A stretch of DNA of 41,236 bases from Alistipes sp. (lineage in GTDB: Bacteria > Bacteroidota > Bacteroidia > Bacteroidales > Rikenellaceae), in assembly GCA_017629145.1 (NCBI GenBank), contig JAGBXR010000043.1, positions 1 to 41,236 of the forward strand. The letters run 5' to 3'. Position 1 is the stretch's first letter. Each line of letters begins with the position of its first letter. The position numbers and the translations under genes were made by a program. Of this stretch, positions 1 to 41,236 are shown piece after piece. Below the pieces are notes generated by a model that saw nothing but the letters and a program-made list of their open reading frames with translations, searched no databases and was not told the origin of the DNA.

Positions 1-4
1 AACT

Positions 5-349
5 ATGCCACGTTCAGTCAACGCTGTTGCGTCACGCGCAAGAAGAAAGAAGGTTTTGAAACTTGCCAAGGGTAACTTTGGTTCAAGGGGAAACGTATGG
101 ACAGTTGCGAAAAATACTGTCGAGAAGGGTTTGCAGTTTGCATATGCACACCGTCGTGAGAAGAAGAGAAATTATCGTTCATTGTGGATCGTTCGTATCA
201 ACGCTGCGGTTCGTATGCACGGTATGACCTATTCAGAGTTTATTGGTAAGATGAACGCGAAGGGTATCGTCCTCAACCGTAAGGTTTTGGCTGACCTCGC
301 TCTCAACGAGCCAAAGGCATTTGAGGCAATTGTTAATGCAGTTAAATAG
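5..349 (+). CDS. rplT: 50S ribosomal protein L20
   Basis: This 114-residue protein is the usual length for bacterial L20 and has the family's very basic N-terminus ([16 protein letters not shown]) and the block [13 protein letters not shown]-like at about residues 50-64, seen here as [20 protein letters not shown]20 binds 23S rRNA early in 50S assembly and is needed for particle formation rather than catalysis. In most bacteria it follows infC and rpmI; the window opens four bases before the start codon, so those genes would lie just outside. A strong terminator follows 25 bases after the stop, so rplT is the last gene of its operon. The assignment is secure. Confidence 0.98.
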
Positions 350-374
350 TTGCTCCTGACTTAAGGAGTTATAG

Positions 375-407
375 AGTAGGGCTGGATATTCCAGTCCTAC
401 TTTTTTT
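375..407 (+). terminator. Rho-independent terminator of the rplT operon
   Basis: A 12-bp stem (375-386 paired with 390-401, one G-T pair) with a 3-base loop is followed by a run of seven T (401-407). It lies directly downstream of rplT. Confidence 0.93.
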
Positions 408-431
408 GTGCTATGTAGCTCTGTGTATCAC

Positions 432-578
432 TTAATCAATAGTTTCACTTGCGAAGACCAGAGGCCTCATCTCTTGGATGCTCATTGCAATGGCTATCTC
501 TCTTCCTATGGCTCTGTAATGCTCTCTGTCGTCTTTGTAGAGTTTCGCTACTACGCTCTCATCATAATCACTCGGCAC
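432..578 (-). pseudogene. Possible gene remnant or small ORF (48 codons), unrecognised
   Basis: On the minus strand, a frame from a GTG at 578 to a TAA at 432 encodes a plausible helical, charged peptide that ends MSIQEMRPLVFASETID. The same frame is also open above it, from about 680 down to a TGA at 588-590, and reads NEVLGLPSGNPIFFDQYKLAER before that stop. Together they could be the decayed C-terminal part of a larger gene broken by one in-frame stop, or just a chance opening. I recognise no family. The stretch sits downstream of the wza-wzc-HAD operon and the hairpin at 614-647 lies inside it. Confidence is low. The 77-codon frame on the opposite strand looks less protein-like. Confidence 0.25.
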
Positions 579-613
579 GCACTCAAATCATCTTTCAGCA
601 AGCTTATATTGGT

Positions 614-647
614 CAAAAAATATAGGGTTACCAGATGGTAACCCTAA
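614..647 (-). terminator. Rho-independent terminator of the wza-wzc-HAD operon
   Basis: A perfect 10-bp stem (624-633 with 638-647, 4-base loop) is followed, in minus-strand reading, by TATTTTTTG (complement of 615-623). It lies about 40 bases past the stop of the HAD gene, so it ends the leftward capsule-export operon. Confidence 0.85.
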
Positions 648-685
648 CACTTCATTAGAAGCTATTGATTGCCGTGTACGGCCGC

Positions 686-1072
686 TTATAGCACTCTGTC
701 GTACTCCAGTCTCTCGCGTACCTTTGCCCAATCTACCATTGGGCGTGGAGCATCGTCGATAAACTTGAGTGGGCAGCCTACTGCCGAGTCATCGATATAG
801 AGGTCTGCGTGTACCTTTATAGAGTCTGTCCAGCTCTTCTGCTCGGGGTTGTTGTTCACAGCCCACAAATCAATCTTGCGCTCCTTGAACCAGCGCACTG
901 CAGCGTCAAGCTTCGAGCCTGAACGCATTGTGAACAGAATGAGTCGATGACCCTTGGCGCGGAGTGCCTTAAGCACCTCTACAGCACCATCTACATCCAT
1001 ACCCACATCTGGGTAGTCGTGCTCAACGCACGTGCCGTCGAAATCTACGGCAATAATCATTGAATGGCTCAT
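686..1072 (-). CDS. HAD-like hydrolase, short cap-less type
   Basis: This 128-residue protein begins with the HAD motif I, DFDGT (residues 10-14, both aspartates present), followed by motif II as LFTMRS (about 46-51). DLYIDDSAVG (about 91-100) supplies the acidic motif IV. It has no signal peptide and almost no cap domain, like the small Bacteroides HAD proteins often found beside polysaccharide genes. A phosphatase acting on a small phosphorylated metabolite is likely; the substrate cannot be read from sequence. It starts nine bases after the wzc stop, so it is co-transcribed with wza and wzc. An internal ATG at residue 5 is a possible alternative start. Confidence 0.8.
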   Translation of the reverse strand: MSHSMIIAVDFDGTCVEHDYPDVGMDVDGAVEVLKALRAKGHRLILFTMRSGSKLDAAVRWFKERKIDLWAVNNNPEQKSWTDSIKVHADLYIDDSAVGCPLKFIDDAPRPMVDWAKVRERLEYDRVL

Positions 1073-1081
1073 ATTCTAATA

Positions 1082-3496
1082 TTATCTCTGCTTCTTAAAC
1101 AATTTGCGGAACTTCTTCCAGCGACGCTGCCAAGTTGTCAGCTCGTCGCTATCCGAGTAACCATAGCCATAGCCGTAACCGTAGCCATAAGTGCTCTTGC
1201 GGTGTGTTACACCGTTGAGGATAACACTCATATTATGGAACTTCTTGTCGACATAGAGCTGCTCGATATCTGGGAGCTGACGACGGTCGAGGTTACCCTG
1301 GCGTACAACGTATACAGTCAAGTCAACGAGACGGTCAGCGATGATAGCATCGGCAACAGCAAGCGCTGGTGTGCTATCCATAATAATATAGTCGTAGCGT
1401 GAGCGCAACTCCTCGAAGAGCTCGTCTACGCGGTGCGACATAAGCATCTCGGCAGGGTTAGGAGCCTGTGGACCTGCATAGATGATATCGAGGTTGTCGT
1501 GCAATGAACTGCGCGAGATTACGCCATCGATAGATGTAATCTTGTCTGACATATACGATGTGAAACCACGGCGGTCATTGCGGTGACCCAGCTGCTTTGA
1601 AAGTGTGCGACGGCGCAAATCAAGGTCGATGAGCAGCACCTTCTTGCCAGTGTTAGCAAGCGATACCGAGAGGTTGGTCGACACGAATGTCTTACCGCTA
1701 TGAGGGATAGACGATGTGAGCATAATAACTTTCAGAGGCTTGTCTACCGACATAAAACTCATATTAGTGCGCAAGATGCGGAACGCCTCCGATACTGGAT
1801 CGCGACCATCATCCTTAACCACTACGCCATTGCCAGTCTCGCCATCGAAACGTGGAATGTCGCCGAGGAATGGGATGCTGAGAATCTCCTCGAGTTCGCG
1901 GCGTGAACGTACCTTGGTGTTAAGGAACTCGTTGAGGTAGAGGATTGCGAATGGCAGTGCAGCACCAAAGAGAAGTGCAGCCAGAAGGATAAGTCTACGG
2001 TTTGGGCTTACTGGCTTATCGCGACCATAGGCATCATCGATTACGCGAGCTGTGCTCTCGGCAGTTGCCGATGTAAGGGCGTTCTCCTCGAGTTTTGTGA
2101 GCAAGTAGAGGTATAACTCCTCCTTAACCTTTTGCTGACGAGCAAACGAGAGCATCTGCTTCTCCTTTGATGGTGAGCTCTCCATACGTGAGTTAGCACC
2201 AAGCTTCTCGCGGTTGAGCTGCGAAATCTGGAGCTTCAGACCATCGATATGTGACTCCAGCGATGTGATGATTGAGCCACGGAGTGATGCAATCATCGAC
2301 TTGAGGGTGATAATCACAGGGTTACTCTCCGAGTCGCTGCTCTTGAGTCGCTGGTAGTCGAGCAGGTATGAGTTGTACTTTTCAATCTCCGATGCCAACG
2401 AACCGATAATACCGCTCATTGATACTGTCGAAGCTGGGATGAGACCCTCTGACGACTTGTCGCTACGTACATACTCAAGGATATAGTTTGCCATCTCGAG
2501 GTTTGCCTCCAATGAGAGACCCTCCTCGTTGAGGCGCATAATCTCGCGTGCGCTCAATGCAGCCTCCTCGTCGGCGCTGTAGATCTTATTCTCCTGCTTG
2601 AAGTTTGCAATCTGATCATCAGCCACCTGCAATTCCTCGCGCAATGTCTCGAGACGCTCGCGGATAAATGCACCAGTAAGGTCTGATATAGTGCGCTTGT
2701 CATCGATAGCCGCAGTGTTGTAGGCGTGGATAACGCCATTGATCACATCCTCTGCACGCTTTGGTACCTGGTCGTGCATCGTAAGGGTGATGATTGAGGC
2801 CATCTTATTTGCGATGTTGCTGTTCATCGCACGGCGATAATACTCCGTAATCTCGTTGTGTGGAAGACGCGTAACGGTAACCTCGTTGCTGCCTATGCTC
2901 TCGGCAAAAGGTGTTGCAATAAGCACGATATCGCCAAGTGGGGTAGCTATTGTGTCACCTGGGTTTACGGTTACTGAGAATGTCTCGTTTTCGGGCAAGA
3001 AGTTGTATATGCGCACTCGGCCATCGTTGAGGATGGAGTAGTGGAACTGACCCTTGTCGCGCTTGTCGGCAGTCAGGAACTTAACCAACATAGGCTCACG
3101 ACCATAGATGTCGATGGTGCGGATATCCTCCTTCATTGTGTAGCTTGTGGCAAGGTCGTATCTCTCGACAACCTTCTCCATAATGTGGCGAGACTCGAAG
3201 ATGTAGACCTCGTTATCTACCGAGCTGCGGCCGATACCGCCCATAATGTCGCTGAATGCTGTGATCTCGGCAGCGCCACCCTTGCGGTTATCCTTAACAA
3301 GTACCGTTGCTGTTCGGTGGTAAATCGCTGGGGTGTAGTGCAGATAGAGTATTGCGGCTACAACACACAACGATATAGAGATAAGAAACCAATACCAATT
3401 CGAGAAGATGAGGCGCAGGATATCGTATAACGTAATCTGCGTACTCTTTGCAATCTTCTCTTGCTGCTGTTCTGTGAAGCTTGTATTTTCGCTCAT
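1082..3496 (-). CDS. wzc: Polysaccharide co-polymerase / tyrosine autokinase (Wzc-like BY-kinase)
   Basis: This 804-residue inner-membrane protein controls chain length and export of capsule or exopolysaccharide. Visible in order: a first membrane helix (about 35-54), a Wzz-type periplasmic domain with long coiled coils (about 250-450), a second membrane helix (about 505-528), and a cytoplasmic BY-kinase domain. The kinase has Walker A SSIPHSGKT, Walker A' VLLIDLDLRRR and Walker B YIIMDSTPA. Near the C-terminus is a tyrosine cluster of alternating Tyr-Gly (six Tyr, encoded at 1157-1189) followed by SDSDE and a basic tail, the expected autophosphorylation segment. It lies 27 bases downstream of wza. 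No glycosyltransferases, wzx or wzy lie nearby, so the polymer it serves is encoded elsewhere. Confidence 0.95.
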   Translation of the reverse strand: MSENTSFTEQQQEKIAKSTQITLYDILRLIFSNWYWFLISISLCVVAAILYLHYTPAIYHRTATVLVKDNRKGGAAEITAFSDIMGGIGRSSVDNEVYIFESRHIMEKVVERYDLATSYTMKEDIRTIDIYGREPMLVKFLTADKRDKGQFHYSILNDGRVRIYNFLPENETFSVTVNPGDTIATPLGDIVLIATPFAESIGSNEVTVTRLPHNEITEYYRRAMNSNIANKMASIITLTMHDQVPKRAEDVINGVIHAYNTAAIDDKRTISDLTGAFIRERLETLREELQVADDQIANFKQENKIYSADEEAALSAREIMRLNEEGLSLEANLEMANYILEYVRSDKSSEGLIPASTVSMSGIIGSLASEIEKYNSYLLDYQRLKSSDSESNPVIITLKSMIASLRGSIITSLESHIDGLKLQISQLNREKLGANSRMESSPSKEKQMLSFARQQKVKEELYLYLLTKLEENALTSATAESTARVIDDAYGRDKPVSPNRRLILLAALLFGAALPFAILYLNEFLNTKVRSRRELEEILSIPFLGDIPRFDGETGNGVVVKDDGRDPVSEAFRILRTNMSFMSVDKPLKVIMLTSSIPHSGKTFVSTNLSVSLANTGKKVLLIDLDLRRRTLSKQLGHRNDRRGFTSYMSDKITSIDGVISRSSLHDNLDIIYAGPQAPNPAEMLMSHRVDELFEELRSRYDYIIMDSTPALAVADAIIADRLVDLTVYVVRQGNLDRRQLPDIEQLYVDKKFHNMSVILNGVTHRKSTYGYGYGYGYGYSDSDELTTWQRRWKKFRKLFKKQR

Positions 3497-3523
3497 AACT
3501 TTAGAGTATCTGTTTGTGTGTGG

Positions 3524-4324
3524 TTATCGGATAATTGTCATTACAAGTGTTGCAAGCGAGATGCCCGTACTTGCAAGCGAAATCCAGAACGAGCGGTTCT
3601 GGTTGATCTCTGCGGTTGCAGCCTTGTACTTGTTAGGGCTCACGATGACGATATCGTTCTGCTCAAGGTAGTAGCAAGGTGAGTTGAAAATCTCGGGCGA
3701 GCGCAAGTCGAGCTTTGTGATAATGCGCTTGCCATCCTTCTCGCGGATTACGGCCACATCCTCACGGCTACCGTAGATGGTCATATCACGCGCCATTGCC
3801 AATGCATCGAAGATTGTTATCTGATCCTTAGCAATGTTGTAGTGGCCAGGTGTGGTAACCTCGCCCAACACCGAAATTGAGAGTTGAGCAAAGCGAACAT
3901 TAACCTTTGGATCGGCTATGTAGCCGCCCTCGATAATTTTCTTCTCGATAAGTGAAGCAAACTCGCGACGTGTCATACCTGAGCACTTGATACGACCGAG
4001 AACAGGAAGATCGAGGTAACCATCCTTGTCTACAGAGAGAACCTGAAGTGTACCTGTTGTCGATGTTGTCTCGCGGCTACCAGCTATGCTGCTGAAACCT
4101 GTTGATGTGTTGAAAGGGAGTGCCAGCTCGGGATCTTGGCTGTTGACGATTACCGTGAGCTGGTCGAGAGGCTTGATTCGCATCTCGTAAGACTTGGGGA
4201 TATCAATCTCCGAACCGCTCTCTACGCCCTGCAGATAGAGCACTCGCTCCTGTGCATTGCAACTTGCAAACAGGATGGCTATAACTACCATTAATAGCTT
4301 GTAATACTTCATCTTATCAAACAT
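3524..4324 (-). CDS. wza: Polysaccharide export lipoprotein (Wza-like, Poly_export + SLBB)
   Basis: This 266-residue protein is an outer-membrane polysaccharide export component. It has a lipoprotein signal with lipobox LFASC (Cys22), a Poly_export domain opening with YEMRIKPLDQLTVIV, and SLBB-type repeats starting near ISVLGEVTTPGHYNI. A hydrophobic C-terminal segment, SFWISLASTGISLATLVM, probably crosses the outer membrane. It is shorter than E. coli Wza (about 380 residues) but normal for Bacteroidetes homologues. It is the first gene of the operon; a promoter-like element lies about 65-95 bases upstream. An ATG at residue 5 (4312) is an equally good start and would leave the signal peptide intact. 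Confidence 0.93.
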   Translation of the reverse strand: MFDKMKYYKLLMVVIAILFASCNAQERVLYLQGVESGSEIDIPKSYEMRIKPLDQLTVIVNSQDPELALPFNTSTGFSSIAGSRETTSTTGTLQVLSVDKDGYLDLPVLGRIKCSGMTRREFASLIEKKIIEGGYIADPKVNVRFAQLSISVLGEVTTPGHYNIAKDQITIFDALAMARDMTIYGSREDVAVIREKDGKRIITKLDLRSPEIFNSPCYYLEQNDIVIVSPNKYKAATAEINQNRSFWISLASTGISLATLVMTIIR

Positions 4325-4386
4325 TTTATTAACTTATTTTTGCTTTTGTTCTCCTACTTTAGTAGGTGTGTGGTCATAATTTCGTG

Positions 4387-4420
4387 CAAAGGTATAAATT
4401 TTTTTCTAATTAGGAAAAGA
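4387..4420 (-). promoter_or_regulatory. Predicted promoter of wza-wzc-HAD operon
   Basis: In minus-strand reading, TACCTTTG at 4394-4387 matches the Bacteroidetes -7 consensus TAnnTTTG exactly. A T-rich element (about 4420-4413) sits at the right distance for the -33 box but is only a partial match to TTTG. The implied leader is about 55 bases. Confidence 0.6.
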
Positions 4421-4540
4421 ATGCCCTCTATCTTTTGAATCTTTTATACGTTCCATAGTACTGATTCTTGGACGACTTGTAGTTATAGATTTTGTGAGAT
4501 ATTCGACCTTTGGGATAGTAGGTATTTTGCTCGGTCTGGT

Positions 4541-4582
4541 ACAAATAAACAGCTCGATATCATTACTGATACCGAGCCTGTT
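4541..4582 (-). terminator. Probable terminator of the two-component operon
   Basis: A long imperfect stem (4548-4562 with 4567-4582; one mismatch and one bulge) lies just past the response-regulator stop. In minus reading it is followed by a moderately T-rich TTTATTTG. Together with the wza promoter, this accounts for the 275-base gap between 4325 and 4599; I see no gene there. Confidence 0.6.
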
Positions 4583-4599
4583 ATATTGTTCTTAAAAGT

Positions 4600-5376
4600 T
4601 TAGTTGTTGTCCAGCCACTCTAGGAAGTCCGACGTGCGGCTGCGGCTTACCACAACATCCTCGTCAGCCTTTGGGTTGAGCTGAAGCTTGAGACGTGTGC
4701 CGAGGTGCTTCGATATGTTCTCTATCGAATTTATCGAGACTATGCAGCTGCGCGATATGCGGAAAAAGAGCTTTGGATCGAGCATCTCCTGTACCGTATC
4801 CAGTGAGTAGTCGAGTAGTCGGCGAGTGCCGTTTCGACATACTGCATAGGTGCTCTTATCTTCCGAATAACAATATGCAATATCGTCAACAGGGATGATT
4901 ACTATCTTCTCGCCAGCTTTCACAATAAAGCGTTTTTTATACTCTTTTTCTGTCTGGGTCCCTACCTTCGATACAATATCGAGCAACGCCTCGATATTTG
5001 GCTCGTGGTGCGCTTCAATGCGCTCTACACAACGCTTCCACGCACGCTGCAGCTCCTCTTCAACGATAGGTTTTAGTAGATAGTCCAAACTATTGATTTT
5101 AAAGGCATTAATGGCGTAGTTATCGTATGCGGTTGTGATAATTACATTAGCCGAAATCTTTACTTTTTCGAAGATTTCGAAGCATATGCCATCCGATAGT
5201 TCGACATCCATAAATATGACATCTGCTCCATTGGGATTCTCCTCGAGCCACTTTACGGTAGAGTTTACCGATGTCCGAGTCATCACAATCTGGCTATCTG
5301 GACAACACTTGTCGATAAGCTTTTTAAGGGTTATCTGTGCAGGAATCTCGTCCTCGACGATTAATACCTTGATCAT
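4600..5376 (-). CDS. LytTR-family response regulator
   Basis: This 258-residue protein has a receiver domain (about 1-120) with the acidic pair at E8/D9, phosphoacceptor Asp57 in VIFMDVEL, and the conserved Lys in YLLKPI near 102-107. The C-terminal LytTR DNA-binding domain (about 150-256) contains the characteristic FFRISRSCIVSINSIENI stretch. It would bind direct-repeat sites and switch transcription when phosphorylated. Its ATG overlaps the TGA of the sensor kinase gene by four bases, so the pair is translationally coupled. The kinase gene is divergent from the starch locus, which makes that locus a candidate target (inference). Confidence 0.95.
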   Translation of the reverse strand: MIKVLIVEDEIPAQITLKKLIDKCCPDSQIVMTRTSVNSTVKWLEENPNGADVIFMDVELSDGICFEIFEKVKISANVIITTAYDNYAINAFKINSLDYLLKPIVEEELQRAWKRCVERIEAHHEPNIEALLDIVSKVGTQTEKEYKKRFIVKAGEKIVIIPVDDIAYCYSEDKSTYAVCRNGTRRLLDYSLDTVQEMLDPKLFFRISRSCIVSINSIENISKHLGTRLKLQLNPKADEDVVVSRSRTSDFLEWLDNN

Positions 5377-6755
5377 ACTATTGGAAGTTTTACTATAAAT
5401 TCAGTTTCACTCTTTAATATCTCTATATCGCGACGCGTAATGTCGAGATACTGGCGGCTGATGTTGGCTAGTCCGAGGTGTGTCGATGGCTGTCCGTGCG
5501 TGCGTTGCTGGAGGTTGTTTCTCACCACGAGCAACTCGCCCTCGGTCTTAATGCTGATGTGCAGTGGAGATTCGACTGCTACGATGTTGTGTTTTGTAGC
5601 ATTCTCAACAAGAAGTTGTATTGAGCAGGGCACTACATAGCGGTTATTCATCGTCTTGTCGATATCTATATCAATGACCATACCTTCGACGAATCGCTCC
5701 TTGAGAAGATCTACGTACATCATCGTAAAGTCTATCTCTTCGCTTAACTTCACCAACTCTTTGTTGTCGTTGTTGAGCATATAGCGATACATATTTGCAA
5801 GCTTACGGATGAACACACTCGCGCGCTCGGTTTCGTGCTCCTGAACAAGGTAGTCGAGGATGCCAAGCGAGTTGAATAGAAAGTGTGGATTTATCTGCTG
5901 TTTGAGTCTTTCGTACTGATATTCAGTGCGGTGCTTCTCCGCGCGTTCAACTTTTAGCGCCTGCTTCGAACTGATGGACAGGTGGAATAGCAGACAGCTC
6001 ATAGCCACCATAAGGTCGACCATAATTGCCGCTGCGAGTATGCGCAAAAAGTCGCCGATTCCGCTGCTTGGTGTCGAGAAATATGGGACATCAAAGTATA
6101 TCAGTGTCGCTGCTGTTATTGACAGAAATGTCACCGAAATGAGGAGCGTTATTATTCCCTTTCGGCGCAGATTCATCTTTCGTGTGTATTGCTGTGAGCG
6201 TACCGTCAAAATGATGTTTCCGGCAAGGATTATAAGTATTGCCCAGGTGTTTGTCATCAGGTCGAGTATGCTATGCAGAAGCTGCCCTTCGGTGAATAAA
6301 CCCGAGCGGAACATAACGACGTAGAGCATTCGTAGTACCAAAATGGAGAGAGCAATGATGACTATGTTTCCGGCTGTCAGTCGCCACGTCGGGTTGGAGC
6401 TACGAAAGCGCTTTGATGTGCTTGTGATATAGTCTGTTACTACTCCTAATATCGTGGTGATAATGAATGTTGCTATTGCTGGCGCAAGATTGCTGTTGCC
6501 TACGAGCATCTCGATAGGTTCCCATAACCACGAACCTATGAGAAAGCCGCTGAGTGTTGCGCCGAGTGTGAGTGCCGCGACCATTTCTGCACGGGTTTCA
6601 TTGCGCATTGCTACGACTATAATCATTGTTATGGTGAGTAGTGTCAAAGGGATGTCGTCGTAGTTGTGCAGCATACGACTGACGATAGCTACTGCAAAAT
6701 GCAGAAGTGCAAAAATTAGGACAATGGCTATGTTGCCAATATGCAAGCTTTTCAC
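5373..6755 (-). CDS. Membrane sensor histidine kinase (LytS/YehU type)
   Basis: The C-terminal half carries the His_kinase signature QINPHFLFNSLG (phosphoacceptor His291), the N box VENATKHN, and a G box HLGLANISRQYLD. The N-terminal half has about seven or eight hydrophobic helices and no periplasmic sensor domain. I place the start at GTG 6755 (460 residues). The frame is open further upstream to a TTG at 6803, but that stretch contains a near-perfect promoter (TTTG 6804-6801, 19 bp, TAATTTTG 6781-6774). That would put the upstream TTG ahead of the transcription start. The GTG start leaves a short charged N-terminus before the first helix. The gene is coupled to the response regulator by an ATGA overlap. 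The signal sensed is unknown. Confidence 0.88.
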   Translation of the reverse strand: MKSLHIGNIAIVLIFALLHFAVAIVSRMLHNYDDIPLTLLTITMIIVVAMRNETRAEMVAALTLGATLSGFLIGSWLWEPIEMLVGNSNLAPAIATFIITTILGVVTDYITSTSKRFRSSNPTWRLTAGNIVIIALSILVLRMLYVVMFRSGLFTEGQLLHSILDLMTNTWAILIILAGNIILTVRSQQYTRKMNLRRKGIITLLISVTFLSITAATLIYFDVPYFSTPSSGIGDFLRILAAAIMVDLMVAMSCLLFHLSISSKQALKVERAEKHRTEYQYERLKQQINPHFLFNSLGILDYLVQEHETERASVFIRKLANMYRYMLNNDNKELVKLSEEIDFTMMYVDLLKERFVEGMVIDIDIDKTMNNRYVVPCSIQLLVENATKHNIVAVESPLHISIKTEGELLVVRNNLQQRTHGQPSTHLGLANISRQYLDITRRDIEILKSETEFIVKLPIV

Positions 6756-6773
6756 GATAGGCGGATATTTATG

Positions 6774-6804
6774 CAAAATTAAGTAAAAAAAACGAGACTT
6801 CAAA
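6774..6804 (-). promoter_or_regulatory. Promoter of the histidine kinase / LytTR operon
   Basis: In minus reading, TTTG at 6804-6801 is separated by exactly 19 bases from TAATTTTG at 6781-6774. Both boxes match the Bacteroidetes consensus exactly. Transcription would begin near 6767, leaving a leader of about a dozen bases before the GTG at 6755. Confidence 0.8.
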
Positions 6805-6945
6805 GCTTTAGTCCAATATAGTGCAAATATTGTTTTATTATCAGGGCCTTTTTATAGGTGTAAAATGCTGTTAATCAAAAGTGTAAACTATAATGTTTGG
6901 TCAATATATGTGTGTATTTGATCTTTTATAGTGTGTTTCTATCTA

Positions 6946-6966
6946 TTGAACTTTGCTTGAACTTTG
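6946..6966. repeat. Tandem direct repeat in the divergent regulatory region
   Basis: TTGAACTTTG occurs twice (6946-6955 and 6957-6966) with an 11-base period, about one helical turn. It lies between the kinase and the sugar-transporter genes and could be a regulator binding site. No known operator was recognised. Confidence 0.6.
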
Positions 6967-7000
6967 TTCGGTTGCTAAATTAATTTTCCATTCGGTCGCA

Positions 7001-7026
7001 GAAAAATGCAACTCATCACATTTTTC
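7001..7026. repeat. Inverted repeat overlapping the putative -33 region of the glucan locus promoter
   Basis: GAAAAATG (7001-7008) and CATTTTTC (7019-7026) are perfect 8-bp inverted repeats with a 10-base spacer. The right arm overlaps the position where the -33 box of the promoter at 7043-7050 would lie, as expected for an operator. Confidence 0.55.
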
Positions 7027-7050
7027 CACCCTTTGGGTAGAATAGATTTG
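7020..7050 (+). promoter_or_regulatory. Candidate promoter of the glucan-utilisation locus
   Basis: TAGATTTG at 7043-7050 matches TAnnTTTG exactly. The -33 position (7020-7023) reads TTTT rather than TTTG. The implied leader is about 100 bases and holds the palindrome at 7098-7117 and a small hairpin at 7121-7141. Confidence 0.45.
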
Positions 7051-7097
7051 TTTTTCTCCTTTTTTTTGGTAAAATTTGTAACGTTATAACTGTGTAG

Positions 7098-7117
7098 TTA
7101 TTAAAATATTTTAATAA
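7098..7117. promoter_or_regulatory. Perfect 20-bp AT palindrome, possible operator
   Basis: TTATTAAAATATTTTAATAA at 7098-7117 is its own exact reverse complement, centred between 7107 and 7108. It sits 40 bases upstream of the transporter start, in the predicted leader. It may bind a dimeric regulator or form a weak hairpin; an AT-rich leader by chance is also possible. Confidence 0.5.
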
Positions 7118-7157
7118 GGCGATTTTTGAAGTTGAAAAATCAAAATTTTTTAATGAT

Positions 7158-8492
7158 ATGGAAAAACGTAATCTTTCATTTTGGCAGATGTGGAATCTGA
7201 GTTTCGGATTCTTCGGTGTGCAGATTGCTTACGCGTTGCAGAGTGCAAACGTGAGCCGTATCTTCGCAACCCTTGGAGCCGACCCTCACACATTGAGCTT
7301 CTTCTGGATTTTGCCCCCATTGATGGGTATGATCGTGCAGCCTATCGTTGGCGCGTTGAGCGATAAGACCTGGTGTAAACTTGGTCGTCGTAAGCCTTAC
7401 CTCTATGTTGGCGCTGTTGTGGCTATCATCGTTATGGCGCTGTTGCCAAACTCGGGTAGCTTCAACCTCACAGTTAAGGCGGCTTTGGCCTTTGGTGCCG
7501 TAATGCTTATGTTGCTCGATACGTCGATCAATATGGCAATGCAGCCATTCAAGATGATGGTTGGTGATATGGTCAACGAGGAGCAGAAGACCCAGGCGTA
7601 CTCAATCCAGAGCCTTTTGTGCAACGCTGGTTCATTGGTAGGTTACCTATTCCCATACATCTTCACCTGGATTGGTATCAGCAACGTCGCTCCCGAGGGT
7701 GTTATTCCTCCTTCGGTTACTTGGTCGTTCTATGTTGGTGCCATCATCCTCATCCTTTGTGTGCTCTACACTGGTGCTCGTGTTAAGGAGATGAATCCAG
7801 AGGAGTATGCCAAGTTCCACAACATCAAGTCGGAGGAGAAGCAGGAGAAGACAAATCTCGTTTATCTGCTTTTGCACGCTCCTAAGGCTTTCTGGCAGAT
7901 TGGTCTTGTTCAGTTCTTCTGTTGGTTTGCATTCCTCTATATGTGGACTTATACAACGGGAGGTATTGCCGAGAACGTAACCATCTGGAATACTGTCGAT
8001 ACGGCTTCGGCAGAGTATCAGGCGGCAGGTGACTGGACTGGCGTGTTGTTCGCTGTTCAGGCTATCGGCTCAATCCTCTGGGCTATGGTATTGCCTATGT
8101 TCCGCAATGTGAAGATGGCCTACTCGTCAAGCCTTGTGCTCGGTGCTTTGGGCTTCATCTCTGCATACTTCGTTCACGATCAGTATATGCTCTTTGTGTC
8201 GTTCTTGCTCATTGGTTGTGCTTGGGCAGCTATGTTGGCTTTGCCATTCGCAATGCTCACCAATTCACTCTCGGGTAAGTCGCTTGGCTCATATATGGGC
8301 TTGTTCAACTGTACAATTTGCTTGCCACAGATCATCGCATCGTTGGTTGGTGGCTTGCTCCTTGGCGTATTTGGCGGTGAGGTGGTCAATGGCGTGCAGA
8401 CAGGTCAGATTGCAATGTTCGTTGTTGCTGGCGTATCGTTGCTTTTGGCAGCTATCGCAGTATTCGGCATCTCGACAAAGCGTGCCGAGTAA
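7158..8492 (+). CDS. MFS sugar transporter, SLC45/GPH type (probable maltooligosaccharide importer)
   Basis: This 444-residue protein has about twelve hydrophobic helices. After the second helix it has the loop GALSDKTWCKLGRRKPYLYVG, the R-x-G-R-R-x-P signature of glycoside-cation symporters. Homologues in Bacteroidetes starch loci carry maltose or short maltooligosaccharides across the inner membrane with a cation. It is the first gene of the locus and lies 77 bases before susC, so it supplies the inner-membrane step after outer-membrane import by SusC and periplasmic trimming. Substrate specificity is inferred from position. Confidence 0.9.
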   Translation: MEKRNLSFWQMWNLSFGFFGVQIAYALQSANVSRIFATLGADPHTLSFFWILPPLMGMIVQPIVGALSDKTWCKLGRRKPYLYVGAVVAIIVMALLPNSGSFNLTVKAALAFGAVMLMLLDTSINMAMQPFKMMVGDMVNEEQKTQAYSIQSLLCNAGSLVGYLFPYIFTWIGISNVAPEGVIPPSVTWSFYVGAIILILCVLYTGARVKEMNPEEYAKFHNIKSEEKQEKTNLVYLLLHAPKAFWQIGLVQFFCWFAFLYMWTYTTGGIAENVTIWNTVDTASAEYQAAGDWTGVLFAVQAIGSILWAMVLPMFRNVKMAYSSSLVLGALGFISAYFVHDQYMLFVSFLLIGCAWAAMLALPFAMLTNSLSGKSLGSYMGLFNCTICLPQIIASLVGGLLLGVFGGEVVNGVQTGQIAMFVVAGVSLLLAAIAVFGISTKRAE

Positions 8493-8569
8493 CGAACATA
8501 AATGTGGAAAATCGAAAAATCGATACATAATTTCATTAACTTAATTTATTAACTAACACTAAAAACACT

Positions 8570-11500
8570 ATGAGAAAATTCTTAACTATGTGTTTGGGTT
8601 TGGCCATTATCGCAATGGCAATTCCCGCCCAAGTGTTTGCCCAGAGCAAATACGAGGTCAAGGGTGTGGTAGTTGATACTACCGGAACGCCGGTTATCGG
8701 AGCCTCTGTTATCGAGCAGGGTACGACTAACGGTGTCACCACCGATCTTAACGGACAGTATGCGCTTAGGGTTAACAGCGCGGAGTCTATTGTTGTAATC
8801 AGCTTTATTGGTTACAAGACTCAGGAGCTCGTTGCTTCATCGAGCCTCTTGCAGAATGTTGTCCTCGAGGAGGACTCGGAGATGATCGATGACGTTGTTG
8901 TCATCGGTTACGGTACTGTTAAGAAGAACGACTTGACAGGTTCTGTTGTAGCCGTTAAGGCCGACGAGCTTAACCGTGGTGCTATCGTATCTACTCAGGA
9001 TATGATGCAGGGTAAGGTTCCTGGTCTTCAGGTTATTCCAGGTGATGGTGGCCCTAACTCTGGTTCTACTATCCGTATCCGTGGTATCTCTTCTTTGAAC
9101 GCATCGCAGAACCCACTTATCGTTATCGATGGTGTGCCTGTAGCAGATAACGCAGGTGCAGGTATGGCTAACCCATTGTCAATGGTTAACCCTAACGATA
9201 TCGAGTCATTCACCGTATTGAAGGATGCTTCAGCAGCAGCTATCTACGGTTCACGTGCTTCTAACGGTGTCATCATCATCTCTACAAAGAAGGGTAAGGG
9301 TAACAAGATGAACGTATCGTACAACGGTAGCTTCGGTGTATCTCACAACTACAAGGAGATGCCAGTGATGACTGCTGACGAGTTCCGTACATACCTTACA
9401 TCTACTTACGCAGAGGGTACTCCTCAGGGTGATGCATTCCGTGCACTTTTGGGTGATACCAACACTAACTGGCAGGATCTCGTATTCCGCACTGGTTTCT
9501 CTCACGACCACAACGTAAGCTTGTATGGTAACTATGAGGAGAAGCTTCCTTATCGTGCTTCTTTGGGTTACACAGGTCAGTGGGGTACTCTTGAGACTTC
9601 AAAGTACGACCGTGCGACTGTCGATTTGAGCTTGGCTCCAAAGTTCTTCAAGGATCACCTTACAGTTTCGCTCAATGCTAAGGGTGTTTACAACCACCAG
9701 AACTATGCAGATGGTGGTGCTATCGGTGGTGCAGCATTTATGAATCCTACACAGGATCCATATTTCCGCAACGAGGATGGTTCTATCGACTACACTACAG
9801 CTAACGGTTACTGGAACTACGGTACAGGTCGTGGCTCTAACTTCTCGCCTAACACATTGGCAGGTGCAAGCCCACTTTCACTTTTGTACGATCGCGTAAA
9901 CTATGTAGACGTATTCCGTACATTGGGTAACTTCACAGTTGACTATAAGGTACACGGTTTGGAGGCATTGCGCTTCAACCTTAACCTCGGTTTGGACTGG
10001 TCAAAGTCTAACGGTTACGATGGCGTAAATCCTGGCTCATTCCAGGCTTATAAGGATACCACTATCCTCAAGGATGAGGCTGGTAATGTAACAAACAACG
10101 CTCGTGGTTGGGGTCAATACAACAAGAACTATGCTGTTCGTCGCAACCAGGTGCTCGACTTCTATGGTAACTACAATGAGACTTGGGGTAAGCACAACCT
10201 CGACGCTATGATCGGTTACTCTTGGCAGAACTTCTACCAGAACGATCAGTCATTCTCTTACTTCAACGAGACTGGCGACCGCAACACTAACAACCAGAGC
10301 CTTCTCTACCAGGAGGAGAGTTTCCTCGTATCGTTCTACGGTCGTATCAACTACTCGTTCGATTCACGTTACTTGTTGACCTTCACATTGCGTGCCGATG
10401 GTTCTTCAAAGTTTGCAAAGGATCGCCGTTGGGGTTACTTCCCATCAGCTGCATTCGCTTGGAACATTCTTAACGAGCCATTTATGCAGTCACAGGAGGT
10501 AGTTTCAGCATTGAAGCTCCGTTTGGGTTATGGTCAGACAGGTCAGCAGGAGATCGGTAACTACCGCTACCTCGCTCGCTACGGTTTGTCTTCAAGCTCA
10601 TCGAATATGGCGAATATGGGTAACGCAGGTTACAACTACTTCTGGACTCCATACGCATACGATCCTAACATCACTTGGGAGACTACTATCACATACAACG
10701 CCGGTATCGACTTCGGCTTCTTGGATGGCCGTATCAATGGTAGCGTTGATGTATACCGTCGCGACACTAAGGATTTGTTGAACTCTGTAACTACACCACT
10801 TGGTGCTAACTTCGGTACAACCCTTTTGACCAACATCGGTTCAATGCGTAACCAGGGTGTTGAGTTCTCATTGGATGTTACTCCTGTACGTACTGAGAAT
10901 TGGAACTTGCGTATCGGCTTCAACGGTACATACCAGCAGACAGTATTCACAAAGCTCAACAACACAGACGATCCTAACTATGCTGTTTACCAGGGTAAGC
11001 CAGGTAAGGGTACAGGTGGTTCAGATTTGACTATGCACACTGTAGGTTCAAAGCCTTATACATTCTATACATATCAGCAGGTTTACGATGCTGATGGCAA
11101 GCCTATCCAGAACGCATTCGTTGATCGTAACGAGAATGGTCAGCTCGATGCTGGCGACCGTTACAACACAGGTAAGAGCCCACTTCCAGACTTCTTCTAT
11201 GGTGTAAACCTCAAGCTTAGCTACAAGAACTGGGATTTCGGCTTCAACGGTCACGGTTCAGTAGGCAACTACGTGTTCAACGACTTGTTCGCGTCTAACT
11301 CAACATCTTCAACTGATATCAACGCAGGTATCTTGTCTAACTACGCTACATCAGTTCTCAAGACTGGTTGGGTAGATGGTAACTCACAGGAGCAGTGGTA
11401 CTCTGACGCATTCCTCGAGGATGCATCGTTCTTCCGTTTGGATGACGTAACTCTCGGTTACACATTCGATAAGATTGGCAACACTGATCTCAAGATTCGT

Positions 11501-11641
11501 CTTGCAGCTGGTGTTCAGAACGTATTTGTTATCACAAAGTACTCTGGTATCGATCCTGAGGTTAGCTCATCAGAGGGTATTGATGGTGCTGTATGGCCCC
11601 GTCCTCGCGTATATACATTGCGTGTAAACCTTAATTTCTAA
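8570..11641 (+). CDS. susC: SusC-like TonB-dependent outer-membrane glucan transporter
   Basis: This 1023-residue protein has a signal peptide (about 1-25, ending VFAQS) and a carboxypeptidase-regulatory-like domain (about 29-115; GVVVDTTGTPVIGASV). A SusC linker DDVVVIGYGTVKKNDLTGSV precedes the plug (about 130-240; PLIVIDGVPV and GSRASNGVIIISTKKG). The rest is a beta-barrel ending in the aromatic residue typical of outer-membrane proteins. It imports oligosaccharides using TonB energy, capped by the SusD lipoprotein encoded 20 bases downstream. Codon use is strongly biased (GGT, CGT, AAC), suggesting very high expression. The enzymes downstream argue for an alpha-glucan substrate. Confidence 0.96.
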   Translation: MRKFLTMCLGLAIIAMAIPAQVFAQSKYEVKGVVVDTTGTPVIGASVIEQGTTNGVTTDLNGQYALRVNSAESIVVISFIGYKTQELVASSSLLQNVVLEEDSEMIDDVVVIGYGTVKKNDLTGSVVAVKADELNRGAIVSTQDMMQGKVPGLQVIPGDGGPNSGSTIRIRGISSLNASQNPLIVIDGVPVADNAGAGMANPLSMVNPNDIESFTVLKDASAAAIYGSRASNGVIIISTKKGKGNKMNVSYNGSFGVSHNYKEMPVMTADEFRTYLTSTYAEGTPQGDAFRALLGDTNTNWQDLVFRTGFSHDHNVSLYGNYEEKLPYRASLGYTGQWGTLETSKYDRATVDLSLAPKFFKDHLTVSLNAKGVYNHQNYADGGAIGGAAFMNPTQDPYFRNEDGSIDYTTANGYWNYGTGRGSNFSPNTLAGASPLSLLYDRVNYVDVFRTLGNFTVDYKVHGLEALRFNLNLGLDWSKSNGYDGVNPGSFQAYKDTTILKDEAGNVTNNARGWGQYNKNYAVRRNQVLDFYGNYNETWGKHNLDAMIGYSWQNFYQNDQSFSYFNETGDRNTNNQSLLYQEESFLVSFYGRINYSFDSRYLLTFTLRADGSSKFAKDRRWGYFPSAAFAWNILNEPFMQSQEVVSALKLRLGYGQTGQQEIGNYRYLARYGLSSSSSNMANMGNAGYNYFWTPYAYDPNITWETTITYNAGIDFGFLDGRINGSVDVYRRDTKDLLNSVTTPLGANFGTTLLTNIGSMRNQGVEFSLDVTPVRTENWNLRIGFNGTYQQTVFTKLNNTDDPNYAVYQGKPGKGTGGSDLTMHTVGSKPYTFYTYQQVYDADGKPIQNAFVDRNENGQLDAGDRYNTGKSPLPDFFYGVNLKLSYKNWDFGFNGHGSVGNYVFNDLFASNSTSSTDINAGILSNYATSVLKTGWVDGNSQEQWYSDAFLEDASFFRLDDVTLGYTFDKIGNTDLKIRLAAGVQNVFVITKYSGIDPEVSSSEGIDGAVWPRPRVYTLRVNLNF

Positions 11642-11661
11642 TATAAATATAGAGTAAGAAA

Positions 11662-13350
11662 ATGAAAACAAGATATTTTGTTGCTGCAGTAGCAGGTGCA
11701 TTGTTGACTCTTTCATCTTGTGTGAAGGATCTCGATACTACACCTCTGAACCCTTGGGATGTAACCTCGGAGTCAGCATACGGCGCAGATGAGCTTGGCT
11801 ATATCCAGGGCCTTGCAAAGATCTACAATACTATGAGTACGCACGAGCTTACCGATATCTCGGGCGTAGATGGTGGTGCAACCTCTATTACACGTGCATT
11901 CTGGGCTTGCCAGGAGATTACTACCGACGCTTGCTTGTGTGCTTGGGGTAACGATGGTTGGGTTCGTGCTATGAACTATAACACTTGGACAGATGCTGAG
12001 AATGAGGCTGTGTTTGGTGTATTCTTCCGTTCATTGCAGGCTATTGCCTATGTTAATGAGTATATCCGTCAGACTGAGGATGATAAGCTTGACGCACGCG
12101 GTGTTCCAGCTGATGTTAAGGCTAACATTCAGGCATACCGTGCTGAGGCTCGTTTGATTCGTGCTTGGTACTACTGGATGGCTATGGATGTATTCGGTGC
12201 AGTTCCATTCTCAACAGAGGATTCTGCATTCGGTGCTGAGGCTCCAGCACAGCAGCCACGCGAGTACATCTTCAACTATGTTGTTAATGAGCTCGAGGAC
12301 CTCGTTGCTGATGCATCGGCTCTTCCAGCTGCTCGCGCTAACTATCCTCGCGTAGACAAGGGTTCTGCTCTTGGTCTTTTGGCTCGTATCTACCTCAACG
12401 CAGAGGTTTACACTGGCGAGGCAAAGTGGACAGAGGCAAAGCAGACTTGCGAGAAGATCTTCGCTTTGGGTTACTCTTTGGCACCTACCTATGCAGAGTT
12501 GTTCCGCGGTGATAACGGTGAGAATCCCGATGCTCTTAAGGAGATGTTGATGGTTGTTCCTTTCGATAGCCACCAGCAGGAGTCTTACGGTGGTACTTCA
12601 TTCCTTGTTCACGCTTCACAGAACCAGGATGTAGACCACACCGAGACATTTATTAATGAGAAGGGTGAGGAGGCAAAGGTATTCCCTCTTGGTGCTAATG
12701 GTGCTTGGGGTGGTATCCGTACAACTGTTGAGTATGCACAGAAGTTCTTCAATGTAAGCAATCCTAACTACGAGACAGGTGAGTACACTTGCGCTGATAA
12801 GCGTGGTATCTTCCACATCAAGGGTCGTTTCGAGAAGATTACTTCTCACGATGAGGTTATCAACTTCCTTTACGGCTGGAGCTGCTGGAAGTATAACAAC
12901 GTACCTCACGATATGACAGCTGAGGAGTTTAGCACAACAGCTGCTAACGAGTCATTCGTAGATATCGATTTCCCAGTAGTTCGCTTGGGTGAGATCTACC
13001 TTATCTACGCTGAGGCTTGTGTACGTCTTAACCAGGGTAACTTGGCACAGTCTAAGATGGATGAGTTGGCTGTTCGTACAGGTGTTCCTGCAATTCAGTT
13101 GCCAGCTTCTTGGGACAACGCAGCTCGTGACTTGTTCTTGGCTGAGCGTGCTCGTGAGCTTATGTGGGAGTCACACCGTCGTACCGACCTTATCCGTTAC
13201 GACTTGTTCTCTTCTGCAGAGTACTTGTGGCCATTCAAGGGTGGCGAGAGCCCTGTAGGTCAGGCATTCCCTGAGTATAAGGAGCTCTTTGCAATTCCTG
13301 CATCACAGATTGCAGCTAACCCCGATTTGAAGAATCCTACGGGTTATTAG
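11662..13350 (+). CDS. susD: SusD/RagB-like surface glycan-binding lipoprotein
   Basis: This 562-residue protein has a lipoprotein signal with lipobox LTLSSC (Cys20) and the SusD/RagB architecture. Typical family stretches are YRAEARLIRAWYYWMAMDVFG, RVDKGSALGLLARIYLNA and, near the C-terminus, FLAERARELMWESHRRTDLIRY. It forms the lid of the SusC transporter and binds the incoming glucan. Its start lies 20 bases after susC and the next gene follows after 36 bases. Codon bias matches that of susC. The family is certain; starch specificity is inferred from the enzymes. Confidence 0.95.
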   Translation: MKTRYFVAAVAGALLTLSSCVKDLDTTPLNPWDVTSESAYGADELGYIQGLAKIYNTMSTHELTDISGVDGGATSITRAFWACQEITTDACLCAWGNDGWVRAMNYNTWTDAENEAVFGVFFRSLQAIAYVNEYIRQTEDDKLDARGVPADVKANIQAYRAEARLIRAWYYWMAMDVFGAVPFSTEDSAFGAEAPAQQPREYIFNYVVNELEDLVADASALPAARANYPRVDKGSALGLLARIYLNAEVYTGEAKWTEAKQTCEKIFALGYSLAPTYAELFRGDNGENPDALKEMLMVVPFDSHQQESYGGTSFLVHASQNQDVDHTETFINEKGEEAKVFPLGANGAWGGIRTTVEYAQKFFNVSNPNYETGEYTCADKRGIFHIKGRFEKITSHDEVINFLYGWSCWKYNNVPHDMTAEEFSTTAANESFVDIDFPVVRLGEIYLIYAEACVRLNQGNLAQSKMDELAVRTGVPAIQLPASWDNAARDLFLAERARELMWESHRRTDLIRYDLFSSAEYLWPFKGGESPVGQAFPEYKELFAIPASQIAANPDLKNPTGY

Positions 13351-13386
13351 TTCAAAGTTGTTATACCAATATAATAATAGAACATT

Positions 13387-15888
13387 ATGAAACTATTGAA
13401 ATATTTCACTATTCTTGCGGCAGCTGCTGGTATTATGTCAGCCTGTACCTCTGATTTGGAGCAGGTGCAGACACTGCCTGCAGATCAGGTGGTAGCTCCA
13501 GTGCTTCACGACTTGGAGAGCGACGAGATCGTTATCACCTCTAAGACTTTGATTAACAAATTCGCTATGAGCTGGGATGCTGCTGATTTCGGTGATAAGA
13601 TCGTCCCAAGCTACTCTATTGAGATTGCCAAGGCAGACACTGATGTATGGGCTTCTATCGCAGTAGGTATCACAGCTACTGAGGTTGAGCTTACCTACGA
13701 GCAGATTAACATTGCTGCTATCGAGGGCCTTGCACTTCCTATCGAGGTTGCTGCTGCAACACAGATTCGTATTGGTGCTACTGTGGGTAACTCATACCAG
13801 ACATTCTACTCTGAGGCTAAGGCTTTGACTGTTACTCCATCTTCTATGGAGAAGACCTACAATATGATCTATATGCCAGGTTCATACCAGGGTTGGGCAC
13901 CTGCTGATGCAGCTACTAAGTTCCAGGTATTGTACGAGTTCGCTGGCAATGGCGTATTCGAGGGTATCGCAGATCTTGGTGAGCCTGATGAGGCACGTCA
14001 GTGGAAGTTTACTCGCGATGCTAACTGGGATTTCGACTGGGGTATTGCTAAGGGTGAGACTCCTGAGGCTGAGGCTAAGGAGGTAACTCTTATCAACAAC
14101 GATGGTGGCGACCGTGATAACATCTCGATCTACACAGCTAAGCGTTTCTACCACTTCACAATGGATACAAACACTGGCCTTTTGAAGCACAACTACTCAT
14201 TCAACCAGGTTGGTGTCGTTGGTGAGCTCAATGGCTGGGGCGGTGACGAGGTTATGGCGTTCAACGCTGCTAAGCGTCGCTTCTACGTCGATATCGAGAA
14301 CTTCTCTGGTGAGTTTAAGTTCCGTGCAGATGCTGCTTGGGATATGAACTGGGGTGGTGCTGCCTTCGGTATCGAGGGTGACAACCTCAAGGTTGCTGAG
14401 GCTGGTAACTACCGTGTATATCTCTACCTCTCTAACTCTGCTGAGATGTCATACGAGCTCAACGCTGATATGTATGGCAAGGAGGAGCCTACAGGTGCTC
14501 AGACTCCTGAGGAGCCAGAGGAGCCACAGCCAGAGGAGACTGTTTACGGTCTTGTAGGTACTCACAACGAGTGGGGTGGTACTGCAGATACCGTTCTTGC
14601 AGCACACAATGGCGACTGGGTAGCAGCTAAGGGCTTCGAGCTCGTTGCTGACAACCAGTTCAAGATTCGTGTAAACAGCGATTGGGCTGTTAACTACGGT
14701 GCAGAGGGCGATGTTGAGCCTTTCGTACTCGCAGCAGGTGAGACTTACACATTGGTATCAGGTGGTAAGAATATGAATCTTCCTGCTGGTGCATACGATG
14801 TATATTTCAACACTGTATCGTTCGAGTTCGTAGCTCTTGCAGCAGGCTCTGCAGATCCTACACTTCCATCTGACGCAAAGGCTGTTAAGTTCTATGCTGA
14901 TGTCACTGCTACAGGTTGGACTAACTGTAACATCTATGGCTGGGGTGACCTCGGTGACTACGGTGGTGCTTGGCCAGGTACAGCTCTTACTACAGAGAGT
15001 GTTGACGGTAAGGAGTACTACACATTCTCATTCGATGTTGAGGCATTCGGTAAGACTGTAAATGTTATCTTCAACAACGGTGCAGAGCAGACTGTAGATA
15101 TCACTAATGTTGTTCTCGATAAGGACTACATCTTTACTCTTACAGAGAAGGATGGTAATGGTAAGTGGGTTGTAACGCTTAACGGCGAGGCTCCAGCTCC
15201 AAAGCCAGAGGATCCTGCAAACGATACTTGGGGTCTTATGGGCGATTTCGAGGGTAACAACTGGTCTGCAGATATCGCACTCGTTGCTGAGGGTGATTTC
15301 TTGGTAGCTCAGGATGTTGTTTTCGCAAATGCAAACAACGAGGGTCTCGTATTTAAGGTTCGTAAGAACGGTAGCTGGGATACATCTTATGGTGTAGCTG
15401 GTTCAGATGCATTCGAGCTTGGTGCAGCTATCGCTTTGGATGGTGGCAATAATGTCGCTATCAACGGCGAGGCTGGCGTTAAGTATGATGTATACTTCGA
15501 TGCTGCTGCTATGAAGATCTGGGTTATGGCTGACGGTCAGGCTCCAGCAGTATCTGCTACTTGGGGCCTTATGGGCGACTTCGAGGCTAATAACTGGTCA
15601 AATGAGATTGCTCTTGTTGCTGAGGGCGGTTTGTATGTAGCTCAGGATGTTGTTTTCGCAAACGCAAACAACGAGGGTCTTGTATTCAAGGTTCGTAAGA
15701 ACGGTAGCTGGGATACATCTTATGGTGTAGCTGGTACCGATGCATTCGAGCTTGGTGCAGCTATCGCTTTGGATGGTGGCAATAATGTAGCTATCAACGG
15801 CGAGGCTGGCGTTAAGTATGATGTATACTTTGATGCTACGGCTATGAAGATCTGGGTTATGGCTGATGGCCAGACCCCCACAATCTAA
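13387..15888 (+). CDS. SusE/SusF-like multidomain starch-binding lipoprotein
   Basis: This 833-residue lipoprotein (lipobox GIMSAC, Cys20) has a SusE-type N-terminal domain (about 20-150) followed by a string of beta-sandwich carbohydrate-binding modules. Five share an aromatic signature: MPGSYQGWAP, VVGELNGWGG, LVGTHNEWGG and two WGLMGDFExNNWS modules. A further module with NIYGWGDLGDYGGAWPG resembles CBM26-like starch modules. The last two modules are nearly identical 111-residue copies (15226-15558 and 15559-15885). Canonical SusE and SusF are about 390-490 residues, so this looks like an enlarged version doing the work of both. Its role is to hold starch at the cell surface. A stable non-terminator hairpin follows the stop codon. 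Confidence 0.9.
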   Translation: MKLLKYFTILAAAAGIMSACTSDLEQVQTLPADQVVAPVLHDLESDEIVITSKTLINKFAMSWDAADFGDKIVPSYSIEIAKADTDVWASIAVGITATEVELTYEQINIAAIEGLALPIEVAAATQIRIGATVGNSYQTFYSEAKALTVTPSSMEKTYNMIYMPGSYQGWAPADAATKFQVLYEFAGNGVFEGIADLGEPDEARQWKFTRDANWDFDWGIAKGETPEAEAKEVTLINNDGGDRDNISIYTAKRFYHFTMDTNTGLLKHNYSFNQVGVVGELNGWGGDEVMAFNAAKRRFYVDIENFSGEFKFRADAAWDMNWGGAAFGIEGDNLKVAEAGNYRVYLYLSNSAEMSYELNADMYGKEEPTGAQTPEEPEEPQPEETVYGLVGTHNEWGGTADTVLAAHNGDWVAAKGFELVADNQFKIRVNSDWAVNYGAEGDVEPFVLAAGETYTLVSGGKNMNLPAGAYDVYFNTVSFEFVALAAGSADPTLPSDAKAVKFYADVTATGWTNCNIYGWGDLGDYGGAWPGTALTTESVDGKEYYTFSFDVEAFGKTVNVIFNNGAEQTVDITNVVLDKDYIFTLTEKDGNGKWVVTLNGEAPAPKPEDPANDTWGLMGDFEGNNWSADIALVAEGDFLVAQDVVFANANNEGLVFKVRKNGSWDTSYGVAGSDAFELGAAIALDGGNNVAINGEAGVKYDVYFDAAAMKIWVMADGQAPAVSATWGLMGDFEANNWSNEIALVAEGGLYVAQDVVFANANNEGLVFKVRKNGSWDTSYGVAGTDAFELGAAIALDGGNNVAINGEAGVKYDVYFDATAMKIWVMADGQTPTI
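15226..15885 (+). repeat. Two tandem near-identical 333-bp copies encoding a starch-binding module
   Basis: The units 15226-15558 and 15559-15885 have a period of 333 bases (111 codons) and differ at scattered, mostly silent positions. Middle segments are identical over long stretches. This indicates recent tandem duplication or ongoing gene conversion. Confidence 0.9.
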
Positions 15889-15901
15889 GGATTGAAACAT
15901 T

Positions 15902-15931
15902 GGTTGGCAGACTTTGATCGGTCTGCCAACC
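15902..15931 (+). promoter_or_regulatory. Intercistronic stem-loop between the SusE-like gene and the first amylase
   Basis: A perfect 11-bp stem (15902-15912 with 15921-15931) with an 8-base loop lies 13 bases past the stop. It is followed by CCAAAAAGAAAC, with no T-run, so it is not a classical terminator. It may protect the 3' end of a processed susCDE transcript or reduce read-through into the enzyme genes. Confidence 0.7.
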
Positions 15932-15958
15932 CCAAAAAGAAACTTAAATCAAAACACT

Positions 15959-18073
15959 ATGAAACTCAAATCTCTAATTTGCGCAGCACTCTCGCTTGTT
16001 GCTATGGCGAGTTGCGTGGAGCAGCCTAAGGCCGAGTTTGGTCTTGGTAACAGTGTGGCCGTTGTGCCTATGACTATCCAGGCAGGTCAAACATCTCACT
16101 ACCTCACGGACTACTATCCACAGTGGGTTGGTGCCGATAAGGTAGAGTGCGATGATGCGCGTATTAGCCTTGCGGCTGTTGAGCCCGACTGGTCTGCATT
16201 CACTATCGACACCGAGGCCGAGACTTTGGTATCAACTCTCGATGTATGGCACGGTGAGAGCAAACTCTCTATCGTCGTTCTTGGCGGCAAGCGCGATACC
16301 GAGGGTAGCTATATGTCTACAGTAGGTATGGAGAAGCGTCGCGTGAAGATTGTCGCAGAGAAGCCTGTTCAGGAGGCTGTGGCAATGTGGCAGAACGTAG
16401 AGGTTGAGGATGTATGCGTCGATGGCAACACTATTACGGTAGCTGTTCCTGCCGAGGCTGTAGCCTTCGAGCGCTCTGTATTGCGCGTCTTCGCTGCATC
16501 GGCAGAGGGTCGCTTCAACGATGTGCTCCTCCCTTTGGAGTATGGCGTTGTTGTAACAAATGCAGAGGATATCAAGCGTAAGGATCACCAGTCGCAGATT
16601 CTCTACTCGTTGATGATTGACCGTTTCAACAATGGTAAGACCGAGAACGACTGGAAGATTAACTCTCCCGAGGTTTTGGATAAGGTAGACTATCAGGGTG
16701 GCGATATCGTAGGTATTCAGCAGAAGATTAACGATGGTTTCTTTGCCGATTTGGGTGTCAATACTATCTGGATTTCGCCTATCACGCAGAATCCCTATGA
16801 TGCGTGGGGTCAGAACGTAAATCCTGACACAAAGTTCTCGGGCTATCACGGCTACTGGCCAATATATAGCACCGTTGTCGATAAGCGTTTCGGTAACGAT
16901 GAGGAGCTTCGTGCGATGCTTGCTACGGCTCACGACAACAATATGAATGTCATCCTTGACTACGTTGCTAACCACCTCCATATCAACTCACCAGTTCTTC
17001 AGGAGCATCCCGATTGGACAACGCAGCTCATCTTGCCCGATGGCCGCGAGAATATCGCTTTGTGGGATGAGCAGCGTCTTACAACTTGGTTCGATAAGCA
17101 TATCCCTACGCTCGATTTGGAGCGTGTTGAGGTTTGCGAGCCTATGACCGACTCTGCTTTGCATTGGGTGCGCAACTTCGACTTCGACGGTTTCCGCCAC
17201 GATGCTTGCAAGCATATTCCATTAGACTATTGGCGTATGCTCACACACAAGATGAAGTCATCGATGCCTGAGCGCAATCTCTGGCAGATTGGCGAGACCT
17301 ATGGCTCTGTAGAGCTTATCGGCTCGTATGTTAAGACTGGTATGATCGACTCGCAGTTCGACTTCAACCTCTACCACACATCTCGCGATGTTATTGTCGA
17401 TACCAACCGCTCTATGCGCGATATCGTTCGTACGGTTGAGGAGTCGGAGGCAGCTTATGGCTCACACCACACTATGGGTAACATCACAGGTAACCACGAT
17501 AAGCCACGCTTCATCTCGTTGGCTGGTGGCGATATGCCTTTGTGGTGCCCAGATGATAAGGCCGAGGGCTGGCATCGCGATGTGCAGGTTGGTGATATGG
17601 AGAAGGGTCACGCAGGCTTGCAGCTTCTCAAGGCTATCATCACAACTGTACCGGGTGTTCCTTGTATCTATCAGGGTGATGAGTTCGGTGTTCCAGGTGC
17701 AAACGATCCTGACAACCGCGATATGATGCGTTTCGAGGCCGATAACGAGTATCAGGCTAAGGAGTTTGCTGCAACTCGTGAGTTGTTGAAGGAGCGTCGT
17801 AGCTCTATGCCTTTGATGTATGGTGACTATCGTACGTTGTATTCGGACGATGCTGCCTGGGTATTCTTGCGTCACTATATGGGCGAATGGACTCTTGTTG
17901 CGATGAATGTTCGTGGCGAGGAGTGCAATGTCGAGGTAGAGCTTCCATCTATGGCAAAGTGCGGCGACTTGAGCGTTGCTGTAGCTACAGAGGGCGCTAA
18001 CGTAGAGTGCAAGGGCGAGGGTAAGCTCGGCTTGACTATCCCTGCATACGGCTATATGGTTGTAAATAAGTAA
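15959..18073 (+). CDS. GH13 alpha-amylase family lipoprotein
   Basis: This 704-residue protein starts at ATG 15959; the frame is open upstream, but only this start gives a lipoprotein signal (lipobox VAMASC, Cys19). An N-terminal accessory domain (about 25-210) precedes a GH13 barrel. The barrel contains region I DYVANH (about 333), region II GFRHDACKH with the nucleophile Asp (about 410), region III GETYG with the acid/base Glu (about 444), and region IV GNHDKPR (about 510). All catalytic residues are present. It should cut alpha-1,4 glucan, probably at the cell surface, in the role SusG has in Bacteroides. It lies 70 bases after the SusE-like gene, past a stable hairpin. The exact subfamily was not assigned. 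Confidence 0.93.
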   Translation: MKLKSLICAALSLVAMASCVEQPKAEFGLGNSVAVVPMTIQAGQTSHYLTDYYPQWVGADKVECDDARISLAAVEPDWSAFTIDTEAETLVSTLDVWHGESKLSIVVLGGKRDTEGSYMSTVGMEKRRVKIVAEKPVQEAVAMWQNVEVEDVCVDGNTITVAVPAEAVAFERSVLRVFAASAEGRFNDVLLPLEYGVVVTNAEDIKRKDHQSQILYSLMIDRFNNGKTENDWKINSPEVLDKVDYQGGDIVGIQQKINDGFFADLGVNTIWISPITQNPYDAWGQNVNPDTKFSGYHGYWPIYSTVVDKRFGNDEELRAMLATAHDNNMNVILDYVANHLHINSPVLQEHPDWTTQLILPDGRENIALWDEQRLTTWFDKHIPTLDLERVEVCEPMTDSALHWVRNFDFDGFRHDACKHIPLDYWRMLTHKMKSSMPERNLWQIGETYGSVELIGSYVKTGMIDSQFDFNLYHTSRDVIVDTNRSMRDIVRTVEESEAAYGSHHTMGNITGNHDKPRFISLAGGDMPLWCPDDKAEGWHRDVQVGDMEKGHAGLQLLKAIITTVPGVPCIYQGDEFGVPGANDPDNRDMMRFEADNEYQAKEFAATRELLKERRSSMPLMYGDYRTLYSDDAAWVFLRHYMGEWTLVAMNVRGEECNVEVELPSMAKCGDLSVAVATEGANVECKGEGKLGLTIPAYGYMVVNK

Positions 18074-18096
18074 TAAAATATAAAACATAAAACACA

Positions 18097-19503
18097 ATGA
18101 AGAAGATTTTTGCATTGGTCGCTCTTGTTGCGACATTGGTAGGTTGCCACTGCAACTGTGGTACTTGTAACCCAAAGGAGGAGCGTGCTTACGACAAGTA
18201 TAACTCTGTAGTTTATGAGCTCAACATCCGTCAGGCTACAGCCGAGGGTACTTTCGCGGCTGCTGAGAAGTATCTTCCAGAGATTAAGGCTATGGGCGTA
18301 GATATCTTGTGGCTTATGCCTATCTCACCTATCGGTGTTGATGGCCGTAAGGGAACACTTGGTTCATACTACTCAATCGTAGATTATAAGGCTATCAACC
18401 CAGAGTTTGGTACTTTGGAGGATTTCCAGAAGTTCTTGGCTACAGCTCACGAGTTGGGTTTGAAGGTTGTTATCGACTGGGTTGCTAACCACACATCACG
18501 CGATGCAAAGTGGTGGCAGGAGGGTAAGAAGGATTGGTACAAGATTGATCCTGCTACCGACCTTCCTATCGTTGAGTACGACTGGACAGATATCGCATCA
18601 CTCAACTACGAGAACGAGGATATGCGCGCAGCTATGACCGATGCTCTCTGCTACTGGATTGAGCTTGGTTTGGATGGCTACCGTTGCGACGTTGCTTATA
18701 AGGTGCCAGCAGACTTCTGGCAGTCGGCTTGGACCGAGGTTAAGAAGATCAACCCTGATGTATACCTCTTGGCAGAGGGTGAGGCTGCTTGGTTGCACGA
18801 GTGTGGCTTCGACACATCATACGCTTGGGAGTTCCACCATATGATGAACGCTATGGCAAAGGGTGGCAGCGAGACAAAGAACGTTGCTGGTGACGGTACT
18901 ATCAAGACCGATGCCAAGTATGTATCAGACCTCAAGGAGTACATCGCACGTGATGCACAGAACTATGCACAGCCAGCTATGCGTTTGATGTTTACATCGA
19001 ACCACGACGAGAACTCTTGGGCAGGTACCGAGTTTGAGCGTATGGGCGATGCATCAGAGGCATTCGCAGCTTTGACTTATGTTCTTCCACAGGGTCAGCC
19101 ACTCATCTACACAGGTCAGGAGATTGGCTTGGGTCGTCGTTTGCAGTTCTTCGAGAAGGATCCTATCGTTGAGCTCGTTGACTTAAACTACGGTAAGGAG
19201 TACCGCGACCTCTACAAGCGTCTTATCGCTTTCCGTCACGACAACGCTGCGTTGGCTGCTGGTGAGAATGTAGCTCCTGTAGTTTATTTCGAGGGTGTGG
19301 GTGAGAACGTTTTGGCATTCACACGCGAGAAGGAGTGCAATAAGGTATTCTGCCTCTTCAACTTCTCTGCAGAGCCTACAACAGTTACTTTCGATGAGAG
19401 CGTGGCTGGTGAGTACGACTGCGTATGTGGCCAGAAGTTCAACGTAGTTGCCGGTGAGCAGCTCGAGCTTGGTGCTTGGGAGTACAAGTTGCTCTCAAAG
19501 TAG
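18097..19503 (+). CDS. GH13 alpha-amylase family lipoprotein, compact form
   Basis: This 468-residue enzyme has a lipoprotein signal (lipobox TLVGC, Cys17) followed at once by three more cysteines (CHCNCGTC). The GH13 barrel starts within 20 residues of the lipid anchor. Catalytic regions are DWVANH (about 127), GYRCDVAYK (nucleophile Asp, about 195), LLAEGE (acid/base Glu, about 225) and TSNHDENSW (about 302). A small beta domain closes the C-terminus. It is closely related to the next gene, which lacks a signal peptide. Codon use is strongly biased like susCD, implying high expression. It probably acts on short maltooligosaccharides at the outer membrane; which face it sits on is not clear. 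Confidence 0.92.
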   Translation: MKKIFALVALVATLVGCHCNCGTCNPKEERAYDKYNSVVYELNIRQATAEGTFAAAEKYLPEIKAMGVDILWLMPISPIGVDGRKGTLGSYYSIVDYKAINPEFGTLEDFQKFLATAHELGLKVVIDWVANHTSRDAKWWQEGKKDWYKIDPATDLPIVEYDWTDIASLNYENEDMRAAMTDALCYWIELGLDGYRCDVAYKVPADFWQSAWTEVKKINPDVYLLAEGEAAWLHECGFDTSYAWEFHHMMNAMAKGGSETKNVAGDGTIKTDAKYVSDLKEYIARDAQNYAQPAMRLMFTSNHDENSWAGTEFERMGDASEAFAALTYVLPQGQPLIYTGQEIGLGRRLQFFEKDPIVELVDLNYGKEYRDLYKRLIAFRHDNAALAAGENVAPVVYFEGVGENVLAFTREKECNKVFCLFNFSAEPTTVTFDESVAGEYDCVCGQKFNVVAGEQLELGAWEYKLLSK

Positions 19504-19515
19504 AGATTTGTGATG

Positions 19516-19557
19516 TCTCGCACCGCATCGCACATATAGGTGAAATGCGGTGTGAGA
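19516..19557 (+). promoter_or_regulatory. Intercistronic stem-loop between two GH13 genes
   Basis: A 13-bp stem (19516-19528 with 19545-19557, one G-T pair) encloses a 16-base loop. No T-run follows, so termination is unlikely. It may be an RNA processing or stability element. Confidence 0.6.
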
Positions 19558-19618
19558 TTACTTCGATAACACGGAGCATTCGTAGTTGAGTAGCTCCAAA
19601 TATAAAGGGTTGGGAGTG

Positions 19619-20902
19619 ATGTATAAAAATCCCGAGTGGAGCTATTCGGCAGTGCTCTACGAGATGAATATCAGACAAATAAGTGCCGAGGGTACGTTCC
19701 GCGCCGCTGCCGATAGATTGGCTTTTCTGCGCTCTGTGGGCGTAGATGCTGTGTGGCTTATGCCCATCTATCCTATTGGCGAAGAGGGTCGCAAGGGGCG
19801 TCTTGGCTCTTACTACTCGATAAAAGATTATACGGCTATCAACCCCGAGTTCGGTACAAAGGCGGATTTCGCAGAGTTCGTGCGCGTGGCCCACTCTATG
19901 GGCATCAAGGTGCTGCTGGACTGGGTTGCTAACCATACAGCGCGCGATGCTCGCTGGGTTACGGAGAAACCTGCCGACTGGTACGAGAGAGATGCCAATG
20001 GTGTGCCTCTCATCCCTTGGGATTGGAGCGATACTGCAAAGCTCAACTATGCCAACCACGATGTGTGGCGTGGACAGATTGATGCTATGCGCTACTGGGT
20101 CGAGCAGTTTGGTGTAGATGGCTTCCGCTGCGATATGGCAATGCTCGTGCCTATCGAGTTCTGGCAGGAGGCATCGGCAGAGTTGCACGCCATAAAGTCG
20201 GACATCTTCTTCTTGGCCGAGGCCGAGGAGGACAACCTCTTCGATAGGGCGTTTAATATGAGCTACCAGTGGAACGTGCACCATATTATGTGCGACATTG
20301 CCAAGGGTGCACGCCGTGTGTGGGATATGCGCAATGCAATACACGCCGAGAGGGCAAAGTACCCCAAGGAGGCTATGCGTATGAGCTTCACGTCGAACCA
20401 CGATGAGAACTCTTGGAACGGAACGGAGTATGCGCGTTTTGGTCGCGCTCTGGAGGTGATGACCGCTATGACCTTCCTTATGCCATCGACTATGCCGCTG
20501 ATATATACGGGTCAGGAGGTTGGCTACGACCACTCTTTCGAATTCTTCGACCACGACCCTATTCCGCAGCAGGCATATAAGGAGTCGCGTATGACGGAAC
20601 TTTATCGCAGACTATGTGCCTTGAAGCACTCGGAGGCGGCGCTTATGGCTGGTGAGAGGGGTGGCGAGATGATAGAGATTGAGAACAACGCCAAGGATTG
20701 TATGATGACCTTCGTGCGCGAGGTGCGCGGTAGTCGTGTAGTGGCTATTATGAACCTGTCACCATATACGATCCACGCCGATTTCTATACCGGAATCTAT
20801 GCAGGTAGCTATCGCGATGCCATTACAGGCGAGCGATATACGCTTGAGAGCCACGTTGAGGAGGATATCCTGCCGTGGACATACCGAATTTTAGTTAAGT
20901 AA
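19619..20902 (+). CDS. Cytoplasmic GH13 alpha-amylase family enzyme
   Basis: I start this gene at ATG 19619 (428 residues), which has a GGGAG sequence just upstream; a TTG 33 bases earlier is in frame but less likely. No signal peptide is present: the protein opens directly with MYKNPEWSYSAVLYEMNIRQ, which aligns with the mature start of the preceding lipoprotein amylase. Catalytic regions are DWVANHT (about 100), GFRCDMAM (about 167), FLAEAEED (about 198) and TSNHDENSW (about 258). It is a paralogue of 18097-19503 retargeted to the cytoplasm, where it would hydrolyse or rearrange imported maltooligosaccharides. Codon use is less biased than in its neighbour (more CGC, GCG, GCC), suggesting lower expression. 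Confidence 0.9.
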   Translation: MYKNPEWSYSAVLYEMNIRQISAEGTFRAAADRLAFLRSVGVDAVWLMPIYPIGEEGRKGRLGSYYSIKDYTAINPEFGTKADFAEFVRVAHSMGIKVLLDWVANHTARDARWVTEKPADWYERDANGVPLIPWDWSDTAKLNYANHDVWRGQIDAMRYWVEQFGVDGFRCDMAMLVPIEFWQEASAELHAIKSDIFFLAEAEEDNLFDRAFNMSYQWNVHHIMCDIAKGARRVWDMRNAIHAERAKYPKEAMRMSFTSNHDENSWNGTEYARFGRALEVMTAMTFLMPSTMPLIYTGQEVGYDHSFEFFDHDPIPQQAYKESRMTELYRRLCALKHSEAALMAGERGGEMIEIENNAKDCMMTFVREVRGSRVVAIMNLSPYTIHADFYTGIYAGSYRDAITGERYTLESHVEEDILPWTYRILVK

Positions 20903-20923
20903 AAACTTGAAACTTCGTACGAT

Positions 20924-22792
20924 ATGAAAAAAGTTTTAGTAATGCTTGTTGCAATTTTGGGTATCGTGTCGGTGGCCAACGCAGCGCGACCTACAGGTGT
21001 GAATGTTAAGCACGTCGAGCCGTTGTCGTGGTGGGTAGGAATGAACACTCCATTGCAACTTATGATCAACGGTGACAACATTGCCGATTGCAACATTACC
21101 ATCGAGCCTGCGGATCGTGGTGTTGAGGTTGTGGCTATGCATAAGGCAGATAGCCCCAACTACCTCTTCGTTGATGTAGCTATCGCTAGCGATGCTGTGG
21201 CTGGTGAGTATCAGATTTGTGTAGACAATGGTCGCCGCAAGGTGCGCTACCCATATACTATTGCCGAGCGCCGTGAGGGCTCACGCGATAGAAAGAGCTT
21301 CACGACAGCCGATTTCGTCTACCTGATTATGCCCGACCGTTTTGCTAATGGCGATGCGTCGAACGACTCTACGGACGATACCGCCGAGAAGGCCGATCGC
21401 TCGAAGCCAGGTCGTCGTCACGGTGGCGATTTGCAGGGTATCATAAACCATCTAGATTATATCGCCGATCTTGGTGCTACGGCTATTTGGTGTACGCCTC
21501 TTTTGCTTGATGATGAGAATGGAGCGTCGTATCACGGCTATTCTTGCAGCGATTACTACCATATCGACCCCCGTTATGGTGATAATGAGCTCTTTAAGAG
21601 CTATGTTGAGGAGTGCCATAAGCGCGACCTTAAGGTGATTATGGATATCGTTCCTAACCATAGCTCAACATCGCATTGGTGGTATGCCGATCAGCCTTTC
21701 GAGGATTGGACACATAAGTGGGATAGCTATACGCAGTCGAACTGGACATTCTCTACGAATATGGACTTCAACGCTTCGAAGGCCGACTTGTACCAGATGG
21801 AGAGTGGTTGGTTTGATCGCAGTATGGCGGATATGAATCTCGATAACCCTTATCTGTTGAACTACTTCAAGCAGTGGGCTATTTGGTGGATTGAGTACTC
21901 GGGCTTGGATGGTTTCCGTGTCGATACCTACCCTTATAACGAGAAGGGCCCTATGAGCGAGTGGTGTAAGGCGGTTATGGAGGAGTATCCCAACTTCAAT
22001 ATTGTTGGTGAGGTGTGGACATCCTCTATTCCTCAGTTGGCTTATTGGCAGGGTGGCAACTACAATAAGGATGGTTTCAACTCGCACCTTAAGTCGATTA
22101 TGGACTTCCCATTGCACGATGCTATGCGTGCAGCTCTCAGCGAGGGTGGTCACGGTGGCTGGGGTCAGGGTATGACGCGCATCTACGATGTGTTGTCGCA
22201 CGACTTCGTATACCACGACTTGAGCAATATGATGATTATGGCTGGTAACCACGATACCGACCGCGTTGCCGATGTGCTTAATGGCGATGCGCAGCGTATG
22301 AAGATCGTTGCAGCGTTGCTCTGCACGATGCGTGGTATGCCACAGATGCTCTATGGTGATGAGTTTATGTTCCGCTCTACCGATCGCTCGAAGGGTCATC
22401 CAACGTTGCGTATCGACTTCCCTGGAGGCTGGGAGGGTGATGCCCTCAACCTCTTCGACGAGGCACAGCGCGCAGGCGAGCAGAAGGAGGTATTCGACTA
22501 TACTCGTCATATGATGAATTGGCGTAAGGGTAAGGATGTAATCCACAACGGTCGCACTTTGCACTTTATCGACCGCGATAACACCTACGCTTTCTTCCGC
22601 TATAACGACGAGGAGGTTGTCTTTGTCTATGTTAACAACAGCAACGAGGAGCGTGTAGTGCCTTGGTCTCGCTATGCCGAGATTAACGCAGATCTTGGCG
22701 AGGGTCGCGATGTTGTTACGGGCGAGAGTGTTAAGATGGAGGGTTGCAAGGTAGCTCCTGCATCGGTTCTTGTAGTTGAGTTCAAGAGATAG
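20924..22792 (+). CDS. susA: Neopullulanase / cyclomaltodextrinase-like GH13 (SusA-like), periplasmic
   Basis: This 622-residue protein has a cleavable signal peptide (about 1-20, ending VANAAR) without a lipobox cysteine, so it is probably periplasmic. An N-terminal Ig-like cyclomaltodextrinase domain (about 22-120) precedes the GH13 barrel. Visible motifs are RHGGDLQGIINHLDYI, region I DIVPNHSS (about 241), region II GFRVDTYPY (about 330), region III VGEVWTS (about 362) and region IV AGNHDTDR (about 440). Length and layout match Bacteroides SusA, which cuts imported maltooligosaccharides. It is the last gene of the locus: a strong terminator follows. Confidence 0.92.
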   Translation: MKKVLVMLVAILGIVSVANAARPTGVNVKHVEPLSWWVGMNTPLQLMINGDNIADCNITIEPADRGVEVVAMHKADSPNYLFVDVAIASDAVAGEYQICVDNGRRKVRYPYTIAERREGSRDRKSFTTADFVYLIMPDRFANGDASNDSTDDTAEKADRSKPGRRHGGDLQGIINHLDYIADLGATAIWCTPLLLDDENGASYHGYSCSDYYHIDPRYGDNELFKSYVEECHKRDLKVIMDIVPNHSSTSHWWYADQPFEDWTHKWDSYTQSNWTFSTNMDFNASKADLYQMESGWFDRSMADMNLDNPYLLNYFKQWAIWWIEYSGLDGFRVDTYPYNEKGPMSEWCKAVMEEYPNFNIVGEVWTSSIPQLAYWQGGNYNKDGFNSHLKSIMDFPLHDAMRAALSEGGHGGWGQGMTRIYDVLSHDFVYHDLSNMMIMAGNHDTDRVADVLNGDAQRMKIVAALLCTMRGMPQMLYGDEFMFRSTDRSKGHPTLRIDFPGGWEGDALNLFDEAQRAGEQKEVFDYTRHMMNWRKGKDVIHNGRTLHFIDRDNTYAFFRYNDEEVVFVYVNNSNEERVVPWSRYAEINADLGEGRDVVTGESVKMEGCKVAPASVLVVEFKR

Positions 22793-22813
22793 CGGGTTCG
22801 TTCGAACTTTTTA

Positions 22814-22857
22814 ATGGCATAGGTTGGTTGGTTGGTGTATATAGGTGCCTATGCCAT
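22814..22857 (+). other. Stem-loop downstream of the SusA-like gene
   Basis: A perfect 10-bp stem (22814-22823 with 22848-22857) encloses a GGTT-rich 24-base loop. It immediately precedes the terminator hairpin and may protect the transcript end. Confidence 0.6.
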
Positions 22858-22858
22858 C

Positions 22859-22895
22859 GGAGCTGTTCAACAATGTTGGACAGCTCCTTCCTTTT
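22859..22895 (+). terminator. Rho-independent terminator of the glucan locus
   Basis: A 13-bp stem (22859-22871 with 22875-22887, one G-T pair, loop AAT) is followed by TTCCTTTT. It separates the GH13 genes from the next operon. Confidence 0.88.
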
Positions 22896-22928
22896 ATTGT
22901 GCATTATGTTGTACGATGAGTTAAATAT

Positions 22929-22981
22929 TTGCATAAAGTGCCGTAAATATGCAACAAAAGGCGCTTAATGCTGCATAAAGT
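22929..22981. promoter_or_regulatory. Operator-like repeats upstream of the DUF4988 operon promoter
   Basis: TTGCATA (22929-22935) and TATGCAA (22948-22954) form a 7-bp inverted repeat with a 12-base spacer. TGCATAAAGT occurs at 22930-22939 and again at 22972-22981, 42 bases apart (about four helical turns). The second copy abuts the -33 box. This arrangement suits an activator binding site. Confidence 0.5.
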
Positions 22982-23012
22982 TTTGGTGTTTGCCAATAAA
23001 TGCCTATTTTTG
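22982..23012 (+). promoter_or_regulatory. Promoter of the DUF4988 lipoprotein operon
   Basis: TTTG at 22982-22985, exactly 19 bases, then TATTTTTG at 23005-23012: both boxes match the Bacteroidetes consensus. Transcription would start near 23019, giving a leader of about 80 bases and confirming that the gene starts at 23102, not further upstream. Confidence 0.82.
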
Positions 23013-23101
23013 TATGTTCTATACTGCGTCTTTATGGCAGCACTTTGTATGATGTTATGATTCGAGGATTTAGAGCAAACAAATTAATAACAAATAACAC
23101 T

Positions 23102-26005
23102 ATGAAACACAATTTTATGAAGTTCAAATCAATGGTTTGGAGCATCCTTTTCTTGGTGTCTCTGACTATTGGTGCGGTATCGTGTGTATCTCCATACGAC
23201 GATACGGATTTGATTGACGAGATCAATAAGCTTAAGGGCGAACTAGCCGAGCTCAAGCAGAGCGTCGAGACCGAGCTCACATCGTTGCGCGACCTTATCA
23301 AGGGTTATATCTTCGTTGTAGATGTTGTTAGCAATAACGATGGCAGCGTCGAGGTGAAGCTCTCTAACGACAGCTCGTTTACGGTATATCCAAAGGGTGA
23401 CAAGGTCCCAGCGGGTTTGGTTACCGTTATCGAGGATGAGGATGGCGTTTTGTGCTGGGCGCAGTACGACGATAAGGGCGTTGCACGTCTTATCAAGGTT
23501 GGTGGCGAGAATGTCCCTGTAGCAGGTGAGCAGCCCGAGGTGCGTGTTGCGGATGATGGCGTATCTATCGAGATTTCGTTCGATGGTGGTGCTACGTGGG
23601 TGACTACTGGCTACACCGAGTCTGCTGCCGATAAGCTCATCGCCGATATCGAGGTTGTATTCTCTGATTGGCAGGTCGATGGTGATGGTAACGCATTGCC
23701 TCTCTACTGTGTGCTCACACTCGCAGATGGTTCGCAGGTTAAGGTGGGTATGAACACTCGCATTATCCTTGACACGGATATCGTATACGCGACTGCTGGC
23801 TCAAAGGGTACTATCTCGGCTATGGCAGAGGGTGCTGTGGACTTTGTTACTACTGCTCCGGAGGGTTGGGGCTGCGATGCAGAGCTCGATTCTGCGACAT
23901 CAACTATCACCCTTACTGTAGATGCTCCTACCAACGAGGCTATCTCTGCAGGTAAGGCAGTCGCTGATGGTGTTGTTAAGCTCTACGTAGTATTCGACAA
24001 CGGTCTATCGGCTATTGCAAGCATAGCAGTATCTACATCACCTATCTTCGTGACCTACGATGCTGATGCAATCACAATCACTACAGGTGGCGGCGTCGAT
24101 AAGCTCGTATGTGGTCTCGTTCCAACAAGTAGCTTCGATGCGGCAGTTGTTGCAGAGGAGGCAAACAAGGTGCTTGCTGGTGGTACTTCAACTATGGTCT
24201 ACGTTGTTGAGTTCGGCGATGAGAAGAACGTAACACTCACAGCTGCACAGATCAACCCATCTATGGAGTACGGCGTTGAGCACACATTCTGGTATGCTAT
24301 CCCTTACACCCAGGAGGGTCAGGAGGTTATCGATGCAACAGCTATCACTACTGCGGCATATACTACAAGCCACATCTCATTCGAGTGTGTTGCTGCTGAT
24401 TTCTTCGATGTAGAGGTTGCATTGAGTATCGCTGGTTCGGCTGGCTACAAGATTGGTTGTGAGCCAACTTCGACATACAAGAACTCGGAGGTGCTCAAGA
24501 AGTTCGAGGACGATGCTTACGTATTGCGCGAGGATGGCGATTATAGTGGCTCATTGGTAACGTTGCTATGTGTTGACGAAGACTACTTTGTTCCAGGTAC
24601 AGAGTACACATTCTGGTATTTGGAGTGTGGTGGTAAGAGCGATGTTTCGTCTGGCGATATCACAAAGTGGAAGTTTACTACCAAGGCTTTCGAGCAGGGT
24701 GGCGATTTGGAGCTTACAGCTTCGGATGTTAATGTAAAACACACGTCATTCAGCCTTAATCTCGATAGCGAGGGTCATATCTATCTCTACTACCACATCC
24801 TCAAATCTTCTGATATCAGTAGCAATGCGACAGATGATGATTTGATGGCTATGTTGCTCAACGATGGTACTGCTTGCAAAACTGACGCAGCGTTAACTGT
24901 TGAGAATAAAAGCGCAGAGAGCACAACTGCATATACAGTTTTGGCCGTTGGTGTTGATGCAAACGGTAAGTGTGGCAAACTCTTTAAGAAGGAGATTGCA
25001 ACTACAAGCTTGGAGTTCAATGATCTTAAGGTTAAGGTTGAGGTTGTTGGTAAGGTATATCTCAACAAGGCTTCTTTGAAGGCTACGGCGGAAGGTGCTG
25101 TCGGTTTTGCCTATATGTATGTGTCGAACCGTAGTACAGAGTGGTTGTATGTATGGCAAAAGGATAAGAATCGTGTTGCCGAGTTTATGGCAGGAAACCT
25201 TGACTGCTCATACGTACATAAGGTAGATGCTAGCGGTAATATAGAGCTTCGTGGTCTCGACCTTGCAACGGCCGATGATAAGATGGTAATCTATGGTGAT
25301 GCTCCTGCAGATGACGAAAATAGCGAAAACCCACAAGGTCGTCCGATTATTGGATACGAGGATAAGTACGATGATCCAGCTGGTAGTGTAGTCTTTGTCG
25401 CTGCTTTGGATAGTAGGGGTCTTATCTCGAGCGTTGAGGTTGTTACGCTTTACCCAGAGACGGAGTATGGAACTATCGTCCAGTCTACAGATGCTAAATG
25501 GTCGTCTTCAAAGCCTGCTATCAAGGTATATAATACCGCAACAGCAGGAAGTTATATGGTAGAATGGTATCTTACCCCAGCTGCTGGCTATACAGCCTAT
25601 AGCTACGCATCGAAATCTTGCAAGAATATGGGTATAACTACTGTTGAGGCACTCATCGACTTGATTATTGCACACACAGGTATCCAGAATGTCGAGAATT
25701 CACTTGTGCAATATGGTACTCGTTGTACGTATCATCCGTCAGGCTCTTATATGTACATCAATCATACTTGGGGCAATGCAAATGACCTAAATGGTGACAA
25801 TTTCCCACAGTTCGACGAGTACGTTTCAACATATGTAACCGGCCTCGAGGGTGCTAACTGCCGCGGTGTTGGCGATAGCAGCGATTTCTATATCTACACT
25901 ACTTGGGTAGATGCTGACGGTAATTTCTACGCGCCTTCGGTATATAATCCAGAGCATAAGAACGATGATGGTTCGAAGGGTAGCTTTGTGGATTTGGAAT
26001 TCTAA
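23102..26005 (+). CDS. DUF4988-type surface lipoprotein, paralogue 1
   Basis: Starting at ATG 23102 (967 residues; an ATG at 23117 is an alternative), this protein has a lipoprotein signal with lipobox GAVSC. A short heptad coiled coil (DLIDEINKLKGELAELKQSVETEL region) follows, then a domain resembling DUF4988, the PL29-lyase N-terminal family. That domain shows GSVEVKLSNDSSFTVYPKG, VLCWAQYDDKG and VSIEISFDGGATW. The remaining 700 residues look like several beta-sandwich modules ending in a segment TTWVDADGNFYAP shared with its two neighbours. No catalytic motif was recognised. A glycan- or host-binding surface protein is likely, possibly trimeric through the coiled coil (inference). It is first in a three-gene operon. 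Confidence 0.8.
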   Translation: MKHNFMKFKSMVWSILFLVSLTIGAVSCVSPYDDTDLIDEINKLKGELAELKQSVETELTSLRDLIKGYIFVVDVVSNNDGSVEVKLSNDSSFTVYPKGDKVPAGLVTVIEDEDGVLCWAQYDDKGVARLIKVGGENVPVAGEQPEVRVADDGVSIEISFDGGATWVTTGYTESAADKLIADIEVVFSDWQVDGDGNALPLYCVLTLADGSQVKVGMNTRIILDTDIVYATAGSKGTISAMAEGAVDFVTTAPEGWGCDAELDSATSTITLTVDAPTNEAISAGKAVADGVVKLYVVFDNGLSAIASIAVSTSPIFVTYDADAITITTGGGVDKLVCGLVPTSSFDAAVVAEEANKVLAGGTSTMVYVVEFGDEKNVTLTAAQINPSMEYGVEHTFWYAIPYTQEGQEVIDATAITTAAYTTSHISFECVAADFFDVEVALSIAGSAGYKIGCEPTSTYKNSEVLKKFEDDAYVLREDGDYSGSLVTLLCVDEDYFVPGTEYTFWYLECGGKSDVSSGDITKWKFTTKAFEQGGDLELTASDVNVKHTSFSLNLDSEGHIYLYYHILKSSDISSNATDDDLMAMLLNDGTACKTDAALTVENKSAESTTAYTVLAVGVDANGKCGKLFKKEIATTSLEFNDLKVKVEVVGKVYLNKASLKATAEGAVGFAYMYVSNRSTEWLYVWQKDKNRVAEFMAGNLDCSYVHKVDASGNIELRGLDLATADDKMVIYGDAPADDENSENPQGRPIIGYEDKYDDPAGSVVFVAALDSRGLISSVEVVTLYPETEYGTIVQSTDAKWSSSKPAIKVYNTATAGSYMVEWYLTPAAGYTAYSYASKSCKNMGITTVEALIDLIIAHTGIQNVENSLVQYGTRCTYHPSGSYMYINHTWGNANDLNGDNFPQFDEYVSTYVTGLEGANCRGVGDSSDFYIYTTWVDADGNFYAPSVYNPEHKNDDGSKGSFVDLEF

Positions 26006-26052
26006 GATGGTGAGGAGAAGAATAGTACGATAATAATTAAAATAGACATACA

Positions 26053-28824
26053 ATGAAAAAGTTTTCAACAGTGATTAAGAATTGGTCTTGCCGTGCTGCT
26101 CTTGTGGCAGCATTGGCAATGCCAGCTATCTCTTGCAGCAAGGCGTACGATGATACACTGGTTCGCGAGGAAATTGAGCAGATCAAAAAGGAACTTGCCG
26201 AGTTGGAGGAGAGCCTCAATACCGAGCTTAACGCCATCAAGGAGCTTCTCGCAGGTCAGATTACCATCACCAAGCTTGAGCCCAAGTCGGATGGTAGCAT
26301 CCTTGTAACACTCTCTAACGGTAGCACCTTTACGGTATATCCAAAGGGTGCAACACTTCCAGAGAACCTTATCACCGTTCTCGAGAATGAGGAGGGTGTA
26401 CTCTGCTGGGCGCAGTACGATAAGGATGGCAACGCAACGCTCATCCTCGTTGATGGCGAGAGTGTGCCTGTAGATACAGCAACTCCCGAGGTGCGCGTTG
26501 GCGACGATGGCGTGACGATCGAGATTTCGTTCGATGGCGGTCAGAGCTGGACAGTTACTGGCTACAGCGAGTCTGTTGCCGATGCTCTTATCAGCAATAT
26601 CGAGGTTGTATACTCTGACTGGCAGGTAGATAGCGAGGGTAATCCATTGCCTCTCTACTGCGTCGTTACAATGACCGATGGTACCGAGGTGAAGGTTGGT
26701 ATGAACAGCCGTCTTATCCTCGACTACGACTCGGCATATGTTGCTGCTGGTACGAAGTCGGAGCTTGTGGCTACAGCCGAGGATGCTGCGGACTTCATCA
26801 TCACAACGCCTCAGGGTTGGAGCTGTGATGTTACTCACGACGCGAAGGCTTCGCGCTTTACAATCAGCATCTCATCGCCTTCAAGCGCCGAGATTAAGAG
26901 CGGCGAGGCAGTAGGTGAGGGTGTTGCGAAGTTTATCGTTGTCTTTAACAATGGTATGTCGGCTATCGCAAGCATTAAGCTCTCTACAACTCCTGTATAC
27001 TACAGCTATCTTCTCAACAATATCACCCTCACAGTAGGTGGTGGTGTCGAGGAGATTGTTTGTGGTCTTGTTGAGGCTTCGGCATACTCTGCTGCTACGG
27101 CTGCCGAGAATGCAAACAACTATCTTGCCGACAACTCACAGAAGTCGGCTTATGGCGTGACATTCAAGGATGCTCTTGCGGTAAATATCAGCGCATCGCA
27201 GCTCTGCTCAACATTGGCTTCAGGTAAGGAGTATACATTCTGGTATGCTATTCCAAAGGCTGCAAATGGCGTGAAGAGCGTAACAGCTGATGAGATCTCT
27301 ACCGAGGAGTATATCTATTGTGTTCCTACATTCGAGGTTAGCAATGAGTCGTTCTTCGATGTAAATGTTAAGTTCGAGGTATCGGGCTCAAAGGGCTTCC
27401 TCGTAGGCTACTCGCCAAAGGAGAGCTACTCGAATAGCGCTTGTTTGAATTTCTATCGCGACAATAAGGACTCGGGCATCACTCTCAAGCAGGATGTAGC
27501 CTACAATGGCTCATTCCTCGAGTACTTCGGCAGCACAGGTAGCGCTCTCGAGCAGAATACTACCTACACAGCTTGGTATTTGGAGTGTGGTGGCTGCGAC
27601 GATGTGACTACCGACAACATCTGCCGCTGGGACTTCACAACCAAGGCATTCGAGAATGGTGGTAATGTGGAGATTACATCTTCGGATGCGGTTGTAGACT
27701 ACACAACCATCGAGGTTAAGCTCAACACCGAGGGTCATATCTATATGTACTACACATTCCTTGAGTCTTATATGGTTAGCGGTTATCCAAGTGATGAGGA
27801 TAAACTCAATATGTTGCTTTCAGAGGGTACCAAGCTTCGTACTAATGAGGAGGCAATTGTTCGTTACCGCAACGCAACTCCTGGCTCAGAGCTTACACTT
27901 GTAGCTATGGCAGTAGGCGAGGATGGTAAGTATGGTAAGATCTTCACGCAGGAGTTTGCTACGAAGTCTATCGTATATAGCGATAGCCTCGAGCTTACGC
28001 TTACAACGCCTAACTCTCCATCTATCACAAGCGTGCGCGCAATGGTATCGTGCGAGAATGCTGCATACTACAACTTCGTGTGCACACCTACCGGTAGCAA
28101 CGAGTGGAAGAAGACTTATGGCGGTTCGGCAAAGAAGGCTGGTGAGTATATGATTATCAACCCAACAGGTAAGGGCGTATGCTCAACAAAGAATGAGGCA
28201 TACGCATTGGAGACCGACGACAATGGCAACAGCTATATCGTTGTAAGAGGTCTTACCGAGTTGGAACACGCATTGGTTGTGATTGCTTATGATGCCGAGG
28301 GTAACTACTCGCAGGCCAAGTCTGTATACTTCACTCCAACTATCGATATGGGTACTATCGTGCGTCGTACGGATCCTAACTGGGCTGATGGTAAGCCAAC
28401 TATAACTTTGGGTAAGACTCAGGAGATCGAGTTCTTCAACATCTCGTGGTATGTAGCGCCTGTTGAGGGCTATACAGCATATACAATGGCTGGTAATTCA
28501 AACTGGTTGATCGAAGATTGCCCTACAGTTGAGCAGCTTATGGCTTACATCATTGCTGATTGTAGTAAGGATGACTCGGTTACTTCGGATCACGGTCAGA
28601 AGTGTGAGTACTCGGCAGATGGCTACTCAATCTCTTGGGAGAATCCTGATGGCACACTCTACGAGGAGCATAACTTGCCAGGCGTATACAACTCGTTCTT
28701 CTATGGCGATAAGGGTTACACTATGATCTACACTATCTGGGTAGATAGCGATGGTAACTTCCACGAGCCTATGGTGTACGACCCAGCCGAGGATATGGAG
28801 ATTACGGATTGGACTTGGAACTAG
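26053..28824 (+). CDS. DUF4988-type surface lipoprotein, paralogue 2
   Basis: This 923-residue protein has a lipoprotein signal with lipobox PAISC followed by SKAYDD. Then come a heptad coiled coil (VREEIEQIKKELAELEESLNTEL region), the DUF4988-like domain (GSILVTLSNGSTFTVYPKG, VLCWAQYDKDG, VTIEISFDGGQSW) and a long beta-rich region. A cysteine-bearing stretch, YLECGGCDDVTTDNICRW, and the shared C-terminal TIWVDSDGNFHEPMVYDP follow. It is closer to paralogue 3 than to paralogue 1. The gap to the previous gene is 47 bases with no terminator, so they are co-transcribed. Its function is unknown; surface glycan binding or adhesion is the best guess. Confidence 0.8.
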   Translation: MKKFSTVIKNWSCRAALVAALAMPAISCSKAYDDTLVREEIEQIKKELAELEESLNTELNAIKELLAGQITITKLEPKSDGSILVTLSNGSTFTVYPKGATLPENLITVLENEEGVLCWAQYDKDGNATLILVDGESVPVDTATPEVRVGDDGVTIEISFDGGQSWTVTGYSESVADALISNIEVVYSDWQVDSEGNPLPLYCVVTMTDGTEVKVGMNSRLILDYDSAYVAAGTKSELVATAEDAADFIITTPQGWSCDVTHDAKASRFTISISSPSSAEIKSGEAVGEGVAKFIVVFNNGMSAIASIKLSTTPVYYSYLLNNITLTVGGGVEEIVCGLVEASAYSAATAAENANNYLADNSQKSAYGVTFKDALAVNISASQLCSTLASGKEYTFWYAIPKAANGVKSVTADEISTEEYIYCVPTFEVSNESFFDVNVKFEVSGSKGFLVGYSPKESYSNSACLNFYRDNKDSGITLKQDVAYNGSFLEYFGSTGSALEQNTTYTAWYLECGGCDDVTTDNICRWDFTTKAFENGGNVEITSSDAVVDYTTIEVKLNTEGHIYMYYTFLESYMVSGYPSDEDKLNMLLSEGTKLRTNEEAIVRYRNATPGSELTLVAMAVGEDGKYGKIFTQEFATKSIVYSDSLELTLTTPNSPSITSVRAMVSCENAAYYNFVCTPTGSNEWKKTYGGSAKKAGEYMIINPTGKGVCSTKNEAYALETDDNGNSYIVVRGLTELEHALVVIAYDAEGNYSQAKSVYFTPTIDMGTIVRRTDPNWADGKPTITLGKTQEIEFFNISWYVAPVEGYTAYTMAGNSNWLIEDCPTVEQLMAYIIADCSKDDSVTSDHGQKCEYSADGYSISWENPDGTLYEEHNLPGVYNSFFYGDKGYTMIYTIWVDSDGNFHEPMVYDPAEDMEITDWTWN

Positions 28825-28854
28825 TCTTTCAAAAACGATTAGCACATAACGATT

Positions 28855-31602
28855 ATGAAAATATTATTCAAAAATATGCGCAGAGTGATGGGCTACGCAG
28901 CAGCAATTACAATGCTGCTGCTGCCTGCAACCTCTTGCTCGAAGGCTTTCGACGACAGTCAGTGGTGGGATGAGCTCGAGCAGATTGAGGAGGATATCAA
29001 CGCTTTGAAGGAGCGTTTCAATAGCGAGATTAACTCTATCAAGGAGCTCCTTGATGGTAAGATAGCTATACGTAGCGTCGAGACCAAGGCCGACGGCAGC
29101 ATCCTTGTGACATTGACCAACGGCAGCACGTTCACCGTATCGCCAAAGGGTGCAAAGCTCCCAGCAAACCTTATCACCGTAATCGAGAATGGTGATGGTG
29201 TGCTCTGCTGGGCAAAGTACAACAGCGAGGGCGAGGCAGAGTTCATCCTTATCGATGGTGACTATGTGCCTGTTGCTACGGCAACTCCCGAGTTGCGTGT
29301 TGGTGACGATGGCGTATCTATCGAGATTTCGTTCGATGGTGGTGCAACGTGGGTTGTTACAGGTTACACCGAGTCAGCTGCCGATGCACTTATTGGCAAT
29401 ATCGAGGTGGTATATTCTGACTGGCAGACCGATAACGATGGCAACCCATTGCCTCTCTACTGCATCATCACGCTTACCGATGGCAACGAGGTGAAGGTCG
29501 GTATGAACAGTCGCATTATCCTCGAGTACGACTCGGCATATGTTGCTGCTGGCACAAAGTATGAGCTCGTAGCTATGGCCGAGGGTGCAACCGACTTTAT
29601 GGTCACTTCACCTAAGGGTTGGAACTGCGATGTTGAGCACGATACAGATGCTGGTCGCTTTACGATTGCTATCTCGGCTCCTACAAGTGCCGATATTAAG
29701 AGCGGCGAAGCAGTAGGTGAGGGTGTTGCCAAGTTGGTGGTAGTATTCAACAATGGTCTCTCGTCTATCGCAAGCATCAAGCTTTCGACAACACCTGTAT
29801 ACTATAGCTATATTCTGGACAACATTACCATCACCGTTGGCGGTGGTGTCGACGAGATTATCTGCGGTCTTGTTGAGAGTGCAAGCTTCTCGGCAGAGGT
29901 GGCTGCTGCTAATGCAACCAAGTATATGGCAGACAACAGCGACAAGTCGGCCTATGGCGTGAAGTTCGCAGACTCGCTCACCGCAACTATCAAGGCTTCG
30001 GATCTCTGCTCAAACCTCAGTGGCGACAAGAGCTACACCTTTTGGTATGTTGTACCAAAGGTTGGCTTTAGCGGCGTTACGGCTGACGAGATCTCGACAG
30101 AGGAGTATGTATATTGCGCTCCCAAGTTCGAGGTGAGCTCTGTTGCATATTTCGAGGCCGATGTCAAGTTCTCGGTATCGGGCTCTAATGGTTACCTTGT
30201 AGGTTATGCTCCAAAGTCGGAGTTCTCGAATAGTAGCTGCTTGGATCTCTATCGCGACAATAAGGATTCTGGCATTAATCTCAAGCAGGATACCGACTAT
30301 AGCGGTTCTTTCGTAGGCTTCTTTGGCGCCGAGGGTGATGTTCTCAAGCACAATACAACATACGTTGCGTGGTATTTGGAGTGTGGCGGTTGCGACGACG
30401 TTACAACCGACAATCTCTTCAAGTGGGAGTTTACAACCAAGGGTTTTGCCGATGGCGGAAACCTCGAGATTAGCCTCTCGGACGCTGTTGTAGAGTATAC
30501 ACGTGTCAGCGCAAAGCTCTCTACTTCAGGACATATCTATATGTACTACACATTCCTTGAGTCGCATATGGTCAGCGGCTATCCAAGCGATGAGGATAAA
30601 CTCGCGTTGTTGCTCGAGGATGGCGTTGCTTGCCGTACGACAGATACTGTTGTCGCAGAGTATGAGAATGCAGAGCAGAACTCTACACTTACACTCGTAG
30701 CTGTAGCTGTAGGTAAGGATGGTAAGTATGGTAAGATCTTTACACAGGAGTATACAACAAAGAAGATTGTATACAGCGAGCTCGTCCCAGTTGCCGAGGT
30801 TGTAGGTACTCCTTCGATTATCAACAGCGAGTTTAAGGTTGCGTGCGAGGGTGCTGTCAGCTATCTCTATGTATACGCAGAGAGCGGTAGCAACAAGTGG
30901 AAGAAGATTCTTGGCGGTACGCTTGCCAAGGCTGGTGAGTATTTGGTTATCAACGCCAATACATCGCGCGTAAGCAGCGTATCGGCCGATAGCAACATCG
31001 TAATCAGCGGTCTTGTGCCCGATTTGAACTACGTGGCGGTTATCGCAGCTGTTGATGCTAATGGCCTTATCTCGAAGCCAGTAGCTGTAGACTTCAGACC
31101 TACTATCGACCTCGGTACATTGGTTATGCGTGGCGATGCAAACTGGGCAGAGGGTAAGCCTGGTATCGTTAAGGGTGAGGTTGTAGATCGTGGTGACAAT
31201 GCCGCATACCGCTTCGGTTGGTACTGCTCGCCTGTTAAGGGTTATACAGCCTACACAATCTCAATGTACAAGAGCCACGTCGATAGCGAATTTACTACCG
31301 ATGAGGGTGTTGACGTTCCAAAGTTGATTGCTTATATTGTCGAGAACTGCGATATTCAGTATGGTGGTACGCTCAACAACAAGATCAATGGTGCAATCTG
31401 CGAGTACTCGGAGGATGGTTACGACTATACAGTCAATGAGTGGGATGGTTCTATTACTACGCACTCTGATATTGGTGTATACTCGCTTTGCCCACAGGGT
31501 ATCAAGGCAGATTCGATGATATACACAACGTGGGTTGATCCCGATGGTAACTTCCACGAGCCTTTTGCTGTGAGTCCAGTAAACTGGGTCGAGGAGGAGT
31601 AA
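28855..31602 (+). CDS. DUF4988-type surface lipoprotein, paralogue 3
   Basis: This 915-residue protein has a lipoprotein signal with lipobox PATSC followed by SKAFDD. The coiled coil is WWDELEQIEEDINALKERFNSEI, after which come a DUF4988-like domain and the beta-rich body. It shares with paralogue 2 the segments YYTFLESxMVSGYPSDEDKL and YLECGGCDDVTTDN. It ends TTWVDPDGNFHEP like its neighbours. It lies 30 bases after paralogue 2 and is the last gene before a strong terminator. Short DNA stretches in the DUF4988 region are nearly identical to paralogue 1 (near 23572 and 29319), suggesting recombination between copies. Its function is unknown. Confidence 0.8.
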   Translation: MKILFKNMRRVMGYAAAITMLLLPATSCSKAFDDSQWWDELEQIEEDINALKERFNSEINSIKELLDGKIAIRSVETKADGSILVTLTNGSTFTVSPKGAKLPANLITVIENGDGVLCWAKYNSEGEAEFILIDGDYVPVATATPELRVGDDGVSIEISFDGGATWVVTGYTESAADALIGNIEVVYSDWQTDNDGNPLPLYCIITLTDGNEVKVGMNSRIILEYDSAYVAAGTKYELVAMAEGATDFMVTSPKGWNCDVEHDTDAGRFTIAISAPTSADIKSGEAVGEGVAKLVVVFNNGLSSIASIKLSTTPVYYSYILDNITITVGGGVDEIICGLVESASFSAEVAAANATKYMADNSDKSAYGVKFADSLTATIKASDLCSNLSGDKSYTFWYVVPKVGFSGVTADEISTEEYVYCAPKFEVSSVAYFEADVKFSVSGSNGYLVGYAPKSEFSNSSCLDLYRDNKDSGINLKQDTDYSGSFVGFFGAEGDVLKHNTTYVAWYLECGGCDDVTTDNLFKWEFTTKGFADGGNLEISLSDAVVEYTRVSAKLSTSGHIYMYYTFLESHMVSGYPSDEDKLALLLEDGVACRTTDTVVAEYENAEQNSTLTLVAVAVGKDGKYGKIFTQEYTTKKIVYSELVPVAEVVGTPSIINSEFKVACEGAVSYLYVYAESGSNKWKKILGGTLAKAGEYLVINANTSRVSSVSADSNIVISGLVPDLNYVAVIAAVDANGLISKPVAVDFRPTIDLGTLVMRGDANWAEGKPGIVKGEVVDRGDNAAYRFGWYCSPVKGYTAYTISMYKSHVDSEFTTDEGVDVPKLIAYIVENCDIQYGGTLNNKINGAICEYSEDGYDYTVNEWDGSITTHSDIGVYSLCPQGIKADSMIYTTWVDPDGNFHEPFAVSPVNWVEEE

Positions 31603-31622
31603 TCCATTACTCACATAAATAT

Positions 31623-31660
31623 TGCAGGGTGTCCGATGTTGGACACCCTGCATTGTTTTA
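31623..31660 (+). terminator. Terminator between convergent genes (probably bidirectional)
   Basis: A perfect 12-bp stem (31623-31634 with 31641-31652, 6-base loop) is followed by TTGTTTTA on the plus strand and by an AT-rich AATATTTATG on the minus strand. It lies between the converging DUF4988 operon and the recF-DUF721 operon. Confidence 0.85.
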
Positions 31661-31665
31661 TGGCA

Positions 31666-31956
31666 TTATCGAACGATTATCGCATTCACAAGTCGCATAC
31701 CTGCGCGTGCGTTGAGGCGTTCGGCAATATTTTCGCGGTGGTAGAATAGCTCCTGGCGTAGTACGCTCGAGGCCATACGCACGTGTAGTATATGGTTTTC
31801 GAGGCGCAGTTCTATGGTGTTGTCGGCAGCGTAGTTACCCACCGTCTCGCGCCAATAGTCGGGCAGATGACCCTCGGCGAGCTTGGCTGCTACGTATGGT
31901 CGCTTGAAGAACTCCTCCAGCACCTCGCCTATTCTTACGGTCTTGCTTCGTTTCAT
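31666..31956 (-). CDS. DUF721 / DciA-like protein
   Basis: This 96-residue protein matches the DUF721 pattern. It has an N-terminal helix ending in a basic patch, the central WRETVGNYAADNT (typical W-x-x-x-V-G), then beta strands LRLENHILHVRMASSVLRQEL and a C-terminal helix. Members of this family include DciA, the ancestral loader of the DnaB replicative helicase, which would fit the neighbouring recF. The Bacteroidetes version is short and its loader role has not been shown by this sequence. Its ATG overlaps the recF stop by four bases, so the two are co-translated. Confidence 0.85.
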   Translation of the reverse strand: MKRSKTVRIGEVLEEFFKRPYVAAKLAEGHLPDYWRETVGNYAADNTIELRLENHILHVRMASSVLRQELFYHRENIAERLNARAGMRLVNAIIVR

Positions 31957-33041
31957 CGCTCTACGCCTCCATCTTTAACCTGAAACAGACGATACTCCGC
32001 TCCTGCCTCATTTAGCGTGCGCTGCAGGCGGTGCTTGTTGCAGTCGGTGATGAATATCTGTCCGAAGATATCTCCGCCCACGAGTCGCAACAGCTCGGCT
32101 ACGCGTTGCATATCGAGTTTGTCGAACAAATCGTCGAGCAGAAGTATAGGACGCTCCTCGCCACTCTCGGCAAGCATACGATACTCCGCAAGCTTAAGTG
32201 CTATGAGAAACGACTTCTGTTGACCCTGTGAGCCGAACTTACGCAGCGGAAAACCACCTATTGAGAATAGCACATCGTCGCGGTGGATGCCCGATGTAGT
32301 GAATTCGTTGGCAAAGTCCTTGCGGCGCGAGGCGAGCAGAAGCTCGGCAAGTGGCGTGGTTTGCAGCTCGGAGCGATACTCCATATCGATTGTCTCGCGC
32401 TCGGACGATAGTAGCGCATAGTAATACTCGACGAGTGGGCGCATTCGCGCTATAACCTCGCTTCGCGTGTTGAATATGGTGTCGGCAGCGATGCTCATTA
32501 TCTGGTCGTAGATGAGGAGCATCTCCTCCGAAGGGTTCATTTTCAGCAGTTTGTTGCGTTCGGCGAGCGCAGTGTTGTAGCGCATAAGCGCTGCAAGGTA
32601 GCCGCGGTCGAGATGCGATAGCAGACGGTTGAAGTAGCGACGGCGCTCCTCGGCCGAGTCGCTGATGAGTGAGCTGTCGGCTGGCGATACTACGACGATA
32701 GGTATGCATCCCACGTGGTCCGAGAGTTTGTCATACTCCTTGCCATTGCGTTTGAGAGTCTTGCCACTGCGGCGTGCGAACGAGCATACCACCTGCTCGG
32801 GACGGCTGTCATCGCGCTTGAAACCGCCGTCAAGCAGGAAGAAATCCTCGTTGTGGCGTATGCTCTGCGCATCGGTTATTGTGTGCATCGAGCGTGCCGA
32901 CGATAGGTAGTGTATAGCATCGAGGATGTTGGTCTTGCCTGCGCCGTTGTCGCCAACGAAGCAGTTGATACCGGCCGATAGTTTCAGGCTCTCTTCAGCA
33001 ATGTTCTTGAAATTTATGATTGACAGATTCTCGAGTCTCAT
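31953..33041 (-). CDS. recF: DNA replication and repair protein RecF
   Basis: The start is placed at ATG 33041, giving 362 residues, the usual RecF length, and beginning MRLENLSIINFKNIAEE. The frame extends 177 bases further upstream, but that part has no family similarity and is AT-rich intergenic DNA. Visible motifs are Walker A GDNGAGKTNILDAIHYLS (about 31-48), the ABC-type signature FGSQGQQKSFLIALKLAEY (about 275-293) and Walker B PILLLDDLFDKLD (about 302-314). RecF is an SMC-like ATPase that helps load RecA at gapped DNA. It is coupled to the DUF721 gene downstream. Confidence 0.95.
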   Translation of the reverse strand: MRLENLSIINFKNIAEESLKLSAGINCFVGDNGAGKTNILDAIHYLSSARSMHTITDAQSIRHNEDFFLLDGGFKRDDSRPEQVVCSFARRSGKTLKRNGKEYDKLSDHVGCIPIVVVSPADSSLISDSAEERRRYFNRLLSHLDRGYLAALMRYNTALAERNKLLKMNPSEEMLLIYDQIMSIAADTIFNTRSEVIARMRPLVEYYYALLSSERETIDMEYRSELQTTPLAELLLASRRKDFANEFTTSGIHRDDVLFSIGGFPLRKFGSQGQQKSFLIALKLAEYRMLAESGEERPILLLDDLFDKLDMQRVAELLRLVGGDIFGQIFITDCNKHRLQRTLNEAGAEYRLFQVKDGGVER

Positions 33042-33151
33042 AAGCGCATCTTTACCGAACAAAAATACCACTTTTTGTGCTTTGGTGCAAGCTAATTTGT
33101 TAAATAGCGTTTTTTTTCGTGCCAAAACTATGAAATTAGAACTATTTGTTT

Positions 33152-33159
33152 TAATTTTG
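33152..33159 (+). promoter_or_regulatory. Candidate -7 box upstream of the TPR gene
   Basis: TAATTTTG at 33152-33159 matches TAnnTTTG exactly, about 70 bases before the TPR gene. No good TTTG is found at the -33 distance. The rest of the 186-base divergent gap to recF holds nothing else I can name. Confidence 0.5.
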
Positions 33160-33227
33160 CAAGTTGAATTGCACAAAGCATAGTGTACCGAAAAGGCAAA
33201 CGTAATAATTAAAAACATAAACTAACT

Positions 33228-33869
33228 ATGACAAACAAAGTAAATCATCTCGAGAATGACATTATGGTAGAGACCAAGGGTAAGTTGGAGCTCTTCTTTG
33301 ACAAGTATGGCAACAAGCTCCTTTTGGGTCTTGGTTGTGTAACTGCTCTTGCTATTGTTTTCTTCCTCGTATCAAGCATCGCAGAGAACCGTGAGGCAAA
33401 GCGTGAGGCACAGGCTGACGCAGTTCTCGCTGTAGCTCTCAATGGTGAGGGTGCTGCCGAGGATTATGTAGCAATCGTTGAGGAGTATGGCAAGACAAAG
33501 GCTGGTAACACAGCTTCATACCTTGCAGGTGCTGCTTACCTCAAGGCTGGCGATTTGGAGAATGCAAAGCTCTACCTCGAGAAGTATAACGATGCAAAGG
33601 GTGCTGCTGGTGAGATTCTCAACACTTTGGTGTTGGTTCTTCGTGGCGACTTGGCTGTTGAGCAGAACGACTTGCTCAGCGCAGAGGCTCTCTATCGCAA
33701 GGCTATGGAGGCAAGCAACGACCCTGTAACTTACGCTGATGCAGCAGAGAAGCTCGCTTTGGTATACCAGGCTATGGGCGAGGAGGCAAAGGCAGAGCAG
33801 TGCTACAAGGATGTAGTTGCAAAGTATCCAGAGCAGGCTCGTTCTTACAGCAAGCTCATCTCAAAGTAA
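33228..33869 (+). CDS. Membrane-anchored tetratricopeptide repeat protein
   Basis: This 213-residue protein has a short cytoplasmic N-terminus, one membrane helix (about 29-51; KLLLGLGCVTALAIVFFLVSS) and TPR-like helical repeats to the end (for example ASYLAGAAYLKAGDLENAKLYLEKY and AEKLALVYQAMGEEAKAEQCYKDV). The layout resembles YfgM-type ancillary proteins, which associate with the Sec translocon, but that role is only an analogy. Codon use is highly biased, suggesting abundant expression. In Bacteroidales this gene is commonly followed by ribH, as it seems to be here, although the ribH homologue is unusual. Confidence 0.85.
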   Translation: MTNKVNHLENDIMVETKGKLELFFDKYGNKLLLGLGCVTALAIVFFLVSSIAENREAKREAQADAVLAVALNGEGAAEDYVAIVEEYGKTKAGNTASYLAGAAYLKAGDLENAKLYLEKYNDAKGAAGEILNTLVLVLRGDLAVEQNDLLSAEALYRKAMEASNDPVTYADAAEKLALVYQAMGEEAKAEQCYKDVVAKYPEQARSYSKLISK

Positions 33870-33929
33870 TTCGTATAAGCGTCTGATATAAGTAAAGCGA
33901 TTGTGAACGACGGGAGAATACACGGCGAA

Positions 33930-34346
33930 ATGGCAAACAACGAGGCCCTGGCAACGAATATGAAGTTCGGTATAGTTGTGGTCCGTGAGTTTGAGGAGTT
34001 TGTAGATAACCATTTCATCTCTACGGTAAACGAGCTTGCAGAGTTGGGTTGTGCTCCACAGAATGTTTTGGTGCGCACAGTGCCCAAATTGCACGATGTG
34101 GTTATAGCTACCCAGTTTTTTGCGGAGTATACCGATGTCGATGGCGTGATTATCCTTGCCCCCGAAAACAGGGTTATGGGTATGCTCTCGTTGATGAATG
34201 GCGTGGTACAAATCCAGATTCAGTGGAATATGGTTGTGGCTATCGGTGGCAGTGAGACTGCGTCAAACATCGTTGAGATGATCGCAATGCAGAACGATAT
34301 GGAGCTCAACGCTCCAGAGAATGTCGCTGCACCACGCATCTCGTAG
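33930..34346 (+). CDS. Lumazine synthase (RibH) homologue lacking the active-site motifs
   Basis: From ATG 33930 (138 residues; a GTG at 33903 is an alternative) the protein follows the RibH fold pattern. MKFGIVVVREFEEFV lines up with the first strand and helix, LVRTVPKLHDVVIATQF with the segment that normally reads TVPG-[AS]-[FY]-E-[LI]-P, and DVDGVIILAPE with the strand that normally leads into GCV-I-x-G-x-T-x-H. The Gly-x-Phe-Glu motif is gone. The G-x-T-x-H-F loop with the catalytic His is replaced by a shorter APENRVMG. The C-terminal helix is also shortened. It is therefore unlikely to make lumazine. It follows the TPR gene, where ribH is usually found. It may be a repurposed or decaying ribH; the reading frame is intact and codon use normal. 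Confidence 0.75.
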   Translation: MANNEALATNMKFGIVVVREFEEFVDNHFISTVNELAELGCAPQNVLVRTVPKLHDVVIATQFFAEYTDVDGVIILAPENRVMGMLSLMNGVVQIQIQWNMVVAIGGSETASNIVEMIAMQNDMELNAPENVAAPRIS

Positions 34347-34398
34347 TTTGCACATCGTGAGCAGATACGATAGGTTGGTATAGCATACCAATTTGTCT

Positions 34399-34432
34399 TG
34401 GGGTTATTCTTCGGAATGACCCCATATTTTTT
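34399..34432 (+). terminator. Rho-independent terminator after the RibH-like gene
   Basis: A 10-bp stem (34400-34409 with 34414-34423, one G-T pair) closed by a TTCG tetraloop is followed by ATATTTTTT. A smaller 7-bp hairpin (34375-34391) precedes it. Confidence 0.92.
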
Positions 34433-34462
34433 ACTCTACGTGCGAGTAAAAAGTCGATTTCA

Positions 34463-34495
34463 TTGAGCAAGTTTCAGCTTTTTTGTCTATCTTTG
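34463..34495 (+). promoter_or_regulatory. Promoter of the hydrolase-MurF-Ddl operon
   Basis: TATCTTTG at 34488-34495 matches the Bacteroidetes -7 consensus exactly and ends only five bases before the ATG at 34501. A partial -33 (ATTG, 34462-34465) lies 22 bases upstream. Transcription would start at or next to the start codon, so the mRNA may be leaderless. Confidence 0.6.
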
Positions 34496-34500
34496 CATTT

Positions 34501-35265
34501 ATGGACTCAAGTTATAAATATGGCGATATAGAACTCTGCTACTCGATTGAGGGTCAGGGCGATACTATTATACTCCTGCACGGCTGGGGTTGCGACCGTA
34601 CTATATGGGCGCAGACCATTCCGTTGCTCAGGGACCACTACCGCGTGGTGTCAGTAGATTTCGCAGGCTTTGGCCGCAGCCAGGAGCCACTGTCAGTGTG
34701 GGGTGTCGAGGAGTATACGCGCTCTATCGAGGCGCTGGTAGCTCATCTGGGTGTCGAGCGCCCATCGTTCGTTGCGCACTCGTTCGGTGGCAGGGTAGCA
34801 ACCCTCTATGCTTCACGCAACGAGGTGGCAAAACTTGTATATGCCGACGTAGCTGGTGTTAAGCCTCGCCGTACGTGGCGCTACTACTACAAGGTCTATA
34901 GCTTCAAGGCTATGCGCTACCTCTTGCCTCTGCTTATCGGTAAGCGCAAGGCACAGATGCTCGTCGAGCAGCGTCGAGCAGCGTCGGGCTCGTCGGACTA
35001 CAACAGCGCAACGCCAATGATGCGTGCTATATTGTCGAAGTGCGTAAACGAGGATTTGTGTCACCTTATGTCCAAGGTTACAGCTCCCGTATTGCTCTTT
35101 TGGGGTGATAAGGATACCGCAACGCCTATCGGTGACGCGCATAAGATGGAGCGACTTATGCCCAATGCTGGCTTGGTCGTTGCCGAGGGTGCTGGTCACT
35201 ATGCTATGTTGGAGCAGGCCGATCTGTGGCGCGCTTCGCTCAAGTCATTCCTTAAAATCGATTAG
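34501..35265 (+). CDS. Alpha/beta-fold hydrolase
   Basis: This 254-residue protein starts at ATG 34501; an in-frame TTG 18 bases earlier lies within the promoter and is rejected. The alpha/beta hydrolase signatures are all present: oxyanion-hole HGWG (about 25), nucleophile elbow AHSFGG with Ser (about 93), acid WGDKDTA (about 201) and catalytic His in EGAGHYAML (about 233). No signal peptide is visible. Substrate unknown. It sits three bases before a MurF-like ligase gene that is followed by a Ddl-like gene, which suggests a role in cell-wall precursor or peptide metabolism (inference). A 10-bp tandem repeat at 34962-34986 lies in the cap region. Confidence 0.85.
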   Translation: MDSSYKYGDIELCYSIEGQGDTIILLHGWGCDRTIWAQTIPLLRDHYRVVSVDFAGFGRSQEPLSVWGVEEYTRSIEALVAHLGVERPSFVAHSFGGRVATLYASRNEVAKLVYADVAGVKPRRTWRYYYKVYSFKAMRYLLPLLIGKRKAQMLVEQRRAASGSSDYNSATPMMRAILSKCVNEDLCHLMSKVTAPVLLFWGDKDTATPIGDAHKMERLMPNAGLVVAEGAGHYAMLEQADLWRASLKSFLKID

Positions 35266-35268
35266 ACA

Positions 35269-36834
35269 ATGAGTGTAGGTCTATACATATTCTCGATAGT
35301 GTGGCTCATATATCTGTGGGCTACGATGCGCTATTCGGTACAGATGTTTCAGCAGAACAGCTATCGCACCGAGCGTTACAACCGCTGGTTGCGCTCTACT
35401 GGCGAGTGGCACTCCTATATGAATATGCTGGTCATCCCAGCATCAGCAACCTTCGCATTCACCTGTCATACCGTGGCACTCGTCGTCTTTGGCGTGTGGA
35501 TGATGATTATTGCCATTGCTGAGTTTTCGATTAAGTATAAGCTCAAGTTGGTGTATACAATGCGTGTTAAGCGCCTTATAGCAGCACGCCTTATCTTTAG
35601 CTTTGCGCTTGTGGCACTCACGCACATCTACTTCGAGCGCTACACACTTGTTGCGATGATGCTACTCACGCTGGACTATTGGACGGTTATTGCCAACGCC
35701 ATAAACCGACCTATGGAGCGCGCCATCACGCGCTGGTACTACAACGATGCGCGCCGCAAGCTACGCTCTATGCCTAACCTTATCGTTATCGGCATTACGG
35801 GTAGCTTCGGTAAGACCTCTACGAAACACTTCCTCTACCGCATACTTTCGGAGAAGTATAACGTGTTGATGACACCTGGCAACTTCAACACTACGCTTGG
35901 CGTGGTGCGCACCATCAGAGAGCATCTGCAGCCACAGCACGAGGTCTTCATCGTGGAGATGGGTGCAAAGCAAAGTGGCGATATCAAGGAAATTTGCGAC
36001 CTTGTGCAGCCACATATCGGCATCGTAACATCAGTTGGCGAGATGCACCTCGAGACCTTTGGCTCGGTGGAGTGTGTTGCGAGAACGAAGTTCGAGCTAT
36101 TGGATGCGCTGCCACAAGGTGCTTTGGGTGTAGTAAACCTCGACTCGGAGGCTGTCCGTGCCTATCTCGATAAGAGTCGCTATGGTGCAAACGTGGTGAC
36201 CTACGGCATAGGTAGCGAGGATGCGGACTATCGCGCAACAAATATTGCCTATGGTCAGATCGAGACAAGTTTCGATGTTGTGAGTGCTTCGGGTGAGGAT
36301 GTGGGCTATGCAACACATCTGCTTGGACGTGGCAATATCCTCAATATCGTTGCAGGTGTCGTTGTCGCTGAACAGTTAGGTGTCGCGCCCCAGATGCGTC
36401 GTCGTGCTATCCGTCAGCTCGAGCAGGTCACACATCGTCTCAGTGTACGTCGCGGCGGTGGTATCACTACGCTCGACGATGCCTATAACTCCAATCCCGA
36501 GGGTGCGCGTATGGCTCTTGAGGTGTTGTCGCAATTTGCAACTGATGGACGCCGCTATATCGTCACTCCAGGTTTTGTGGAGATGGGTGCGCGTCAGTAT
36601 GACAATAACAGAGCCTTCGGCCGCGATATCGCCGCATCGAAGGTCGATGAGGCATATGTCGTTAACGAGGTCAACCGCGAGGCTATCACATCGGGTCTTC
36701 AGGATGGTGATTTCGACGATAGCAGGGTGCACTGCGTAGCATCTTTTAAGGAGGCTATGATGGAACTGCAACCCAAACTTCGAGCAGGAGATGTTGTATT
36801 GTACGAAAACGACCTGCCCGATTCGTTCAAGTAA
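35269..36834 (+). CDS. Membrane-anchored MurF-like Mur ligase
   Basis: This 521-residue protein differs from normal MurF (about 430 residues) by an N-terminal extension of about 155 residues with roughly four membrane helices. The ligase part has the P-loop GITGSFGKTSTK (about 173-184), NFNTTLGVVRT, VEMGAKQSGDI, a GRGNILN in place of the usual G-x-H-N-x-x-N, and TLDDAYNSNPEGA, the MurF-type D-x-Y-N-x-N-P motif. The normal C-terminal KGS-type motif reads YENDLPDSF. Mur ligases join amino acids or peptides to a carboxylate using ATP; MurF adds D-Ala-D-Ala. With a Ddl-like gene 19 bases downstream, a membrane-located D-Ala-D-Ala (or related dipeptide) ligation is plausible. The acceptor is unknown. 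Confidence 0.82.
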   Translation: MSVGLYIFSIVWLIYLWATMRYSVQMFQQNSYRTERYNRWLRSTGEWHSYMNMLVIPASATFAFTCHTVALVVFGVWMMIIAIAEFSIKYKLKLVYTMRVKRLIAARLIFSFALVALTHIYFERYTLVAMMLLTLDYWTVIANAINRPMERAITRWYYNDARRKLRSMPNLIVIGITGSFGKTSTKHFLYRILSEKYNVLMTPGNFNTTLGVVRTIREHLQPQHEVFIVEMGAKQSGDIKEICDLVQPHIGIVTSVGEMHLETFGSVECVARTKFELLDALPQGALGVVNLDSEAVRAYLDKSRYGANVVTYGIGSEDADYRATNIAYGQIETSFDVVSASGEDVGYATHLLGRGNILNIVAGVVVAEQLGVAPQMRRRAIRQLEQVTHRLSVRRGGGITTLDDAYNSNPEGARMALEVLSQFATDGRRYIVTPGFVEMGARQYDNNRAFGRDIAASKVDEAYVVNEVNREAITSGLQDGDFDDSRVHCVASFKEAMMELQPKLRAGDVVLYENDLPDSFK

Positions 36835-36853
36835 TTAAAAAACACATATATAT

Positions 36854-38050
36854 ATGAAGATTAACGTAGGTGTAATTTTTGGTGGCCGCTCGGTAGAGAA
36901 CGAGATCTCGGTGATTACAGCGGCACAGACTATGGCGGCGATGAATGCAGATAAGTACAACATCGTGCCTATCTATATCTCAAAGGAGGGTCGTTGGTAT
37001 ACTGGCGACAAACTCCGCTCAACGGACAACTATCGCGATATGGCGACTCTGCTCAACTCTGTCGAGGAGGTATATCTTCGTCCGATATATGGCGATAACA
37101 ACCTCTATAAGGTACGCAAGCCTCTGTTTGGCAGCGATGTTGTAACCAAGCTCGATGTTATCCTCCCAGCGCTTCACGGCACATCGGGTGAGGATGGCTC
37201 GTTCCAGGGTATGATCGAGATGACTGGTATTCCGTATGCTTGTCCTAATCCACTTGCTTCAGCAAATGGTATGGATAAGATTACGATGAAGATGATCTTG
37301 GCAGAGAGCGGTATCCCTGTTGTTGGTTACGAGTGGTTCTCGGATAAGGAGTGGCTCTCGGAGCGTGATGCGGCTATCGGGCGTTGCGAGAAGATTGGCT
37401 ATCCGCTCATTGTCAAGCCTGCAAACCTTGGCTCGTCTGTTGGTATCAAGGCTGTACACAACCGCGAAGAGCTTATCGAGGCCACAGACAACGCTATTAA
37501 GTACTCTAAGCGTATTATCGTCGAGCGCCTTATCGAGCGCCTGAAGGAGATTAACTGTTCGGTACTTGGCGACTACTACGACTGCGAGGCTTCGGTATGC
37601 GAGGCTCCTGTGCGTAGTGGCGAGATTCTCAGCTACGAGGATAAGTACTTGGGTGGCGGCAAGAATAAGCCTTCGGAGGGTATGCACTCTACCGTGCGCG
37701 AGATTCCGGCGCGTCTGCCAGAGACTACTACAGCATACATCCGCGAGACTTCGTGCAAGACCTTCCGTGTGTTGGCTTGCGACGGTGTATCGCGTATCGA
37801 CTTTATGATTGACGAGGCTACCGATGAGGTATTCGTAAACGAGATTAACACCATACCGGGTTCGTTGTCGTTCTACTTGTGGGAGGCTACGGGTGTGAAG
37901 TTCGATGAGCTTGTCGACAGACTCATCTCTATCGCTTTCCGCCGCAAGCGCGACTCGGAGTTTAAGACTACGAGCTACTCGGAGAATATCTTTGCATATC
38001 AGGCGGCGCACGGCGCGAAGCTTGGTGGTGCGAAGGGTAGTAAGAAATAA
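36854..38050 (+). CDS. D-alanine--D-alanine ligase family protein, long-loop type
   Basis: This 398-residue ATP-grasp enzyme opens VGVIFGGRSVENEISVITA, the Ddl N-terminal motif with Asn where most have His. It carries HGTSGEDGSFQGMIEMTGIPY, ATP-binding PLIVKPANLGSSVGI, and the metal-binding end RIDFMIDEATDEVFVNEINTIPGSLSFYLW. The omega loop reads SYEDKYLGGGKNKPSEGMHS: the Tyr associated with D-Ala specificity is kept, but the loop is longer than in standard Ddl (about 320-360 residues in total). It most likely makes D-Ala-D-Ala or a close dipeptide. It is paired with the MurF-like gene 19 bases upstream, away from any recognised division/cell-wall cluster, so a second housekeeping ddl may exist. 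Confidence 0.85.
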   Translation: MKINVGVIFGGRSVENEISVITAAQTMAAMNADKYNIVPIYISKEGRWYTGDKLRSTDNYRDMATLLNSVEEVYLRPIYGDNNLYKVRKPLFGSDVVTKLDVILPALHGTSGEDGSFQGMIEMTGIPYACPNPLASANGMDKITMKMILAESGIPVVGYEWFSDKEWLSERDAAIGRCEKIGYPLIVKPANLGSSVGIKAVHNREELIEATDNAIKYSKRIIVERLIERLKEINCSVLGDYYDCEASVCEAPVRSGEILSYEDKYLGGGKNKPSEGMHSTVREIPARLPETTTAYIRETSCKTFRVLACDGVSRIDFMIDEATDEVFVNEINTIPGSLSFYLWEATGVKFDELVDRLISIAFRRKRDSEFKTTSYSENIFAYQAAHGAKLGGAKGSKK

Positions 38051-38061
38051 ACCTTAAGACT

Positions 38062-38832
38062 ATGACATCACTTTACGACAATATAATTTTTGGCCCTGTG
38101 CGCTCACGCCGCTTGGGCCTCTCGCTAGGCGTAAATCTTCTGCCTATCGAGTCGAAGTTGTGCAGCTTCGACTGCATCTACTGCGAGTGTGGTTGGAATG
38201 CCGACCACCCTGGTCAGCGTCGTTTCAATGCGCGCGAGGATGTGCGCGCGATGCTCGATGCTACGCTTGCACGTATGGTTGCTGATGGTACACCTCCCGA
38301 TGTTATCACCTTTGCAGGTAATGGTGAGCCTACGATGCATCCCGATTTCGAGAATATCATCGAGGACACACTAGCACTCCGCGATAAGCACGCCCCTGCG
38401 GCGAAGGTCTCGGTGCTTTCGAATGCAACGCAGATTCACCGCGAGGATGTACGCCGCGCTCTACTGCGTGTCGACAACAATATCCTCAAGCTTGATTCGG
38501 CATTCGATGCTACCGTACAGCTTGTAAACAAACCACAGGGCAACTACACCGTAGCGCGCACCGTTGAGCTACTTAAGATGTTCGAGGGTAAGCTCATCGT
38601 GCAGACTATGTTTCTGCGTGGCGAGTATCTAGGTCAGTGCGTCGACAACACCACCGAGGAGGAGGTATCGGCGTGGCTCAAGCTCATTGCCGATATTGCA
38701 CCAAAGCAGGTTATGGTATATTCGCTCGATCGCGACACTCCTTGCCAGACTTTGGAGAAGGTCGAGAAGGATGAGTTGCGCGCCATCGCTGCGCGTGTCG
38801 AGGCTCTCGGCATCCCCTGCTCGGTAGCCTAA
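38062..38832 (+). CDS. Radical SAM protein (COG0731-like)
   Basis: This 256-residue protein has the radical SAM cluster motif CSFDCIYC (Cys34, Cys38, Cys41; C-x3-C-x2-C) after the leader GPVRSRRLGLSLGVNLLP. ITFAGNGEPTMHPDF is the usual GGE-type SAM-binding strand. It lacks obvious extra cysteine clusters at the C-terminus. Bacterial members of this group are poorly characterised relatives of the wyosine-forming enzymes. It lies 11 bases after the Ddl-like gene, so it is probably in the same transcript. Its substrate cannot be inferred. Confidence 0.85.
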   Translation: MTSLYDNIIFGPVRSRRLGLSLGVNLLPIESKLCSFDCIYCECGWNADHPGQRRFNAREDVRAMLDATLARMVADGTPPDVITFAGNGEPTMHPDFENIIEDTLALRDKHAPAAKVSVLSNATQIHREDVRRALLRVDNNILKLDSAFDATVQLVNKPQGNYTVARTVELLKMFEGKLIVQTMFLRGEYLGQCVDNTTEEEVSAWLKLIADIAPKQVMVYSLDRDTPCQTLEKVEKDELRAIAARVEALGIPCSVA

Positions 38833-38866
38833 TATGTAACATATAACGATTAAAGATATTAGAATT

Positions 38867-39235
38867 ATGGATTTTGAAGGAAAAGTTTTGGAGATTCTCC
38901 CTCCCGTGTCTGGCCAGTCGGCACGCGGTACGTGGGAGCGTCAGACGGTAGTCTTCGAGCAGGCCAACAAGCAGTATGGCAAGGAGATAGCTGTGACATT
39001 TATGAATAAGGCACAGGATGTAGCATCACTGCGTGTTGGAGAGAGCTACACCGTATCGTTCGATATTGAGTCTCGCAACTACCAGGGTCGCTGGTATACC
39101 GATGTTCGCGCTTGGCGTGTGCAGCCTCTTCAGTCATCTGCACAGCCTCCTGTACAGGATATGCCTCCATTTATGGAGGAGCCGCAGCCATCGTACAGCG
39201 CAGGTGCTGGGGTGGTTGATGATATGCCATTCTAA
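38867..39235 (+). CDS. DUF3127 OB-fold-like protein
   Basis: This 122-residue protein matches the small Bacteroidetes DUF3127 family. An OB-fold-like core (about 1-85; MDFEGKVLEILPPVSGQSARG, KQYGKEIAVTFMN and NYQGRWYTDVRAWRVQP) is followed by a proline-rich flexible linker and the acidic tail VVDDMPF. The acidic, aromatic end resembles the tail of single-stranded-DNA-binding proteins, so a nucleic-acid role is possible but unproven. It lies 34 bases after the radical SAM gene and is followed by a large terminator. Confidence 0.85.
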   Translation: MDFEGKVLEILPPVSGQSARGTWERQTVVFEQANKQYGKEIAVTFMNKAQDVASLRVGESYTVSFDIESRNYQGRWYTDVRAWRVQPLQSSAQPPVQDMPPFMEEPQPSYSAGAGVVDDMPF

Positions 39236-39248
39236 ATTTCTTGTGATA

Positions 39249-39268
39249 AGGGGTCGATTGCGGCCCCT
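39249..39268 (+). other. Small stem-loop ahead of the terminator
   Basis: A 7-bp stem (39249-39255 with 39262-39268, one G-T pair) with a 6-base loop lies just after the DUF3127 stop. No T-run follows. Confidence 0.5.
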
Positions 39269-39272
39269 AACA

Positions 39273-39325
39273 AAAAATGGCGACAATGGGACGTACATCA
39301 AGTACTACCCATCGTCGCCATTTTT
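39273..39325 (+). terminator. Large terminator hairpin after the DUF3127 gene
   Basis: An 18-position stem (39273-39290 with 39308-39325, one mismatch) ends in a TTTTT run that also pairs with an A-run at its base. This makes it able to work in both directions. A further perfect 8-bp hairpin (39326-39333 with 39337-39344) follows directly. Confidence 0.88.
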
Positions 39326-39458
39326 GCCGAGTGTAGCACTCGGCGCCCTTCTGACAAGAAATTGGGGCGTGCAGGAAGAACCATAATCTGTGTAACACAA
39401 ATCATTGCTAAATTATAGATAAAGTTACTCACGCTCTATGCCCACCATATAAACAACA

Positions 39459-39484
39459 ATAGGCCACCCCGAAGGGTAGCCTAT
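39459..39484 (-). terminator. Terminator of the acyl-CoA synthetase gene
   Basis: An 11-position stem (39459-39469 with 39474-39484, one mismatch, 4-base loop) is followed in minus reading by TTGTTGTTTAT. The 100 bases between this and the convergent terminator at 39344 hold nothing I recognise. Confidence 0.78.
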
Positions 39485-39504
39485 CATATTAGTATCTTGG
39501 TCGA

Positions 39505-41205
39505 TTAATTCAAGTTTAGACGCTCGGCGCTATAGAGATAGCGCTTGATACTGCGCTTTGGAGTCTTGATAAACTCCTCGCGGTGGATAACGATGTTGGC
39601 AACCTTCTCGTATGAAGCAACCATAGAGTTGAGATCCTGAAGGTTCTTATCCATAATCTCCTGCAAGTTCTCGAGGTTCACGCCCTCGGCATTTGCCAAC
39701 TCATAGTCGGGCACAACGAGCGCTGTGAGGCGGCCATTGTTCTCGATGATAAGCGACTCGGCAACCATATAGAGGTTGTTCAGACGCTCCTCGATCTCCT
39801 CTGGGTAGATGTTCTGACCCGAGCCCGAAAGAATCATTGTCTTGCAACGACCACGGATGTAGAGTGTTCTATCCTCATCCATAGTACACATATCGCCAGT
39901 ATGCAACCAGCCATCATCCTCCAATACAGCCTTTGTAGCTGCCTCATTCTTATAATAGCCACGCATAACGTGCTCACCTCTAACGAGCAACTCGCCAGGG
40001 ATGTTCTGTGGATCGCGTGAGTCGATGCGTGCCTCAAGCAAACCAGGCAACACCTTACCGCAAGAACTTGGCTTGAAGAGTGTAGGAATCTCGAAGCTGA
40101 TAAGCGGACCGCACTCGGTCATACCATAGCCTACAGAGATAGGGAACTTAATCTTGCGCAAGAAGTCCTCGGTCTCACGGTTGAGGGCAGCACCACCAAC
40201 GATGAACAACTCCACGCAACCACCGAACTGCTCCATAAGGCGTGAACGGATAGTAGAGTAGATAGCTGTGTTGATGAGTGGAATACGCATTGCGATACTC
40301 ATTGGGCCCTGCTCCAACAATGGAAGGATGCTCTTGCGGTATACCTTCTCAAGGATGAGAGGTACCGAACATACCAAAGTTGGACGTGTAACCTTCATAG
40401 CCTCGACCAAAATCTTTGGCGATGGGATACGACCAAGGAGTGTGATGTGTCCGCCACAAGCCAATGGTGTGAGGAAGTCGAATGTACAACCATAGGCGTG
40501 TGCCAATGGTAGGAACGAGAGTGTACGGCCACCCTTACGGAAGAAGTGGTCGCCAGTCTCGGGATTCACCATCTCCATAGCGAAAACCACGTTACCAGTA
40601 AGGTTGTTTACCGTAAGCATCACACCCTTTGAAGAACCTGTAGTGCCCGATGTATAGTTAAGCAAGCAAACCTCATCGTTGTCTACCTCTGGGTAGTGGA
40701 TATCCTCGATGTTGAAACCACGTGGGTATGCCTCGCGGTAGTGGATCATAATATCCTTCATATACTTGGTTAGCTTGTCGCCCTCCTTCTCGTAGATAGC
40801 GTGGTAGTCCGTAAGCGAGAACACAGCCTCGATATTTGGAATCTGATCACCCTCGATATCATCCCAGAAATTGTCACCGAGGAAGAGCAAGCGGCTCTCC
40901 GAGTGGTTGATGATGTTGATTACATCGTTAGGGTTGAAGTCCTGAAGAATAGGGACGATAATTGCGCCATAAGTGATTGTAGCGATATAGCTGATGCACC
41001 AACGAGTGTTGTTGCGACCGATAAGCGCAATCTTGTCGCCCTTCTCGATGCCTGCCTCCTTAAACATAAGGTGCAACTTGGCTACCTCCTTGGCTACCTC
41101 GTAGTATGAGAATGACTCGCCCTTGAAATAGTCGGTCAACGCAGCCATCTCGCGATTGTCGCGGAAACTCTGCTCATAGAGTTTTATAAGATTTTGTTCC
41201 AGCAT
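39505..41205 (-). CDS. Long-chain fatty acid--CoA ligase / AMP-binding protein
   Basis: This 566-residue adenylate-forming enzyme has the phosphate loop LNYTSGTTGSSKGVML (about 180-195), the A5 motif VGYGMTECGP (about 355-364), and the hinge-region motif DGWLHTGDMC (about 425-434). RGRCKTMILSGSGQNIYPEEIE and a C-terminal lysine within FIKTPKRSIKRYLY follow. It activates a fatty or other carboxylic acid with ATP and transfers it to CoA. No signal peptide or membrane helix is obvious. It is monocistronic in what can be seen; only 31 bases of upstream DNA are present and no promoter box is recognisable in them. Confidence 0.93.
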   Translation of the reverse strand: MLEQNLIKLYEQSFRDNREMAALTDYFKGESFSYYEVAKEVAKLHLMFKEAGIEKGDKIALIGRNNTRWCISYIATITYGAIIVPILQDFNPNDVINIINHSESRLLFLGDNFWDDIEGDQIPNIEAVFSLTDYHAIYEKEGDKLTKYMKDIMIHYREAYPRGFNIEDIHYPEVDNDEVCLLNYTSGTTGSSKGVMLTVNNLTGNVVFAMEMVNPETGDHFFRKGGRTLSFLPLAHAYGCTFDFLTPLACGGHITLLGRIPSPKILVEAMKVTRPTLVCSVPLILEKVYRKSILPLLEQGPMSIAMRIPLINTAIYSTIRSRLMEQFGGCVELFIVGGAALNRETEDFLRKIKFPISVGYGMTECGPLISFEIPTLFKPSSCGKVLPGLLEARIDSRDPQNIPGELLVRGEHVMRGYYKNEAATKAVLEDDGWLHTGDMCTMDEDRTLYIRGRCKTMILSGSGQNIYPEEIEERLNNLYMVAESLIIENNGRLTALVVPDYELANAEGVNLENLQEIMDKNLQDLNSMVASYEKVANIVIHREEFIKTPKRSIKRYLYSAERLNLN

Positions 41206-41236
41206 ATTTTTTATGTTTTGGAATTATAATCGTAAA

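Follow-up and report, generated by a model that had tools for sequence, protein, structure and literature searches.

A selected, catalytically dead RibH-derived protein that outlives the riboflavin pathway in Rikenellaceae

The oligomers of lumazine synthase, RibH (PF00885, TIGR00114; structures 1rvv and 1hqk), are pentamers or 60-mers, and the N-terminal arm, helix 4 and the kink between helices 4 and 5 help to build the pentamer and the capsid. Two RibH proteins are present in one organism in the case of RibH1 and RibH2 of the Rhizobiales, for example Mesorhizobium loti (2obx). Pseudoenzymes maintain an enzyme fold under purifying selection without the catalytic residues.

Here, we analysed a RibH-derived protein encoded in a stretch of 41,236 nucleotides from Alistipes sp. 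(GenBank assembly GCA_017629145.1, contig JAGBXR010000043.1), hereafter referred to as the window; its genome of origin (G000) is 76% complete. The protein is predicted to have the same fold as RibH, but differs in the absence of five catalytic residues, 27 core residues and the N-terminal arm, and in the absence of any pathway found in its genome. The pentameric riboflavin synthase of archaea (2b98, 2b99) catalyses a step of the pathway, whereas the window protein has neither pathway nor active site. The pair of RibH proteins in Rhizobiales has a counterpart in one relative of the window's genome, Rikenellaceae bacterium SIG176 (see below). The active site of 2obx binds a ligand, as judged from the structure title, which names an inhibitor complex, whereas the native copy of SIG176 is without the catalytic residues. 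There is also a likeness to pseudoenzymes in general, in which the fold is likewise kept under purifying selection with the catalytic residues absent. No report of a RibH pseudoenzyme or dead RibH, or of lumazine synthase in Alistipes, was found among the papers listed in the literature searches.

The ribH-derived gene and its lost active site

The gene for the catalytically dead RibH-derived protein (33930..34346, + strand) is an intact ORF of 138 aa, with an ATG at 33930 and a second in-frame ATG at 33960, the latter being the start of the conserved core MKFG of 128 aa. In a profile search, PF00885 matched residues 11‒76 (4.4e-06, 27.1 bits, cut-off 26.7), placing the protein in the DMRL synthase family as the earlier note on this DNA had supposed. 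The NCBIfam equivalog TIGR00114 gave 17.6 bits and did not reach its cut-off of 84.6; the same model gave 155.8 bits for a canonical RibH (L012), 189.4 bits for the second RibH of SIG176 and 21.3 bits for a dead form (L194) of g20, another Rikenellaceae genus. The gene order of the window is dciA (DUF721, PF05258; 31666..31956) and recF (31953..33218), both divergent neighbours on the ‒ strand, followed on the + strand by a TPR gene, the RibH-derived gene, an alpha/beta hydrolase gene, murF and ddl (recF, murF and ddl were identified from translations). The RibH-derived gene lies at the orthologous position and is an orthologue of ribH. Among sequences with a name, its nearest relatives come from Alistipes or Rikenellaceae MAGs, the best of them, at 85% identity, being from water buffalo colon. 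A profile search of the window's genome detected this single RibH-family match, and a second ribH elsewhere was looked for and not found in the 76%-complete assembly.

Two other features of the window were recorded. Upstream, a tandem ORF pair of 923 and 915 aa (26053-31602, + strand) carries a DUF4988 domain (PF16378) in each member, both with a lipoprotein-like start as read from the sequence and with no further Pfam family at 0.001. Downstream of the dead ribH, the gene run includes a DUF3127 (PF11325) protein (38867-39235, + strand), and this run is present in some group-a relatives.

Alignment of the window protein with canonical RibH from its own genus located the losses. The PGTFE of the canonical protein, corresponding to the G-x-F-E substrate motif, is PKLHD in the window protein, and the G-x-T-x-H loop, the catalytic GCVIQGDTRHFD loop, is replaced by APENRVMG (34158..34181, + strand), the loss of both motifs being as first noted. 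The deletion, at first considered small, in fact amounts to 27 core residues (155 aa reduced to 128 aa from the core start), of which six are missing around the catalytic loop and 21, comprising helix 4, the catalytic Arg and the GNKG loop, at a junction located at 34247..34248 (+ strand). The positions F/W22, N23, H88, R127 and K135, which we take to be the catalytic or substrate residues in the numbering of Bacillus subtilis lumazine synthase, were mapped with a 12-residue offset; all five are present in 52/52 canonical proteins, and none is kept in any of the 93 unique dead proteins (82 from Alistipes and 11 from g20, the SIG176 protein L131 standing outside this set). Together with the PF00885 match and the gene order, this count upholds the initial reading, in which a homologue of RibH occupies the usual place of ribH but has lost the active site. 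The N-terminal arm with NLS is present in 50/52 canonical proteins versus 0/93 dead proteins (L131 being counted in neither set, as also for the C-terminal ending below). The replacement loops differ by subgroup, being PENRVMG in group a and acidic, such as ENDNSPEY, in group b, and no common new motif is visible among them in the alignment.

All structure predictions were made on monomers. The window protein was predicted with confidence to form a compact RibH fold, and a confident RibH fold was also predicted for a g20 dead form, using an alignment (A4) that included nine Alistipes dead rows and is therefore not wholly independent of the Alistipes result. The predicted retention of the core fold, and the pentamers or 60-mers formed by RibH, would favour a RibH-derived pentamer or shell acting as a scaffold. 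We consider this reading improbable, because the N-terminal arm, helix 4 and the kink between helices 4 and 5 are gone; for the same reason, the RibH-type shell suggested earlier is unlikely.

Riboflavin pathway, origins and selection

We searched 101 genomes of the genus, consisting of the window's genome and 100 others. PF00885 detected 34 canonical RibH (E 3.1e-51 or better) and 41 weak matches, and a profile built from the latter (A1) extended the RibH-family gene to 94 genomes, 34 with a canonical and 60 with a dead form, including 38/38 genomes that are at least 90% complete. The seven genomes without an A1 match (G010, G018, G037, G052, G069, G070 and G086) are 63‒87% complete. RibBA was found in 32 and RibE in 33 of the 101 genomes, all within the 34 with canonical RibH; neither was found in any of the 67 genomes without canonical RibH. 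The window's genome, at its 76% completeness, gave no match to PF00926, PF00677 or PF01872. RibD_C matches in dead-form genomes were short ORFs (224‒243 aa) or fragments, except in G094. In that dead-RibH genome, in which RibBA and RibE were not found, a 368 aa full-length RibD-like ORF was observed (contig C22:764-1303); a remnant, another role and contamination are candidate readings of it. A second set of 48 genomes, picked from 80 named loci and with 17/48 sharing an identical RibH ORF with loci of the 101-genome set, gave the same pattern: RibBA was absent in 27/27 genomes with truncated dead RibH and present in 20/20 with canonical RibH, L131 being the single dead form accompanied by RibBA.

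Riboflavin synthesis therefore appears, from these gene contents, to have been lost from the window's genome and its dead-RibH relatives. The earlier note had set a new role and the loss of riboflavin synthesis against each other as alternatives; both seem to hold. RibF was found in 93/101 genus genomes, the window's among them, so flavins would be needed and riboflavin would presumably be obtained from outside. These results indicate riboflavin auxotrophy in many animal-gut Alistipes. This contrasts with the available text of PMC4403557, in which all Bacteroidetes among 256 human-gut genomes are predicted riboflavin producers; riboflavin roles and transporters are catalogued in PMC6593275, likewise as far as its available text goes. 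Some of the dead proteins score above the RibH cut-off of Pfam, so that annotation may overcall riboflavin synthesis.

The same relation was observed within the family. Among 101 family genomes, A1 matched in 90, and in 57/57 genomes at least 90% complete, of which 48 carry RibBA. In g20, truncated RibH was found in 11 genomes, none of them among 76 RibBA-positive genomes, and canonical RibH in six genomes, all six with RibBA; one further g20 genome (G185, 85% complete) had neither RibBA nor a RibH-family match. The deletion pattern of g20 is unlike that of Alistipes, with PGTAE or a similar sequence and the YPDG segment being retained in most g20 forms. RecF served as the species marker. Its tree, with 101 rows and the root placed on other families, required four changes of the dead label: one each for groups a+b (99/97), groups c‒g (100/96), the dead forms of g20 (99/91), which are the sister of the canonical g20 forms (100/95), and L131, which falls among the canonical rows (83/81). 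In an AU test on the earlier set of 78 rows, in which L131 was still grouped as canonical, a single clade of the truncated Alistipes forms was not rejected (p 0.345), and the minimum is for this reason set at three: as judged from these trees, dead RibH would have originated at least three times, and four times on the best tree. The dead RibH of the window is thus not a case of private decay. A sequencing or assembly artefact was also considered, and is ruled out by the dead forms in 60/101 genus genomes and in 11 genomes of g20; the case of a motif left intact in close homologues was not seen in any of the 60 dead-form sequences of the genus, all of which were inspected.

L131 is the RibH of SIG176, a MAG. 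It is a nearly full-length protein encoded at the TPR locus, with all five catalytic positions changed or missing, and this native RibH scored 47.7 bits to TIGR00114. The same genome carries a Pfam-confirmed cluster ribD-ribE-ribBA-ribH (L232 17799-19528 and L233 142-1950). The second RibH encoded there looks unlike the Bacteroidales type, and we infer a foreign origin for its gene. The native copy has therefore lost catalysis with a substitute present, and is still kept. It looks like an early stage, in which the loss of residues runs ahead of the large deletions.

These observations bear on the possibility that the dead protein, its active site rebuilt, is still an enzyme or binds flavin or lumazine, or that it acts on riboflavin uptake. 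The RibH fold is kept, and the presumed need for riboflavin import, together with the wide presence of RibF, would suit a role in uptake. However, the equivalents of F/W22, N23, H88, R127 and K135 are lost throughout the 93 dead proteins, the substitute loops vary between subgroups, and the dead form of SIG176 coexists with a full rib cluster, leading us to regard this reading as very improbable. The flavin binder suggested at the outset is likewise not supported, given the loss of the five active-site positions tested. On the regulator suggested along with it, the results speak neither for nor against.

Across the order, 247 Bacteroidales genomes were searched for RibBA and with the profile A3, and counted by hand from the lists. 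A3 matched in 167/201 RibBA-positive genomes, 34/201 being missed, and in 7/46 RibBA-negative genomes. Besides the window's genome, these seven comprise G200, G208, G224, G302, G304 and G414; the RibH of G224 (L218), the sole sequence inspected from these six, retains the active-site motifs. Outside Rikenellaceae, no A3 match was found in 39/45 RibBA-negative genomes, the reach of A3 being limited there. Within that reach, RibH elsewhere in Bacteroidales thus usually seems to go with the pathway, and, because it is mostly lost with the pathway in other families, a second role would not be general. A general moonlighting of RibH across Bacteroidales was considered and set aside, most RibBA-negative genomes of other families being without an A3 match.

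We then estimated dN/dS (Nei-Gojobori) on pairs sharing no locus, counting as usable those pairs with usable dS. The dead gene gave a median of 0.071 (range 0.02‒0.16; 19 of 23 disjoint pairs usable), compared with 0.103 for the TPR gene (20 pairs), 0.055 for recF (19 pairs) and 0.033 for canonical RibH (10 of 11 pairs usable, one over 58 codons only). Identity to the window protein ranged from 30 to 70% in 41 A1 rows, and no internal stops were present in RibH-family genes among the matches listed in the genus and family searches. A low dN/dS with identity down to 30% is not drift. The frame first described as intact and well conserved is indeed intact, but the sequence is divergent, yet strongly constrained, and the related genomes share the loss under purifying selection, as had been suggested for checking. 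Enzyme fold, missing catalytic residues and purifying selection are thus combined as in a pseudoenzyme, with a putative non-catalytic function; relaxed selection or a broken frame, the marks of a pseudogene, were not found. Slow decay of a pseudogene, its apparent conservation reflecting a recent loss, could account for the deletion of whole segments, and RibH is usually lost with the pathway in other Bacteroidales families. We find this explanation hardly credible in view of the absence of internal stops among the matches listed, the narrow range of dN/dS in 19/19 usable pairs, the confident compact predicted fold, and the 60 genus genomes that carry a dead form, with identities to the window protein as low as those given above for the 41 A1 rows. 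The maintenance under purifying selection makes a new or second role likely, as the earlier note had suspected. The observation is also larger than first noted: a selected, dead RibH-derived protein outlives the pathway in Rikenellaceae.

The retained surface and a proposed docking role

To compare the two edges of the sheet, canonical positions conserved at 90% or more were grouped by topology, the beta-to-alpha loops forming the catalytic edge and the alpha-to-beta loops the opposite edge. With the boundaries of the edges drawn from topology, though after inspection of the alignment, the 34 positions of the catalytic edge were kept at 9% in the 82 Alistipes dead proteins, 16% in the 11 g20 dead proteins and 26% in L131, whereas the 14 positions of the opposite edge were kept at 91%, 68% and 100%, and the remaining 32 positions at 42%, 48% and 72%, respectively.

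Three segments of the opposite edge were located by alignment on the + strand of the window, their conservation counts being made with L131 grouped as canonical. In the first, GCAPQNV, the loop from helix 1 to strand 2 (34047..34067), the canonical G30, C31, N35 and I36 are kept in 90, 81, 77 and 86% of the 93 dead proteins, the window protein having V at position 36. In the second, FFAEYTDVD, from helix 2 to strand 3 (34116..34142), A55, T58 and D61 are kept in 93/93 unique dead proteins. The third, WNM, from helix 3 to strand 4 (34224..34232), has its Trp in 52/52 canonical Rikenellaceae RibH and in 91% of dead forms, being lost in subgroup f; among 17 RibH sampled from other Bacteroidales families, none has Trp at this position (15 Tyr and 2 His). 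At the C-terminus, the window protein ends in R-I-S (34335..34343, + strand), in agreement with the ending kept in dead forms, a hydrophobic residue plus N, S or C. Of these forms, 93/93 terminate in N, S or C, and 88/93 have I, V, L or F as the penultimate residue. Canonical Rikenellaceae RibH ends in I or V followed by N or S in 52/52 cases, and the ending pattern fits 1/17 sampled RibH of other families. The presence of both the Trp and the C-terminal ending in canonical RibH indicates that the surface kept by the dead forms is in part a trait of Rikenellaceae which the active enzyme already possesses. The family-specific hydrophobic-Asn/Ser C-terminus of Rikenellaceae RibH (L001-L211), shared by active and dead forms, is a possible C-terminal recognition motif.

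We consider it probable that the dead RibH is kept because Rikenellaceae RibH has a second, non-catalytic docking role. The observations on which this explanation is based are the predicted fold, the loss of the catalytic residues, the absence of the pathway, the gene position, the selection, the multiple origins and the contrast between the edges. The lumazine-synthase activity would have been lost in a lineage from which the remainder of the riboflavin pathway disappeared, and the compact alpha/beta domain would remain as a docking or adaptor protein. Its docking surface would consist of the sheet edge opposite to the active site, with the loops into strands 2, 3 and 4 (GC..N, FFAEYTDVD and WNM), together with the last helix and the C-terminal tail with its hydrophobic-Asn/Ser end. 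With the pathway lost or a second ribH present, the catalytic edge would be free to decay and the fold free to shrink. The second role likely predates the loss of catalysis, and we infer that it consists in protein binding.

Alternatively, the dead protein could have acquired a wholly new function after pathway loss, unrelated to the active enzyme. The truncation of the dead forms, the new subgroup-specific sequences in the former catalytic loops and the absence of the NLS arm from 93/93 dead proteins are in line with such an exaptation. It is nevertheless rather unlikely, in that separate lineages share the opposite edge and the C-terminal ending, both already found in canonical Rikenellaceae RibH, that SIG176 retains its dead copy despite a whole rib cluster, and that the replaced loops are without a visible common new motif. 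The docking role inherited from the active enzyme is therefore preferred.

A candidate partner was sought in the neighbourhood. The gene directly upstream (33264..33869, + strand) encodes a membrane-anchored TPR protein (YfgM-like; PF09976 24.2 bits, cut-off 25.5), and in 207/211 Rikenellaceae loci, many of which represent one genome under two ids, a TPR gene directly precedes the gene for dead or canonical RibH in the same orientation. It is also found beside RibH in 18/19 chosen loci across the order Bacteroidales. The exceptions in Rikenellaceae are four loci out of the 11 with g20 dead forms: in L194 and L197 the TPR gene is 2‒3 kb off, and in L201 and L202 it is absent from the sequence stretch examined. 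The dead RibH is kept in these four loci without an adjoining TPR gene, indicating that its retention is not merely due to the neighbour. If the protein is like Escherichia coli YfgM, the TPR part would presumably face the periplasm; in 114 TPR proteins, the excess of K/R was before the membrane segment in 36, equal in 34 and after it in 44. From its position, the TPR protein is a weak candidate for the partner of RibH.

We give roughly even chances to the wider proposal that Rikenellaceae RibH is a two-function protein, with lumazine synthesis and a perhaps essential docking role, the partner of which may be the TPR protein or another conserved protein, and that the auxotrophs and the strain with a second ribH carry separation-of-function alleles. 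If this is true, a textbook vitamin enzyme would have an additional, hidden function in a common family of gut bacteria, and the dead RibH forms would be natural separation-of-function variants with which to find it.
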